Shown here: piece after piece, positions 1-48,309 of the stretch | Position numbering within the stretch: the first letter of the stretch is position 1 | Layout of the letters: each line of letters opens with the position of its first letter | Assembly (NCBI GenBank): GCA_003697105.1 | Contig: RFFQ01000057.1 | Span: 1-48,309 of the forward strand | Direction: 5' to 3' | DNA length: 48,309 bases | Source: Gemmatimonadota bacterium | Lineage (GTDB): Bacteria > 4572-55 > J002 | Program-made: the position numbers and the translations under genes | Notes under the pieces: generated by a model | What the model was told of the DNA's origin: nothing | The model's database searches: none | The model's input: the letters and a program-made list of their open reading frames with translations, nothing else

Positions 1-1911
1 CAGTGAATGGGCAATGCCGGTACAAGCGTCCTACACGGGTGCGGGTGCTGAGTTTGATGCCGATGGTGAACTGTGGCTAGTCAGCCAGAACGATTCCAAC
101 ATCTACCAGATGCAGTTCAGCGATTATCTGGGTGGTCGTGGTGTTGGCTCGCAACCGTGGGTCTTTATCGATCCGATGGCGGCGTCCGTCTGGCCCGAAG
201 ATTCGCCGCTGGAAGGTACCATTACATTTGATGCAGACACGGATGAAGGGGAATTATTACTCGGTGGTACCTACTATGCCGTGGCGCACTTCCTCACCAA
301 CGATCCGGAAAACCCGGATGTCGAAGTGACCTGTATCTTCAATATTGGCGGTACCTGCGCCGAGGTGAGCATTGATACTGATGAAGTGTACGAATACATC
401 CTTGCCGGTGCTCCATTAACAACGTCCGTTGCTGTCAGTAACGCTGAAGGTGCGTCGGCAATGGCGGAGTGGAGTGTTGATTTGGGTGGTGTTGATTGGG
501 TCGAAGCGGTTCCGTCCAGTGGTAGCGGCTTGCTGCCGGGCGATACCCATACCTTTGATCTGGTCTTCAATACCGATCAGCCGGTGGGTCTGTATGAAAC
601 CACTGCTATCGTTAGCTGGAGTGGTGGCGATTGTGCCGATGAAATTAGTTTTCCGGTGACAATGGAAGTCTTTAACCCGGATATCGTCGTGGAAGATACA
701 TTCTATGAAATGACGATTGACGTTTCCGATCCGCCGGAAGGCTACGCGATTTCCGATCTGATCAGCATCTATAACAACGGCTCCGGTCCGTTGATCTACG
801 AAGTGGATATTGACTTCCAAGACAACCGTGCCGAAGCCCTGTTGGGTGACCATGTCAAACCATTGACGCAGGCGTTTGCACGTCCAGCTAATAAAGCCGC
901 TGTGGCGAAAGCCGACCGTCAACCGGTTAGCTACTCCTTGGCACGTACTGCCGAAGAGTTGAACCTACGTCCGCAACCGCTCAGTGGTACGCTGCGTACC
1001 GGTGAAGTGCTCAACAACTGGGCACCGGAAGGTACACAACCGTGGGGTATCAACTGGAGTGACAATCCGGAAGAAGCGGTTTGGGTCACCAATCCGTTTG
1101 CCGGTTCGCCGATTATTACGGCTCATAGCCCGGAAGATGGTAGCGCACTCGACTTTACGTTGGATGCCTCCGGTTGGATGGGCTCTTGGGTTGGCGATAT
1201 GGCATACGACTGGAATCACGATGTTTTCTGGTGTGTGAATGTCGGTGGTGACAACAATATCTACGGTTTAGACCCGGAAACGGGCGATGTTCTGTACGTC
1301 GTAGAAGGTGAGTTCAACTTCACCTCTGCGCGTGGTCTTGCCTATGATAACAACACGGATACCTTCTACATTGGTAGCTGGAATTACACTGACATCTACC
1401 ATGTTGAAGGGATTGATAGCGACACGCCGGGTGCGACGATCCGCACCTTCCCGTGGAGCGGTGTTTCTGGTTTGGCGTTCCACGAAGGCAGCAACATGCT
1501 GGCTGTGATTGTGAATGCTGCGACGGAAGCCATCACGCTGGTCAATGCGGAGACGCTGGAAATTGACAGCGAATGGGCAATGCCGGTACAAGCGTCCTAC
1601 ACGGGTGCGGGTGCTGAGTTTGATGCCGATGGTGAATTGTGGTTGGTCAGCCAGAGCGATTTCAACATCTACCAGATGCAGTTCAGCGACTATCTCGGTG
1701 GGCGTGGCGTCGGTTCCTTACCATGGCTGAGTATCGATCCGGCAGCCGCTTCGGTTTGGCCCGAAGATTCGCCGCTGGAAGGTACTATTACGTTTGACGC
1801 TCAACCGGAAGACGGTGGTGAAGTCCTGTTGGGTGGTACCTACTACGCTGTTGCCCATATCCTGAGCAACGATCCGGAAAACCCGGATGTGGAAGTGGTC
1901 TGTATCTTCCA
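1..1911 (+). repeat. In-frame direct repeat, copies 1-345 and 1567-1911
   Basis: The first 345 bases recur 1566 bases downstream, that is 522 codons, keeping the reading frame. The first 60 bases differ at a single position. Further in, the copies diverge but still encode near-identical protein (GAGAEFDADGELWLVSQ, then YLGGRGVGS, then SVWPEDSPLEGTITFDA). The second copy carries one extra codon. This is the end of a propeller module plus the start of the following Ig-like domain, and indicates module duplication within one gene. Earlier copies may lie outside the window. Confidence 0.9.
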
Positions 1912-4435
1912 CGTAGAAGGTGCTGAGTGTAACCCGTCTGTCGAACCGGCAGAAATGGATATTCCGGTTTGGGAAGATGCCTATGCGGAAGAAACGTTGA
2001 TGATTGGCAATGCCATCGATGCGACCGCATATGCGACGTACACCATCGAAATCGATCCGGCTGTGGAATGGCTGGAACTGAGCCAGTACGAAGGTAGTGT
2101 TGAACCCGGTAGTGCGGATGATGTCACATTGATGATCATGCCGCCAAGCGAGGGTGGTGACTACTCTACCAGTCTGCTTATCACCTTTGATTGTTTCGAT
2201 GATGGTCCTCAAACGATTGAAGTTCCGGTCACCATTAACGTCTCTGACCCGGCGGCAACGCTTGATCCAGAGTCGATCTATGGTGCAGGCGAACTCGGTG
2301 ATGTTGTGGAAGTCAACCTGCAAGTCTGTAATGTTGGCGACGGTGACTTACCGTTTATTACCGCGTTTGAATTTGTCGAAGACGAAGGTGATGGACGGGT
2401 TGTTCGTGACCTGGTTGCCGGTCAAGATTCTGATGCCCGTAAGGGTGATGATGAAGCCGGTTCCGGTACGCCGGTACTGCGTGGCTCCGGTGGACCCGAC
2501 TACTGGGGTTACTCCTGGGTGGACAGCGATGAAGGAAATGGTCCGGTATTTGAATGGAATGACATCAGCGAAAGCGGTACGATGATCTCTGGTCTCGGTG
2601 ACGATACCAACGTCGGTCCGTTTGATCTGGGCTTCGATTTCGAATACTATGGTCAAACCTTCAATAGCATCCGCTTCTGTACCAATGGCTTTGCGACGTT
2701 TACCAGTACGCTGGCCTCTTTCGGCAACTCCTGTATCGGTGAAACCGATGGTCCAGAAAACATGCTGGCACCGTTCTGGGATGATCTGCACGTGCGTAAT
2801 GGTGCCGGTTACTACCTGGCAGATGGAAATACCTTTACCCTGCAATGGACCAATTTTGGTCGATTTAGTGGTGATGGTGATTACACCTTCCAGATCGTGA
2901 TCAAATCCAATGGTGAAATTTACTACTACTACAACAGCATGAGCGGTATCCTTGATTCCGCTACTATCGGTATCGAAGATCAAGCCGCGGCGGGTCTGGA
3001 AGTTGCCTGTAACACGGCATACGTCCATGACGAATTAGCGGTTAAGATTTCTGCCGGTAGCTGGTGCTACACCGATCCAGAAGAAGTGTATGTGTACGCT
3101 GGTGAATGTGCCGACGTGACGGTCTATCTGGATGGAAACGAAGTTGACGGTGAAGGTCAATACACCGGCGAATTGTGGCTCTGGCATAATGATGCCGACT
3201 TGCCAAATCCGTTGGTTGTTCCGGTAGTCTTTGATGTGGGTGTGCAAGGTGTCTTCACCATCTCCGGTCATGTAGGTTACTGGAACGATAACCTCGATAT
3301 GGCTGGTATTGAAGTGCAGATGCACGGCGACCTCGAAGATGTCTTTATGACCGATGATACCGGTATGTACGCAATGGTGGATATACCCGGTGGTAACTCG
3401 TACTGGACAGAACCCGCCATAGAAGGCTATCCGGTTGAAGAGCGTCATCCGTCCATCTCTGCCTTCGATGCGGCACGTACCGCGCAGTTCTCTGCCGGCA
3501 GTTATGATCTCAATGAGTACCAGCAACTTGCGGCGGATGTTACCGGCGACGGTAGTATTTCTCCGTTCGACGCGGCTCGTATCCTGCAATACTCGACCGG
3601 TATTGCCAATAGTTCTCGCACAGGTGAATGGACCTCCTCGCCAGAACTGTACGAATACATGCCGCTCGAAATGGATATGTTCGATCAAGATTACTTTGCC
3701 ATCCTGTATGGTGATGTAACCGGTAACTGGGCACCCGATGCCGCCCGCGTGAAAGGTCAATCTGACCGGATCGCGAGTGCTATGGTGACTCTGGCGGATG
3801 CTCAGGTGGCACCGGGCGAAGAAGTCGTGATGCCGTTGATCGTCTCCGATCTGACGGGTCTTGACGTCATCGCTCTGCAAGCGTCGTTGGAATATGATGC
3901 AAATGTACTGGAGTTTGTCGGTTATCGCACTGCCGGTACGTTAACCGAAGGATTTGAACTGGCAGAATCTTCAAATCTGGGTGGTTACGCACTGCAAGCG
4001 ATTGCCGGCGAAGGTACGTTAATCGAAGTGGTCTTCAAGGCTGTGGGTGAAATCGGTGAAAGTAGCACCGTGACGTTGGGTGGTTTCATGCTCAACGAAA
4101 CGGTTCTGGCAGACCTCAGTGCCGAAGTCAAGGTAGTGCCGCAAGTGGCAGTCCCAGAAAACTTCGCTCTGAGCCAGAACTACCCGAATCCGTTCAACCC
4201 GGTCACGAAGATTACGTATGCTCTGCCTGAAGCTGCCAATGTTTCGTTGCGCATCTATGATGTCACCGGTCGTCTGGTTACGACCTTAGTCGATGGCGCG
4301 CACGAAGCCGGTTACTTCAATGTCACCTGGACAGGCACGGATGATTTGGGTAACGCCGTTTCCAGCGGTGTGTACTTCTATGTCATTCAAGCCGGTGACT
4401 TTACGCAGACACGTTCGATGACGCTGTTGAAGTAA
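2..4435 (+). CDS. Giant secreted surface protein, 5'-truncated by window edge: beta-propeller/Ig modules, dockerin, cohesin, T9SS sorting domain
   Basis: The frame is open from base 2, and the first residues (SEWAMPVQ) recur inside the protein at about 1570, so the Met at 14 is internal and the true start lies left of the window. In order it shows the end of one propeller-like module, BACON/Ig-like stretches with SNDPENP motifs, a second propeller module (about 990-1700), more Ig-like sequence, and a nidogen-like segment (about 2500-3060). A dockerin-like pair follows at about 3450-3720 (ADVTGDGSISPFDAAR, then YGDVTGNW), then a cohesin-like domain at about 3770-4125. The C-terminal T9SS type A domain contains QNYPNPFNP, RIYDVTGRLV and SSGVYFY. 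The family role is surface display or adhesion through T9SS; ligand and substrate are unknown. Two terminator-like hairpins follow. Confidence 0.85.
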   Translation, partial: SEWAMPVQASYTGAGAEFDADGELWLVSQNDSNIYQMQFSDYLGGRGVGSQPWVFIDPMAASVWPEDSPLEGTITFDADTDEGELLLGGTYYAVAHFLTNDPENPDVEVTCIFNIGGTCAEVSIDTDEVYEYILAGAPLTTSVAVSNAEGASAMAEWSVDLGGVDWVEAVPSSGSGLLPGDTHTFDLVFNTDQPVGLYETTAIVSWSGGDCADEISFPVTMEVFNPDIVVEDTFYEMTIDVSDPPEGYAISDLISIYNNGSGPLIYEVDIDFQDNRAEALLGDHVKPLTQAFARPANKAAVAKADRQPVSYSLARTAEELNLRPQPLSGTLRTGEVLNNWAPEGTQPWGINWSDNPEEAVWVTNPFAGSPIITAHSPEDGSALDFTLDASGWMGSWVGDMAYDWNHDVFWCVNVGGDNNIYGLDPETGDVLYVVEGEFNFTSARGLAYDNNTDTFYIGSWNYTDIYHVEGIDSDTPGATIRTFPWSGVSGLAFHEGSNMLAVIVNAATEAITLVNAETLEIDSEWAMPVQASYTGAGAEFDADGELWLVSQSDFNIYQMQFSDYLGGRGVGSLPWLSIDPAAASVWPEDSPLEGTITFDAQPEDGGEVLLGGTYYAVAHILSNDPENPDVEVVCIFHVEGAECNPSVEPAEMDIPVWEDAYAEETLMIGNAIDATAYATYTIEIDPAVEWLELSQYEGSVEPGSADDVTLMIMPPSEGGDYSTSLLITFDCFDDGPQTIEVPVTINVSDPAATLDPESIYGAGELGDVVEVNLQVCNVGDGDLPFITAFEFVEDEGDGRVVRDLVAGQDSDARKGDDEAGSGTPVLRGSGGPDYWGYSWVDSDEGNGPVFEWNDISESGTMISGLGDDTNVGPFDLGFDFEYYGQTFNSIRFCTNGFATFTSTLASFGNSCIGETDGPENMLAPFWDDLHVRNGAGYYLADGNTFTLQWTNFGRFSGDGDYTFQIVIKSNGEIYYYYNSMSGILDSATIGIEDQAAAGLEVACNTAYVHDELAVKISAGSWCYTDPEEVYVYAGECADVTVYLDGNEVDGEGQYTGELWLWHNDADLPNPLVVPVVFDVGVQGVFTISGHVGYWNDNLDMAGIEVQMHGDLEDVFMTDDTGMYAMVDIPGGNSYWTEPAIEGYPVEERHPSISAFDAARTAQFSAGSYDLNEYQQLAADVTGDGSISPFDAARILQYSTGIANSSRTGEWTSSPELYEYMPLEMDMFDQDYFAILYGDVTGNWAPDAARVKGQSDRIASAMVTLADAQVAPGEEVVMPLIVSDLTGLDVIALQASLEYDANVLEFVGYRTAGTLTEGFELAESSNLGGYALQAIAGEGTLIEVVFKAVGEIGESSTVTLGGFMLNETVLADLSAEVKVVPQVAVPENFALSQNYPNPFNPVTKITYALPEAANVSLRIYDVTGRLVTTLVDGAHEAGYFNVTWTGTDDLGNAVSSGVYFYVIQAGDFTQTRSMTLLK

Positions 4436-4456
4436 TCCCTCACTTTTTCCCCGATG

Positions 4457-4546
4457 AGACTGCCCCTGCGGCGGTCTCGTCGGGCGGATTTGGAAATAAC
4501 CCCCCCGACATAAGCATGTTGCAACTGTGTCGGGGGGATTTCTTTT
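4457..4546 (+). terminator. Tandem hairpins ending the giant surface protein gene
   Basis: The first hairpin (about 4457-4493) pairs CCCGATGAGAC with GTCTCGTCGGG and has no T tract. The second pairs CCCCCCGACA (4501-4510) with TGTCGGGGGG (4528-4537) and is followed by ATTTCTTTTT, a typical intrinsic terminator. A TATAAT at 4551-4556 just beyond it could be the -10 box of the next gene, but its -35 region is poor. Confidence 0.85.
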
Positions 4547-4583
4547 TGACTATAATTTCTAAATCAATTGAGACCCGCTTCTA

Positions 4584-4925
4584 ATGGAAATAACAACAAC
4601 AATAAAGTCGATGCTCTATTTTCTTCTGGCTGGACTTTTCGAAATTGGTGGTGGCTACCTTGTTTGGATATGGCTCCGTGAAGGAAAATCGATTTGGTAT
4701 GCCGTTGCTGGTGGAATTATCCTCGTTCTTTATGGCGTAGTTCCTACTTTACAGCCAGCCCACTTTGGTCGGGTATATGCGGCTTATGGTGGGGTATTTA
4801 TCGTTCTTTCTATTTTGTGGGGATGGAAAATTGACAAAATAGCACCTGATCGTTTCGACGTCATCGGCGGATTAGTAGCCTTGGTTGGAGTGGGCATTAT
4901 CATGTATTGGCCAAGGTCCCAATAA
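4584..4925 (+). CDS. ynfA: YnfA/UPF0060 family small membrane protein
   Basis: A 113-residue, very hydrophobic protein with four predicted transmembrane helices. Family marks include [19 protein letters not shown] near the N-terminus, the central GRVYAAYGG, and a C-terminal [20 protein letters not shown]. Length fits YnfA (about 108-115). An alternative start is Met10 at 4611, which is closer to the usual family N-terminus; neither start has a strong ribosome binding site. The family is a relative of small multidrug-resistance-type transporters and its substrate is not established here. It is a single gene isolated by a terminator upstream and an attC-like inverted repeat downstream, so it may have arrived as a cassette. 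Confidence 0.9.
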
Positions 4926-4947
4926 AAAAAATGATGATGTGGTATAG

Positions 4948-5016
4948 CATAACAAGGTGCTTCACCTGACCGCTATTCCGCTACGTTCCATAGCGACAAG
5001 CGAGCTGATCGTTATG
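4948..5016. repeat. attC-like imperfect inverted repeat behind ynfA
   Basis: The outer arms CATAAC (4948-4953) and GTTATG (5011-5016) are exact complements. Inner arms CGCTAT (4971-4976) and ATAGCG (4990-4995) flank a central loop. The middle (TTCACCTGACCGC, then GAGCTGATC before GTTATG) has the layout of integron cassette recombination sites (R''-L''-loop-L'-R'), and the length of about 69 bases falls in the attC range. The L boxes pair poorly and the R boxes deviate from RYYYAAC/GTTRRRY, so it is degenerate. No integrase gene or second attC is visible in the window. Confidence 0.4.
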
Positions 5017-5115
5017 GCTGGACGGTTTGCGCGTCTCTCCTGAGGGATTTGAGACACTCACCCGCCCCAACTCATGAAACTCGTCGAACTCCCCAACTCA
5101 ATTCAGGAGGTGTTC

Positions 5116-7371
5116 ATGTACAAAATTGCTATAGGTTTATTCTTGATTCTTTTTGTCGAAATTTTTCCGGTTCAGGCGCAGCTTGGCGGTTGGGATTGGT
5201 CGAATCCACAACCGCAGGGGTTCGATCTACATGCGATTACCCCGATCCCCGGCACGGAAACCATAATGGTGGTGGGGAAAAATGGTACTTTACTTCGCTC
5301 CGATGATCGGGGGGATAACTGGATGGTGGAACACCGGCTCAATGGTTTTTCGGGTGATTTTAACGTGGTTGATTTCCCCTCGGCAACAGTCGGTTACATT
5401 GCCGGAGGTAGCGGTTATCTGTTCAAGAGCACCGATGGCGGCGGCTCGTGGGAGGGAATCGATACCGGAATCAATCAAGACGTTATCACACTAGATTTTG
5501 CCACGGAAGGCACCGGAATTCTTTCAACCGGAAGCTCAACCCTGCGCACAACCAATGGCGGGGAGGATTGGGAGATTAACCTGGAGCGGGGATTTTCCTC
5601 GATTGAATTTGTGAATGCAGACACCGCCTATGCGGGCGGCTGGTCAAATACCGGCTCCAGTGTTTTTAAAACGACGAATGCCGGTGACAGTTGGACATGG
5701 CTTGCTGATTTTCCGGGGGGTCCCTCTTTGGATATTTCGTTTCCAGTGGCGGACATCGGCTACGCTATATTTGAAGCAGAACCGTCGCTTTGGAAAACCA
5801 CAAATGGAGGATCGGATTGGGTGCAACTGCCATTTGAAGGCTCTGGAATGGGATGGGTTTTGCCCCAACTCATTCATTTTACGGATGCCAATACGGGTTT
5901 TTTGGTTGGCTGGAATGGGCTTGTAGATGGAGATGGCTATTTTGGTGCGATCCTGAAAACCACCAATGGTGGTGAAACTTGGATCGGAGAGAATGATTAT
6001 ACTCTGACCAACAATATACATGATTTGACATTTGTGGATGCGACAACCGGATTCACCGCCGGCGACCGGGGTGACATCATGCGAACCCAGAATCAGGGCG
6101 ACGATTGGCAGCGGCTCTCCACAAATACAACCGGTGCGGATTTAACTTCCATCCAATATGTTACATCAGATGTTGCCTATGCGACCGGCGGACATATTGT
6201 TTATGGCTCGTGGGACTGGTATCCAGTAACCACCGTCTTGAAGACAACCGATGCCGGTTTGAACTGGCAAAACACAGGTTCTTATTGGGGAGAAAGTGTC
6301 TTTCATGATCTTCATTTTGTTACACCGGATGTCGGCTACGTTGTGGGTTATATCTTCACATATCATTATCCTGAAGGTGCTGTGATGATCAAAACCACCG
6401 ATGGTGGCGCAACATGGCAATCTTTATATGAAGATCAAGGCGAACTCCATCTCAGATCGGTCTTTTTCATCACTGCCGATGTGGGTTGGGTGGTGGGATA
6501 TGAACGGCTCAACGGTACTCGGAGTGCGATTCTCAAAACTACGGACGGTGGCGAAACGTGGATTCCACAGGATGCCGGGACGACGACAAAATTAAATGCG
6601 GTTCAGTTTACAGATTTGGACCGGGGTGTGATTGTTGGTGACGATGGCATGATTTTCCGCACAACCAACGGCGGCGAAGATTGGCAGCTTGTTTCCTCCG
6701 GGGTCACCGCAGATTTGCATGATGTGGCATTTCCGATTTCCAATTCCAGCCAGATCGGTTATGCGGTAGGCAATAGCGGCACGATCCTGATGACGGCTGA
6801 TGGTGGGGAAACGTGGACCCCGCAAGAATCCGGCACAAGTGACCATTTAACCAGTGTTCAATTTCTGGATGTAGCACGCGGTTTTGCTGCCGGTGAGCTT
6901 ACTTTTTTGAAGACGATTAATGGCGGTAGAACGTGGCATATCGACCCGCAGACCTTCCCGGGGTCTATACGGGCGGTCACCTTCTGGAATGCGGATCAGG
7001 GGCTACTTGCCGGAGATTATGGCTTGATTTTGCGTACAGAAATGGGAGGTTTCACCGATGTTCCGGTGGAACAAGCGGCGGTTACAATACCGGAACACGG
7101 CGCGCTTCATCAAAATTACCCGAATCCGTTTAATCCCCAGACGACGATCCGTTTCGGATTACCGGAAATCGGGCGGGTCACCTTGCGAATTTATGACGCT
7201 GGCGGGAAGTTAATAAAAACGCTGGTTGATGGGCAATTGAATGCCGGATGGCATCAGATACGGTGGGATGGCAAGGATGAGACCGGCCAACCGGTTTGTA
7301 GTGGTTTATATCTGTATCAATTGGATTCAAACAGGTTGCACCAAACGCGATCCATGGTCTTGCTCCGCTGA
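5116..7371 (+). CDS. Secreted Ycf48/BNR-like repeat protein with T9SS sorting domain
   Basis: 751 residues. The start at 5116 is chosen over an upstream in-frame ATG at 5074 because AGGAGG (5105-5110) sits correctly before it and the protein then begins with a clean signal peptide (MYKIAIGLFLILFVEIFPVQAQ). The body consists of about ten repeats of the pattern KTTDGGxTW plus VGxxGxILRT, the Ycf48-like/photosystem-assembly-type beta-propeller (also called BNR or sortilin-like). The last about 90 residues are a T9SS type A domain (HQNYPNPFNPQTTIRFGLP, IYDAGGKLIKTLVDG, SGLYLYQ). In this family context it is a secreted or surface propeller of unknown ligand, not a photosystem factor. It is convergent with the zinc-finger gene, with only 5 bases between the stop codons. 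Confidence 0.88.
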   Translation: MYKIAIGLFLILFVEIFPVQAQLGGWDWSNPQPQGFDLHAITPIPGTETIMVVGKNGTLLRSDDRGDNWMVEHRLNGFSGDFNVVDFPSATVGYIAGGSGYLFKSTDGGGSWEGIDTGINQDVITLDFATEGTGILSTGSSTLRTTNGGEDWEINLERGFSSIEFVNADTAYAGGWSNTGSSVFKTTNAGDSWTWLADFPGGPSLDISFPVADIGYAIFEAEPSLWKTTNGGSDWVQLPFEGSGMGWVLPQLIHFTDANTGFLVGWNGLVDGDGYFGAILKTTNGGETWIGENDYTLTNNIHDLTFVDATTGFTAGDRGDIMRTQNQGDDWQRLSTNTTGADLTSIQYVTSDVAYATGGHIVYGSWDWYPVTTVLKTTDAGLNWQNTGSYWGESVFHDLHFVTPDVGYVVGYIFTYHYPEGAVMIKTTDGGATWQSLYEDQGELHLRSVFFITADVGWVVGYERLNGTRSAILKTTDGGETWIPQDAGTTTKLNAVQFTDLDRGVIVGDDGMIFRTTNGGEDWQLVSSGVTADLHDVAFPISNSSQIGYAVGNSGTILMTADGGETWTPQESGTSDHLTSVQFLDVARGFAAGELTFLKTINGGRTWHIDPQTFPGSIRAVTFWNADQGLLAGDYGLILRTEMGGFTDVPVEQAAVTIPEHGALHQNYPNPFNPQTTIRFGLPEIGRVTLRIYDAGGKLIKTLVDGQLNAGWHQIRWDGKDETGQPVCSGLYLYQLDSNRLHQTRSMVLLR

Positions 7372-7376
7372 AATTG

Positions 7377-7709
7377 TTACCGGGCACAGTTAATACAGCG
7401 GTCGCTCTCCGGCATGTAAATGAGCCGCGCCATCCGGATCGGGCGACCGCACATGGAACAACGCCCGAAATCCGCATCATCAATTTTAGATAGCATCTGT
7501 TGGAGTTTGTTTAGTTTGGTCTGGGCAGAACCCAAGGCGGCTTCATTGACACTCCGATTATTGATCGCATCCATGCGAGAAAGCCGCCCAATGGCGTTAT
7601 CGGGCGCAATGGGTTTCACCAATTCTTCCAGTTCCAAAATGCGGGCTTTGGTGGCTGTGATTTCTTCATTGATTCGGGTAATGAGTTCCTGACGTTCTTC
7701 AGCAGTCAT
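7377..7709 (-). CDS. TraR/DksA family C4 zinc-finger protein
   Basis: 110 residues. ATG at 7709 is preferred to an in-frame TTG at 7736 because AAGGAA lies six bases upstream of it. An N-terminal coiled-coil region (EERQELITRINEEITATKAR to GSAQTKLNKLQQMLSKI) is followed by a four-cysteine zinc site CSMC and CINC near the C-terminus. DksA/TraR proteins bind RNA polymerase through the secondary channel and modulate initiation, often with ppGpp. This short FCB-type version lacks the classical DxxDxA tip of E. coli DksA, so a DksA-like transcription role is inferred from the family only. It is divergent from holB. Confidence 0.85.
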   Translation of the reverse strand: MTAEERQELITRINEEITATKARILELEELVKPIAPDNAIGRLSRMDAINNRSVNEAALGSAQTKLNKLQQMLSKIDDADFGRCSMCGRPIRMARLIYMPESDRCINCAR

Positions 7710-7736
7710 AAGAGTTTCCTTGGTGAGTAGGGTCAA

Positions 7737-8002
7737 AAAAGGTTTTTCAACTTAAACTATTGATGTTATGGGGGATAGTCCCTTTGGGTTTAAATCGGCA
7801 AACCCATCTTAAATTTACGTTTTGATAACGAATAAAAAAAGGTTAGGGAATGTACAGTATCTGCCGACCAATGTCAATCAAAAACGTAACGCGGGAGGCA
7901 TCTCTTTAATACACCGGAATCCCGTTGCTGAAATCCCATTGACAAACCCGATCCGAACCTGTAAGATACGAATAATTTATCACACTACAGGATTGATGAA
8001 AG
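7737..8002. other. Divergent intergenic region between the zinc-finger gene and holB
   Basis: No convincing gene is seen here; an 82-codon frame at 7822-8070 runs into holB and lacks coding character. The region contains a small hairpin (TGGGTTT 7785-7791 with AAACCCA 7800-7806) and, on the + strand, the holB promoter. Confidence 0.6.
7939..7967 (+). promoter_or_regulatory. Sigma-70-type promoter for holB
   Basis: TTGACA (7939-7944), a 17-base spacer, and TAAGAT (7962-7967) lie 35 bases upstream of the holB start. This is near-consensus and matches the promoter style seen elsewhere in the window. Confidence 0.75.
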
Positions 8003-9082
8003 ATGGCATTTTCAGATATTGTGGGACAGACCAAAGCCAAAGCCATTTTACATGCCGCCTTGACACATGACCGGCTGGCGCATGCCTATCTTTTTTTTGG
8101 ACCGGCAGGGGTGGGGAAGGAATTTACTGCCCTAGAACTAGCAAAAGCCCTCAATTGCCAAACTCAGGAAGATGACGCTTGTGACCAATGTGTCACCTGC
8201 CGTAAAATCCGCACATTTAATCACCCTGATGTGAAATTGGTTTTCCCGACACCGTCTGATTTCAGCGTGGCGGATATGAACGCCTTTTTGCAAGAAAAAG
8301 CCGCGGATCCCACCCTGGATTATCACGTGGATAAGCCCATGTCGCTTTCGATTGACACGGTGCGGGCTTTACAAAAGGAGGCGGCATATAAACCCTATGA
8401 AGCCCGAAAAAAATGTTATATTCTGCTGGAAGTGGATCGAATGACGGTTCCCGCGGCAAATGCGTTCTTAAAAACGCTAGAAGAACCCCCCTCGCACACG
8501 CAATTTATCCTCACCACCAGTAATATCCGCGGGTTGCTCGACACCATTGTTTCACGTTGCCAAGCCGTGCAATTTACCCCATTAAGTGCTGAGGAGATCG
8601 AACATGCTTTGATCGCATCGCACCAATTTGACCCTGCCGAAGCACGTTTGGCGGCACGGCTGGCAAATGGCAGTTTGGGAGAAGCGCTTAAAGCGCAAGA
8701 CCACCAACTGGTGGAAACACGCAATCAGGCGTTGCAGATCATGGACGCCGCGTTTTCCAATCAGGCGATTGAGTTTCTGACTTACATCGAAAAAATGGGT
8801 AAAACCCGGAATCGCAATTTGATAATCCAATTATTGGATGTTTTACAGCTATGGTATCGCGATCTCATGATGATGAAAGAGTTTGATGATGCGGACCGGG
8901 TCGCGAATTTAGACCAACTGGATCGGATTCACCGTGAGAGTGACCGTCTGTCCATGAATGCGGTAATGGCATCGATCCAAATTATTGAGACGATCAAGGC
9001 AGATATCCGGCAGAATGTCAACGTCCAACTCGCATTGACGGTGCTGCTGCTACGACTTCGTAAAGCACGATTGCTATCATGA
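8003..9082 (+). CDS. holB: DNA polymerase III subunit delta' (clamp loader)
   Basis: 359 residues, the usual length of delta'. The N-terminus is typical (MAFSDIVGQTKAKAILHAAL, AHAYLFFGPAGVGKE). A four-cysteine zinc module (CxxxxxxxxCDQCVTC) follows the P-loop, then the LLEVDRMTVPAANAFLKTLEEPP segment and the SRC sensor region (TIVSRCQ), characteristic of DnaX/HolB AAA+ proteins. The P-loop has Glu in place of the usual Ser/Thr after GK, in keeping with delta' not being the main ATPase. It acts in the clamp loader to place the sliding clamp on primed DNA. A weak AGGA lies about 10 bases upstream. An aminotransferase gene follows closely on the same strand. Confidence 0.92.
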   Translation: MAFSDIVGQTKAKAILHAALTHDRLAHAYLFFGPAGVGKEFTALELAKALNCQTQEDDACDQCVTCRKIRTFNHPDVKLVFPTPSDFSVADMNAFLQEKAADPTLDYHVDKPMSLSIDTVRALQKEAAYKPYEARKKCYILLEVDRMTVPAANAFLKTLEEPPSHTQFILTTSNIRGLLDTIVSRCQAVQFTPLSAEEIEHALIASHQFDPAEARLAARLANGSLGEALKAQDHQLVETRNQALQIMDAAFSNQAIEFLTYIEKMGKTRNRNLIIQLLDVLQLWYRDLMMMKEFDDADRVANLDQLDRIHRESDRLSMNAVMASIQIIETIKADIRQNVNVQLALTVLLLRLRKARLLS

Positions 9083-9142
9083 GTGTTCATTCATCTTTTC
9101 ACCAGTATTCACTTTTTCAACCTATTATGGAGGATTTTTAGT

Positions 9143-10453
9143 ATGCCAAATCCGGTAAAAGGCGTTGCTGAATTTGTCAACAACGTCGCGACAGAAGTTA
9201 AAAATTTTCTACCGTTCACGGGTCCTAAAGGCTCAGAAGAATTAAAACGAGTGACCCACATCATGGATAAATATGCCGCCCATAACTACAAACCACTGCC
9301 GGTCAACATTGTGGAAGGTCAAGGAGTTTGGGTTTGGACGGAACCGGGTCGTCGGGATGAGCATAAATATATGGACTGCCTCGCGGCGTATGGTGCCTTG
9401 AATCAGGGGTACAACCATCCCCGGATCGCCGCGGCGGCATTGCGCCAAATTGCAACGGGTGTTACGGTCACCTCGCGAGCATTTTTGAATAGCCCGATGG
9501 CGGATCTATGTAAACTCCTAACCGATATTACCCAAAAAGACAAAGCATTGCTGATGAACACCGGTGCAGAAGCCGTTGAAACCGCGATCAAACTGGCGCG
9601 GAAGTGGGGATATAAGGTCAAGAAGGTAGCGGATAATCAGGCAAAAATCATTGTGTGCCATAACAATTTTCACGGGCGGACAACGACCATTGTGGGGTTT
9701 TCGTCTGAGGCTCAATATAAAGATGGCTTTGGCCCCTTTACACCCGGCTTTCAGATTATCCCGTATGGGGATATTGAAGCGCTAAAAGCGGCAATCGATG
9801 AAAATACGGTCGCTTTTTTAGTGGAACCCGGACAGGGCGAAGCCGGCATTATCTTTCCGCCGGAAGGTTTCCTAAAAGAAAGTTATGAGGTCTGTAAACA
9901 GAACAACATACTCTTTATGGCTGATGAGATTCAATCCGGTTGGGGACGTACCGGTAAACTGTTTTGTTGTGATTGGGAAAATGTCGTTCCCGATGTGTAT
10001 ATCTTTGCCAAAGCGATGGGGGGTGGCTATCCGGTGAGTGCCGTTGTCGCAGATGATGAGGTGATGCAAGTGATGACCCCGGGCGACCACGGGAGTACTT
10101 TTGGTGGTAACCCCTTCTGCTGTGCTGTCGCCGTCGAGGCAATTCAGGTGATTCTTGATGAACATCTCGCCGACCATGCCAATGAGGTCGGAAACTATTT
10201 TATGGAACGTCTGCGGGAAATCGACAGCCCGTATGTCAAGGAAATCCGGGGTAAGGGGCTTTGGATTGGTATCGAATTGCATGATAATGCCGGCGGAGCA
10301 CGCCGTTTTTGTGAGGCGCTTTACGCAAAGCATCATTTGCTATGCAAAGAGACTCATGAAAATGTGATCCGGATCGCCCCACCGTTGGTGATCACCAAAG
10401 CCGAAGTAGATTGGGCGATAGAAGGCTTTCAGGATGTTCTGACAAATCTTTAG
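9143..10453 (+). CDS. Class III PLP aminotransferase, ornithine/acetylornithine type
   Basis: 436 residues. The start at 9143 is supported by GGAGG shortly upstream; the frame is open further left, to 9083, but without a start signal. The fold I aminotransferase marks are clear: NTGAEAVETAIKLARKWGY (phosphate binding), HNNFHGRT, FLVEPGQGEAGI, MADEIQSGWGRTG, and the PLP lysine in IFAKAMGGGYP (Lys290), then HGSTFGGNP. Overall it most resembles ornithine--oxo-acid transaminase (RocD/OAT), which converts ornithine and 2-oxoglutarate to glutamate semialdehyde and glutamate. Acetylornithine or another omega-amino-acid substrate cannot be excluded from sequence alone. The N-terminal about 40 residues (VKGVAEFVNNVATEVKNF) are an extension not typical of E. 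coli ArgD. Confidence 0.85.
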   Translation: MPNPVKGVAEFVNNVATEVKNFLPFTGPKGSEELKRVTHIMDKYAAHNYKPLPVNIVEGQGVWVWTEPGRRDEHKYMDCLAAYGALNQGYNHPRIAAAALRQIATGVTVTSRAFLNSPMADLCKLLTDITQKDKALLMNTGAEAVETAIKLARKWGYKVKKVADNQAKIIVCHNNFHGRTTTIVGFSSEAQYKDGFGPFTPGFQIIPYGDIEALKAAIDENTVAFLVEPGQGEAGIIFPPEGFLKESYEVCKQNNILFMADEIQSGWGRTGKLFCCDWENVVPDVYIFAKAMGGGYPVSAVVADDEVMQVMTPGDHGSTFGGNPFCCAVAVEAIQVILDEHLADHANEVGNYFMERLREIDSPYVKEIRGKGLWIGIELHDNAGGARRFCEALYAKHHLLCKETHENVIRIAPPLVITKAEVDWAIEGFQDVLTNL

Positions 10454-10459
10454 TCACTT

Positions 10460-10495
10460 GCAGAAACCCGGTGTTGCGTCTGGCTGGGTTTCTGC
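10460..10495 (+). terminator. Hairpin after the aminotransferase gene
   Basis: A 10-base-pair perfect stem, GCAGAAACCC (10460-10469) with GGGTTTCTGC (10486-10495), starts 7 bases after the stop codon. There is no T tract, so it may be a weak terminator or an mRNA-stabilising hairpin. Confidence 0.6.
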
Positions 10496-10618
10496 GCGTT
10501 ATGTCGCCCACTTGTGTGCAAACCGGCAAGGTTTATATGGCATTGATCTTGTTTTTTATATCTTGGTTCATGGGAATAAATCTCATTTGTTTTTCACTTT
10601 ACAAACAGAGGTTCCATT

Positions 10619-12337
10619 GTGAAACTCGTTTATAAAATGTTGCTTACCATGTTGCTGGTCGCGATCGTTCCGCTCGGCATAGCTGGCTGGCAAATCATCA
10701 AAATCAGTGAAACTTCTAAAGAGACGGAAGTCCTGAATGAGCATAACCAAACCATCCAAGATGTTGTGCGCATGATCGATGAAAATTATGTGGGAAGTTG
10801 GATCAACCAGATTGAGACCATTGCTGCCACGCAAGACATTCATCAGATGACCGATAAGGAACGACAAGCACTGTTTTCGGCATTGGTCATCCAAGACCCG
10901 ACGCTGGATATGCTGATTCTTTATGATGCGCAAGGCAATACAAAGTTTTCGGCGATCAAACAAGAGTTGTTGGCTCAAATTCAGAATGATACCGACTTGA
11001 TTAGTAGTTTTGTCCACTTTCAAAATGAGGATGCCTTACGGGAGGCTGGAGAAGGCAATGTGTTTCTCGGAGAACCATTCATACCGGCATCGCTGGACCA
11101 GATGTATCTAACATTAGGGGTCTCCATTCGTCTTTCGGCGGAGACCTACGGTACTTTGGTGGGTAAAATCTCGCTGGAACGGCTGAAAAACGCGATTGAA
11201 TCCCGCAAAGGAATCGTTTATGTGGTGACTTCCCAAGGGAAACTGGTCGCGCACTCCCAGCAAGATGCGCGGTTGCAAGATGTCCGTCAGGAAGACATGG
11301 TAAAATTGTATCTGAAAGCCCCTCAATCGGGGCAATCGACCCCTTTTATCAGTTCCACCGGAGAACCGATGTTGGGGACTTACATGGCGGCATCTGCGAT
11401 CAACTGGGGCGTTATTGTGGAGCAACCCCACAAAGCCGCTTTTTTTGCCGTGCGGAAGATGCGCCAAAACTTAATGTTTTGGTTGGTACTGGCGGCGCTG
11501 GTTTCGGGTTTGGGTGCGATCTTGACGGCGGCACGAATCAGCCGCCCGATCACCAAAGTCGCGAAAGGTGCGGATGAAATCGCGAAAGGCAATTATGATT
11601 TTCAGATTCAAGCTCGACCCCGTAAAGATGAAATTGGCTTATTGACAACGGCTTTCAATCGCATGGCGTATAGTCTGGCGGAAAAAGAGAAAATCAAGGG
11701 TGCGTTTAGCCGTTTTGTACCGCCGTTAGTCGTTAAAGAAATTTTGGAAGATTTGGATAACGTGGAACTCAGCGGTGAACGGCGCAACATCGCCATCATG
11801 TTTGTCGATATTCGGGGATTTACCAAAATGTCGGAAAAACTTGATCCAGAGCAAGTGGTGAATATCCTCAATCGCTTTTTGGATGCGATGGTCAAATGTG
11901 TTTTTGCCTATCAGGGAACACTGGACAAGTTTTTAGGGGATGGATTTATGGCGTTTTGGGGAGCGCCCATTCCCCACGATGATGACCCGTTGCGCGCCGT
12001 GAATGCGGCGGTTGACATGCGGGATAAAATGGCTGAACTCAACGCGGTATTTGAACGGGAAATTGGTGTGAACATCCAAATTGGGGTTGGTATCCATTTT
12101 GGCGATGCCATTGTCGGAAATACCGGTTCCGATATCCGGATGGAATATACCGCTATCGGTGACACCGTCAATACCGGTTCGCGATTGTGTAGTGCCGCTA
12201 AGCCCCAAGAGATTTTAGTGAGCCGTCCCGTTTATGAGGCGACTCACGATCAATTTCAGTACGAAATTCACGAACCCATTAAGGTCAAAGGCAAAGAAGC
12301 GCCGGTTGAGATTTTTTCCGTGTTGGCAAAAATCTAA
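10619..12337 (+). CDS. Membrane-bound class III adenylate cyclase with periplasmic sensor and HAMP
   Basis: 572 residues, GTG start at 10619 with AGAGG seven bases upstream. Residues about 5-25 are a transmembrane helix, then a large extracytoplasmic region (about 30-280) like a Cache sensor, a second transmembrane helix (about 283-303), HAMP (about 303-355) and a class III nucleotide cyclase domain (about 385-570). Metal-binding aspartates are Asp397 in FVDIRGFT and Asp441 in KFLGDGFMAFWG. Lys437 and the Thr in EYTAIGDTVN are the adenine-type specificity residues of class IIIb enzymes, so ATP is the expected substrate and cAMP the product. The dimer-stabilising Arg is likely in SRLCSAA. The sensor ligand is unknown. 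The next gene is a universal stress protein with its own promoter. Confidence 0.88.
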   Translation: MKLVYKMLLTMLLVAIVPLGIAGWQIIKISETSKETEVLNEHNQTIQDVVRMIDENYVGSWINQIETIAATQDIHQMTDKERQALFSALVIQDPTLDMLILYDAQGNTKFSAIKQELLAQIQNDTDLISSFVHFQNEDALREAGEGNVFLGEPFIPASLDQMYLTLGVSIRLSAETYGTLVGKISLERLKNAIESRKGIVYVVTSQGKLVAHSQQDARLQDVRQEDMVKLYLKAPQSGQSTPFISSTGEPMLGTYMAASAINWGVIVEQPHKAAFFAVRKMRQNLMFWLVLAALVSGLGAILTAARISRPITKVAKGADEIAKGNYDFQIQARPRKDEIGLLTTAFNRMAYSLAEKEKIKGAFSRFVPPLVVKEILEDLDNVELSGERRNIAIMFVDIRGFTKMSEKLDPEQVVNILNRFLDAMVKCVFAYQGTLDKFLGDGFMAFWGAPIPHDDDPLRAVNAAVDMRDKMAELNAVFEREIGVNIQIGVGIHFGDAIVGNTGSDIRMEYTAIGDTVNTGSRLCSAAKPQEILVSRPVYEATHDQFQYEIHEPIKVKGKEAPVEIFSVLAKI

Positions 12338-12386
12338 ATTTGATGCCGGATCCGGGGGGTACCGGCGTCAGCATAACGGATTGCGC

Positions 12387-12415
12387 TTGACATGCTCTGA
12401 AGGTTGTGATATAAC
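12387..12415 (+). promoter_or_regulatory. Sigma-70-type promoter for the UspA gene
   Basis: TTGACA (12387-12392), a 17-base spacer, and TATAAC (12410-12415) lie about 50 bases before the start codon. Near consensus, suggesting strong expression. Confidence 0.8.
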
Positions 12416-12465
12416 AACTTTATAGCTCCCTTTATAACCACATTACCGGTTAGGAGGATTCGATC

Positions 12466-13335
12466 ATGTTAGCGTTTAATCACATTTTGTGTCCCATTGA
12501 TTTTTCGGAAAGTTCATATACCGCACTGAAGTATGCGATTCGATTCGCGAAGAAATTTGACGCTAGAATCTCGCTCCTGAGTGTGGTGGAAGATGTGCCG
12601 GAGTATTTCTCCCGATTGTTTGAAAAAGAGGAAAAACTCTACTCTCGCTTAGATGATTTGGTCAAACAAACGGATTGGGAAGGGCTAGACCTCCCCCATA
12701 CTGCCGTGACCGACGGTAGCCCATTTATTAAAATTATTCAGCACGCCCGCGACATCAATGCCGATTTGATTATTATTGGTGCTCACGGGCACGAAGGTCA
12801 ATTTAAAGATGTTATTATCGGTAGCACGGCTGAAAAGGTGATTCGTAAATCGCCTTGCCCGGTTCTCACCGTTCATGATAATGCCGCCGGTAGTGACATG
12901 ATCCAGCGTGTCTTGTATCCGGTTGATTTATCCTCTACGTCTAAATCAATAGCGGCTGATGTTGCATTTATTGCCGAGACGTATAGCGCCAGAGTCCATA
13001 TTTTGCATGTGTTGCACCACCCCACCGCGATGCTCAATGAAGATTTGATCCAAGGTATCCGGCGGGAAGCCTCCCGTGAGATGGAACTCTTTTTGAGTGA
13101 TCCTGTCTGGAAAAATGTGAAACTCGAACCGGAAATTTGCAAAGGATTGCCTTCGGCAATGATTTTAGACGTTGCGACCTCTAAAAAAGCAGATTTGATT
13201 ATCATGACGACTCATGGACGGGGTATTGTGCCCCATTTGCTCATTGGAAGTACTGCCGAACGAGTGGCGCGTCATGCACCCTGTTCTGTATTGACTATTC
13301 GACCGGAGGATGCCGTTGAATTTGTTTTGCCGTAG
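12466..13335 (+). CDS. Tandem universal stress protein (two UspA domains)
   Basis: 289 residues, start at 12466 behind AGGAGG (12452-12457). Two UspA domains, about residues 1-145 and 148-285. Each carries the start motif (ILCPIDFSESS, VLYPVDLSSTS) and the ATP-binding pattern: LIIIGAHG and GSTAEKVIRKSPCPVLTV in domain 1, LIIMTTHG and GSTAERVARHAPCSVLTI in domain 2. Both glycine-rich loops are intact, so both halves could bind ATP. Tandem Usp proteins are cytoplasmic stress-survival factors of poorly defined mechanism. It has its own near-consensus promoter and stands between the cAMP synthase and a TPR protein. Confidence 0.9.
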   Translation: MLAFNHILCPIDFSESSYTALKYAIRFAKKFDARISLLSVVEDVPEYFSRLFEKEEKLYSRLDDLVKQTDWEGLDLPHTAVTDGSPFIKIIQHARDINADLIIIGAHGHEGQFKDVIIGSTAEKVIRKSPCPVLTVHDNAAGSDMIQRVLYPVDLSSTSKSIAADVAFIAETYSARVHILHVLHHPTAMLNEDLIQGIRREASREMELFLSDPVWKNVKLEPEICKGLPSAMILDVATSKKADLIIMTTHGRGIVPHLLIGSTAERVARHAPCSVLTIRPEDAVEFVLP

Positions 13336-13432
13336 CCCGCAAATTTTGTGTTGACAATTTTAAGGACGTGTTTTAGCTATCCACACTCAAGTTCTTATCT
13401 CAACAACTTTCAGTTACAGGAGGAGTTTTCCC

Positions 13433-14248
13433 ATGCAATGTCGTATCCTCGCGAGTCTTTTCATCGTGAGTTTTCTGTTGGTGGTTGTCTCTACAGCACA
13501 TGCCGACTCCTATGAAGAGCAGATGATGTGGTACCGCACCGGCCAGCAATATCAGCAAGGCAAACAATATTATGGGTTGAAAAAATACGATCAGGCTATT
13601 CCGTATTTGGAATTAGCAATTGATATCGCCGATAGTTTGCCCCATCCCAACGAGATGCAGCAGAAATTTAAAATTCAAGCCCGGCAAGAATTAGCACATT
13701 GCTACCAAGAAACGGGTAAATTTGATCTGGCGGCAAAACTGTTTGGTGAAGCCGTTCAGCTTGAAAACCCGCCAAATATCGATCATTATTTTAATGTGGT
13801 CGTGGCGTATCGCAAAGCCGGCGATGCGGATAAAATGTTGAAATTTGCTGATGAAGTGCTGAAAATGGATTCCACCTATACGCGAGCGATATTGGCGAAA
13901 GGTGAAGCATACGAAATGAAAAAAGACATCCGTAAAGCGATGGGTTATTACCGCAAAGTATATGACATGGGTGATAAAGAAGGTCTGGTGCGCCTCGAAA
14001 ATATGGGCACGGAATTCCATAATAAAAAAGATTGGGCGAACTCCGAAATGGTGCACCGGTACATTCTGGAAATCGACCCGGAAAATACCGCCGCGATTGC
14101 CAAAATCGGTGCTGCCTATGCCGAACAGGAGGATTATGATATGGCGTATGAGTATCTGGTAAAGGTGAAAGATGCTAAAGGCAAATGGGGAAAATATGCG
14201 AAAGATTTGATCAAACAAATCGATAAAGCGCGGGCAGCCGCCGAGTAA
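13433..14248 (+). CDS. Secreted tetratricopeptide-repeat protein
   Basis: 271 residues with AGGAGG before the ATG and a clear signal peptide (MQCRILASLFIVSFLLVVVSTAHA, cleavage after AHA). The mature part consists of about five TPR-like helical pairs (YYGLKKYDQAIPYLELAIDI, YQETGKFDLAAKLFGEAVQL, AEQEDYDMAYEYLVKV). It is probably periplasmic and a protein-interaction scaffold; no partner can be named. A TTGACA at 13351-13356 lies upstream but its -10 match is poor. A terminator hairpin with an embedded promoter follows the stop. Confidence 0.85.
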   Translation: MQCRILASLFIVSFLLVVVSTAHADSYEEQMMWYRTGQQYQQGKQYYGLKKYDQAIPYLELAIDIADSLPHPNEMQQKFKIQARQELAHCYQETGKFDLAAKLFGEAVQLENPPNIDHYFNVVVAYRKAGDADKMLKFADEVLKMDSTYTRAILAKGEAYEMKKDIRKAMGYYRKVYDMGDKEGLVRLENMGTEFHNKKDWANSEMVHRYILEIDPENTAAIAKIGAAYAEQEDYDMAYEYLVKVKDAKGKWGKYAKDLIKQIDKARAAAE

Positions 14249-14278
14249 TCATTGGATGATTCTGTCCTAAAAAAGGGC

Positions 14279-14307
14279 TTGACAATTCAATGAAAATCGG
14301 ATAAAGT
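14279..14307 (+). promoter_or_regulatory. Promoter for the T9SS cargo gene, overlapping the upstream terminator
   Basis: TTGACA (14279-14284), a 17-base spacer, and TAAAGT (14302-14307). The -10 box overlaps the left arm of the terminator hairpin that follows, so transcripts starting here (about 14314) would lack that arm and escape termination. Confidence 0.7.
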
Positions 14308-14344
14308 GAGATGTGCATTTAGCAAGCCATCTCACTTATTTTTT
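14304..14344 (+). terminator. Intrinsic terminator of the TPR gene
   Basis: AAGTGAGATG (14304-14313) pairs exactly with CATCTCACTT (14328-14337), followed by ATTTTTT. A second, longer-range inverted repeat, AAAAAAGGG (14269-14277) with CCCTTTTTT (14347-14355), encloses it. Confidence 0.8.
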
Positions 14345-14386
14345 AACCCTTTTTTTAGTTCACCTTTAAGTTGAAAGGAGTAAAGA

Positions 14387-16072
14387 ATGAACAGATTCTT
14401 TATTTCGTTTAGTCTTCTTGTTGTTATGGTTTTTGCTCTGGCGGCACCGAGCCAAGCTGCCGATACGCCCCAAAGTGACCTCCAAACCGCGACCATCGGC
14501 GTGATTTTTACAGATGATTTTGAAAACGGTGGGGATAATTGGGTTTTAGAACCTACGTGGGGTATTGTAGAAGTATCCGGTCCTGACGGAATGACGAATG
14601 CCTTGCATGAAAGCCCCGATGGCAACTATGGTGATGGGCTGTATATTCTTGCTCATACGGCTAATTCCTTCGATTTTAGTGAAGGTGGCGGAGCGATGAT
14701 GCGCTTTGATACGCGCTATGATATTGAAGAAGGTTGGGATTATTGCTATGTGGTTGCCTCGACCGACGGTGAAAACTGGGAAATTTTGAGCGAATATACC
14801 GGTAACCAAGCAGATTGGACCACGGAAGAAGCCGATTTGGGTTACTTCGCCGGTGAAGAACAGGTTTGGGTTGGATTCCTTTTTGAATCCGATTCGAATA
14901 CCAATGAAAATGGTATTTACATTGATAATGTTCAGATTGAAACCTTTATGGAAGATACAACTCCTCCATTTATCTCCTATACACCCCCCTATTCCAGTAC
15001 GGATGATATTCCGGCTGAGTATGTTGCAACGGCTATCATTACGGATTTTTCTGGAGTTGCCTCTGCCACACTGTATTACTCTGTTGATGGGGGCGATAAT
15101 ATCGCCGTTGAAGCGGTAGTTTCGGGTGATGAATATACCTTCGAAATTCCGGCAGTTGAACATGGTGCAGAAGTTATGTATTATATCGAAGCTGAAGATA
15201 CGGAAGGTAACATGGCTTCTACAGGAATGTACAGCTACTATTCTGGTTACTTGTTGTATTATCATACTCCACCGGCAGAGTATTATATTACCGGGTGGTT
15301 TACCGGCAGTACCATTGCCAAGCGGTTTACTCCGGTGCCGGAGGTTCCAGAACATAATGTTGTACAGATTAAGCGCGTATTTTTGTCCCTCTACCATAGT
15401 GTTGGTGGTTACTTGCCGCGTCCGGTGGAACTCCATGTTTGGAGTGATGCAACGGTCGATACGGTGTATGCACCGGGCGACGATATTATGACGCCTTTTA
15501 ATGTTGACCCTGTTGACCCGCCTACAATCTGGACTCCGGTTGATCTTCGGGGTACGGATATTCAAGATTATCCGTCTTCTCAAGATTTCTGGGTCGGTTA
15601 TGAATTCTTATATGATGATGGACCAACACCTTTGGCTGATGCAGAGACGCCCGGTTTGTTTAACCGTGATTATGTCCTTGATTTTGAAACTGGGGACTGG
15701 AATTTGATGAGTCGTGACTATTATCTTCAAGCGATTGTGAGCTATATGGAAGGTAGCAATGTAGAGCCTGAAAACACTAGCATCGCTGTGCCGGCAAAGG
15801 TAGAATTGGGTCAAAACTACCCCAATCCGTTCAACCCGTTTACCAGCATCAAGTATAGTGTTCCGGCGACGGACCATGTTAGCTTGAAGGTGTACAATAG
15901 CAGTGGTCAGTTGGTGAAGGTTCTGGTGGATGGCACCCAAGAAGCCAGTAGCTACACGGTTACGTGGGATGGTACTGATGAACTGGGTAACAGTGTCAAT
16001 AGCGGTGTTTACTTCTATACCTTGGAAACTAACAACACCAGCGAAACCAAGAGCATGGTTCTGTTAAAGTAA
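14387..16072 (+). CDS. Secreted T9SS cargo with MAM/immune-inhibitor-A-like domain
   Basis: 561 residues with signal peptide MNRFFISFSLLVVMVFALAA (cleavage near SQAA). Residues about 40-190 (DDFENGGDNWVLEPTWG, then SFDFSEGGGAMMRFDTRYDI) resemble the carbohydrate-binding/MAM-like jelly roll found behind immune-inhibitor-A peptidases. Next comes an Ig-like segment (TTPPFISYTPPYSST, AEVMYYIEAEDTEGN), then about 160 residues of unassigned sequence. The C-terminal about 90 residues are a T9SS type A domain (GQNYPNPFNPFTSIKYSVP, VYNSSGQLVKVLVDG, NSGVYFYTLE). It is exported and probably surface-anchored. No catalytic motif is recognised. It has its own promoter and a strong terminator, so is a single-gene unit. 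Confidence 0.87.
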   Translation: MNRFFISFSLLVVMVFALAAPSQAADTPQSDLQTATIGVIFTDDFENGGDNWVLEPTWGIVEVSGPDGMTNALHESPDGNYGDGLYILAHTANSFDFSEGGGAMMRFDTRYDIEEGWDYCYVVASTDGENWEILSEYTGNQADWTTEEADLGYFAGEEQVWVGFLFESDSNTNENGIYIDNVQIETFMEDTTPPFISYTPPYSSTDDIPAEYVATAIITDFSGVASATLYYSVDGGDNIAVEAVVSGDEYTFEIPAVEHGAEVMYYIEAEDTEGNMASTGMYSYYSGYLLYYHTPPAEYYITGWFTGSTIAKRFTPVPEVPEHNVVQIKRVFLSLYHSVGGYLPRPVELHVWSDATVDTVYAPGDDIMTPFNVDPVDPPTIWTPVDLRGTDIQDYPSSQDFWVGYEFLYDDGPTPLADAETPGLFNRDYVLDFETGDWNLMSRDYYLQAIVSYMEGSNVEPENTSIAVPAKVELGQNYPNPFNPFTSIKYSVPATDHVSLKVYNSSGQLVKVLVDGTQEASSYTVTWDGTDELGNSVNSGVYFYTLETNNTSETKSMVLLK

Positions 16073-16104
16073 TCTGTGCCAACGCAGTATAGTTGGTGCG
16101 TTTT

Positions 16105-16134
16105 AAGGAGCGGCATAACGCCGCTCCTTTTTTT
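16105..16134 (+). terminator. Strong intrinsic terminator after the T9SS cargo gene
   Basis: AAGGAGCGGC (16105-16114) pairs with GCCGCTCCTT (16120-16129) around a 5-base loop, followed by a run of T. Confidence 0.92.
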
Positions 16135-16139
16135 ATTTG

Positions 16140-16168
16140 TTGACACATATCTGAGATTGTCATAACTT
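16140..16168 (+). promoter_or_regulatory. Probable promoter for argS
   Basis: TTGACA at 16140-16145. The best -10 candidate is TAACTT (16163-16168) at 17 bases; the -10 match is modest. Confidence 0.45.
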
Positions 16169-16231
16169 TAACCCGCATATCGCATATTGAATCACCGTTG
16201 GTGCTATATCTGAGTTAAGGAGATTCCCGGA

Positions 16232-18079
16232 ATGCCCCCTCATGTAAATGACATTTCAACCCATCTGAAAACCCATATCCGTCAATGGATTCAGGATGTG
16301 TTTTCCACCGAGTTTACGGATGAAATTAAACTGGATCGACCCCCCAATCCGAAACTTGGAGATTTTGCTGTTGGTTGTTTCCCATTGGCAAAAGTGCTAC
16401 GCCAATCGCCAGTGAATATCGCCCAAAAACTTGCCGCCCACGCCACAAAAACAAACTTGATTGAACATATTCAAGCAACGGGTCCGTACCTCAATATCAC
16501 GCTGAACAAGGAGGAATTTTCCCGAATCCTCTGCCACCACATCCTCAATGAGTCGGAAACCTTTGGCAACTCCTCTTTAGGTTCAGGTCAAATGGTGATG
16601 GTGGAATATTCTGCCCCTAATACCAATAAACCCTTGCATTTGGGTCATGTACGCAACCAGTTACTGGGGATGGCGGTGGCTCGTTTGCTGGAAGCGGTCG
16701 GTTATCGGGTGATTAAAGCCAATTTGGTAAATGACCGCGGTGTGCATATTTGTAAATCGATGCTGGCATACCAACGTTTCGGAAACGGCGAAACCCCCAA
16801 AAGTACCGGTATAAAAGGTGACCATTTTGTAGGACACTATTATGTACGCTATGAACAAGCGCAAAAAGCGGAATTTGAGCAATGGCTTGTCCAACAACAT
16901 GTGGAATGGGATACCCTGGAACCTCATCAAAAAGAGCAGTACGAAGCCCAATTTTTGAAAGAATCCCAATGGTATGCCGCCGCCCTTGATTTGTTACGGA
17001 GATGGGAAGAGGGAGATGCAGAAGTGATTGCACTCTGGCAAAAGATGAATCAGTGGGTTTACGAGGGATTTAATCAAACTTACCAAAAAATGGGATGCGA
17101 ATTTGACACATGGTACTACGAAAGCGATCTCTACAAATCCGGTAAAGAATTGATCTTAAAAGGGTTATCCGAAGGAATTTTCTTTAAAAAAGAGGACGGT
17201 TCGATCTGGGTAGATTTGACAGACCAAAATTTAGATGAAAAAATTCTATTGCGGAGCGACGGAACTTCGGTCTATATCACCCAAGATATCGGTACTGCCG
17301 TTCAAAAATTTAAAGATTATCCCCTCACCAAATCAATTTATGTGGTAGGTTCGGAGCAAAATTACCATTTTCAGGTACTGTTTGCGATTCTGAAAAAGCT
17401 CGGTTATACGTGGGCCGATGAGTGTTATCACCTGAGTTATGGGATGGTATATTTGCCGGAAGGCAAGATGAAATCCCGCGAAGGAAAAGTGGTTGATGCG
17501 GATGATCTCATGGCAGGGATGATCGATCTTGCTAAAATTAGCTTGAAAGAACGGGAAGAAGAGCGCCCAATCCAAGCCGAAGAGTTGGAGACTATCAGTG
17601 AAATTGTGGGATTAGGAGCCATCAAATACCATATTTTGAGCTTTCAACCGGCAAAAGATATTCATTTTGACCCTAATAAATCCATCTCATTTCAGGGCGA
17701 TACGGGACCCTACTTGCAGTATGCTTATGCGCGGATTCGGAGTATTTTCCGTAAGTCGGAGCAAGATAATTATGTATCCCTTACACCGGAGGCAGATTAC
17801 TCCGGGATACATCATCCCAAAGAAATTGAATTGGTACGGAAATTGTTTGACTTTCCAGAAGAAGTCCGTATCGCGGCGGAAACATACAACCCATCCCGTA
17901 TTACCACGTATCTATTTGAGTTAGCAAAAGCTTACAGCCAGTTTTATCATGCCTGCCCCGTGTTGAATGCAGAAAACGATGCCTTAACCCAAGTTCGGAT
18001 GGTGCTGTGCAAAGCCACGGCTGTTACGCTTAAGCGAGGCTTAAAATTGCTGGGTATTGATGCCCCAGAACGAATGTAA
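16232..18079 (+). CDS. argS: Arginyl-tRNA synthetase
   Basis: 615 residues with AGGAGA before the ATG. The N-terminal about 110 residues form the Add-1 domain (RPPNPKLGDFAVGCFPLAK). The class I catalytic core begins with VEYSAPNTNKPLHLGHVRNQ (HIGH-type motif, about residues 126-140) and contains the KMSKS-like loop KMKSREGKVVDADDL (about residue 412). The C-terminal anticodon-binding DALR domain includes LQYAYARIRSI and YLFELAKAYSQFYHACPVL. All expected blocks are present, and the length is close to the longer bacterial ArgRS group. It charges tRNA-Arg in the cytoplasm. The next gene starts 27 bases later, so the two are probably co-transcribed. Confidence 0.95.
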   Translation: MPPHVNDISTHLKTHIRQWIQDVFSTEFTDEIKLDRPPNPKLGDFAVGCFPLAKVLRQSPVNIAQKLAAHATKTNLIEHIQATGPYLNITLNKEEFSRILCHHILNESETFGNSSLGSGQMVMVEYSAPNTNKPLHLGHVRNQLLGMAVARLLEAVGYRVIKANLVNDRGVHICKSMLAYQRFGNGETPKSTGIKGDHFVGHYYVRYEQAQKAEFEQWLVQQHVEWDTLEPHQKEQYEAQFLKESQWYAAALDLLRRWEEGDAEVIALWQKMNQWVYEGFNQTYQKMGCEFDTWYYESDLYKSGKELILKGLSEGIFFKKEDGSIWVDLTDQNLDEKILLRSDGTSVYITQDIGTAVQKFKDYPLTKSIYVVGSEQNYHFQVLFAILKKLGYTWADECYHLSYGMVYLPEGKMKSREGKVVDADDLMAGMIDLAKISLKEREEERPIQAEELETISEIVGLGAIKYHILSFQPAKDIHFDPNKSISFQGDTGPYLQYAYARIRSIFRKSEQDNYVSLTPEADYSGIHHPKEIELVRKLFDFPEEVRIAAETYNPSRITTYLFELAKAYSQFYHACPVLNAENDALTQVRMVLCKATAVTLKRGLKLLGIDAPERM

Positions 18080-18106
18080 TCTTTTATTTTGGAAGAGGTT
18101 CGCCGT

Positions 18107-19330
18107 ATGCCCGATAATATATTTTATCAAGATTTGCAACGAGGCGGGCAATTACTGGAACAAGATACCGTTCAGTTATATGATCGGATTTCCGGATTGA
18201 CCAATCCGATCATTTTTTATGAGGCTACCCGCGAGACCAGTTTAGAGATTCGGGAGCAAGAAATTGTCGCGAATTGCCACGAATTACTCCAATTTTTGTC
18301 GGAACTGGAATTTAACCTGTTGCTACGCCGTTCGGATTACGATGAATGGGTGATTGAAATTCTGAACATGATTCAAAAGGCATTTACAAGTGCCTTAAAC
18401 ATCCTTTCTCCGGTGGAAATGGCTCTGATTGCGGAACTTAAGGATGCCCAAATTCGGCTCAATGATTACATTGGTAGCCAGAAAACCGCCGAAACGAAAG
18501 TGCTGACAAATGTCATTTCCGAGACGGTTAAGCAAAATATTGGCGATGAGTTTATCAGCCTGAATTTAGATACGTTAGACCTAGAAGCGAACCAATATAT
18601 TCGAGCACCCCGATTTCAGGTGCAGGGTATGGAAATTTCCCTCTTTTTGGAGACAGAAAAGGAGATTGATCGCGTTCCGATCCATGATTATTCCGCAAAT
18701 ATTATTGTGGTGCATATTCTGCAAGTCGTGATTGATTTCCTGCGAGACATGGGGTTCGATGGCAGTAATAACAAGCAGTGTGCCGATTTCCTACAAACGT
18801 ATATGGATGCCCTCACCACACAGACCACCGCTTCTCTGATGGAAAATGAGCTGCTTTTCAACTATGAGGTCGATCATGATCAAGGCGAAATGGTGGAGAT
18901 GCTTTACCAGAAAATTACGATGCATATTTTGGATAAAATCCCGCCCATGCTCTTAAAAGATGATGAGTTCGGGGTTTCGCGTCCGTTCAGCGTCGATGAC
19001 AATCCAATTGTGGAGCTTCAACGTTCGTATAAACGGTACAAAGGGGGGTTAGGTTTGGTGTGCCCTCCGTCATTAAAAGACCGGCGAAATCAAATTTTCC
19101 AACGGGGTACGTCGGTTGTGGTCGGGTTGCCGCGTATCGCCCAAGGGCAAAAAATTTCATTGATTCACTACCATTTTTCGTTGTCACTCTCGCCGGAAGA
19201 ACGGGACTACTTGAAATCCAATAGTGACCGGTGTATTCTGCTGTTGTACAGTGAAGCTGTCACCGATCAACTACGCGCGCTTGAACATGTGCCTCTCAAG
19301 GTATCAGAGGTGGAACTTTATCGATTTTAA
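18107..19330 (+). CDS. Unknown protein between argS and ribA
   Basis: 407 residues. ATG at 18107 is preferred to a TTG at 18089 because GGAAGAGG sits just before it. I do not recognise the family. No signal peptide or transmembrane segment is evident, so it is probably cytoplasmic. It is acidic and mostly helical in the first half (LLQFLSELEFNLLLRRSDYD, IVVHILQVVIDFLRDMG). The second half has a basic patch (SLKDRRNQIFQRGTSVVVGL) and a strand-like tail (SLIHYHFSLSLSPEERDYLK, CILLLYSEAVTDQL). No catalytic motif can be named. Tight spacing to argS and ribA (24 bases to the ribA ATG) implies a shared transcript, but these neighbours do not point to a single function. Confidence 0.8.
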   Translation: MPDNIFYQDLQRGGQLLEQDTVQLYDRISGLTNPIIFYEATRETSLEIREQEIVANCHELLQFLSELEFNLLLRRSDYDEWVIEILNMIQKAFTSALNILSPVEMALIAELKDAQIRLNDYIGSQKTAETKVLTNVISETVKQNIGDEFISLNLDTLDLEANQYIRAPRFQVQGMEISLFLETEKEIDRVPIHDYSANIIVVHILQVVIDFLRDMGFDGSNNKQCADFLQTYMDALTTQTTASLMENELLFNYEVDHDQGEMVEMLYQKITMHILDKIPPMLLKDDEFGVSRPFSVDDNPIVELQRSYKRYKGGLGLVCPPSLKDRRNQIFQRGTSVVVGLPRIAQGQKISLIHYHFSLSLSPEERDYLKSNSDRCILLLYSEAVTDQLRALEHVPLKVSEVELYRF

Positions 19331-19354
19331 TGCACGGTAGAGAGGGTTTGATTG

Positions 19355-20014
19355 ATGACCAAAACGGATGTGTACGCTGTATCGAACTTACCAACGCGGT
19401 ATGGTGACTTCAAGATTTACATTTTTCATAACAATCGAGATTCAAAGGAACACCTTGCTATTGTCAACGGCTCCGTTACGCATAAAGAAGCGGTGCCGGC
19501 GCGGATTCATTCCGAATGTCTGACTGGCGAAGTGTTCGGCTCGCTAAAATGTGACTGCGCGGCTCAGTTGGAATGGGCATTGAAGTATATTGCCCAGCAA
19601 GCGTGCGGAATTTTGCTATATTTGCGGCAGGAAGGGCGTGGTATCGGGCTGGGTAACAAAATCCGAGCTTATGCCCTGCAAGAAGAAGGGTTGGATACCA
19701 TCGAAGCCAATCATCAACTTGGCTTTTCTGATGACCTGCGGGAATATGATATAGCGGCAGCGATGTTGAAATCATTGAAGGTTCGCTCGGTGAAGTTGAT
19801 CACCAATAACCCTCATAAAATCAGCTCATTAGGAGATTACGGGATCCCGGTTATTGAGCGGATTCCGGTTGTTATTGAACCTTCTGAATATAATCGAGAG
19901 TATCTCAAAACCAAAATGGAAAAAGCGGGACATTTAATCGACCCGGCGATCTTTATCAAGTCTGCCCATATACCGGATAATGGTAACCCCCCAATTCCAG
20001 AATCCACCACATAA
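19355..20014 (+). CDS. ribA: GTP cyclohydrolase II (riboflavin biosynthesis)
   Basis: 219 residues, ATG at 19355 with AGAGGG upstream (an overlapping TTG at 19352 is less likely). Marks of RibA: the zinc ligands and loop HSECLTGEVFGSLKCDCAAQL, the GTP-binding RQEGRGIGLGNKIRAYALQ, and the C-terminal NNPHKISSLGDYGI. It is a stand-alone enzyme without the DHBP synthase (RibB) domain often fused to it. It catalyses the first step of riboflavin synthesis, converting GTP to the diaminopyrimidine phosphate, formate and pyrophosphate. No other rib gene is in the window. A terminator follows. Confidence 0.94.
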   Translation: MTKTDVYAVSNLPTRYGDFKIYIFHNNRDSKEHLAIVNGSVTHKEAVPARIHSECLTGEVFGSLKCDCAAQLEWALKYIAQQACGILLYLRQEGRGIGLGNKIRAYALQEEGLDTIEANHQLGFSDDLREYDIAAAMLKSLKVRSVKLITNNPHKISSLGDYGIPVIERIPVVIEPSEYNREYLKTKMEKAGHLIDPAIFIKSAHIPDNGNPPIPESTT

Positions 20015-20022
20015 GCTTCTGT

Positions 20023-20058
20023 AAACCCGGCGCTACTGAGTCACCGGGTTTTATTTTT
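20023..20058 (+). terminator. Intrinsic terminator after ribA
   Basis: AAACCCGG (20023-20030) pairs with CCGGGTTT (20044-20051), followed by TATTTTT. Confidence 0.85.
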
Positions 20059-20082
20059 CTCCGTTATCTCCCCAAAATATCC

Positions 20083-20111
20083 TTGAAAGTGGCTTCATTT
20101 TTTGATACAAT
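20083..20111 (+). promoter_or_regulatory. Sigma-70-type promoter for the receiver-domain gene
   Basis: TTGAAA (20083-20088), a 17-base spacer, and TACAAT (20106-20111), about 45 bases before the start codon. Confidence 0.8.
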
Positions 20112-20156
20112 GCCCCCGTAAGTAGGTCTCCCTTTCTTTCAAGTATAGGATGGATT

Positions 20157-20528
20157 ATGGCAAGAATACTGATAATTGAAGATGAGGCACACACTGCCGA
20201 AATTTATCAGGAAGTCCTGGAGCCACTTGGGCATGAAGTGGTATGGGCAGAGTTGGGCAAAGTAGCACAGCAAGAAATTCAGAAGACACATTTTGATTGC
20301 ATCATTTTGGATGCGGGATTGCCCGATGTGGATGGTTTCCAACTCGTGGAAGAAATCCATGCGGTTCGCTCTGATTTACCCATTATTATGGTAACGGGTT
20401 TTCAGATTGCAGAACAGTTGATTCAATTAACCCAACCGGACATTTTCCAGTATCTTCGCAAGCCCTTCGAGTTGGAAAAACTGGTCAGTCTGGTGGATGA
20501 TGCGCTCAAACAGAGCCCGACTTCATAA
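20157..20528 (+). CDS. Single-domain response regulator (receiver)
   Basis: 123 residues forming one CheY-like receiver domain. The acidic pocket is Glu8-Asp9, the phospho-acceptor is Asp52 (CIILDAGLPDVDG), the conserved Thr is in IIMVTGF and the Lys in YLRKPFE. No output domain follows and no histidine kinase is adjacent, so it is an orphan receiver that probably acts by protein contact. It has its own promoter and terminator. Confidence 0.92.
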   Translation: MARILIIEDEAHTAEIYQEVLEPLGHEVVWAELGKVAQQEIQKTHFDCIILDAGLPDVDGFQLVEEIHAVRSDLPIIMVTGFQIAEQLIQLTQPDIFQYLRKPFELEKLVSLVDDALKQSPTS

Positions 20529-20566
20529 AAAACGGTACACGGAAGAGACTCGCGTGTACCGTTTTT
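20527..20566. terminator. Bidirectional terminator between convergent genes
   Basis: ACGGTACACG (20532-20541) pairs with CGTGTACCGT (20553-20562), flanked by A's on the left and T's on the right. It therefore works for both the receiver gene (+) and the Spy-like gene (-). Confidence 0.88.
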
Positions 20567-20601
20567 GCGTTGGTTGGCAATAAGTGCTTGTAGGACATGC
20601 T

Positions 20602-21123
20602 TTACTCGGTGTCCCGTGGGGGTTGCCAACCCCTACCGTGCGGTCCGGGACCATGGGGGGCACCCCAACCGGGACCATGTGGCCCCAACCCGTGCCGCCC
20701 ACGACGGGGACGATCCGCACGCATTTGATCCCATTTCTCCAGTTGTTCTGGGGTTAAAATCGTCTTCATCTCAATCCGAAACCCAACATCTAACTTCCGA
20801 ATTTCGGTCTGGAAATTCCCGATCTCTTCCACTTTTTTCAACGCTGCCGTTTTGTTGGGTTTATCTGCCACCATCAGCTCTTCCAGTTCTAAGCGAGCTA
20901 CTTCGATTTGTGACCGGAGTTCAATTTCCTGCTTTTGATGATCAACCATCAAATCCCGCAGGTTTGCCACCTGCTCCTCGCTTAAATCCAGCTCACCTTT
21001 CATCATTTCCAGCATTTTAAGCCCGCCGGGACGGTGCCCCCGCATACCCCCGAAAGCAAACGCACTGTTTACCAATGTCAGGGAAAGTAGCACAACCATT
21101 GTGCTCAGAATGACACGTTTCAT
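20602..21123 (-). CDS. Spy/CpxP-like periplasmic protein (LTxxQ family)
   Basis: 173 residues, AGGAGG before the ATG, signal peptide MKRVILSTMVVLLSLTLVNS with cleavage near AFA. The mature protein is a helical hairpin with the two family motifs LDLSEEQ and ILTPEQLEKW, as in Spy, CpxP and ZraP. The C-terminal about 35 residues are a Gly/His/Pro/Trp-rich tail (GLGPHGPGWGAPHGPG) that could bind metal. Family members are periplasmic ATP-independent chaperones or metal-stress sensors; which applies here is not visible. No two-component pair is adjacent. Confidence 0.82.
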   Translation of the reverse strand: MKRVILSTMVVLLSLTLVNSAFAFGGMRGHRPGGLKMLEMMKGELDLSEEQVANLRDLMVDHQKQEIELRSQIEVARLELEELMVADKPNKTAALKKVEEIGNFQTEIRKLDVGFRIEMKTILTPEQLEKWDQMRADRPRRGRHGLGPHGPGWGAPHGPGPHGRGWQPPRDTE

Positions 21124-21231
21124 GGTACAACCTCCTGTAATATAATGAAAAAAGATAAAAAATTAAAAAATGAATGGATTGGTGTTGCGTGTAAGAGTTT
21201 TGACCCGTTGTATCGCGCAAAGTTTAAAGGA

Positions 21232-21265
21232 AAACCCCGTCAATTTGTTAAAATCGACGGGGTTT
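21232..21265 (-). terminator. Terminator of the OmpA-SPOR gene
   Basis: AAACCCCGTC (21232-21241) pairs with GACGGGGTTT (21256-21265). Read on the - strand the hairpin starts 26 bases past the stop codon and ends in TTTTCC. The remaining 21124-21231 is an AT-rich leader of the Spy-like gene with no clear gene. Confidence 0.82.
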
Positions 21266-21290
21266 CATTGTACTCGGCAAGATGCCAAAT

Positions 21291-23366
21291 TTAGCGGCTA
21301 ACCACCTCGCTTTTGATGCCCATGGCTTGCAATTTTTGTAACATGGCTTGTGCCTGAACTTCTGTTGAAAAGCCACTGACCAGCACCCGGTGCCAGAGTT
21401 GATTATTTGCCAGTACCGTGACCAAATATGCCGGAAAGCCATTTGCTCGCAATTCAGCCACCTGTTGGCGAGCTTCTATTTCGTTGGTATAAACGCCGGT
21501 TTGGATGGTATAAGGCAGATTTAACACTTGGGCATAATCCACATCTAGCACGGATTTAAACAATGCTTTGTGACGGTCTGCGGACTCGTAGGTAGTAAAA
21601 TCTCCGACACAGACCCGGTACCACGTACCGGATTCGGGCACATCAACTTGCATCCAAAACGCAGGATAACCGGTTGTTTCCAACGTTTTAATATCTTGCA
21701 ATGTTTTCAGAGGCGATTTATACGAGGTGAGATGAACACAGTAGGGACTTAACCCCGTAGGTAGGTTGCGGTAGGGCAAATCTTTAACGGTTGCCGGCGT
21801 AATGGCTCGTAGCTCAATACGGGTATTTTCCAGACGCCCATCGGCGGTTTTGTTCGTGGCAATGGGGTAGATTGAGGCATAACCAACTGCCACTAGCCGG
21901 TCGGCTGAAATGTTTCGCTTGACCAATTCATTGAGGACTACTTCTGCGCGACGTTGGGAGAGGGCACGATTGGTCTCTATCTCACCAAGATTATCGGTAT
22001 GTCCTTGAATTTCATAACGCATCGGGTCTGTCTGCGCTAATGTTCTTGCTAATTGATCCAATTCGGCGTAGGAAGATGGCATTAATTCCGCCGTGTTTGT
22101 TTTAAACTGAATGGTGGTGAGGATCACCGGTACATCCTCAACGGTATTCAAGCGGGGCATGGTACTCCCCAAACGGGGCGTTGTGGGGGTCGCGGGTGCC
22201 GTTTTGGGCTTTACACGAGCTGATGGGGGGCAACCATCCGCCGAACCGGCACCGGCTTGGTTGGGACATTTGTCCTCTACATCGGCGATACCATCTTGAT
22301 CATTATCCACATCCGGGCAACCGTCACCATCTTCAAAACCGTCCCAATCTTCTGCTTGTAAGGGGCACTGATCAGCAGAGTCCACAATGCGATCTCGATC
22401 ATTATCCCGATCCGGGCAACCATCTTCATCTTCATACCCATCTTTATCTTCTGCATCGTTGGGACACGGATCATCCCGATCCATCAAACCATCTCCATCC
22501 GTATCACTAAACCATCCGGCCAACGATGGTTTGGTAAAGGAAATACCCAGCAGTATATTCCAAGCGGGGGTTTCATCCGTGAGTGCCATATCGAATCCAA
22601 CATCAACCGTCGTGGATTCGTTAAAAATGTAGCGAACGCCGGGGGTAAATCGGACAAAATTGTAATTGTCGGCAGGGGACTCACTATCTGCCAGCGGAGA
22701 TTCTCCGCTCAGTTGCGCCGCAAGGGTGATTTGACGGCTTAGGGGATAATCAAAACTACTTCCCCAATGAAACATGTTGGGGCGATTAATGCCATTATCG
22801 CTATCACTTGCCAATGTCATTCCCATCTGACCGTGTGCTTGCCAGCGGCTGAAACGGTACGTTCCGGTGAGTAGGAGTCCTAAATCCTGTGCACCCGTGC
22901 CGGTCAAATTGGCACCGTAAATCGTGGCGAGACTCGCATCTTCACCAATGGTGTTGTAATAAGCGAGGAGACTCACGTCATGACGCTCAGAGGAAAGAGG
23001 TCGTAGATTCAATTTCGCGGATATCCGGAGGTTCCCCAAACCGGTACGCGAGGAATCCGCTGAGGCGAGCCGGTGGATTGCCGCATGTCCGGCTACATCC
23101 AGATAATCCAGAACACCGTATGTTATACCCAAATGCCCGGTCCAATATTTTTCTTGAGATAATGGACTTAGATCCTCATCGGCGGTATATTCACTATGAA
23201 AGTTAAAATTGAAACGTCCCTGTTCCAGGGTTTCTCCAGATGAAACATGCAAGAAGCCCCGTTGACCGAACATTCCGACATCTGCGCTGGCTTCGGGAAC
23301 ACCGCGGCTCATCATTCCCAATAAACTCCACACAAACAGAATGAAGACTGAACGATGCGTAAACAT
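21291..23366 (-). CDS. Outer-membrane OmpA-family protein with TSP type 3 repeats and C-terminal SPOR repeats
   Basis: 691 residues with signal peptide (MFTHRSVFILFVWSLLG, cleavage near ASA). Residues about 30-285 look like an outer-membrane beta-barrel. Residues about 289-367 are calcium-binding thrombospondin type 3 repeats (DTDGDGLMDRDDPCPNDAED, then DGCPDRDNDRD and DGCPDVDNDQD). Residues about 412-525 are an OmpA C-terminal peptidoglycan-binding domain with IQGHTDN and the NRALSQRRAEVV helix. The last about 155 residues are two SPOR-like repeats (FWMQVDVPESGTWYRVCVGDF, VLANNQLWHRVLVSGF). The OmpA domain anchors the outer membrane to peptidoglycan, and SPOR normally binds denuded glycan at division sites; both in one barrel protein is unusual. 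It has its own strong promoter. Confidence 0.9.
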   Translation of the reverse strand: MFTHRSVFILFVWSLLGMMSRGVPEASADVGMFGQRGFLHVSSGETLEQGRFNFNFHSEYTADEDLSPLSQEKYWTGHLGITYGVLDYLDVAGHAAIHRLASADSSRTGLGNLRISAKLNLRPLSSERHDVSLLAYYNTIGEDASLATIYGANLTGTGAQDLGLLLTGTYRFSRWQAHGQMGMTLASDSDNGINRPNMFHWGSSFDYPLSRQITLAAQLSGESPLADSESPADNYNFVRFTPGVRYIFNESTTVDVGFDMALTDETPAWNILLGISFTKPSLAGWFSDTDGDGLMDRDDPCPNDAEDKDGYEDEDGCPDRDNDRDRIVDSADQCPLQAEDWDGFEDGDGCPDVDNDQDGIADVEDKCPNQAGAGSADGCPPSARVKPKTAPATPTTPRLGSTMPRLNTVEDVPVILTTIQFKTNTAELMPSSYAELDQLARTLAQTDPMRYEIQGHTDNLGEIETNRALSQRRAEVVLNELVKRNISADRLVAVGYASIYPIATNKTADGRLENTRIELRAITPATVKDLPYRNLPTGLSPYCVHLTSYKSPLKTLQDIKTLETTGYPAFWMQVDVPESGTWYRVCVGDFTTYESADRHKALFKSVLDVDYAQVLNLPYTIQTGVYTNEIEARQQVAELRANGFPAYLVTVLANNQLWHRVLVSGFSTEVQAQAMLQKLQAMGIKSEVVSR

Positions 23367-23420
23367 AATGGAATCTCCCCATATTCGATACGGCGAATAA
23401 TGTTTAATGTAATTTATAAG

Positions 23421-23449
23421 ATAATAGCAGATTTTGCTAAATGTGTCAA
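23421..23449 (-). promoter_or_regulatory. Sigma-70-type promoter for the OmpA-SPOR gene
   Basis: On the - strand, TTGACA (23449-23444), a 17-base spacer, and TATTAT (23426-23421), about 55 bases before the start. Near consensus. Confidence 0.85.
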
Positions 23450-23501
23450 TAAGTTATAGCAGGTAAAAAAGAGAGATTCAGGCGGAAAGTTGAAGCGGGT
23501 A

Positions 23502-24839
23502 TTAGGGATTCAAGATGCAGTGGGTGCAATTGAGGCGAAAGCACGTTTGTTTATAAACGTAAATCAACCCTTGTTCACGTTTGGCAGAGCGGAACTCACG
23601 AGGGTCGGCGTGGGTTTGATCTAATTGGTAGTGTACAATATGATTTTTGCCTAAGGAAGGATGGTGTTGGTAAAGCCATTCTAGCGTGTCTTGCCGGGCA
23701 CGGTCTCCATTGACTTGTGCCCACGCGGACAAAATGGGAAGAAAAATATTGATGATCAATACCCGTTGGCGCTGTTTGCCGATGAGGTGTTGTACCGGCG
23801 TGTGCCGCTTGCCATAAAACGTATAGTGGGTTGTCCAATAATCCTCTTTGGGAACGGCAAAGAAATCGTTTAAGTGCCGGTGTAAATCTGCCAATGCCGC
23901 GCGGCCGGGAGTGATGGTATCAAAAATATGTTGTATTGTTACAAACAGATCGCATGACCGGTGCCGGTCGAGTAGATGTGCCATTGCACCCAACCGCACT
24001 GTAGGGTAGTTGGAAGGTCGCATACTGCCGAATTGCCAGAACTCCCGTTCCAAAGGGGTGGTCGGATGGTGTTGGCGCAGTTGATTCCATCGTTCATATA
24101 ATATATTTACATACGGTTGACCGTCGTCCTCATGCGTTGAATCCGGTGGGGGTAACAATCCGGCAGTGCCAAAAAGGAGTGCTTGGACATCCAACGCATC
24201 TTTGCAACACCGCCGGATGACCTTCAATGGAACTTGTTGCGCCAGTTCCATGAATTGCCAGCGATTCTTAGCATAGCCCAATCCCTCCATGATCCCTTCA
24301 TATAGCACATCTTCCCACGTTAATACCCCGATTCGGCGCAGAAAGGTTTGCACTTTGACCTGCCAGCGTTTTTCACCCGCTGTATCAATGATGGCTGCCA
24401 ACCGATCCGGGTCCAAAGACCGGCAGGGAAATGTGGTGGGTGATTCGTATTCGAGGATAGAAATTAACTTACCGAGCGGTTCGGAGAGAAAATCACTCAA
24501 TACCAGTGTGGAAAGAATTCGCCCATCTTGGCGACGCAGATCGGGGACATAATCGTCATCCCACAAGACCACGTGCAGAATGACCCGGTTGTAGCGGGGG
24601 TCTTGATCGTGTTGGTGTTCCTGCCACGCGTATGGGGTCAAGTGGATTTCCACATCACCGGTGACCTCCACCTGACCGATCCGTAGTTCGGCATCTAAAA
24701 AATCGGGTCCGTCATCACTATTCCATCTGCCGGGAAATTGAACGTGCACCTTTCGCCCATTGGTTAGGCGCAACTCATCCAGACGGAGCAATTGATGTTG
24801 CCAAATCTTTTGGACAAATGTTTCCGGGTAATTAGTCAA
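23502..24839 (-). CDS. DUF2851 family protein
   Basis: 445 residues, TTG start at 24839 with GGAG eight bases upstream; it overlaps the end of the nucleotidyltransferase gene by 8 bases. The N-terminus (ETFVQKIWQHQLL, GRWNSDDGPDFLDAELRIG, GDVEIHLTPYAWQEHQHDQDPRYNRVILHVVLWDD) is characteristic of DUF2851, a family common in Bacteroidetes/Chlorobi relatives. Its function is not established. The C-terminus carries Cys residues (CFRLNCTHCILNP) that could be a metal site. Probably translated from the ptsI/nucleotidyltransferase transcript. Confidence 0.85.
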   Translation of the reverse strand: MTNYPETFVQKIWQHQLLRLDELRLTNGRKVHVQFPGRWNSDDGPDFLDAELRIGQVEVTGDVEIHLTPYAWQEHQHDQDPRYNRVILHVVLWDDDYVPDLRRQDGRILSTLVLSDFLSEPLGKLISILEYESPTTFPCRSLDPDRLAAIIDTAGEKRWQVKVQTFLRRIGVLTWEDVLYEGIMEGLGYAKNRWQFMELAQQVPLKVIRRCCKDALDVQALLFGTAGLLPPPDSTHEDDGQPYVNILYERWNQLRQHHPTTPLEREFWQFGSMRPSNYPTVRLGAMAHLLDRHRSCDLFVTIQHIFDTITPGRAALADLHRHLNDFFAVPKEDYWTTHYTFYGKRHTPVQHLIGKQRQRVLIINIFLPILSAWAQVNGDRARQDTLEWLYQHHPSLGKNHIVHYQLDQTHADPREFRSAKREQGLIYVYKQTCFRLNCTHCILNP

Positions 24840-25812
24840 GGTCTAACTCCGAGGAATCTCCTAAATTGAGGCGGTGAAACGTTCCTTTAACCACGGCGTG
24901 ATCCCCAACCAAGGACTCCGTGAGTAACATCCGTATTACCGAAGCGTGATCGCTGATAATGCTGTTTTGGATGATCGAATGGTCAATGGTTACCCCTTTT
25001 GCAATGGTGACATACGGTCCAATGACGGAATCTTTAATCTGTACGGAGTTGTGAATCCATACCGGCGGAATAATGCTGGAATTATCCAACGCCGGCGACT
25101 TGGTACCCGTGCGTGCCAGCAGGTCGCGGTTGGTTTGGAGCAAGGTTTCCGGTTTACCACAATCATACCACCCCTCTACCGGGAACGCTGTCATTTGTTC
25201 CCCATTTTGGAGCATCAGATTGAGGGCATCCGTTAGCTGGTACTCCCCTTTGGTGCGGATATTTTTTTCCATGAGTTCTTTCAAGCAACTAAAAAGTAAC
25301 CCGGAATTTTTCAGATAATAAATGCCCACAATTGCTTGATGACTGACCGGTTTTTCCGGTTTTTCCACTAAACTTTCAATAAAACCGTTATTTTCCAGCA
25401 CAACGCCAAACCGGCGGGGGTCCTCCACATATTTGACTCCGATAGAACTATAGTTGCCATTGATGACCGGACCCAGAGCGACATCAAAAATGGTATCCCC
25501 AAGTACGATCAGGGAAGCTTCATCCGGTTGTACAAATTCATGGGCAAGGTAGATGGCATGACCGAGACCGAGCAACTCTTCCTGAAAGACAACATCTACA
25601 TGAAAGTCGTAATTGTTCTTGACATAATTGATGATTTTTTCACCCAAATAGCCCACAACTAAAATTACGTCGTGGATACCAACCGCTTTTAATTCATCAA
25701 GGATATGGGCGAGCATTGGTTTGCCTGCCACTTGAATCAACACTTTTGGCAGTGTGTGCGTATGAGGTTTTAAACGGGTGCCCATACCGGCAACCGGAAT
25801 GATGGCTTTCAT
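24832..25812 (-). CDS. Sugar-phosphate nucleotidyltransferase
   Basis: 326 residues. N-terminal nucleotidyltransferase domain with the signature GMGTRLKPHTHTLPKVL and a magnesium-binding LGDTIFD. The C-terminal about 90 residues carry left-handed beta-helix hexapeptides (IKDSVIGPYVTIAKGVTIDH, IIQNSIISDHASVI). It resembles glucose-1-phosphate thymidylyl/uridylyl/adenylyl transferases of the RmlA/GlmU/GCD1 type; the substrate base and sugar cannot be fixed from sequence. It likely makes an NDP-sugar for polysaccharide or envelope synthesis. It lies 9 bases after ptsI and overlaps DUF2851, so is operonic. Confidence 0.88.
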   Translation of the reverse strand: MKAIIPVAGMGTRLKPHTHTLPKVLIQVAGKPMLAHILDELKAVGIHDVILVVGYLGEKIINYVKNNYDFHVDVVFQEELLGLGHAIYLAHEFVQPDEASLIVLGDTIFDVALGPVINGNYSSIGVKYVEDPRRFGVVLENNGFIESLVEKPEKPVSHQAIVGIYYLKNSGLLFSCLKELMEKNIRTKGEYQLTDALNLMLQNGEQMTAFPVEGWYDCGKPETLLQTNRDLLARTGTKSPALDNSSIIPPVWIHNSVQIKDSVIGPYVTIAKGVTIDHSIIQNSIISDHASVIRMLLTESLVGDHAVVKGTFHRLNLGDSSELDLD

Positions 25813-25821
25813 AATCGAACC

Positions 25822-27573
25822 TTATTTGAAGGGTAAAAGTACTTTTTTTCCGAAGGTTTCATTGAGTTTTTCCCGGATAGCGCTCGCCGTGGGGAGTTCC
25901 AGAATATCTTCCATGAGTCTCCAAGCGTCGATAAAGGAGATTAACCGGATCGTGCGCTTGATCAGCGGTATGGTGAATGGGCTGACACTCAGTTCGTCCA
26001 CGTCCAACCCCCTTAGCGCGATAGCGGCTAGCGGATCACTGGCCATTTCCCCACACACACCGACCCAAATACCATGTTTATGGGCATTATGAACCACCCG
26101 CCGAATCAGGCGCAGTACTGCTGGATGCAACGGAGCGTACATGTACGCGATCCGTTCGTTGCGGCGATCCACCGAAAGGGTGTATTGAATCAGATCGTTG
26201 GTACCGATGCTGAAGAAATCAACTTCTGTTGCTAATTGGTCGGAGATGAGCGCCGCTGAGGGGACTTCGATCATCACCCCAATTTCAATGGAATCATTCA
26301 CCGGAATACCTTCTTGTTGTAATTCCTCCCGAATCTCCTGAATCAATGCTTTTGCTTGTTGGACTTCTTCTATATTGGAGACCATCGGGAACATGATTCG
26401 CAACGTACCGCACGTGCTGGCACGAAGCAATGCCCGCAGTTGAGTGCGAAAAATATCCTGCCGTTGCAGGCATAGCCGGATTCCCCGGCATCCTAAATCG
26501 GGATTGAGTTCGCGAGGAAATTCCAATGGCGAGATGAATTTGTCGCCGCCTAAATCAATGGTGCGGATCGTTGCTGGATACGGGCTGATCTCACGCAAAA
26601 CCGTTGAATAGGCTTCTACTTGTTCCGCTTCTGAGGGTAAGTCTGAGCGGTTCATAAACAAAAATTCTGTCCGGTAGAGTCCCACCCCGTTTGCCCCGTA
26701 TTGCCGGGCAGCGTTGACTTCCTCGTGAAGTTCAATGTTGGCAGCCAGTTCAATGCGGTATCCGTCCGTTGTTTCCGCGGGGTATGTACGCAACGCCGCT
26801 AATCCTTCTTCAAATATTTTATATTCATTCTGTTTTTTACGATACATTTCAATTTCTTCTTCATTGGGATTAACGATCACGGTACCGGTGGTACCATCCA
26901 AAATCAGGACATTACCGGTTTGCATTTGGTGGGTCACGTTCGGAACACCCACAACCGCCGGAATGGCGAGCGCCCGAGCCAGAATTGCCGTATGGGAGGT
27001 TTGGCTCCCAATTTCGGTGATAAAACCTGTGACGTGCCGCTGCTGGGAATAGGCGGCATCAGAAGGCGAAATATCGTGTGCCACCAAAATCATCTCTTCT
27101 TCCATTTGATCCAGCGCACTGGAGTAGCGCTGTCCTTGCAGATGGGTTATCACCCGGCGTGCCACATCATACAGGTCGCTTTTGCGCTCCCGAAAAAAGG
27201 CGTTATCCATCTGCTCGAATTGGAGGAGCATCTCTTTGACTCGTTTTCCAAAGACATGCCGGATATTCAGCTTTTCTTCACGGACGATCTCGATCACTTC
27301 ATCCACCAGCATTGGGTCTTTTAAAAACTGGAGGTGCGCATCAAAAATAGAGGCGAGATCCTGCCCCAAGCCAGAATGTACCTGATCGCGGAATCGTTTC
27401 AATTCTTCTGATGAGGATTGTAACGCCCGGCGAAATTGCTTGATATTTATCTCGACTTCCGCTTCGGAAATGGACTGTGCCGGGACGGTTAACTCAGCAA
27501 CATCCAATAAAAAGGCTTTGCCGATGGTGATACCGGGTGATGCCGGTATGCCCTGAAAAGTTAAACGCTTCAT
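25822..27573 (-). CDS. ptsI: Phosphoenolpyruvate-protein phosphotransferase (PTS enzyme I)
   Basis: 583 residues from the ATG at 27573; a TTG at 27588 would add five residues, and neither has a clear ribosome binding site. Enzyme I marks: N-terminal FQGIPASPGITIGKAFLL, the phospho-histidine His194 in TEIGSQTSHTAILARA, the PEP-binding barrel (GVGLYRTEFLFM, FFSIGTNDLIQYTL, AVDR-like SVDRRNERI) and the catalytic Cys in GVCGEMASDP. Full length. It passes phosphate from PEP to HPr; neither HPr nor any EII component is in the window, so this may serve a regulatory or a distant PTS. It heads a string with nucleotidyltransferase and DUF2851. Confidence 0.93.
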   Translation of the reverse strand: MKRLTFQGIPASPGITIGKAFLLDVAELTVPAQSISEAEVEINIKQFRRALQSSSEELKRFRDQVHSGLGQDLASIFDAHLQFLKDPMLVDEVIEIVREEKLNIRHVFGKRVKEMLLQFEQMDNAFFRERKSDLYDVARRVITHLQGQRYSSALDQMEEEMILVAHDISPSDAAYSQQRHVTGFITEIGSQTSHTAILARALAIPAVVGVPNVTHQMQTGNVLILDGTTGTVIVNPNEEEIEMYRKKQNEYKIFEEGLAALRTYPAETTDGYRIELAANIELHEEVNAARQYGANGVGLYRTEFLFMNRSDLPSEAEQVEAYSTVLREISPYPATIRTIDLGGDKFISPLEFPRELNPDLGCRGIRLCLQRQDIFRTQLRALLRASTCGTLRIMFPMVSNIEEVQQAKALIQEIREELQQEGIPVNDSIEIGVMIEVPSAALISDQLATEVDFFSIGTNDLIQYTLSVDRRNERIAYMYAPLHPAVLRLIRRVVHNAHKHGIWVGVCGEMASDPLAAIALRGLDVDELSVSPFTIPLIKRTIRLISFIDAWRLMEDILELPTASAIREKLNETFGKKVLLPFK

Positions 27574-27622
27574 GCTGTTTTCACACAAAAAAGGCTAAAA
27601 AAGACGTCTAAAAGGTGCGCCC

Positions 27623-27651
27623 AACATAGGAATCCGGCGCACATTCGTCAA
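27623..27651 (-). promoter_or_regulatory. Promoter and operator-like palindrome upstream of ptsI
   Basis: On the - strand, TTGACG (27651-27646), a 17-base spacer, and TATGTT (27628-27623). An inverted repeat GTGCGCC (27615-27621) / GGCGCAC (27636-27642) is centred on the -10 box, a position where a bound repressor would block RNA polymerase. Confidence 0.6.
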
Positions 27652-27677
27652 GTTCTTTTTCGATTCCGAGTTAGAAC

Positions 27678-27709
27678 AGAAAACCCCCAACCGGAAATCG
27701 GGTTGAGGG
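27678..27709 (-). terminator. Terminator after glgA
   Basis: On the - strand, CCCTCAACC pairs with GGTTGGGGG (arms at 27709-27700 and 27692-27684), followed by TTTTCTGTT. It separates the glgA transcript from the ptsI promoter. Confidence 0.72.
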
Positions 27710-27738
27710 CTTCTGGTAAAGGCTGTCCACAGAATCTC

Positions 27739-29196
27739 TCAACCCGTTTTCCGGTTGCGTTGCGCCTGTTCATACAAGTAGATGTATTTTTTGGCGGCAA
27801 CTTCCCACGAGAAATCTTGTGCCATACCATTTCGCATAATTGTCTGCCACGTGTCTTTATCTTGGTAATACTTCAAGGCTCGGAAGATCGCTCGCATCAT
27901 GGCTGGCGCGGTGTAGGCATCAAAGACAAATCCGGTACCGGTCTTACCATCAAAATCCTTGATGGTATCTGCCAAACCGCCCGTGCGCCGGACAATCGGT
28001 ACCGTGCCATATTTTAAGCCGTAGAGTTGGGTCAAGCCGCAGGGTTCATAACGGCTGGGGATAAGCAACATATCCGTGCCAGCGGCAATCTGGTGCGCCA
28101 ATTCTTCGTTAAAACCAAGCCACAAGCCAATTTTGTGAGGAAACGTTTGTGCCGCTACCCGAAAAAACTCCTCATAGCGATACTCGCCGCTACCTAAAAT
28201 CACAAATTGCAAATCTTGTTGTACCAGATTAAACATTGCCTCAACCAGAATATCAAACCCTTTTTGGGTTACTAAGCGAGAGACAATGCCAATGACCGGG
28301 ATGTTTTCGTCGTAGGTGAGCCCCATCCGTTTCAGCAATGCTTTTTTATTCCGGTATTTACCGGCTAGCTGTTGGGGGGTATAATGATAATGAATCAGCG
28401 GGTCGGTTGCGGGATCCCATATTGTGTAGTCTATGCCGTTTACGACACCATAAACATCCTGAGCACGCGCACTCAGCAGACCTTCTAATCCGTGCCCGTA
28501 CTCTGCCGTTTGAATTTCAACGGCGTAACGTTCACTAACTGTATTGATAATGTCCGCATAGACCAAACCCGCTTTCAGCATAGAGAATGACCCGTAAAAT
28601 TCCAATGTTCCCCCGGGATGACCCTCGTGCTGCGGGAGTTCGGCATGATAAATCAATCCTTTATCAAAGCGTCCTTGATACCCAATGTTATGAATAGTCA
28701 TTAAGGTAGCAGTGTTACCAAAACAGTTCCGATCCCAGGCGTAATTATGCGCGAGGTAGGCTGGAATTAAGCCGGTTTGCCAATCGTTGCAATGAATAAC
28801 ATCCGGTTGCCAGCCTTGCCGTTGAATGGTTTCCAAAACGGCACGGGAGAAAAGAATGAAGCGTTCCCCTTCATCGGGGTCATTGGTGTAAATGGCGTTC
28901 CGGTGGAAATAGTAGGGGGCATCAATAAAGTAAATATTGACATTTGCGCCGGGGATTTTCCCGACCTGCACGCTAAAATATACCTGACGATCCCCCATAC
29001 TGACCGGGATATCTTGCAACCACTCCACAGGATAAATGCCGTGATCGTAGCAGTGAATCATGTTATAGAGTGGCATAAATACGTCCACTTGATGCCCTTC
29101 TGCCGCCACGGCTTTCGGGAGTACCCCGGCAACATCGGCGAGTCCGCCGGTTTTAGCAAATGGTACAATTTCACTTGCTGCAAAAATGATATGCAT
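27739..29196 (-). CDS. glgA: Glycogen synthase (ADP-glucose type, GT5)
   Basis: 485 residues, close to the usual 477. N-terminal HIIFAASEIVPFAKTGGLADV contains the KTGGL nucleotide-sugar loop. The middle has VIHCNDWQTGLIPAYL and HNIGYQGRF, and the C-terminal domain has GIVSRLVTQKGFDIL and the donor-site SRYEPCGLTQLYGLKYG, then RRTGGLADTI. It extends alpha-1,4-glucan chains from ADP-glucose in the cytoplasm. It starts 19 bases after the NTPase-TPR gene and is the last gene of that string. The nearby nucleotidyltransferase could in principle supply a nucleotide sugar, but it lacks a clear GlgC signature. Confidence 0.94.
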   Translation of the reverse strand: MHIIFAASEIVPFAKTGGLADVAGVLPKAVAAEGHQVDVFMPLYNMIHCYDHGIYPVEWLQDIPVSMGDRQVYFSVQVGKIPGANVNIYFIDAPYYFHRNAIYTNDPDEGERFILFSRAVLETIQRQGWQPDVIHCNDWQTGLIPAYLAHNYAWDRNCFGNTATLMTIHNIGYQGRFDKGLIYHAELPQHEGHPGGTLEFYGSFSMLKAGLVYADIINTVSERYAVEIQTAEYGHGLEGLLSARAQDVYGVVNGIDYTIWDPATDPLIHYHYTPQQLAGKYRNKKALLKRMGLTYDENIPVIGIVSRLVTQKGFDILVEAMFNLVQQDLQFVILGSGEYRYEEFFRVAAQTFPHKIGLWLGFNEELAHQIAAGTDMLLIPSRYEPCGLTQLYGLKYGTVPIVRRTGGLADTIKDFDGKTGTGFVFDAYTAPAMMRAIFRALKYYQDKDTWQTIMRNGMAQDFSWEVAAKKYIYLYEQAQRNRKTG

Positions 29197-29215
29197 CGCA
29201 GATAATCCTTAGTTG

Positions 29216-31342
29216 TTATTGGTTTACGCGGGCGATAGCTTCCCAGTGTTCCACCGCTTTTGCATTTTCACCGCGCTTTTCAAACACTAAAGTTAAGTTA
29301 TAGTGGGCACTGGATAAATTGCTATTGGCTTCAATGGCTCGCCGGAAGTGGTACTCGGCTTCATCCAATCGTCCTTGATTGTATAGCAGACCGCCTAAAC
29401 TGTTGTGCGCTTCGGCATAATTCGGATTCAGTTCAATAGCTCGCTGAAATTCCCGTTCGGCATCATCTAGGGAGTAAATCTGATATTGTGCCAGCACTTG
29501 ATATACTTTGCCTAAATTCAGATGTGCGCGTGGATTTTTCTGATCCACTTCAATCGCTTTGCGGTATTCCGCAACTGCTTCTTGATATTTACCGGTTTGG
29601 TAGAGTAACACGCCTAAACTGAGATGTGCTAGGGCAAAATCGGGGTCGATCCGGATGGCTTGTCGATATTGATGTTCCGCTTCCTTAAACCGCCGGCGGT
29701 CTTTTAAGAAGAAGCCGTAAGTGGTTCGGGCCCGCACATCCGAGGGGTTGATCATAAACGTAACCTGTTTGTATTCTTCTTCTGCCTCTTCATATCGTTT
29801 TAGCCGGTGATATAAGCGTGCTAGGCTGTAATGTGCGTCGGCGTAATTGGGAAACTGATCGATGGCGGTCTGAAACGCTTTTTCGGCTTCTTCATACCGT
29901 TCTTGTTTGTACAAAAATTTGCCCCAGTTGTAATATGCTTCCGCTTTATTCCGCCGGTATATCTCGTTATTTTCTTTACCGGCTTCATTTTCAGGGCGAT
30001 ACTGCGCTAAAATTTTATGATATTCTTCTTCTGCCGCTTCAAACATACCCGCCTCTGCCAGTAACACTGCCATATCATAATGGGTGGAAGTAAAATTGGG
30101 GTTGATCTCCATAATTCGGGCGTTTAAATCCCGGGTTAGTTTGGCTTTTTTACGATGGTAGAGCCGGGTTGACATATTCAGTAACGAGGGGTACAATTCA
30201 ACCTGATACTCCGGCTTTTTGGTAAGTTTCAGGAGCAATTGGGCTACACTTTCGATGTAATCATCCACATTGCCTTTACCCTCCAAAAAGAGGTCGTATG
30301 CCAGCAATTTTTCGTGCGAGCGCCGGGCAATTTCCCGTTCCACAAGTGATTGAATTCCATTTTCAATGCGCTGATCTTTATCGCGGAGATGTCCTTCACT
30401 AATGATGTGAGTCAATGCTTTAACAAGATAGATGTAAGGCTCGACTCCGCATTGGCGCAAAATGCTCAAGGCTTCAATTACCCGCCGTTCCCAGTAATCG
30501 CTGGAAAAATAGACTTCATCCCACATTCGTCCAATGCGGCGCGCGTATTCTTTTGCATCATCCGCCGTGAGCAAATGCCGCCGTTCCTGATGCTTGATGG
30601 CAAAAAACCGGACGAGCGAACTGAATGTACCATCATGGACTTCAATAATCTGATCCCGGACTTTTTTATCAATTTCCATCTGATCCAGATGTTGTGCGAG
30701 GTTTTCGATCAGGTGTTCTGTTTCCTTAGCAGTGAGTGGCGGCAGGGTAATCCGTTCAAACTGCTCAAAGACACTGGCATCCATGCCCACATGTTTTAAG
30801 TATTTAAATTCCTCCACGTGGATTGTGATGATGACAAAAAATTCTGGTAGCTCTGAGGCTTCCTCAAAAAATTCAATAGTTTTTTTTAACCGAGTGGTTT
30901 CGTCGGAGAAATTTGCCGTGGTATCGGCGAGTTCGGTGGTGAGTTCTTCATTGGCTTGCCGCCGCGAGAAATCATCGATGAACAAAATCACCCGTTTTGC
31001 CCGGAATATCTCTCCCGGCAAATTGGTGGGAACTTGTACCCCTTCGTTCGAGAGTAAAATCACACTTTGCCGGTCATGATCCAGCTCGCGGATCAGTTCA
31101 ACGGCGGCGCGTGTTCTGCCGGAACCGGAATTCCCTTCAATAATGACTTTTTGGCGGTTGAGGGTAATCGCGGCGATGTCCCGCTTGACGTATGGGATCA
31201 AATCCGCAATGGGATTCCGGATACGTTGGTGTAAATCCCAAGTGGTTGTCACTTCATACGGGAAAATAAGCGACGTTGAGGTTGTTTCTTTTACCGAACG
31301 GGGTTTACCATTGGTATGGTGCGCGTTGCGTTTTGCCAACAT
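29216..31342 (-). CDS. P-loop NTPase fused to C-terminal TPR array (STAND-like)
   Basis: 708 residues, no signal peptide, so cytoplasmic. Residues about 60-260 form a P-loop domain: Walker A-like GNSGSGRT at 70-77, where the invariant Lys is Arg, and Walker B VILFIDDF at about 115-122. A helical linker follows (about 260-400). Residues about 410-705 are about seven TPRs (YYNWGKFLYKQERYEEAEKA, HLSLGVLLYQTGKYQEAVAEY, HNSLGGLLYNQGRLDEAEYHF). The order (NTPase, linker, protein-interaction repeats) is that of STAND signalling ATPases, but no effector domain is recognised at the N-terminus. It sits 19 bases after a parvulin lipoprotein gene and 19 bases before glgA. Its function is unknown. Confidence 0.8.
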   Translation of the reverse strand: MLAKRNAHHTNGKPRSVKETTSTSLIFPYEVTTTWDLHQRIRNPIADLIPYVKRDIAAITLNRQKVIIEGNSGSGRTRAAVELIRELDHDRQSVILLSNEGVQVPTNLPGEIFRAKRVILFIDDFSRRQANEELTTELADTTANFSDETTRLKKTIEFFEEASELPEFFVIITIHVEEFKYLKHVGMDASVFEQFERITLPPLTAKETEHLIENLAQHLDQMEIDKKVRDQIIEVHDGTFSSLVRFFAIKHQERRHLLTADDAKEYARRIGRMWDEVYFSSDYWERRVIEALSILRQCGVEPYIYLVKALTHIISEGHLRDKDQRIENGIQSLVEREIARRSHEKLLAYDLFLEGKGNVDDYIESVAQLLLKLTKKPEYQVELYPSLLNMSTRLYHRKKAKLTRDLNARIMEINPNFTSTHYDMAVLLAEAGMFEAAEEEYHKILAQYRPENEAGKENNEIYRRNKAEAYYNWGKFLYKQERYEEAEKAFQTAIDQFPNYADAHYSLARLYHRLKRYEEAEEEYKQVTFMINPSDVRARTTYGFFLKDRRRFKEAEHQYRQAIRIDPDFALAHLSLGVLLYQTGKYQEAVAEYRKAIEVDQKNPRAHLNLGKVYQVLAQYQIYSLDDAEREFQRAIELNPNYAEAHNSLGGLLYNQGRLDEAEYHFRRAIEANSNLSSAHYNLTLVFEKRGENAKAVEHWEAIARVNQ

Positions 31343-31361
31343 GGGGTATCACTTTTTTTTA

Positions 31362-32213
31362 TCAGCGAATTTTATCGTAATCAATTGTCACCTTCGCTTT
31401 GGTGCGCAATTCATTCAGATAGTTGGAGAGGACTTCGTGATATTTCTCGTTTGCCAGTTGCTCTTTTAGTTCGGCTTTGATGTCTTCAAACTGTCGCAGG
31501 CTACCGGCTTCCTGAATATCCACCACTTTGATGAGATGGATACCAAAATCGGTTTCAATTGGCGGGGCAAGTTCCCCAGCTTGCAGTTGAAAAGCACGTT
31601 CGGCGATTTCGGGTGAGATTTCCCAATCTTCCGTGATATAACCAAAATCCTGCCCATCGTAGTCACGCATGACCTGATCAAAATCAGCGCCTTGTTTGAT
31701 CTTATCATAGACTTTTTGGGCGGTTTCCAGATCAAAAAAGCTCATGCCCAACACATGCGCTTCGCGTTGTTCTCGCCGGTATTCCGCTGGGTGTGTTTCG
31801 TAGTAGTCTCGTAGCTCGGCGTCGCTCACGTGTACTTGAGATTCCACGTTTAGCCGTAAAATTTCGGTAGAAAGCACATACTGTTCAACTTCCCGAATTT
31901 GCCGAGCAATTTCGGGGTCTTTATCCAAACCTAACCGGATCGCTTCTTGAAATAGGAGTTCCGTCTCAACCCACTCATTCACTATATCTTTGCGCACATC
32001 TAAGGGGAGTTCCGGGTTGGAGAGATACGTTTCAAACTCATCGGTGGTCAGCGCAACATCATTGACTTTTGCCACGATTTTTTCCGGTGGAATTTGTTTT
32101 CCGTCCGTTTTTGTCCCGTTAGGGTTTCCGGAGCAACCCGCGGTGAACAAACTTAGTGCGGCTACCGTCCAGATGATACCCCGTGATAGTTTCCAATGGG
32201 CAGGATTCATCAT
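31362..32213 (-). CDS. Parvulin-type peptidyl-prolyl isomerase, lipoprotein
   Basis: 283 residues with a lipoprotein signal: hydrophobic stretch then lipobox FTAGC, with Cys27 as the acylation site. The N-terminal SurA/PrsA-like chaperone part ([40 protein letters not shown]) is followed by one PpiC domain ([38 protein letters not shown]-type end as [13 protein letters not shown]). The catalytic part is somewhat shortened ([13 protein letters not shown] replaces the usual GGDLGW segment), so isomerase activity may be reduced. Likely a periplasmic folding factor for outer-membrane proteins. Its ATGA overlap with the upstream parvulin gene implies translational coupling. Confidence 0.87.
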
Positions 32214-33967
32214 TCACCTTTTCCCTGAGTTAGGGCTTGTTGTTGCCGGGATTGGAATTTCGCGCAATAATCTGCAAATACGCGAATGTTTTCATCATCC
32301 AACGCTAAATCGTACTTGGATTTAAGGTCTTCGACAAAGTTATTAATAAATTGATTTGATTTAATTTGTGCTAAGCGGGAACGGAGCGTCGTTTCCATTT
32401 TTTCAAAGGGTTCGAGTTCCACGTGACGGCGTTCTTCCACTTTGATGAGATGGTAGCCGAATTGTGTTTTGACCGGAGGGCTGATTTCGCCTTCTTCCAA
32501 CGAAAATGCCATTTCCTGAAACGGTGCGACCATCATCCCCCAGCTAAAAAAGCCTAAATCTCCGCCGCGTTGCCCGGAACCGGGGTCTTGGGAGTAGGTT
32601 TTTGCCAGTTCGGCGAAATCAGCACCACCGCTCAGTTGTGTCATCAAATCCTGTGCCTCGGCTTCCGTATCCACCAGAATGTGACGGGCACGGATTTGCA
32701 ACCGGTTTTTTTCGTAAAACTCGTGGAGTTCTTCATCACTGATTTTCAAATCTGCGGTTTGCAACGCGGTACGGCGAGCTTCTTGTACCATTGCTTGTTC
32801 GTAGGCGGCACGGACTTGTCGCTGAACCCAGGCATCGTTTTGCAATTTCTTTTTGCGAGCAACGGTCTCCATCAGGGGTTCTTCCAATAGATGGATCAGG
32901 TAAGACCGCCGGTTTTCGTAAGTATCTTTCGCTCCAATTGGGCGGTAACTTCGATTAAATTCCGAGCCGTAAATGGTATCAACTCCGGCAATGACCGCCA
33001 ATTTTGCCTCATCTTCTATTTGGCGGATATCATCTACTTTCAATAGACCGTCATCAATCGTTACGTTCATTTCGGCGATCCAGCGATTCATCATTTCCGC
33101 GCGTTTGGTTTCTTCTTTTTCGGTCCGGAGTTCGCGCTCAATACGGCGTTTCGCACGCTCAAACGGGGTCACTTTTGCCTCTCGTTTATCCTCTAACCGG
33201 AGGATCGCATAACCGTTTTTTGTTTCAACCGGTTCGCTCAGCTCCCCTTTGTTTTGTAGCGCAAATCCGGCGGGGATAATTTCAGCGTATTGGGTCATAT
33301 CTCGCCGAATCCAACCTAACGCACCTCCGCGCGGCGCGCTGCGTTTATCCAGAGATTTATTTTGGGCGAGGGTTTTAAAATCACTGCCATTGCGCAGCTC
33401 ATTCAAAATGGATTGCGCTTCGGCTTCGGTTTTGACCAGAATTTGGCTTAATTTGATTTGCGCTGGTATGGAATACCGCTTTTCCACATTTGCATCGTAG
33501 TGCGCGCGGATTTCCTCTGGAGTCGGTTGGGAGGGGGATTTGATGTAAAGGTCTTCCAGCCGGTCGATCAGGGCTTTTCGTTCAGCTTGTTCCACTTTGC
33601 GATTGACCGACGGCGATTTGCCGAGTTTCATCTCCTCCGCATAGAACAGAAGGGCACGTTGGGAAATCTCGTTATTGAGATTCCGTTTATGTTGCTTTAC
33701 ATCCGGTACCAGCAACTGTTGGGCACGGTCTCCCCAGCCCCGAAAACGGTTGAGATAGTCATCAATGGTAAACATGGTCTGATTGCTGCGAATCAGGGGG
33801 CGGCGTAAATCTGCCTCTGAAATTTGATCTCGAAAGGTATCGGTTAGGGTATGTTGAGTTGCCGGTGCGGGAACGTCCGCCGTATTTTTATCACACTGAA
33901 TAAAGAGAACTAAACTACTGATAATGATCACAATGGGTAAGAGCGTCAAGGGATGGAATTTCATCAT
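32210..33967 (-). CDS. Two-domain parvulin-type peptidyl-prolyl isomerase (SurA-like)
   Basis: 585 residues with an N-terminal hydrophobic segment ending in LFIQC, a probable though imperfect lipobox (Cys25). It contains two full PpiC domains: residues about 170-270 ([44 protein letters not shown]) and about 425-525 ([42 protein letters not shown]), with SurA-like helical regions before and between them. It is a periplasmic chaperone/isomerase for outer-membrane protein assembly, fitting a genome with many barrels and T9SS cargos. It is 23 bases downstream of a receiver-domain gene and overlaps the next parvulin gene by 4 bases. Confidence 0.9.
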
Positions 33968-33990
33968 AATCTTGTGTATTTCTCCTGAAC

Positions 33991-34374
33991 TTAATTTTGA
34001 GATAATTGATCGCTTATTGCCCGTACACGTGCCAGTAATTTGCGAGGGCTGAATGGTTTTTGTAAAAATTCATCTGCGCCGGATTCATAGGCGTGTTGTT
34101 CTTCAATCCGCTCTCCGCGTGCGGTTAAAATCATAATATAGGCGGATTTTGTCTCCGGTTGAGCTTTCAAACGCTTACAGACCTCATAGCCGTTGATTTC
34201 GGGGATCATCACATCCAGTAAAATCAACTGGGGCAATTCTTGGGTTGCAATGTCAAGTGCTTCCTGCCCGGAATAGGCAATCAGTACTTCATAGCCTTCG
34301 TTCCGCAATAAAAATTCCACGGATCGGGTGATAAACGGTTCATCATCCACAACTAATACTTTTTTTATCATCAT
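33991..34374 (-). CDS. Single-domain response regulator (receiver)
   Basis: 127 residues. Acidic pocket Asp10-Asp11, phospho-acceptor Asp54 ([16 protein letters not shown]), Thr in MILTARGE, Lys in FLQKPFSP. No output domain. It is the first gene of the string that continues with the parvulins. Its kinase is not in the window. An inverted repeat CGAAAC (34390-34395) / GTTTCG (34404-34409) lies just upstream. Confidence 0.92.
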
Positions 34375-34462
34375 GTTATCACTCGATTCCGAAACGGAAC
34401 AGTGTTTCGCTTGATGTGATGGGAATGCCCTGAAGTCCTACGCTGTTGGGTCGAATTTTGCG

Positions 34463-34492
34463 TTGACTTTTTTGAAGCGGTTATGCTATACT
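34463..34492 (+). promoter_or_regulatory. Sigma-70-type promoter for selA
   Basis: TTGACT (34463-34468), an 18-base spacer, and TATACT (34487-34492), giving a start near 34499. This lies past the ATG at 34497, so that longer selA start cannot be used from this promoter. The rest of 34375-34592 holds no recognisable gene. Confidence 0.75.
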
Positions 34493-34592
34493 GGCAATGC
34501 GTGGGACAAATAGCCCGAACTTATTGATATTGCTGTTAATATTAAGGTACGGAAAAGAGGATTGTCAAGCTATTTTTCAGGAGTCGTTACCG

Positions 34593-35996
34593 GTGAAGCC
34601 CACCTTACAAGAGGTGTTACGCCAAATTCCATCCGTTGATACGTTACTGAGTTCTCCAGAAATTCAGTCGATCCTTGGGGAGGCTCCCCGTTGGGCGCAA
34701 GTGGCAGCGGTTCGCCAAGCCGTAAATGCCTTACGCCAACAGTTGGTGGCACATCCACAGCAAGCGGTCGATATTCTTTCCACCTTATCGGCGCGGATCG
34801 CCACCGAGTTGGCATCGTTGCTTCAACCCAGTTTGCGTCGGGTCATTAATGCGACTGGCGTGATCATCCACACCAATTTAGGACGTTCTTTATTGTCTCA
34901 AGCCGCACAATCGCGCGTGGCGGAAGTCGCGGCACATTATTCTACGCTAGAATTTGATCTCGATGCCGGCCGGCGAGGTAGCCGGCATAGCCATGTGGAG
35001 CGTTTGCTGGTCGAGTTGACCGGTGCCGAAGCGGCAATGGTGGTCAATAACAATGCCGCGGCAACGTTTTTAATGCTGGCGGCGTTGGTGCACGGTAAGG
35101 AGGTGCTCATCTCGCGGGGGCAGTTGGTTGAAATTGGCGGGAGTTTCCGTATGCCGGATGTAATGGCGGCGAGTGGTTCCATCATGGTTGAAGTCGGTAC
35201 TACCAACAAAACCCATTTGCGGGATTACGAACAGGCACTTTCCCCAGAAACCGGTGCGATTCTCTATGTGCACCAAAGTAACTTTGCCATTGTGGGTTTT
35301 AGTACCATGCCAAGCCCCGCAGAATTGGTGGCATTGGGACACCGCCACCAACTACCGGTGCTGGAGGATTTGGGATGCGGTGCTTTCCTCAATTTTGCGT
35401 CGTACGGCTTGCATCCAGAACCTACGCCTAAAGCGAGTATCGAAGCCGGTATGGACGTAGTTGCTTTCAGTGGGGATAAGTTGCTGGGCGGTCCCCAAGC
35501 CGGCATTTTGGTGGGTAAAGCTGTATATATTGACTGCATCCGCAAACATTCTTTGGCGCGGGCATTGCGGGTGGATAAATTCACGGTGGCGGCGCTGGAA
35601 GCCACCTTACGTCACTACCATGATGAGCAGGAAGCACGGCAGGAAATTCCCACGTTGCGGCTCTTGACCCTGCCGGTAGATGACCTTTGGAAACGCGCAA
35701 AACGCATCAAACGCCGCTTACATCTGCCGGATCATCTCCAGTTGAACTTGATTGAAGGTGAATCCGAGGTCGGGGGCGGGACAATGCCCTTGCAAAAATT
35801 ACCGACGGTAATCCTGGCACTTTCCAGCCACCAGCAGTCTGCCAATCAACTGGAGCAGACGTTGCGGTTGGAACGGCACCCTCCTATTATTGGGCGTATC
35901 CAAGCGAATCGGGTCATGCTTGATTTGCGGACGGTACTCCCGGAAGAAGATTCGGAATTGGTGGCTGCCCTGAATCAATTTAACTCCGGTTCGTAA
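34593..35996 (+). CDS. selA: L-seryl-tRNA(Sec) selenium transferase
   Basis: 467 residues from the GTG at 34593, which has AGGAG nine bases upstream; the promoter maps its transcript start after the longer ATG at 34497. The length matches E. coli SelA (463). Marks: RVINATGVIIHTNLGRSLLS, TGAEAAMVVNNNAAA, EVGTTNKTHLRDYEQAL, LEDLGCGAFLNF, and the PLP-binding lysine Lys296 in FSGDKLLGGPQAGI. It converts seryl-tRNA(Sec) to selenocysteinyl-tRNA(Sec), so the organism probably makes selenoproteins. No selB, selD or tRNA-Sec is seen here. It is followed directly by a thioredoxin-fold gene. Confidence 0.95.
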   Translation: MKPTLQEVLRQIPSVDTLLSSPEIQSILGEAPRWAQVAAVRQAVNALRQQLVAHPQQAVDILSTLSARIATELASLLQPSLRRVINATGVIIHTNLGRSLLSQAAQSRVAEVAAHYSTLEFDLDAGRRGSRHSHVERLLVELTGAEAAMVVNNNAAATFLMLAALVHGKEVLISRGQLVEIGGSFRMPDVMAASGSIMVEVGTTNKTHLRDYEQALSPETGAILYVHQSNFAIVGFSTMPSPAELVALGHRHQLPVLEDLGCGAFLNFASYGLHPEPTPKASIEAGMDVVAFSGDKLLGGPQAGILVGKAVYIDCIRKHSLARALRVDKFTVAALEATLRHYHDEQEARQEIPTLRLLTLPVDDLWKRAKRIKRRLHLPDHLQLNLIEGESEVGGGTMPLQKLPTVILALSSHQQSANQLEQTLRLERHPPIIGRIQANRVMLDLRTVLPEEDSELVAALNQFNSGS

Positions 35997-36003
35997 CCCG
36001 GCA

Positions 36004-36342
36004 ATGAACATCCAAACATTAACTGAATTCAATCAAATCTGGTCTCAGGAGGGTGGCGCGCTCTTTTACTTTACACGCCCTGCCTGTCCGGTTTGTCTCC
36101 ATTTGAAACCTCGCGTCAAATCGTTGGTCGATACGGAGTTCCCGGAATTGGGGTTTTATGAAATCGATTGTGAGGGTGCTCCCGGCATCGCGCCTCAAAT
36201 GCAGGTGTTTGCCGTTCCGGCGGTGATTGTGGCGATCCACCAGCATGAAATTTGCCGGTTCTCGCGCCACTTCGGGATCGACCAACTTCGGCGCCAGATT
36301 GCACGTTCTTACCCATTATGGTTTACCTCTTCAACAGACTGA
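36004..36342 (+). CDS. Thioredoxin-family protein
   Basis: 112 residues, a single thioredoxin fold without signal peptide. The redox motif CPVC lies in FYFTRPACPVCLHLKPRVK and the cis-proline in VFAVPAV. There is no strong ribosome binding site; it starts 7 bases after selA and is probably translated by coupling. The CPVC dipeptide differs from the CGPC of housekeeping thioredoxin. It is likely a cytoplasmic thiol reductant of unknown client. It overlaps the start of rnc. Confidence 0.85.
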   Translation: MNIQTLTEFNQIWSQEGGALFYFTRPACPVCLHLKPRVKSLVDTEFPELGFYEIDCEGAPGIAPQMQVFAVPAVIVAIHQHEICRFSRHFGIDQLRRQIARSYPLWFTSSTD

Positions 36343-37103
36343 TCACATGGTTTAAAACCCGGTTTTTATCTACTTCCACCACGGTAACACCGGCCATCCG
36401 GTACCTCCACAACAAAGCCGCATTAGCGGAATTTCAGCAGATTATCGGCTATCGTTTTAAGAATCCGGGGTGGTTACAGCAAGCCCTCCAACACCGTTCG
36501 TATCTACATGATGAGAATTCGGGTGGGTTGGAATCCAATGAACGGATGGAATTTTTGGGGGATGCGGTTCTGGAATTGGTCGTCAATGATTATCTGTTCC
36601 ATCACTATCCAAACGAAAGTGAAGGTAATCTGACTAAAATCAAAGGGCTTGTGGTGAGCAAGCCTATTTTAGCGGAGCGGGGGGCGGACATTCACTTACC
36701 AGATTATCTCTTGATGGGGGTGTCATCGGGGGGGGAAATTAGCCCGTCGGTCATTGCGGATGCGTATGAGGCGTTGCTCTGTGCAATCTATTTGGATGGT
36801 GGTTTGAAAGCGGCACGTGCCTTCCTTGCCCAGCATTTTTTGCCTCAAATCAATAAAATTATCCGGGATAAGCAACACGCGAACTACAAAAGCGCACTGC
36901 AAGAATACATCCAAGGCAGGTATAAAAGCCATCCAGTGTATCAAGTTGTGCAGGTGGAGGGTCCGGATCACCAGCAGACGTTCACCGTCAATGTGTTGGT
37001 AGAAAAGCAAGTGATAGGAAGCGGTCAAGGACGCAGCAAAAAAGAGGCACAACAGGAAGCCGCGCGGGTGGCGCTCCTGAAATTGGGTTTACGGTATGAA
37101 TAG
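36318..37103 (+). CDS. rnc: Ribonuclease III
   Basis: 261 residues from the ATG at 36318, overlapping the thioredoxin gene by 25 bases; the frame is open to 36252. The endonuclease domain carries the signature NERMEFLGDAVLELVVNDYL and the second metal-binding block ADAYEALLCAIYLDGG (Cys where Gly is usual). The C-terminal dsRNA-binding domain runs from NYKSALQEYIQGRY to GSGQGRSKKEAQQEAARVAL. It cleaves double-stranded RNA in rRNA and mRNA maturation. The N-terminal about 40 residues (MVYLFNRLITWFKTRFL) form an extra hydrophobic/basic extension. Confidence 0.93.
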   Translation: MVYLFNRLITWFKTRFLSTSTTVTPAIRYLHNKAALAEFQQIIGYRFKNPGWLQQALQHRSYLHDENSGGLESNERMEFLGDAVLELVVNDYLFHHYPNESEGNLTKIKGLVVSKPILAERGADIHLPDYLLMGVSSGGEISPSVIADAYEALLCAIYLDGGLKAARAFLAQHFLPQINKIIRDKQHANYKSALQEYIQGRYKSHPVYQVVQVEGPDHQQTFTVNVLVEKQVIGSGQGRSKKEAQQEAARVALLKLGLRYE

Positions 37104-37133
37104 TTATTAACCCCTGTTTAGTAAGGATGTTTT

Positions 37134-38063
37134 ATGTGTTTTTGGTCACGGTTTTTGATGGGTATCATTCTTTTTATGTCTGCTAACGTGTTTGCAGCGC
37201 CGTTCCAAAAGACCGGTTGGATGGTTGACATTCCAGAGGCATTTCCCCTAAAACATACGGAAGGGCAATTTGGCGAGTCAATGTCCACCTATCTTTTTTT
37301 AAGCGAAGATACCAACGAACGCGATTATGATTTTGACGGGCGGCTCAATGTCGGGATTTTGAATTGGCTGACTTTGGGGATGACGGCTTATAATGAGAAT
37401 TATGTTGCCGGTCATATTCAATTGACGATTCCCTTTTTCAACGAACTTAGCGGATACCCGTTGTTACCCGTTATCGCGTTGGGGATGGAAAATCTTTCCG
37501 CTGATAAATATCTAACCCCAGAAGCGCAACTCTCACAGGAGAAAGAAAATTATTCCCTCTATGGGGTGATGAGTAAAAGCTTGAAGCCCGTCTGGGATAT
37601 TCCGCTGGATATTCATTTAGGATATGGAAATAATCGATTTGAGGGAAAAAATGAGATTTCAGACCGCTTTCAGGGGTTGTTTATGGGGATTCGGTTGCAT
37701 GCGTCTGATTCATTCCGTTTATTACTGGAACAAGACGGGCGGGATGTAAATTTTGGAATGACATTTGACTTAACCCGGCGGGTTTCCGGGGGAGTTGCCT
37801 GGACACGCATTGAAGATATGTTTAAGGCCAAAGCGGGCGAAGACCCTTTTATTTACTTTCAGTCGGGTTTGAGCATTACCTACCGTTTTGGACCCTTCGG
37901 CATGAGTGAGGAAGAACAGGCGCTATATGACCGTATTAAACAGGAGCAAAAACGCACCGATGAACTTCAACAACGGTTACTCGACCTGCAGGAACGGCGC
38001 CGGAAAGCGGAAGCTGAATTGAAACGGCTGGAGGAAGAAGCCCAGCAACAGAAGAATGAATAA
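37134..38063 (+). CDS. YjbH-like outer-membrane barrel protein with C-terminal coiled coil
   Basis: 309 residues, AAGGATG before the ATG, signal peptide (MCFWSRFLMGIILFMSANVFA). The body is a series of amphipathic strands (LNVGILNWLTLGMTAYNENY, HIQLTIPFFNELSGYPLLPV, RLLLEQDGRDVNFGMTFDL) resembling the YjbH/capsule-assembly-like barrel proteins common in FCB genomes. The last about 50 residues are a highly charged coiled coil (RIKQEQKRTDELQQRLLDLQ). The role is unknown. It is the last gene of the selA-trx-rnc unit; a terminator hairpin follows. Confidence 0.75.
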   Translation: MCFWSRFLMGIILFMSANVFAAPFQKTGWMVDIPEAFPLKHTEGQFGESMSTYLFLSEDTNERDYDFDGRLNVGILNWLTLGMTAYNENYVAGHIQLTIPFFNELSGYPLLPVIALGMENLSADKYLTPEAQLSQEKENYSLYGVMSKSLKPVWDIPLDIHLGYGNNRFEGKNEISDRFQGLFMGIRLHASDSFRLLLEQDGRDVNFGMTFDLTRRVSGGVAWTRIEDMFKAKAGEDPFIYFQSGLSITYRFGPFGMSEEEQALYDRIKQEQKRTDELQQRLLDLQERRRKAEAELKRLEEEAQQQKNE

Positions 38064-38118
38064 TCTCCCCCTGAATTTTAGGAACTGAATTGAAATCCCC
38101 AATGTGGTGTAAATGTTG

Positions 38119-38158
38119 CAGACCGGAGGACGGTTTAGCCCGTATTCCGGTCTGTTTT
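38119..38158 (+). terminator. Terminator hairpin between the barrel genes
   Basis: CAGACCGGA (38119-38127) pairs with TCCGGTCTG (38146-38154), with an inner ACGG/CCGT stem, followed by TTTT. It shows that the TTG at 38090 is not the start of the next gene. Confidence 0.78.
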
Positions 38159-38182
38159 GTATCCGAGGAGCGTAACTTACTG

Positions 38183-41100
38183 GTGATAAAACGATTGTCT
38201 CTGATTTTGCTACTCATCTTGCTGGAGATTCCCGCTGTTGTTTTTTCGCAAACCGTCCTCGATCTAACCACACAAACCTATCAGGTCATCACAGATTCCA
38301 CCACGATTCAACTGCCCCATCCCTTTATTTTGCCTCAGAGTGACTCCGTTTGGGTGGATTACCGCCCTCAACAGCGCGGACGAGATTATCAGATAGATTA
38401 CAATCTGGGACGGGTGACCTTGTTATTTGCGTCACTTGATTCAGTAACCGTGCAAGTGCGGTATCGCCGGTTTCCATTTTCGTTACCGCCGGTATCTTAC
38501 CTCCATTTGCCGGTGCGGGTGGCGGACATTCAAGATACGGTTGATTTTAGTGATATTTTTGCTTCGCCACCCGTGCCCGCTCGTCCGTATCGATCTGCAC
38601 TGGCAGATGCGCCATTACAGGTGGGAGGTAGCAAAACGATAGGGCTTCAACTGGGATCAAACCGCGATATGACATTAGAACAGTCCTTGCGGGTTAATGT
38701 GTTTGGTGAGATTACGGATGGTATCACCGTGCGAGCGCTGTTGTCGGATCAAAATACGCCGCTCCAACCGGAAGGTACCACCGAAAACCTCTCCGAGTTG
38801 GATAAAGTGTTGATCGAAATCGAAGGAACCCATTTTTTAGCCACGTTAGGCGATTATGATCTGCGGTTCCACGAAACTGAATTTGCAACCGTTAGCCGAA
38901 CGTTACAAGGGGTTAAGGGTGACCTTCATGTTACAGACCATGCCCTAACCGTTGCCGCTGCTGTTTCCGATGGGCAATTTCGGACACAAGAATTTCGCGG
39001 ATCGGCAGGAAAACAAGGACCCTACCCGTTGTACGGCGAACATGGCGAACGAGGCATCGTCGTGCTGGGTGGCAGTGAGTCGGTTTGGTTAGATGGCGAA
39101 TTGTTAAAACGGGGGGAAAGCCATGATTATATTATCGATTACAGTACCGGTGAAATCACGTTTATGCCGCGCCGCCTCATTACCGGTGAATCACGCTTGA
39201 TTGTCGATTTTGAGTACACCACCCGCCAATATCCGAAAAGTCTATATGCGGCGACGACAACCAACCGCTTCTGGGACGGTAAACTTCAGCTCAATATGAC
39301 CTTCCTCCATGAAGGAGACGATAAAAATCATCCCGTGGAGACCGATTTTACCGATGCTCAACAACGCATACTTGAACAGGCAGGTGACCACCCGGATTCC
39401 GCTTGGGCGGAGGGTTGGGAATTTGCCGGCACGAATGAAGGCGATTATATCCGTGAGGGCGACCAGTTTGTGTGGGCGGGACGGGATTCGGGGGATTATG
39501 ATGTCCGGTTCACGCGTGTGGCAGATGGCACGGGAACATACATTTATGCCGGTGGAGACCGTGGGTTTGCGTATGTGGGAGAGGGCTTAGGGAATTACAT
39601 CCCCTACCTGATCTTACCCTTACCGGAACGCCACCAACTGGGAGATGTGCGGCTACAACTTCGTCCGCTGGATTATGTGACGGTGCAGAGTGAAATCGCC
39701 TTGAGTAATCGTGACCGGAATACCTTTTCTCCGAAAGATGATCACGATAATACCGGTGTTGCTACGTTTCAATCGATCCGGTTTCAGCCCGTATCAGACC
39801 GGTGGGGTACTTTGGATGTTCGGGGTTCGTTTCACTCCGTTAGCTCCCAGTTTTATGCCCTTGGGCGTACCAATGAGGTGGAATTCAACCGCAATTGGGG
39901 TGCAGAGATCACCCAACAGTCACAAGAAAGCCGGCTAGAACTGAATGCCAGCTACCAACCTCACCCGCTTTGGCGATTCCGCGGGTTTTATGGGTCGATG
40001 GAACGTGGATCAAATTTTTCTTCCCGCCGGGAAGAAGGGCGGTTGCAATTTTCGCCGAAACGTTTCCCGGCGTTGATGGTGGCTTACCGGCGTGTCAAGA
40101 CCGCGCAGGATAGCCTCCGGTTTTGGCGCACTTACCAACAGATACGCACCGGTTTGGAGCGTTGGCAACTGCAACCGTCGTTCTCCGTCGTGCGAGAGCA
40201 AAATCGATTAACTTGGGGGGACCAACTTCGCTCGGATAGTCTCTACACCACCATCGGGGGTGAGTTGGCGTGGGTAGAAGGGCGTTACCTTACTGCATCT
40301 GGATCGATTACCTACCGCACTGATGAACGGTATGATGCGGGGCAGTCGCAGTGGCAAGAGACCGCAACCTCATCCTTGCACCACTATAAATTGAATTTAC
40401 AGAATTGGCACCGTTTCAATGCCACGATGGAATATCAGCATTACCGCAAGGATGGAATGGCGGATAGCGGCACGAACCAGCGGGCAGATGCCGGTGAGTT
40501 ACAGGTACAATACCAAGCGTGGCGCCGGGCACTACGAACAAACCTGTTGTATTCGGTATTGAGTTCTGAGACACAACTTCGCCAAGAAGTTTACACCGAT
40601 GTGGGCGAACATCAAGGAAATTACAGCTATGACCCGCTAACCAGCGATTATTACCCTGACCCGGATGGGCGGTATGTGCGGGAAGTTATTCTCAGCCAAA
40701 ATAGTACTCCAACCACCGAATTGAAGATGAGCCTGCTCGTAGAAGCCAATCCGGCGTCTTACTTTCGTCACCTAAGTTCGGATTCGCTCTCTGAAGGGAA
40801 ATTGTCGCGGATGCTACGCCACCTTAAAGCCATCACGGAATTTCGGATAGAACAGCAGACTCACCGGAGCGATCTAGCCGGCTTAATATTGGACCCACGC
40901 TTTTTTGAACCGGACGATCACACCATTCGGGGCATCTTTTTTTTCCGCCAACAGATGGATATCTTGCCAAATCCATCCGAATGGCGATTGCAATTACGGT
41001 ACGAAATGACAGATCGGGCATTCAATGATACGGAGAATAATCCACGCACGCAGGAAGAGTGGCGCGTGATGATGCGGGCACTCTCGGATTATTGGCAACC

Positions 41101-41593
41101 ATTTGCTTTAGAAGGGCGTTGGGAACATGAATACGATCAGGAAGTTAGTGCCCTTCGGGGCGTCACTCGGGAAGTTCGCGCCAATGAGTGGGTGGGTGCG
41201 GCGACATATACGCCGGCAGACCGGTGGGAGATCGCCCTCCGCAATGAGTGGCAACAGAGCCGTGCCAAAAGTTTAGTTGTAACAGGGTTGGCGGCGTACA
41301 CCGTGCGACGGATCTCGGTTATTCCCACCTTAACTGTGGAATTTACCCGGTCACACCAACGTGCGGGGCGCATTTTGGTGGAACTAAATGTCACGCAACT
41401 TTCTGCCAATAAGGATGATGTGCCTCTATCTATTCTACGGCAGCACCGGTTGGGTACCAATTGGGGGTGGCGGTGGGATGGGCGGTATAACTTTAATGCC
41501 TATATCACGGGAGTCCTTAATTATTCCGGGCGGGTTCGCCCTGGGGAAGCCGTCTATCACTTGGGGCAGATGGAAATTCAAGCCTTTTTTTAA
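38183..41593 (+). CDS. Large outer-membrane beta-barrel protein (SprA-related candidate)
   Basis: 1137 residues, GTG start at 38183 with GAGGAG (38165-38170) upstream. The start is chosen because it gives a clean signal peptide (VIKRLSLILLLILLEIPAVVFSQ) and because a terminator hairpin lies across the earlier open frame. The N-terminal part has a repeated motif of the type DYxIDYxxGxVT (DYQIDYNLGRVTLL, then DYIIDYSTGEITFMPRRLIT), followed by VDFEYTTRQYPKSLYAATT. From about residue 380 to the end there are many alternating amphipathic strands typical of a very large barrel. Similar motifs occur in SprA, the T9SS translocon pore, but SprA is about twice as long; this may be a distant relative or another barrel family. 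No TonB box or plug is recognised. Confidence 0.7.
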   Translation: MIKRLSLILLLILLEIPAVVFSQTVLDLTTQTYQVITDSTTIQLPHPFILPQSDSVWVDYRPQQRGRDYQIDYNLGRVTLLFASLDSVTVQVRYRRFPFSLPPVSYLHLPVRVADIQDTVDFSDIFASPPVPARPYRSALADAPLQVGGSKTIGLQLGSNRDMTLEQSLRVNVFGEITDGITVRALLSDQNTPLQPEGTTENLSELDKVLIEIEGTHFLATLGDYDLRFHETEFATVSRTLQGVKGDLHVTDHALTVAAAVSDGQFRTQEFRGSAGKQGPYPLYGEHGERGIVVLGGSESVWLDGELLKRGESHDYIIDYSTGEITFMPRRLITGESRLIVDFEYTTRQYPKSLYAATTTNRFWDGKLQLNMTFLHEGDDKNHPVETDFTDAQQRILEQAGDHPDSAWAEGWEFAGTNEGDYIREGDQFVWAGRDSGDYDVRFTRVADGTGTYIYAGGDRGFAYVGEGLGNYIPYLILPLPERHQLGDVRLQLRPLDYVTVQSEIALSNRDRNTFSPKDDHDNTGVATFQSIRFQPVSDRWGTLDVRGSFHSVSSQFYALGRTNEVEFNRNWGAEITQQSQESRLELNASYQPHPLWRFRGFYGSMERGSNFSSRREEGRLQFSPKRFPALMVAYRRVKTAQDSLRFWRTYQQIRTGLERWQLQPSFSVVREQNRLTWGDQLRSDSLYTTIGGELAWVEGRYLTASGSITYRTDERYDAGQSQWQETATSSLHHYKLNLQNWHRFNATMEYQHYRKDGMADSGTNQRADAGELQVQYQAWRRALRTNLLYSVLSSETQLRQEVYTDVGEHQGNYSYDPLTSDYYPDPDGRYVREVILSQNSTPTTELKMSLLVEANPASYFRHLSSDSLSEGKLSRMLRHLKAITEFRIEQQTHRSDLAGLILDPRFFEPDDHTIRGIFFFRQQMDILPNPSEWRLQLRYEMTDRAFNDTENNPRTQEEWRVMMRALSDYWQPFALEGRWEHEYDQEVSALRGVTREVRANEWVGAATYTPADRWEIALRNEWQQSRAKSLVVTGLAAYTVRRISVIPTLTVEFTRSHQRAGRILVELNVTQLSANKDDVPLSILRQHRLGTNWGWRWDGRYNFNAYITGVLNYSGRVRPGEAVYHLGQMEIQAFF

Positions 41594-41677
41594 GGCCTTG
41601 ACTATAGTTTGACGTGAAATCGCCTTATCCCTTTCTATATCAACTAGTTACGTTTATTATTTTAATCCGATACTATG

Positions 41678-42777
41678 CAAGTTACTGATAAAATGGCTCT
41701 TATCACCACCGAAGTTCCTGGGTAATCTGTTTCACCGCGGTTCGGAAGCTAATCTTCTGTTTCGACTGAACCCGAAAAAGAGCAACCACCCACCCGGCAA
41801 GGGCAATACAATAGAGATGCGATTTGATGGTATTGACACGCCGATAAGACCGTTTATCCAGCATCAGATATTGCTTGTAATATTTGAAGTGCATCTCGAT
41901 GTCCCATCGTTGGCGATACTTTTTATCGACCCGAACTGCGTTATAGAAGAGTGTATTGCAAAGCAAGGCATCATATGCCCATTTTCCATTTTTTAGGCGT
42001 CGCTTTCGAAAGACCAACACCACCTTCCCATACTTGCGATGGGTCACGATATATCGTTGATAGCCCCGGTGTCCATCCAGTTCATGCCAGTGGCGCTCTT
42101 TGATGATTTCAATGATTTCCCGGGGCTTCAGATACTGCGCTTCAAATTCAAATTTGAGCGTATTTCCGGCTTTGGTGATGATTCGCAATCCGGCAGTATT
42201 CGCGGAGAGAATTACGTGTTCTTTGGCATACGCCGCATCAAAGAGAATCTCAACATCATTCAAATCATAGCCGTGTTGTTGACAATCGAGCGCCAGTTGG
42301 TCGATGAAATCATGAAGCATCTTGTTTTTTGAACGATAGTCCGGATGCGTTTCCGGCAGCCAGAGCATGATCGCCGGCGGAAAGATGTAGTCGCCTGATC
42401 GGACAAGGATCATCACATAGTTGTAACCCATCAGATACCGGTCATGGCAATGATCAAAGAGCTTGTGCAGAAACGCTATGTGACTGCCGAACTTTTCGTC
42501 TTTGGTATCATCTGCCAATAACTGAATCTGATTCCGACTTCGATCCGTCTCATTCATGGTTGAGAAGGCTTGGAGCAACTCGAAAAACAACTTTCGGCTC
42601 AGGAGTTCTGTCAATCGGGCAAAGCAGTCCGGATAACGGTATAAAATTTGGTAGAGACGGGGCAGGTCTTTCCCATGAGTGTGAGCGTATCTTCATCTAA
42701 AATAATATGCATAATGGGTTTAAACTAAACGAGTTACCCCTACTTGGGTATAAACTTTAGGAATTTTTTGTAACTTG
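41678..42777 (-). mobile_element. IS4-like insertion sequence
   Basis: The element carries one DDE transposase gene. Possible ends are CAAGTTAC (41678-41685) and its exact complement GTAACTTG (42770-42777). TCCGATA occurs at 41666-41672 and again at 42781-42787, a possible 7-base target duplication, although it stands 5 and 3 bases from the repeats, so the precise ends are uncertain. At about 1.1 kb it is slightly short for IS4 relatives. It sits between the ends of two convergent genes for giant surface proteins. Confidence 0.55.
41703..42712 (-). pseudogene. IS4-like DDE transposase, frame interrupted near the N-terminus
   Basis: The main frame (TTG at 42614 to stop at 41703, 303 residues) carries the catalytic acids: Asp in LLADDTKDEK, Asp in ILFDAAYAKEH, and Glu in the Y-R-E-K block YRQRWDIEMHFKYYKQYL. 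The natural N-terminus lies in another frame: ATG at 42712 reads MHIILDEDTLTLMG and then meets a stop, while the main frame is open upstream and reads GKDLPRLYQILYRYPDCFARLTELL. The two join at GGGAAAG (42674-42668), a one-base backward step. Either a one-base mutation broke the gene, or this is a programmed -1 frameshift; joined length would be about 337 residues. The family moves DNA by cut and paste. Confidence 0.75.
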
Positions 42778-42917
42778 AACTCCGATAACCGATTGAAATT
42801 ATTTAAGTTGTTGTCACTACCTAACAATGTCTGAACAACGTCCAAAGAATACTTACTTTTTTATTGAAAAGCGGCAAGTATCCGGTATAACCAGCGGTTT
42901 GTGTAACCCACAACGGC

Positions 42918-43130
42918 TTACTGATTCTGTGATAGCCGCCATTGCCGAATCCATTCTTGAATATCATCGAATCCAGCACCATCAAACGGTTCAACAAGAT
43001 CAAAACGAGGGTGAAAATTACCCCGATGACGAATCAAGAATTGTATATCGCGTATATCAATAATACCGTCACAATTGATATCGTAGGAACAAGTAGGAAT
43101 CGTCTCGATCCAATTGGGGTAGGTAAATAC
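42918..43130 (-). pseudogene. Detached dockerin-like tail of the giant lipase/VWA gene
   Basis: Directly after the in-frame TGA (43133-43131) the same frame stays open for 70 codons to a TAA at 42920-42918. The first residues (VFTYPNWIETIP) complete the last strand of the PKD domain cut by the stop. They are followed by a dockerin-type calcium loop (YDINCDGIIDIRDIQFLIR) and a degenerate second half (EPFDGAGFDDIQEWIRQW). Either a point nonsense change, a sequencing error, or stop-codon readthrough separates it from the main gene. The remaining bases 42778-42917 show nothing recognisable. Confidence 0.75.
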
Positions 43131-46100
43131 TCAATCCCGATCACCATCCGAAAGAGTTAATGTTACGGTAAAGGTATCCACCTCGGCGTATGTATGAATA
43201 GGATACTGATCGTCAGAGGTTTGTCCGTCACCAAAATCCCATACCCGGCTGATAATCTCAACGATACTTTCGGCATCGTCTGCAAATTCCACAGTCAAGG
43301 GAGCATAACCGTAGTTCACACTCGCTTCTGTTCGATCCCGAATCCACACAATCTCCATCTGAACTTCGATCACAACTTCCTCCTCTTCGGGGTCATTGGA
43401 AGACAGCCGCAAATTTGTAGTGTAAAGCCCTTCCGGAAGCGGATCATCCTCGAAAAGATTGAGTTCGATGATCAGATATTCATAATCACCGGGCATAATG
43501 ACCCCACCTTCCGGGTAAAATAGCAGCCAATCGGAATCCCGTAAACGTCCTGAACGAGACCATGAACTCGCCTGCGTTTGTTCATGAATATCCCAATACA
43601 ATGGAACCGCGCCATCATTGGCAAGTTCGATTTCCAGAACATCACTCTCGTACGCCAGCAACTGCCGATAAATCCGCAGCGAATCCAACCTGATTACCAA
43701 ATCTGCCGGTGGAACCACAACATCCAGGGGCACGGTCAGTGACCCGTTGTCGGGATCATTGGAGGTAATCTCCACCATAAATGAATAATCACCCGGTGCT
43801 ACTTCTTCCGGGTCATTCACACCAAGTATCAGATATACGTCTTCTTGATTGAATTCGTTTTCATCATAACGGGGTTCAACCCTACCGGAGGTGGGATCAA
43901 TCTCAATCCACCACGGCTCAGCGACATCCGCCTGACTCTCCCATTCCAACTCCAAAGTGCCTCGATTTTCGATTTCGAGGATAAATTCAACCTCGCCATC
44001 CATCGGGTAATACATCTCCAACTCTGGCGGATTCACAGCAATATCCGGCTGGGGGGCATGAACAATGATCGCATCCTCACGAATAAGGCTATCTTGTTCG
44101 ATCCCATTCGCAATCGCCAACTTCACGGCGTAAGAACATGCTTCTTCACAGGATTCATCATATTCGTACACGTAGGTGGGAGCACGATTTTCCGAATCAA
44201 TGACACCATCATTATCAAAATCCCACGCATAGCGGCTGACCGGTGGATAACCCTCCGATTGGTCGACAAACGAGACGGTCAAACTCTCGATGCCCTCCTG
44301 AACATCAACCTCAAACTGTGGTTGCAATGGTTGAAAATCCTGAAAATAGAGACTACCAGCCTGCCGACGCTGAAAGGACTCATCGGCAGCGACTGCCGTT
44401 AGGATAAATTGATATTCGCCACCCTGCGAAAAGTCATACGCCAATGTGTAGAGACCGTCATCGTCTGAATCCAAAAGCGATAACACTTCGATGACATTAT
44501 CAGGACGAAGCAGTTCCAACGATATTGTGGCATTGAGAAGTGGCAAGCCACCCTCCGTAAATTGAGCGGTAAGTTCCATTTCGCCAGTAGGATAGGTGTC
44601 GTTGCTTAAATTGGTCGTCAATTCCAGTCCACCGCGACTGGTGAAACTCAGAATATAGGGATCATCCCCGTAGAGTTCATCAACCGAAATGTCGATCTGC
44701 CAGATGCCTGTAAGTGGATTTTCGACGGTATAGGCAACCATCGTAGAATTTTCTTCAGGAAAAATGATGATCGTGGAGTCTTCCGGCGGTGTGACACTCA
44801 TAGTAAGACGATTATGCGGATTGCGCCACATCAACGTAAATGTTGCTTGGGTTAAAAAGTCTTCCACATACACCTCGTGAGCGTACGTGGTATCCTCCTG
44901 AAAAACATCCTCAATTCGTTCGTTTTCCTCACCGAGAGACAGGTTTACATCCTGCGTATAGAATGCATCTTGCAATAGCGCCACATCCAAAACACCTCTG
45001 CGTTCCGGGATATGGGCATGATTGCCGCCGGTGCCACTGGCGATTGCCGACATACGACCGGTTTGAGCGCCTGAGCCAATGGAAAAGGCGTGAATCGGCA
45101 ACGGTGATTCGCCCTCTCCATCGCGTAGCAACCGGATGATTTCGGGTAATTCCCGGTATTCTTCCGATGGCGGTTCTTCGTTGGGTAACGCGCGACCGCT
45201 TTCTTCCAGCGGCGGCGGCATTTGTCCGCCAAAATAGTCGGCAATGACCTCGCTAATTACCGGAGAAGCCGCATTATTCTGACCATCCGTCATCAGGAAA
45301 AATGCCTTGCGCCCATAATCCGGTTGATTCAGCGCCGCATAACCGGTTAGCAGACCCAAACCAATATTGGTCGATCCAATGGGATTACTTAGCCCATTTA
45401 CTGCATTAATAGCGGCTTCTCGGTCTGCCTCGGAATTCAGCCGACGGGAAAAAATCTGCTCTCCGGCATCGGTAAACGTAACAATCGCCACCGCTTCCCC
45501 TAAGCGACGACGGCTGAGACTCTGCGTTACGGCTTGTTTGAGTTTTTCCCAGCGTTGATGTTCGCTCATAGAACCCGATTTATCCAGAATGTAACAGACT
45601 GCCGGAACATCACCTGACGGCGGCGGGGGCGGTGGAGGCGGATAATCCGGATCGCATTCGTTGGGTACACCATCACCATCACGATCATTGCGGAACAATT
45701 GGCACTCATCCGGGATGTCATCGCCCTGACAGTCGGTAACACCGTGCTCGATGATCTCCTCACGGTCGGGGAGGCGGTTATCGTTACAGTCCGTAAAGGG
45801 ACGGATAACATGGCTGATAATATCGTTATCGTCCACAAGTCCATCGCCGTTGGTATCGAAAACGGGTCCAAACGTCCAGGTGTATTCTTCGCCGGGGGTG
45901 AGCGGCACTGCCGGCAGCCAATTCATGCCGGTGATGTTGCCCTCATCATCATAAATCCATTCGATAGTACCTGGAATCTCATTCCCCTCGCTGTCCGTAC
46001 AGACGGCGCTGTTGATGATAGAATTTTGGGTGGCAGTATCTGCCGGATCAATGACAAAGCCGCCAAAATCGACCCCCAGAGAATCGTCCGGGGCAAAGTT

Positions 46101-48309
46101 ACCGTACTCCGCCGGATTGCCGCTGCCTCCACCGCCCGCGCTGCTACTGCCGGCGATCTGAAGCACCACCCCAACGTTGAAGGCATGATGCGTGTCCGTA
46201 CCGGATTCGTAACCCACCACCGTTTGGGTACTGTCAATGATGCGGCTCACGGACTCCGGCAGTTGATCCAATGGCAATCCATGCTGATGGCGGGCATCAA
46301 CGGTCAGAGCAAACGCGCCGGTCATATTCTGTGGTAGAATCAGATTTCCGTCCCACACAGTGTCGGACGTCCACCGACCCGCCACCAACGCTGTTAGTGC
46401 TGAATCCCCTCCCGCCGGATAGGGATAATTCAGCCACACTTGGGGCGGCTGATCCGTATTCATCGCCGTAGAAAAAGTCAACCGGAGATTCAATAACCCA
46501 CTGACCGGAGCAACGGTGTCCTGTTCCGTCAGGGTGCGGGTCGTATCACCGCTGTCAAGCGCCCAAACGGCATGATAAATTGTATCGGGAGCCGTGCGTA
46601 CCGGCGGAGAAGCGGGCAGTTCCAGCAAGACCTCCTGTAAAATTGCCGGAGCGGGATCGTGGATGGTAAACACATGGGTTGTATCCCAGCCGGGTTCGTA
46701 CCCAACGTAGACGTATTCGGTGTCGCGCTCAGTAAAGTGGGGAATTGTAGCAGGATCGCTGTCAATCAGGTTGCCGTAGATATCCGTGCCGGGGATGTGC
46801 AGACGAAAATCGCCGATCTTATCTGCCGGTAGTACCGCCATACCCAGCCAAAGCGTATCCGCCGCCCAGCCGGTGCTATCCTGCGGGAAGACGGTCACCT
46901 CCTGTTCGTCACGGTGCAGCAGCCGCACGTTGGGTATCCGGGTCATATCCATCGGTTGGGAAAAGGTGAGTTCGATATCGAGCGTATCGCCCGGGAACGC
47001 CGGTACCACCGCCGGATCGTGGATGAGTACGCGACTGGTATCGGTGAGGTCTTGCCAATGGGCGGAGTAATTAAATGCAGATTGTCGCTGTCCTCTATCT
47101 TCAGGAAAATTTAGACGATTCGGAACCCTCGAACGAATGACATCGCAAACCGTAGAGCGAGGTATAAGTCTATTTTGGATTGCCAAAGCCGTATAAAACT
47201 TTACATTGTCAACCAGATTAATATGAGTCTCGTCGGAAAAGCTGGATTGAATGTACTGATAGTAATGATGTTTTTGAGCAGATTCTCTATTAACAGGTAT
47301 TGGCAACCAATGCAATGCGCCATGCAGACTATCATCTCTGCGTTCAGCACCTTCCCCACCAATTCCCAGGATGGTGTATTGACTTTCCTCTTGCACAATC
47401 CAATCTCCAGGACCCAATGTTGTGCCCCCTTTTTGGCGTGTCCCTTTTGGTACAGGCAAAGGAATTGGGGGCAAAGGTGCAAATTGTGCAAGTGTCGGCT
47501 TCCTACGGTTATAAGCGGTTGAAACATACGAGACATATAGTACATCTGAAGCAGGTGTTTTCCCTTGAAAGGCTTCCATAAATTGATTTCTAAAGACAGA
47601 ACCATACACATTTGTTAACTCCCCTGTGGTCTGCTGATAACCCGTGGGTCCCGCAGGGTCAAACTTGTCCGGTGGATACGCTCTGGTCATCCAAAATCGA
47701 ATCTCATTTATCCCGCGTCCTTCTTCATCATCTTGATCTGGAAATGGCAGGGAAAGAAAATCGGCAAGTCCAGCACCGGCAAGCGGAGAATCAATTGTAA
47801 TCACTCTGGATACATCATTATCATAGTCGAATGAAGGGAATGAATAAACACTTACCGGTAAATCTATAAAATCAACTTTCATATGATCTTTAATGGGATG
47901 TATTCTTCTATACTTTTCCATTGCCTCCGCAGAAATATAAAGACGACTCCCCGCATTATCTGTCGGGCTCATGGTATAATACGCAGAAACAATCCCACCC
48001 CGACTATGTCCTATCAAGGTCACTTTCGTAGTCGGGTAATTAGGGAATCGCTGATTGTGCAGATATAGCGCATGCTGAATCGCGGTTTTGAGATGTGGAA
48101 TATCCTGTTCAATCGCATTCTCGCCTGTGCCCATTTCGTTTAATCCGGGATATCTTGGTCTAGCGGGTACACTGTATATTACCCGCCCTTGATCACCTCC
48201 GTTATACTGTTTAAGAAAATTTTCAAACTTTACCCAATCTTCACCCGTTCCGGTTGTACCGATAACAAGTAAGATCGGCTCTTCAGGTGCTCCTGCCTCA
48301 GATATATGA
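43131..48309 (-). CDS. Giant multidomain secreted protein: lipase-like hydrolase, Ig-like, VWA, PKD; 5' end outside window
   Basis: The frame is open to the last base, so the start lies beyond 48309. At least 1725 residues are visible. An alpha/beta hydrolase comes first (PILLVIGTTGTGEDW, nucleophile Ser in TLIGHSRGGIV, possible His in DETHINLVDN). Two duplicated Ig-like units follow (about 46990-46180, each ending VGYExGxDTxHxF). Next come a calcium loop DTNGDGLVDDND, a PPPPPPPP linker (about 45620) and a von Willebrand A domain with intact MIDAS DKSGSMS (about 45584) and FFLMTDGQN. CLCA-like strands, a PKD domain (YAWDFDNDGVID), two ASPM/CARDB-like Ig domains (SNDP motifs) and a last PKD complete it. 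The TGA stop falls inside this last PKD. Probably an exported, surface-acting hydrolase/adhesin; substrate unknown. Confidence 0.82.
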   Translation of the reverse strand, partial: HISEAGAPEEPILLVIGTTGTGEDWVKFENFLKQYNGGDQGRVIYSVPARPRYPGLNEMGTGENAIEQDIPHLKTAIQHALYLHNQRFPNYPTTKVTLIGHSRGGIVSAYYTMSPTDNAGSRLYISAEAMEKYRRIHPIKDHMKVDFIDLPVSVYSFPSFDYDNDVSRVITIDSPLAGAGLADFLSLPFPDQDDEEGRGINEIRFWMTRAYPPDKFDPAGPTGYQQTTGELTNVYGSVFRNQFMEAFQGKTPASDVLYVSYVSTAYNRRKPTLAQFAPLPPIPLPVPKGTRQKGGTTLGPGDWIVQEESQYTILGIGGEGAERRDDSLHGALHWLPIPVNRESAQKHHYYQYIQSSFSDETHINLVDNVKFYTALAIQNRLIPRSTVCDVIRSRVPNRLNFPEDRGQRQSAFNYSAHWQDLTDTSRVLIHDPAVVPAFPGDTLDIELTFSQPMDMTRIPNVRLLHRDEQEVTVFPQDSTGWAADTLWLGMAVLPADKIGDFRLHIPGTDIYGNLIDSDPATIPHFTERDTEYVYVGYEPGWDTTHVFTIHDPAPAILQEVLLELPASPPVRTAPDTIYHAVWALDSGDTTRTLTEQDTVAPVSGLLNLRLTFSTAMNTDQPPQVWLNYPYPAGGDSALTALVAGRWTSDTVWDGNLILPQNMTGAFALTVDARHQHGLPLDQLPESVSRIIDSTQTVVGYESGTDTHHAFNVGVVLQIAGSSSAGGGGSGNPAEYGNFAPDDSLGVDFGGFVIDPADTATQNSIINSAVCTDSEGNEIPGTIEWIYDDEGNITGMNWLPAVPLTPGEEYTWTFGPVFDTNGDGLVDDNDIISHVIRPFTDCNDNRLPDREEIIEHGVTDCQGDDIPDECQLFRNDRDGDGVPNECDPDYPPPPPPPPSGDVPAVCYILDKSGSMSEHQRWEKLKQAVTQSLSRRRLGEAVAIVTFTDAGEQIFSRRLNSEADREAAINAVNGLSNPIGSTNIGLGLLTGYAALNQPDYGRKAFFLMTDGQNNAASPVISEVIADYFGGQMPPPLEESGRALPNEEPPSEEYRELPEIIRLLRDGEGESPLPIHAFSIGSGAQTGRMSAIASGTGGNHAHIPERRGVLDVALLQDAFYTQDVNLSLGEENERIEDVFQEDTTYAHEVYVEDFLTQATFTLMWRNPHNRLTMSVTPPEDSTIIIFPEENSTMVAYTVENPLTGIWQIDISVDELYGDDPYILSFTSRGGLELTTNLSNDTYPTGEMELTAQFTEGGLPLLNATISLELLRPDNVIEVLSLLDSDDDGLYTLAYDFSQGGEYQFILTAVAADESFQRRQAGSLYFQDFQPLQPQFEVDVQEGIESLTVSFVDQSEGYPPVSRYAWDFDNDGVIDSENRAPTYVYEYDESCEEACSYAVKLAIANGIEQDSLIREDAIIVHAPQPDIAVNPPELEMYYPMDGEVEFILEIENRGTLELEWESQADVAEPWWIEIDPTSGRVEPRYDENEFNQEDVYLILGVNDPEEVAPGDYSFMVEITSNDPDNGSLTVPLDVVVPPADLVIRLDSLRIYRQLLAYESDVLEIELANDGAVPLYWDIHEQTQASSWSRSGRLRDSDWLLFYPEGGVIMPGDYEYLIIELNLFEDDPLPEGLYTTNLRLSSNDPEEEEVVIEVQMEIVWIRDRTEASVNYGYAPLTVEFADDAESIVEIISRVWDFGDGQTSDDQYPIHTYAEVDTFTVTLTLSDGDRD

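Follow-up and report, generated by a model that had tools for sequence, protein, structure and literature searches.

The window analysed here, 48,309 nucleotides in all, is the entire contig C124 of a draft genome of 4.18 Mb in 199 contigs, with an estimated completeness of 96.85%. It carries a gene for a giant protein on the minus strand, which the first-pass annotation had left unstated. The frame of this gene stays open between the contig end (48309) and a TGA at 43133-43131; counted from its first ATG, at 48134, it has 1667 codons, preceded by 58 further open codons. The features of the locus are the following.

43134-48308, minus strand: principal open frame of the giant protein, cut off at its 5′ end by the contig edge.
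47970-48104, minus strand: weak PGAP1-like lipase/alpha-beta hydrolase segment (PF07819, E = 0.0018, under its cut-off), with a GHSRGG nucleophile motif in the translation.
45279-45593, minus strand: VWA domain with a DxSGS MIDAS motif (PF13519, E = 2e-9).
43098-43343, minus strand: last PKD domain, which matches PF18911 with E = 4.8e-10 as far as the stop and is complete only with the TGA read through.
43131-43133, minus strand: in-frame TGA codon, read in the sequence.
42921-43097, minus strand: stranded dockerin-like tail, consisting of a canonical calcium loop DINCDGIIDIRD and a helix, then a degenerate second loop and a helix.
42918-42920, minus strand: TAA, the ancestral gene end, read in the sequence; most tails of the same kind in this genome are also terminal.
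41602-42760, no strand assigned: apparent IS element, with a DDE_Tnp_1 transposase at 41703-42614 (minus strand) and imperfect terminal inverted repeats.

The predicted domain content is best explained by a secreted multidomain protein that would combine a lipase-like segment and a VWA domain with repeated beta-sandwich and PKD domains. In a scan of genome contigs and a plasmid search, relatives of the window protein showed only PKD-level similarity. No orthologue of the giant gene was found: the genus, family and order are represented by this genome alone, and the class and phylum by one other genome, which does not have the gene. A decayed paralogue fragment is present at the start of another contig of the same genome (C44, 35-125), where it sits among broken reading frames and is 89% identical in DNA to window positions 46840-46930 of the giant gene.

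Read along the minus strand, the frame runs through LTLSDGDRD to the TGA at 43133-43131, continues with VFTYPNWIETIPTCSYDINCDGIIDIRDIQFLIRHRGNFHPRFDLVEPFDGAGFDDIQEWIRQWRLSQNQ (70 codons, 43130-42921), and closes at the TAA at 42920-42918. If the TGA is read through, the result is an open frame of 1796 aa that holds this one TGA, and no second lesion was found anywhere in it. The first-pass annotation had proposed that the TGA cuts a module made of a PKD domain and a dockerin, and that the 70 codons after it complete the PKD strand and encode a dockerin loop before the TAA. Sequence and homology bear out both proposals, as set out below for each part of the module.

With regard to the PKD domain, we aligned 25 PKD domains from other organisms, and all of them pass through the TGA with no gap at the site. 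The residues in the TGA column are D in 17 cases, N in four, Y in two, and S and A in one each. We also built an AlphaFold2 model on this alignment, in which residue 80 is a placeholder that stands for the TGA. The model of the read-through product has a confident last PKD strand at residues 79-91, with a mean pLDDT of 97 over residues 81-90, and the best Foldseek matches to it are solved PKD domains (PDB 1l0q, 2y72), which cover the PKD part only. The read-through product aligns end to end with the PKD family (PF18911/PF00801) and resembles these structures in predicted fold, whereas the giant protein as encoded misses the final strand; the WDFGDG motif together with a complete beta-sandwich is found in the read-through product only. 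Because the alignment and the model both place the last strand across the TGA, the product as encoded would be without this strand and without the entire dockerin tail.

The tail itself was identified with a profile of six dockerin tails from this genome, hereafter sibling tails, from which the stranded tail was left out. In a search of the whole genome, this profile matches the stranded tail at 42933-43097 with E = 6.0e-10, and in a six-frame search of 206 kb with E = 6.9e-12, covering profile positions 1-54 of 57. All other strong whole-tail matches in the genome lie within frames of at least 372 aa, while this one lies in a frame of 70 codons; of these matches, the stranded tail alone is detached from a long reading frame. 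Pfam Dockerin_1 (PF00404), which matches all six sibling tails, reaches only E = 0.015 when applied directly to the stranded tail, under its cut-off, and the second loop is degenerate. A type I dockerin binds a cohesin and has two calcium loop-helix repeats of about 22 residues. Compared with the type I dockerin and with the sibling tails, the stranded tail is alike in its first loop and helix, its C-terminal place, its length and its invariant Asp positions, but its second loop has an indel and falls short of a complete set of calcium ligands. With its second calcium loop degenerate, the tail may already have been weakly constrained. The AlphaFold2 model has tail helices at residues 106-115 and 134-148, and is less confident in the tail than in the PKD part. 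The role of the tail would be a putative calcium-dependent docking or surface attachment.

Many proteins encoded in the genome carry a terminal dockerin-like pair. Ten of the 11 sibling tails that we read end 0-35 residues before the stop codon, and the eleventh, on contig C31, runs on into a terminal domain of the PNPFNP type. The stranded tail finishes four codons ahead of the TAA. Since sibling tails are terminal, we take this TAA to be the proper end of the gene. More generally, the C-terminal modules of large secreted proteins in this genome (loci L105-L119 and L153-L156) fall into two classes, PNPFNP-type domains and dockerin pairs, of which the C31 protein has both; the PNPFNP-type domains look like type IX secretion signals. 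We also noticed, by eye, near-identical tandem repeats of cohesin-like appearance on contig C157 (3-1856), and dockerin- or cohesin-like segments in the first gene of the window (14-4435). These suggest a putative non-cellulosomal set of dockerins and cohesins in the genome.

It had further been claimed that such a continuation would not arise by chance. The claim stands on the homology to sibling tails, but the length of the continuation would not have carried it: in the DNA that we sampled, nine of 92 same-frame runs downstream of a stop stay open for at least 70 codons, so the length is only mildly unusual. Five of these long runs score clearly coding-positive, and we took each of the five for an antisense frame or a neighbouring gene. 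For the extension, the codon log-likelihood is +1.9 in frame and negative in the other two sense frames, and reaches +3.6 in one antisense frame; codon statistics are a weak indication of coding. The sibling-tail homology is decisive, and we therefore regard the extension as genuine coding sequence, about which its length and codon usage say little. Homology and frame continuity are both seen directly across the TGA in the aligned sequences. There is little room for doubt that the ancestral gene ended at 42918 and is interrupted at 43131. The earlier wording, that the gene once ended or still ends at 42918, is accurate for the ancestral end; annotated coding now stops at 43131.

Two candidate explanations for the interruption were rejected. 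The IS element, whose terminal inverted repeats read CTAWAGTTT...TTATTATTTTA, comes no closer to the TAA than about 157 bp and leaves the gene untouched. (A solo end of this element, which matches it at about 93% identity along 77 bp, lies on contig C44 at 1100-1176.) A reassignment of TGA in the genetic code is refuted by the 26 of 93 long ORFs that end in TGA in a sample of the genome, which includes some antisense ORFs, so that the fraction is approximate; TGA is a common, normal stop in this organism.

We consider it most likely, with a probability of roughly 0.58, that the TGA is a recent and real nonsense change of a single codon in an otherwise intact frame. According to this reading, the gene once encoded a secreted multidomain protein with a dockerin-type calcium-binding tail at its end. 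Within the codons for the last strand of its final PKD domain, a sense codon would then have become TGA through a recent point change, so that translation would now end at 43131 and yield a protein without the last PKD strand and without the whole dockerin tail. The lesion appears to be young because the 1725 codons upstream and the 70 codons downstream are all still open. We infer a genuine and recent change in the organism, and a loss of the tail's role. Like an ordinary nonsense-interrupted gene, the giant gene has one in-frame stop, an intact frame and a homologous continuation downstream, and it differs from such genes in nothing but its undescribed protein architecture.

The main rival explanation, which is possible though less probable, is that the TGA is an error of sequencing, assembly or consensus, or an allele of a minority strain, and that the organism has a sense codon here and makes the full PKD-dockerin end. 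A difference of one base would be enough, with both flanks intact and in frame, and the assembly is a fragmented draft in which the gene itself is cut by a contig end. There is also precedent for such caution, in that a survey of selenoproteins in the Sargasso Sea kept in-frame TGAs seen in a single sequence as candidates only, with sequencing error being possible (PMC1088965). On the other hand, the site is outside any homopolymer and is present in a single copy in the assembly, with no repeat collapse apparent, and similar interruptions are not frequent: among about 90 sampled ORFs, no other gene interrupted in the same frame was apparent. A nonsense change and a base error were two of the three explanations originally put forward, beside readthrough, and they remain the two leading ones.

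The remark of the first-pass annotation that the presence of selA makes selenocysteine (Sec) thinkable now has a stronger case at the level of the genome. In addition to selA (window 34497-35996), the genome encodes selB (C10:325-2208) and a tRNA-Sec with anticodon tca (on C25). Since no Sec-type FdhA scored above the cut-off as a positive control, we used selD in its place (C12:941-1864, minus strand), which has one in-frame TGA, within LVACAG-TGA-ASKIAP. Downstream of this TGA lies a good SECIS-like hairpin, CGCCAGGGGUCCUGGACG, with a folding energy of -7.4 kcal/mol, which was matched by 11 of 100 shuffles. The in-frame TGA and hairpin of selD, together with selA, selB and tRNA-Sec, make Sec a very likely reading of UGA in this organism or lineage.

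For the giant gene, however, decoding of the TGA as Sec to give a full-length selenoprotein is very improbable. The gene shares with bacterial selenoproteins, such as the organism's own SelD, an in-frame TGA and a coding continuation in a genome with Sec machinery, and a hairpin of 6 bp with a G in its 3-base loop lies 19-34 nt past its TGA. Yet this hairpin folds at -3.3 kcal/mol, compared with -7.4 kcal/mol after selD, and is at the level of chance, with 15 of 150 shuffles being equal or better; when the 51-101 nt from the TGA onwards are folded, the z-scores range from -0.7 to +0.4. A scan for SECIS hairpins is weak evidence alone, given that the selD hairpin was itself matched by shuffles. 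The protein context is the stronger argument against Sec. According to published surveys (PMC1794560, PMC1088965), most known bacterial selenoproteins have a redox function and Cys homologues, whereas the giant protein has neither Cys homologues nor a redox motif, nor a SECIS element better than chance. None of the 25 aligned PKD domains has a Cys in the TGA column or within three columns of it. A strict scan for PKD motifs gave too few cases, so we used the alignment and a looser scan instead, and in this second, looser set a Cys was likewise absent from the aligned position in all 78 PKD ends. The site is in a beta strand of a PKD domain, which is not a redox site. The doubts first raised about Sec at this TGA, and about any convincing SECIS after it, have thus been reinforced by the folding and the protein comparison. 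Because the Sec machinery and the selD TGA are real, an automated hunt for selenoproteins could wrongly list the giant gene.

We also weighed programmed or leaky readthrough of the UGA by a near-cognate tRNA, in which a minority of full-length protein would carry the dockerin tail. This would agree with a tail that is intact and in frame over 70 codons past the stop, with its first calcium loop kept, but the recency of a nonsense change accounts for the intact tail equally well. Moreover, the main product would end within the PKD fold, which is an unlikely design, no stop codon was seen ahead of any sibling tail in this genome, and there is no stimulatory structure downstream beyond what is expected by chance. 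We thus consider readthrough improbable. Even with Sec and regulated readthrough taken together, there is only a slight chance that the UGA is decoded and a fraction of the protein has the dockerin tail. If it were, the decoded UGA would amount to a stop-codon switch between a free and a docked surface protein, in a bacterium with Sec machinery.

Finally, translation could restart past the TGA and yield the tail as a small protein of its own, for which the open frame and the intact coding homology would speak. This is the least probable reading of all. Neither ATG nor GTG occurs in frame within the 70-codon extension, whose sole in-frame TTG is beyond the first calcium loop, which the product would therefore lose; a free dockerin without an export signal also makes little sense.

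The finding of the stop is thus correct and most likely ordinary: the TGA is probably a plain mutation or a base error rather than a new decoding trick. If the nonsense change is real, it would show a giant secreted protein very soon after the loss of its docking module, and would be a reminder that automatic annotation calls the giant gene shorter than its former extent.
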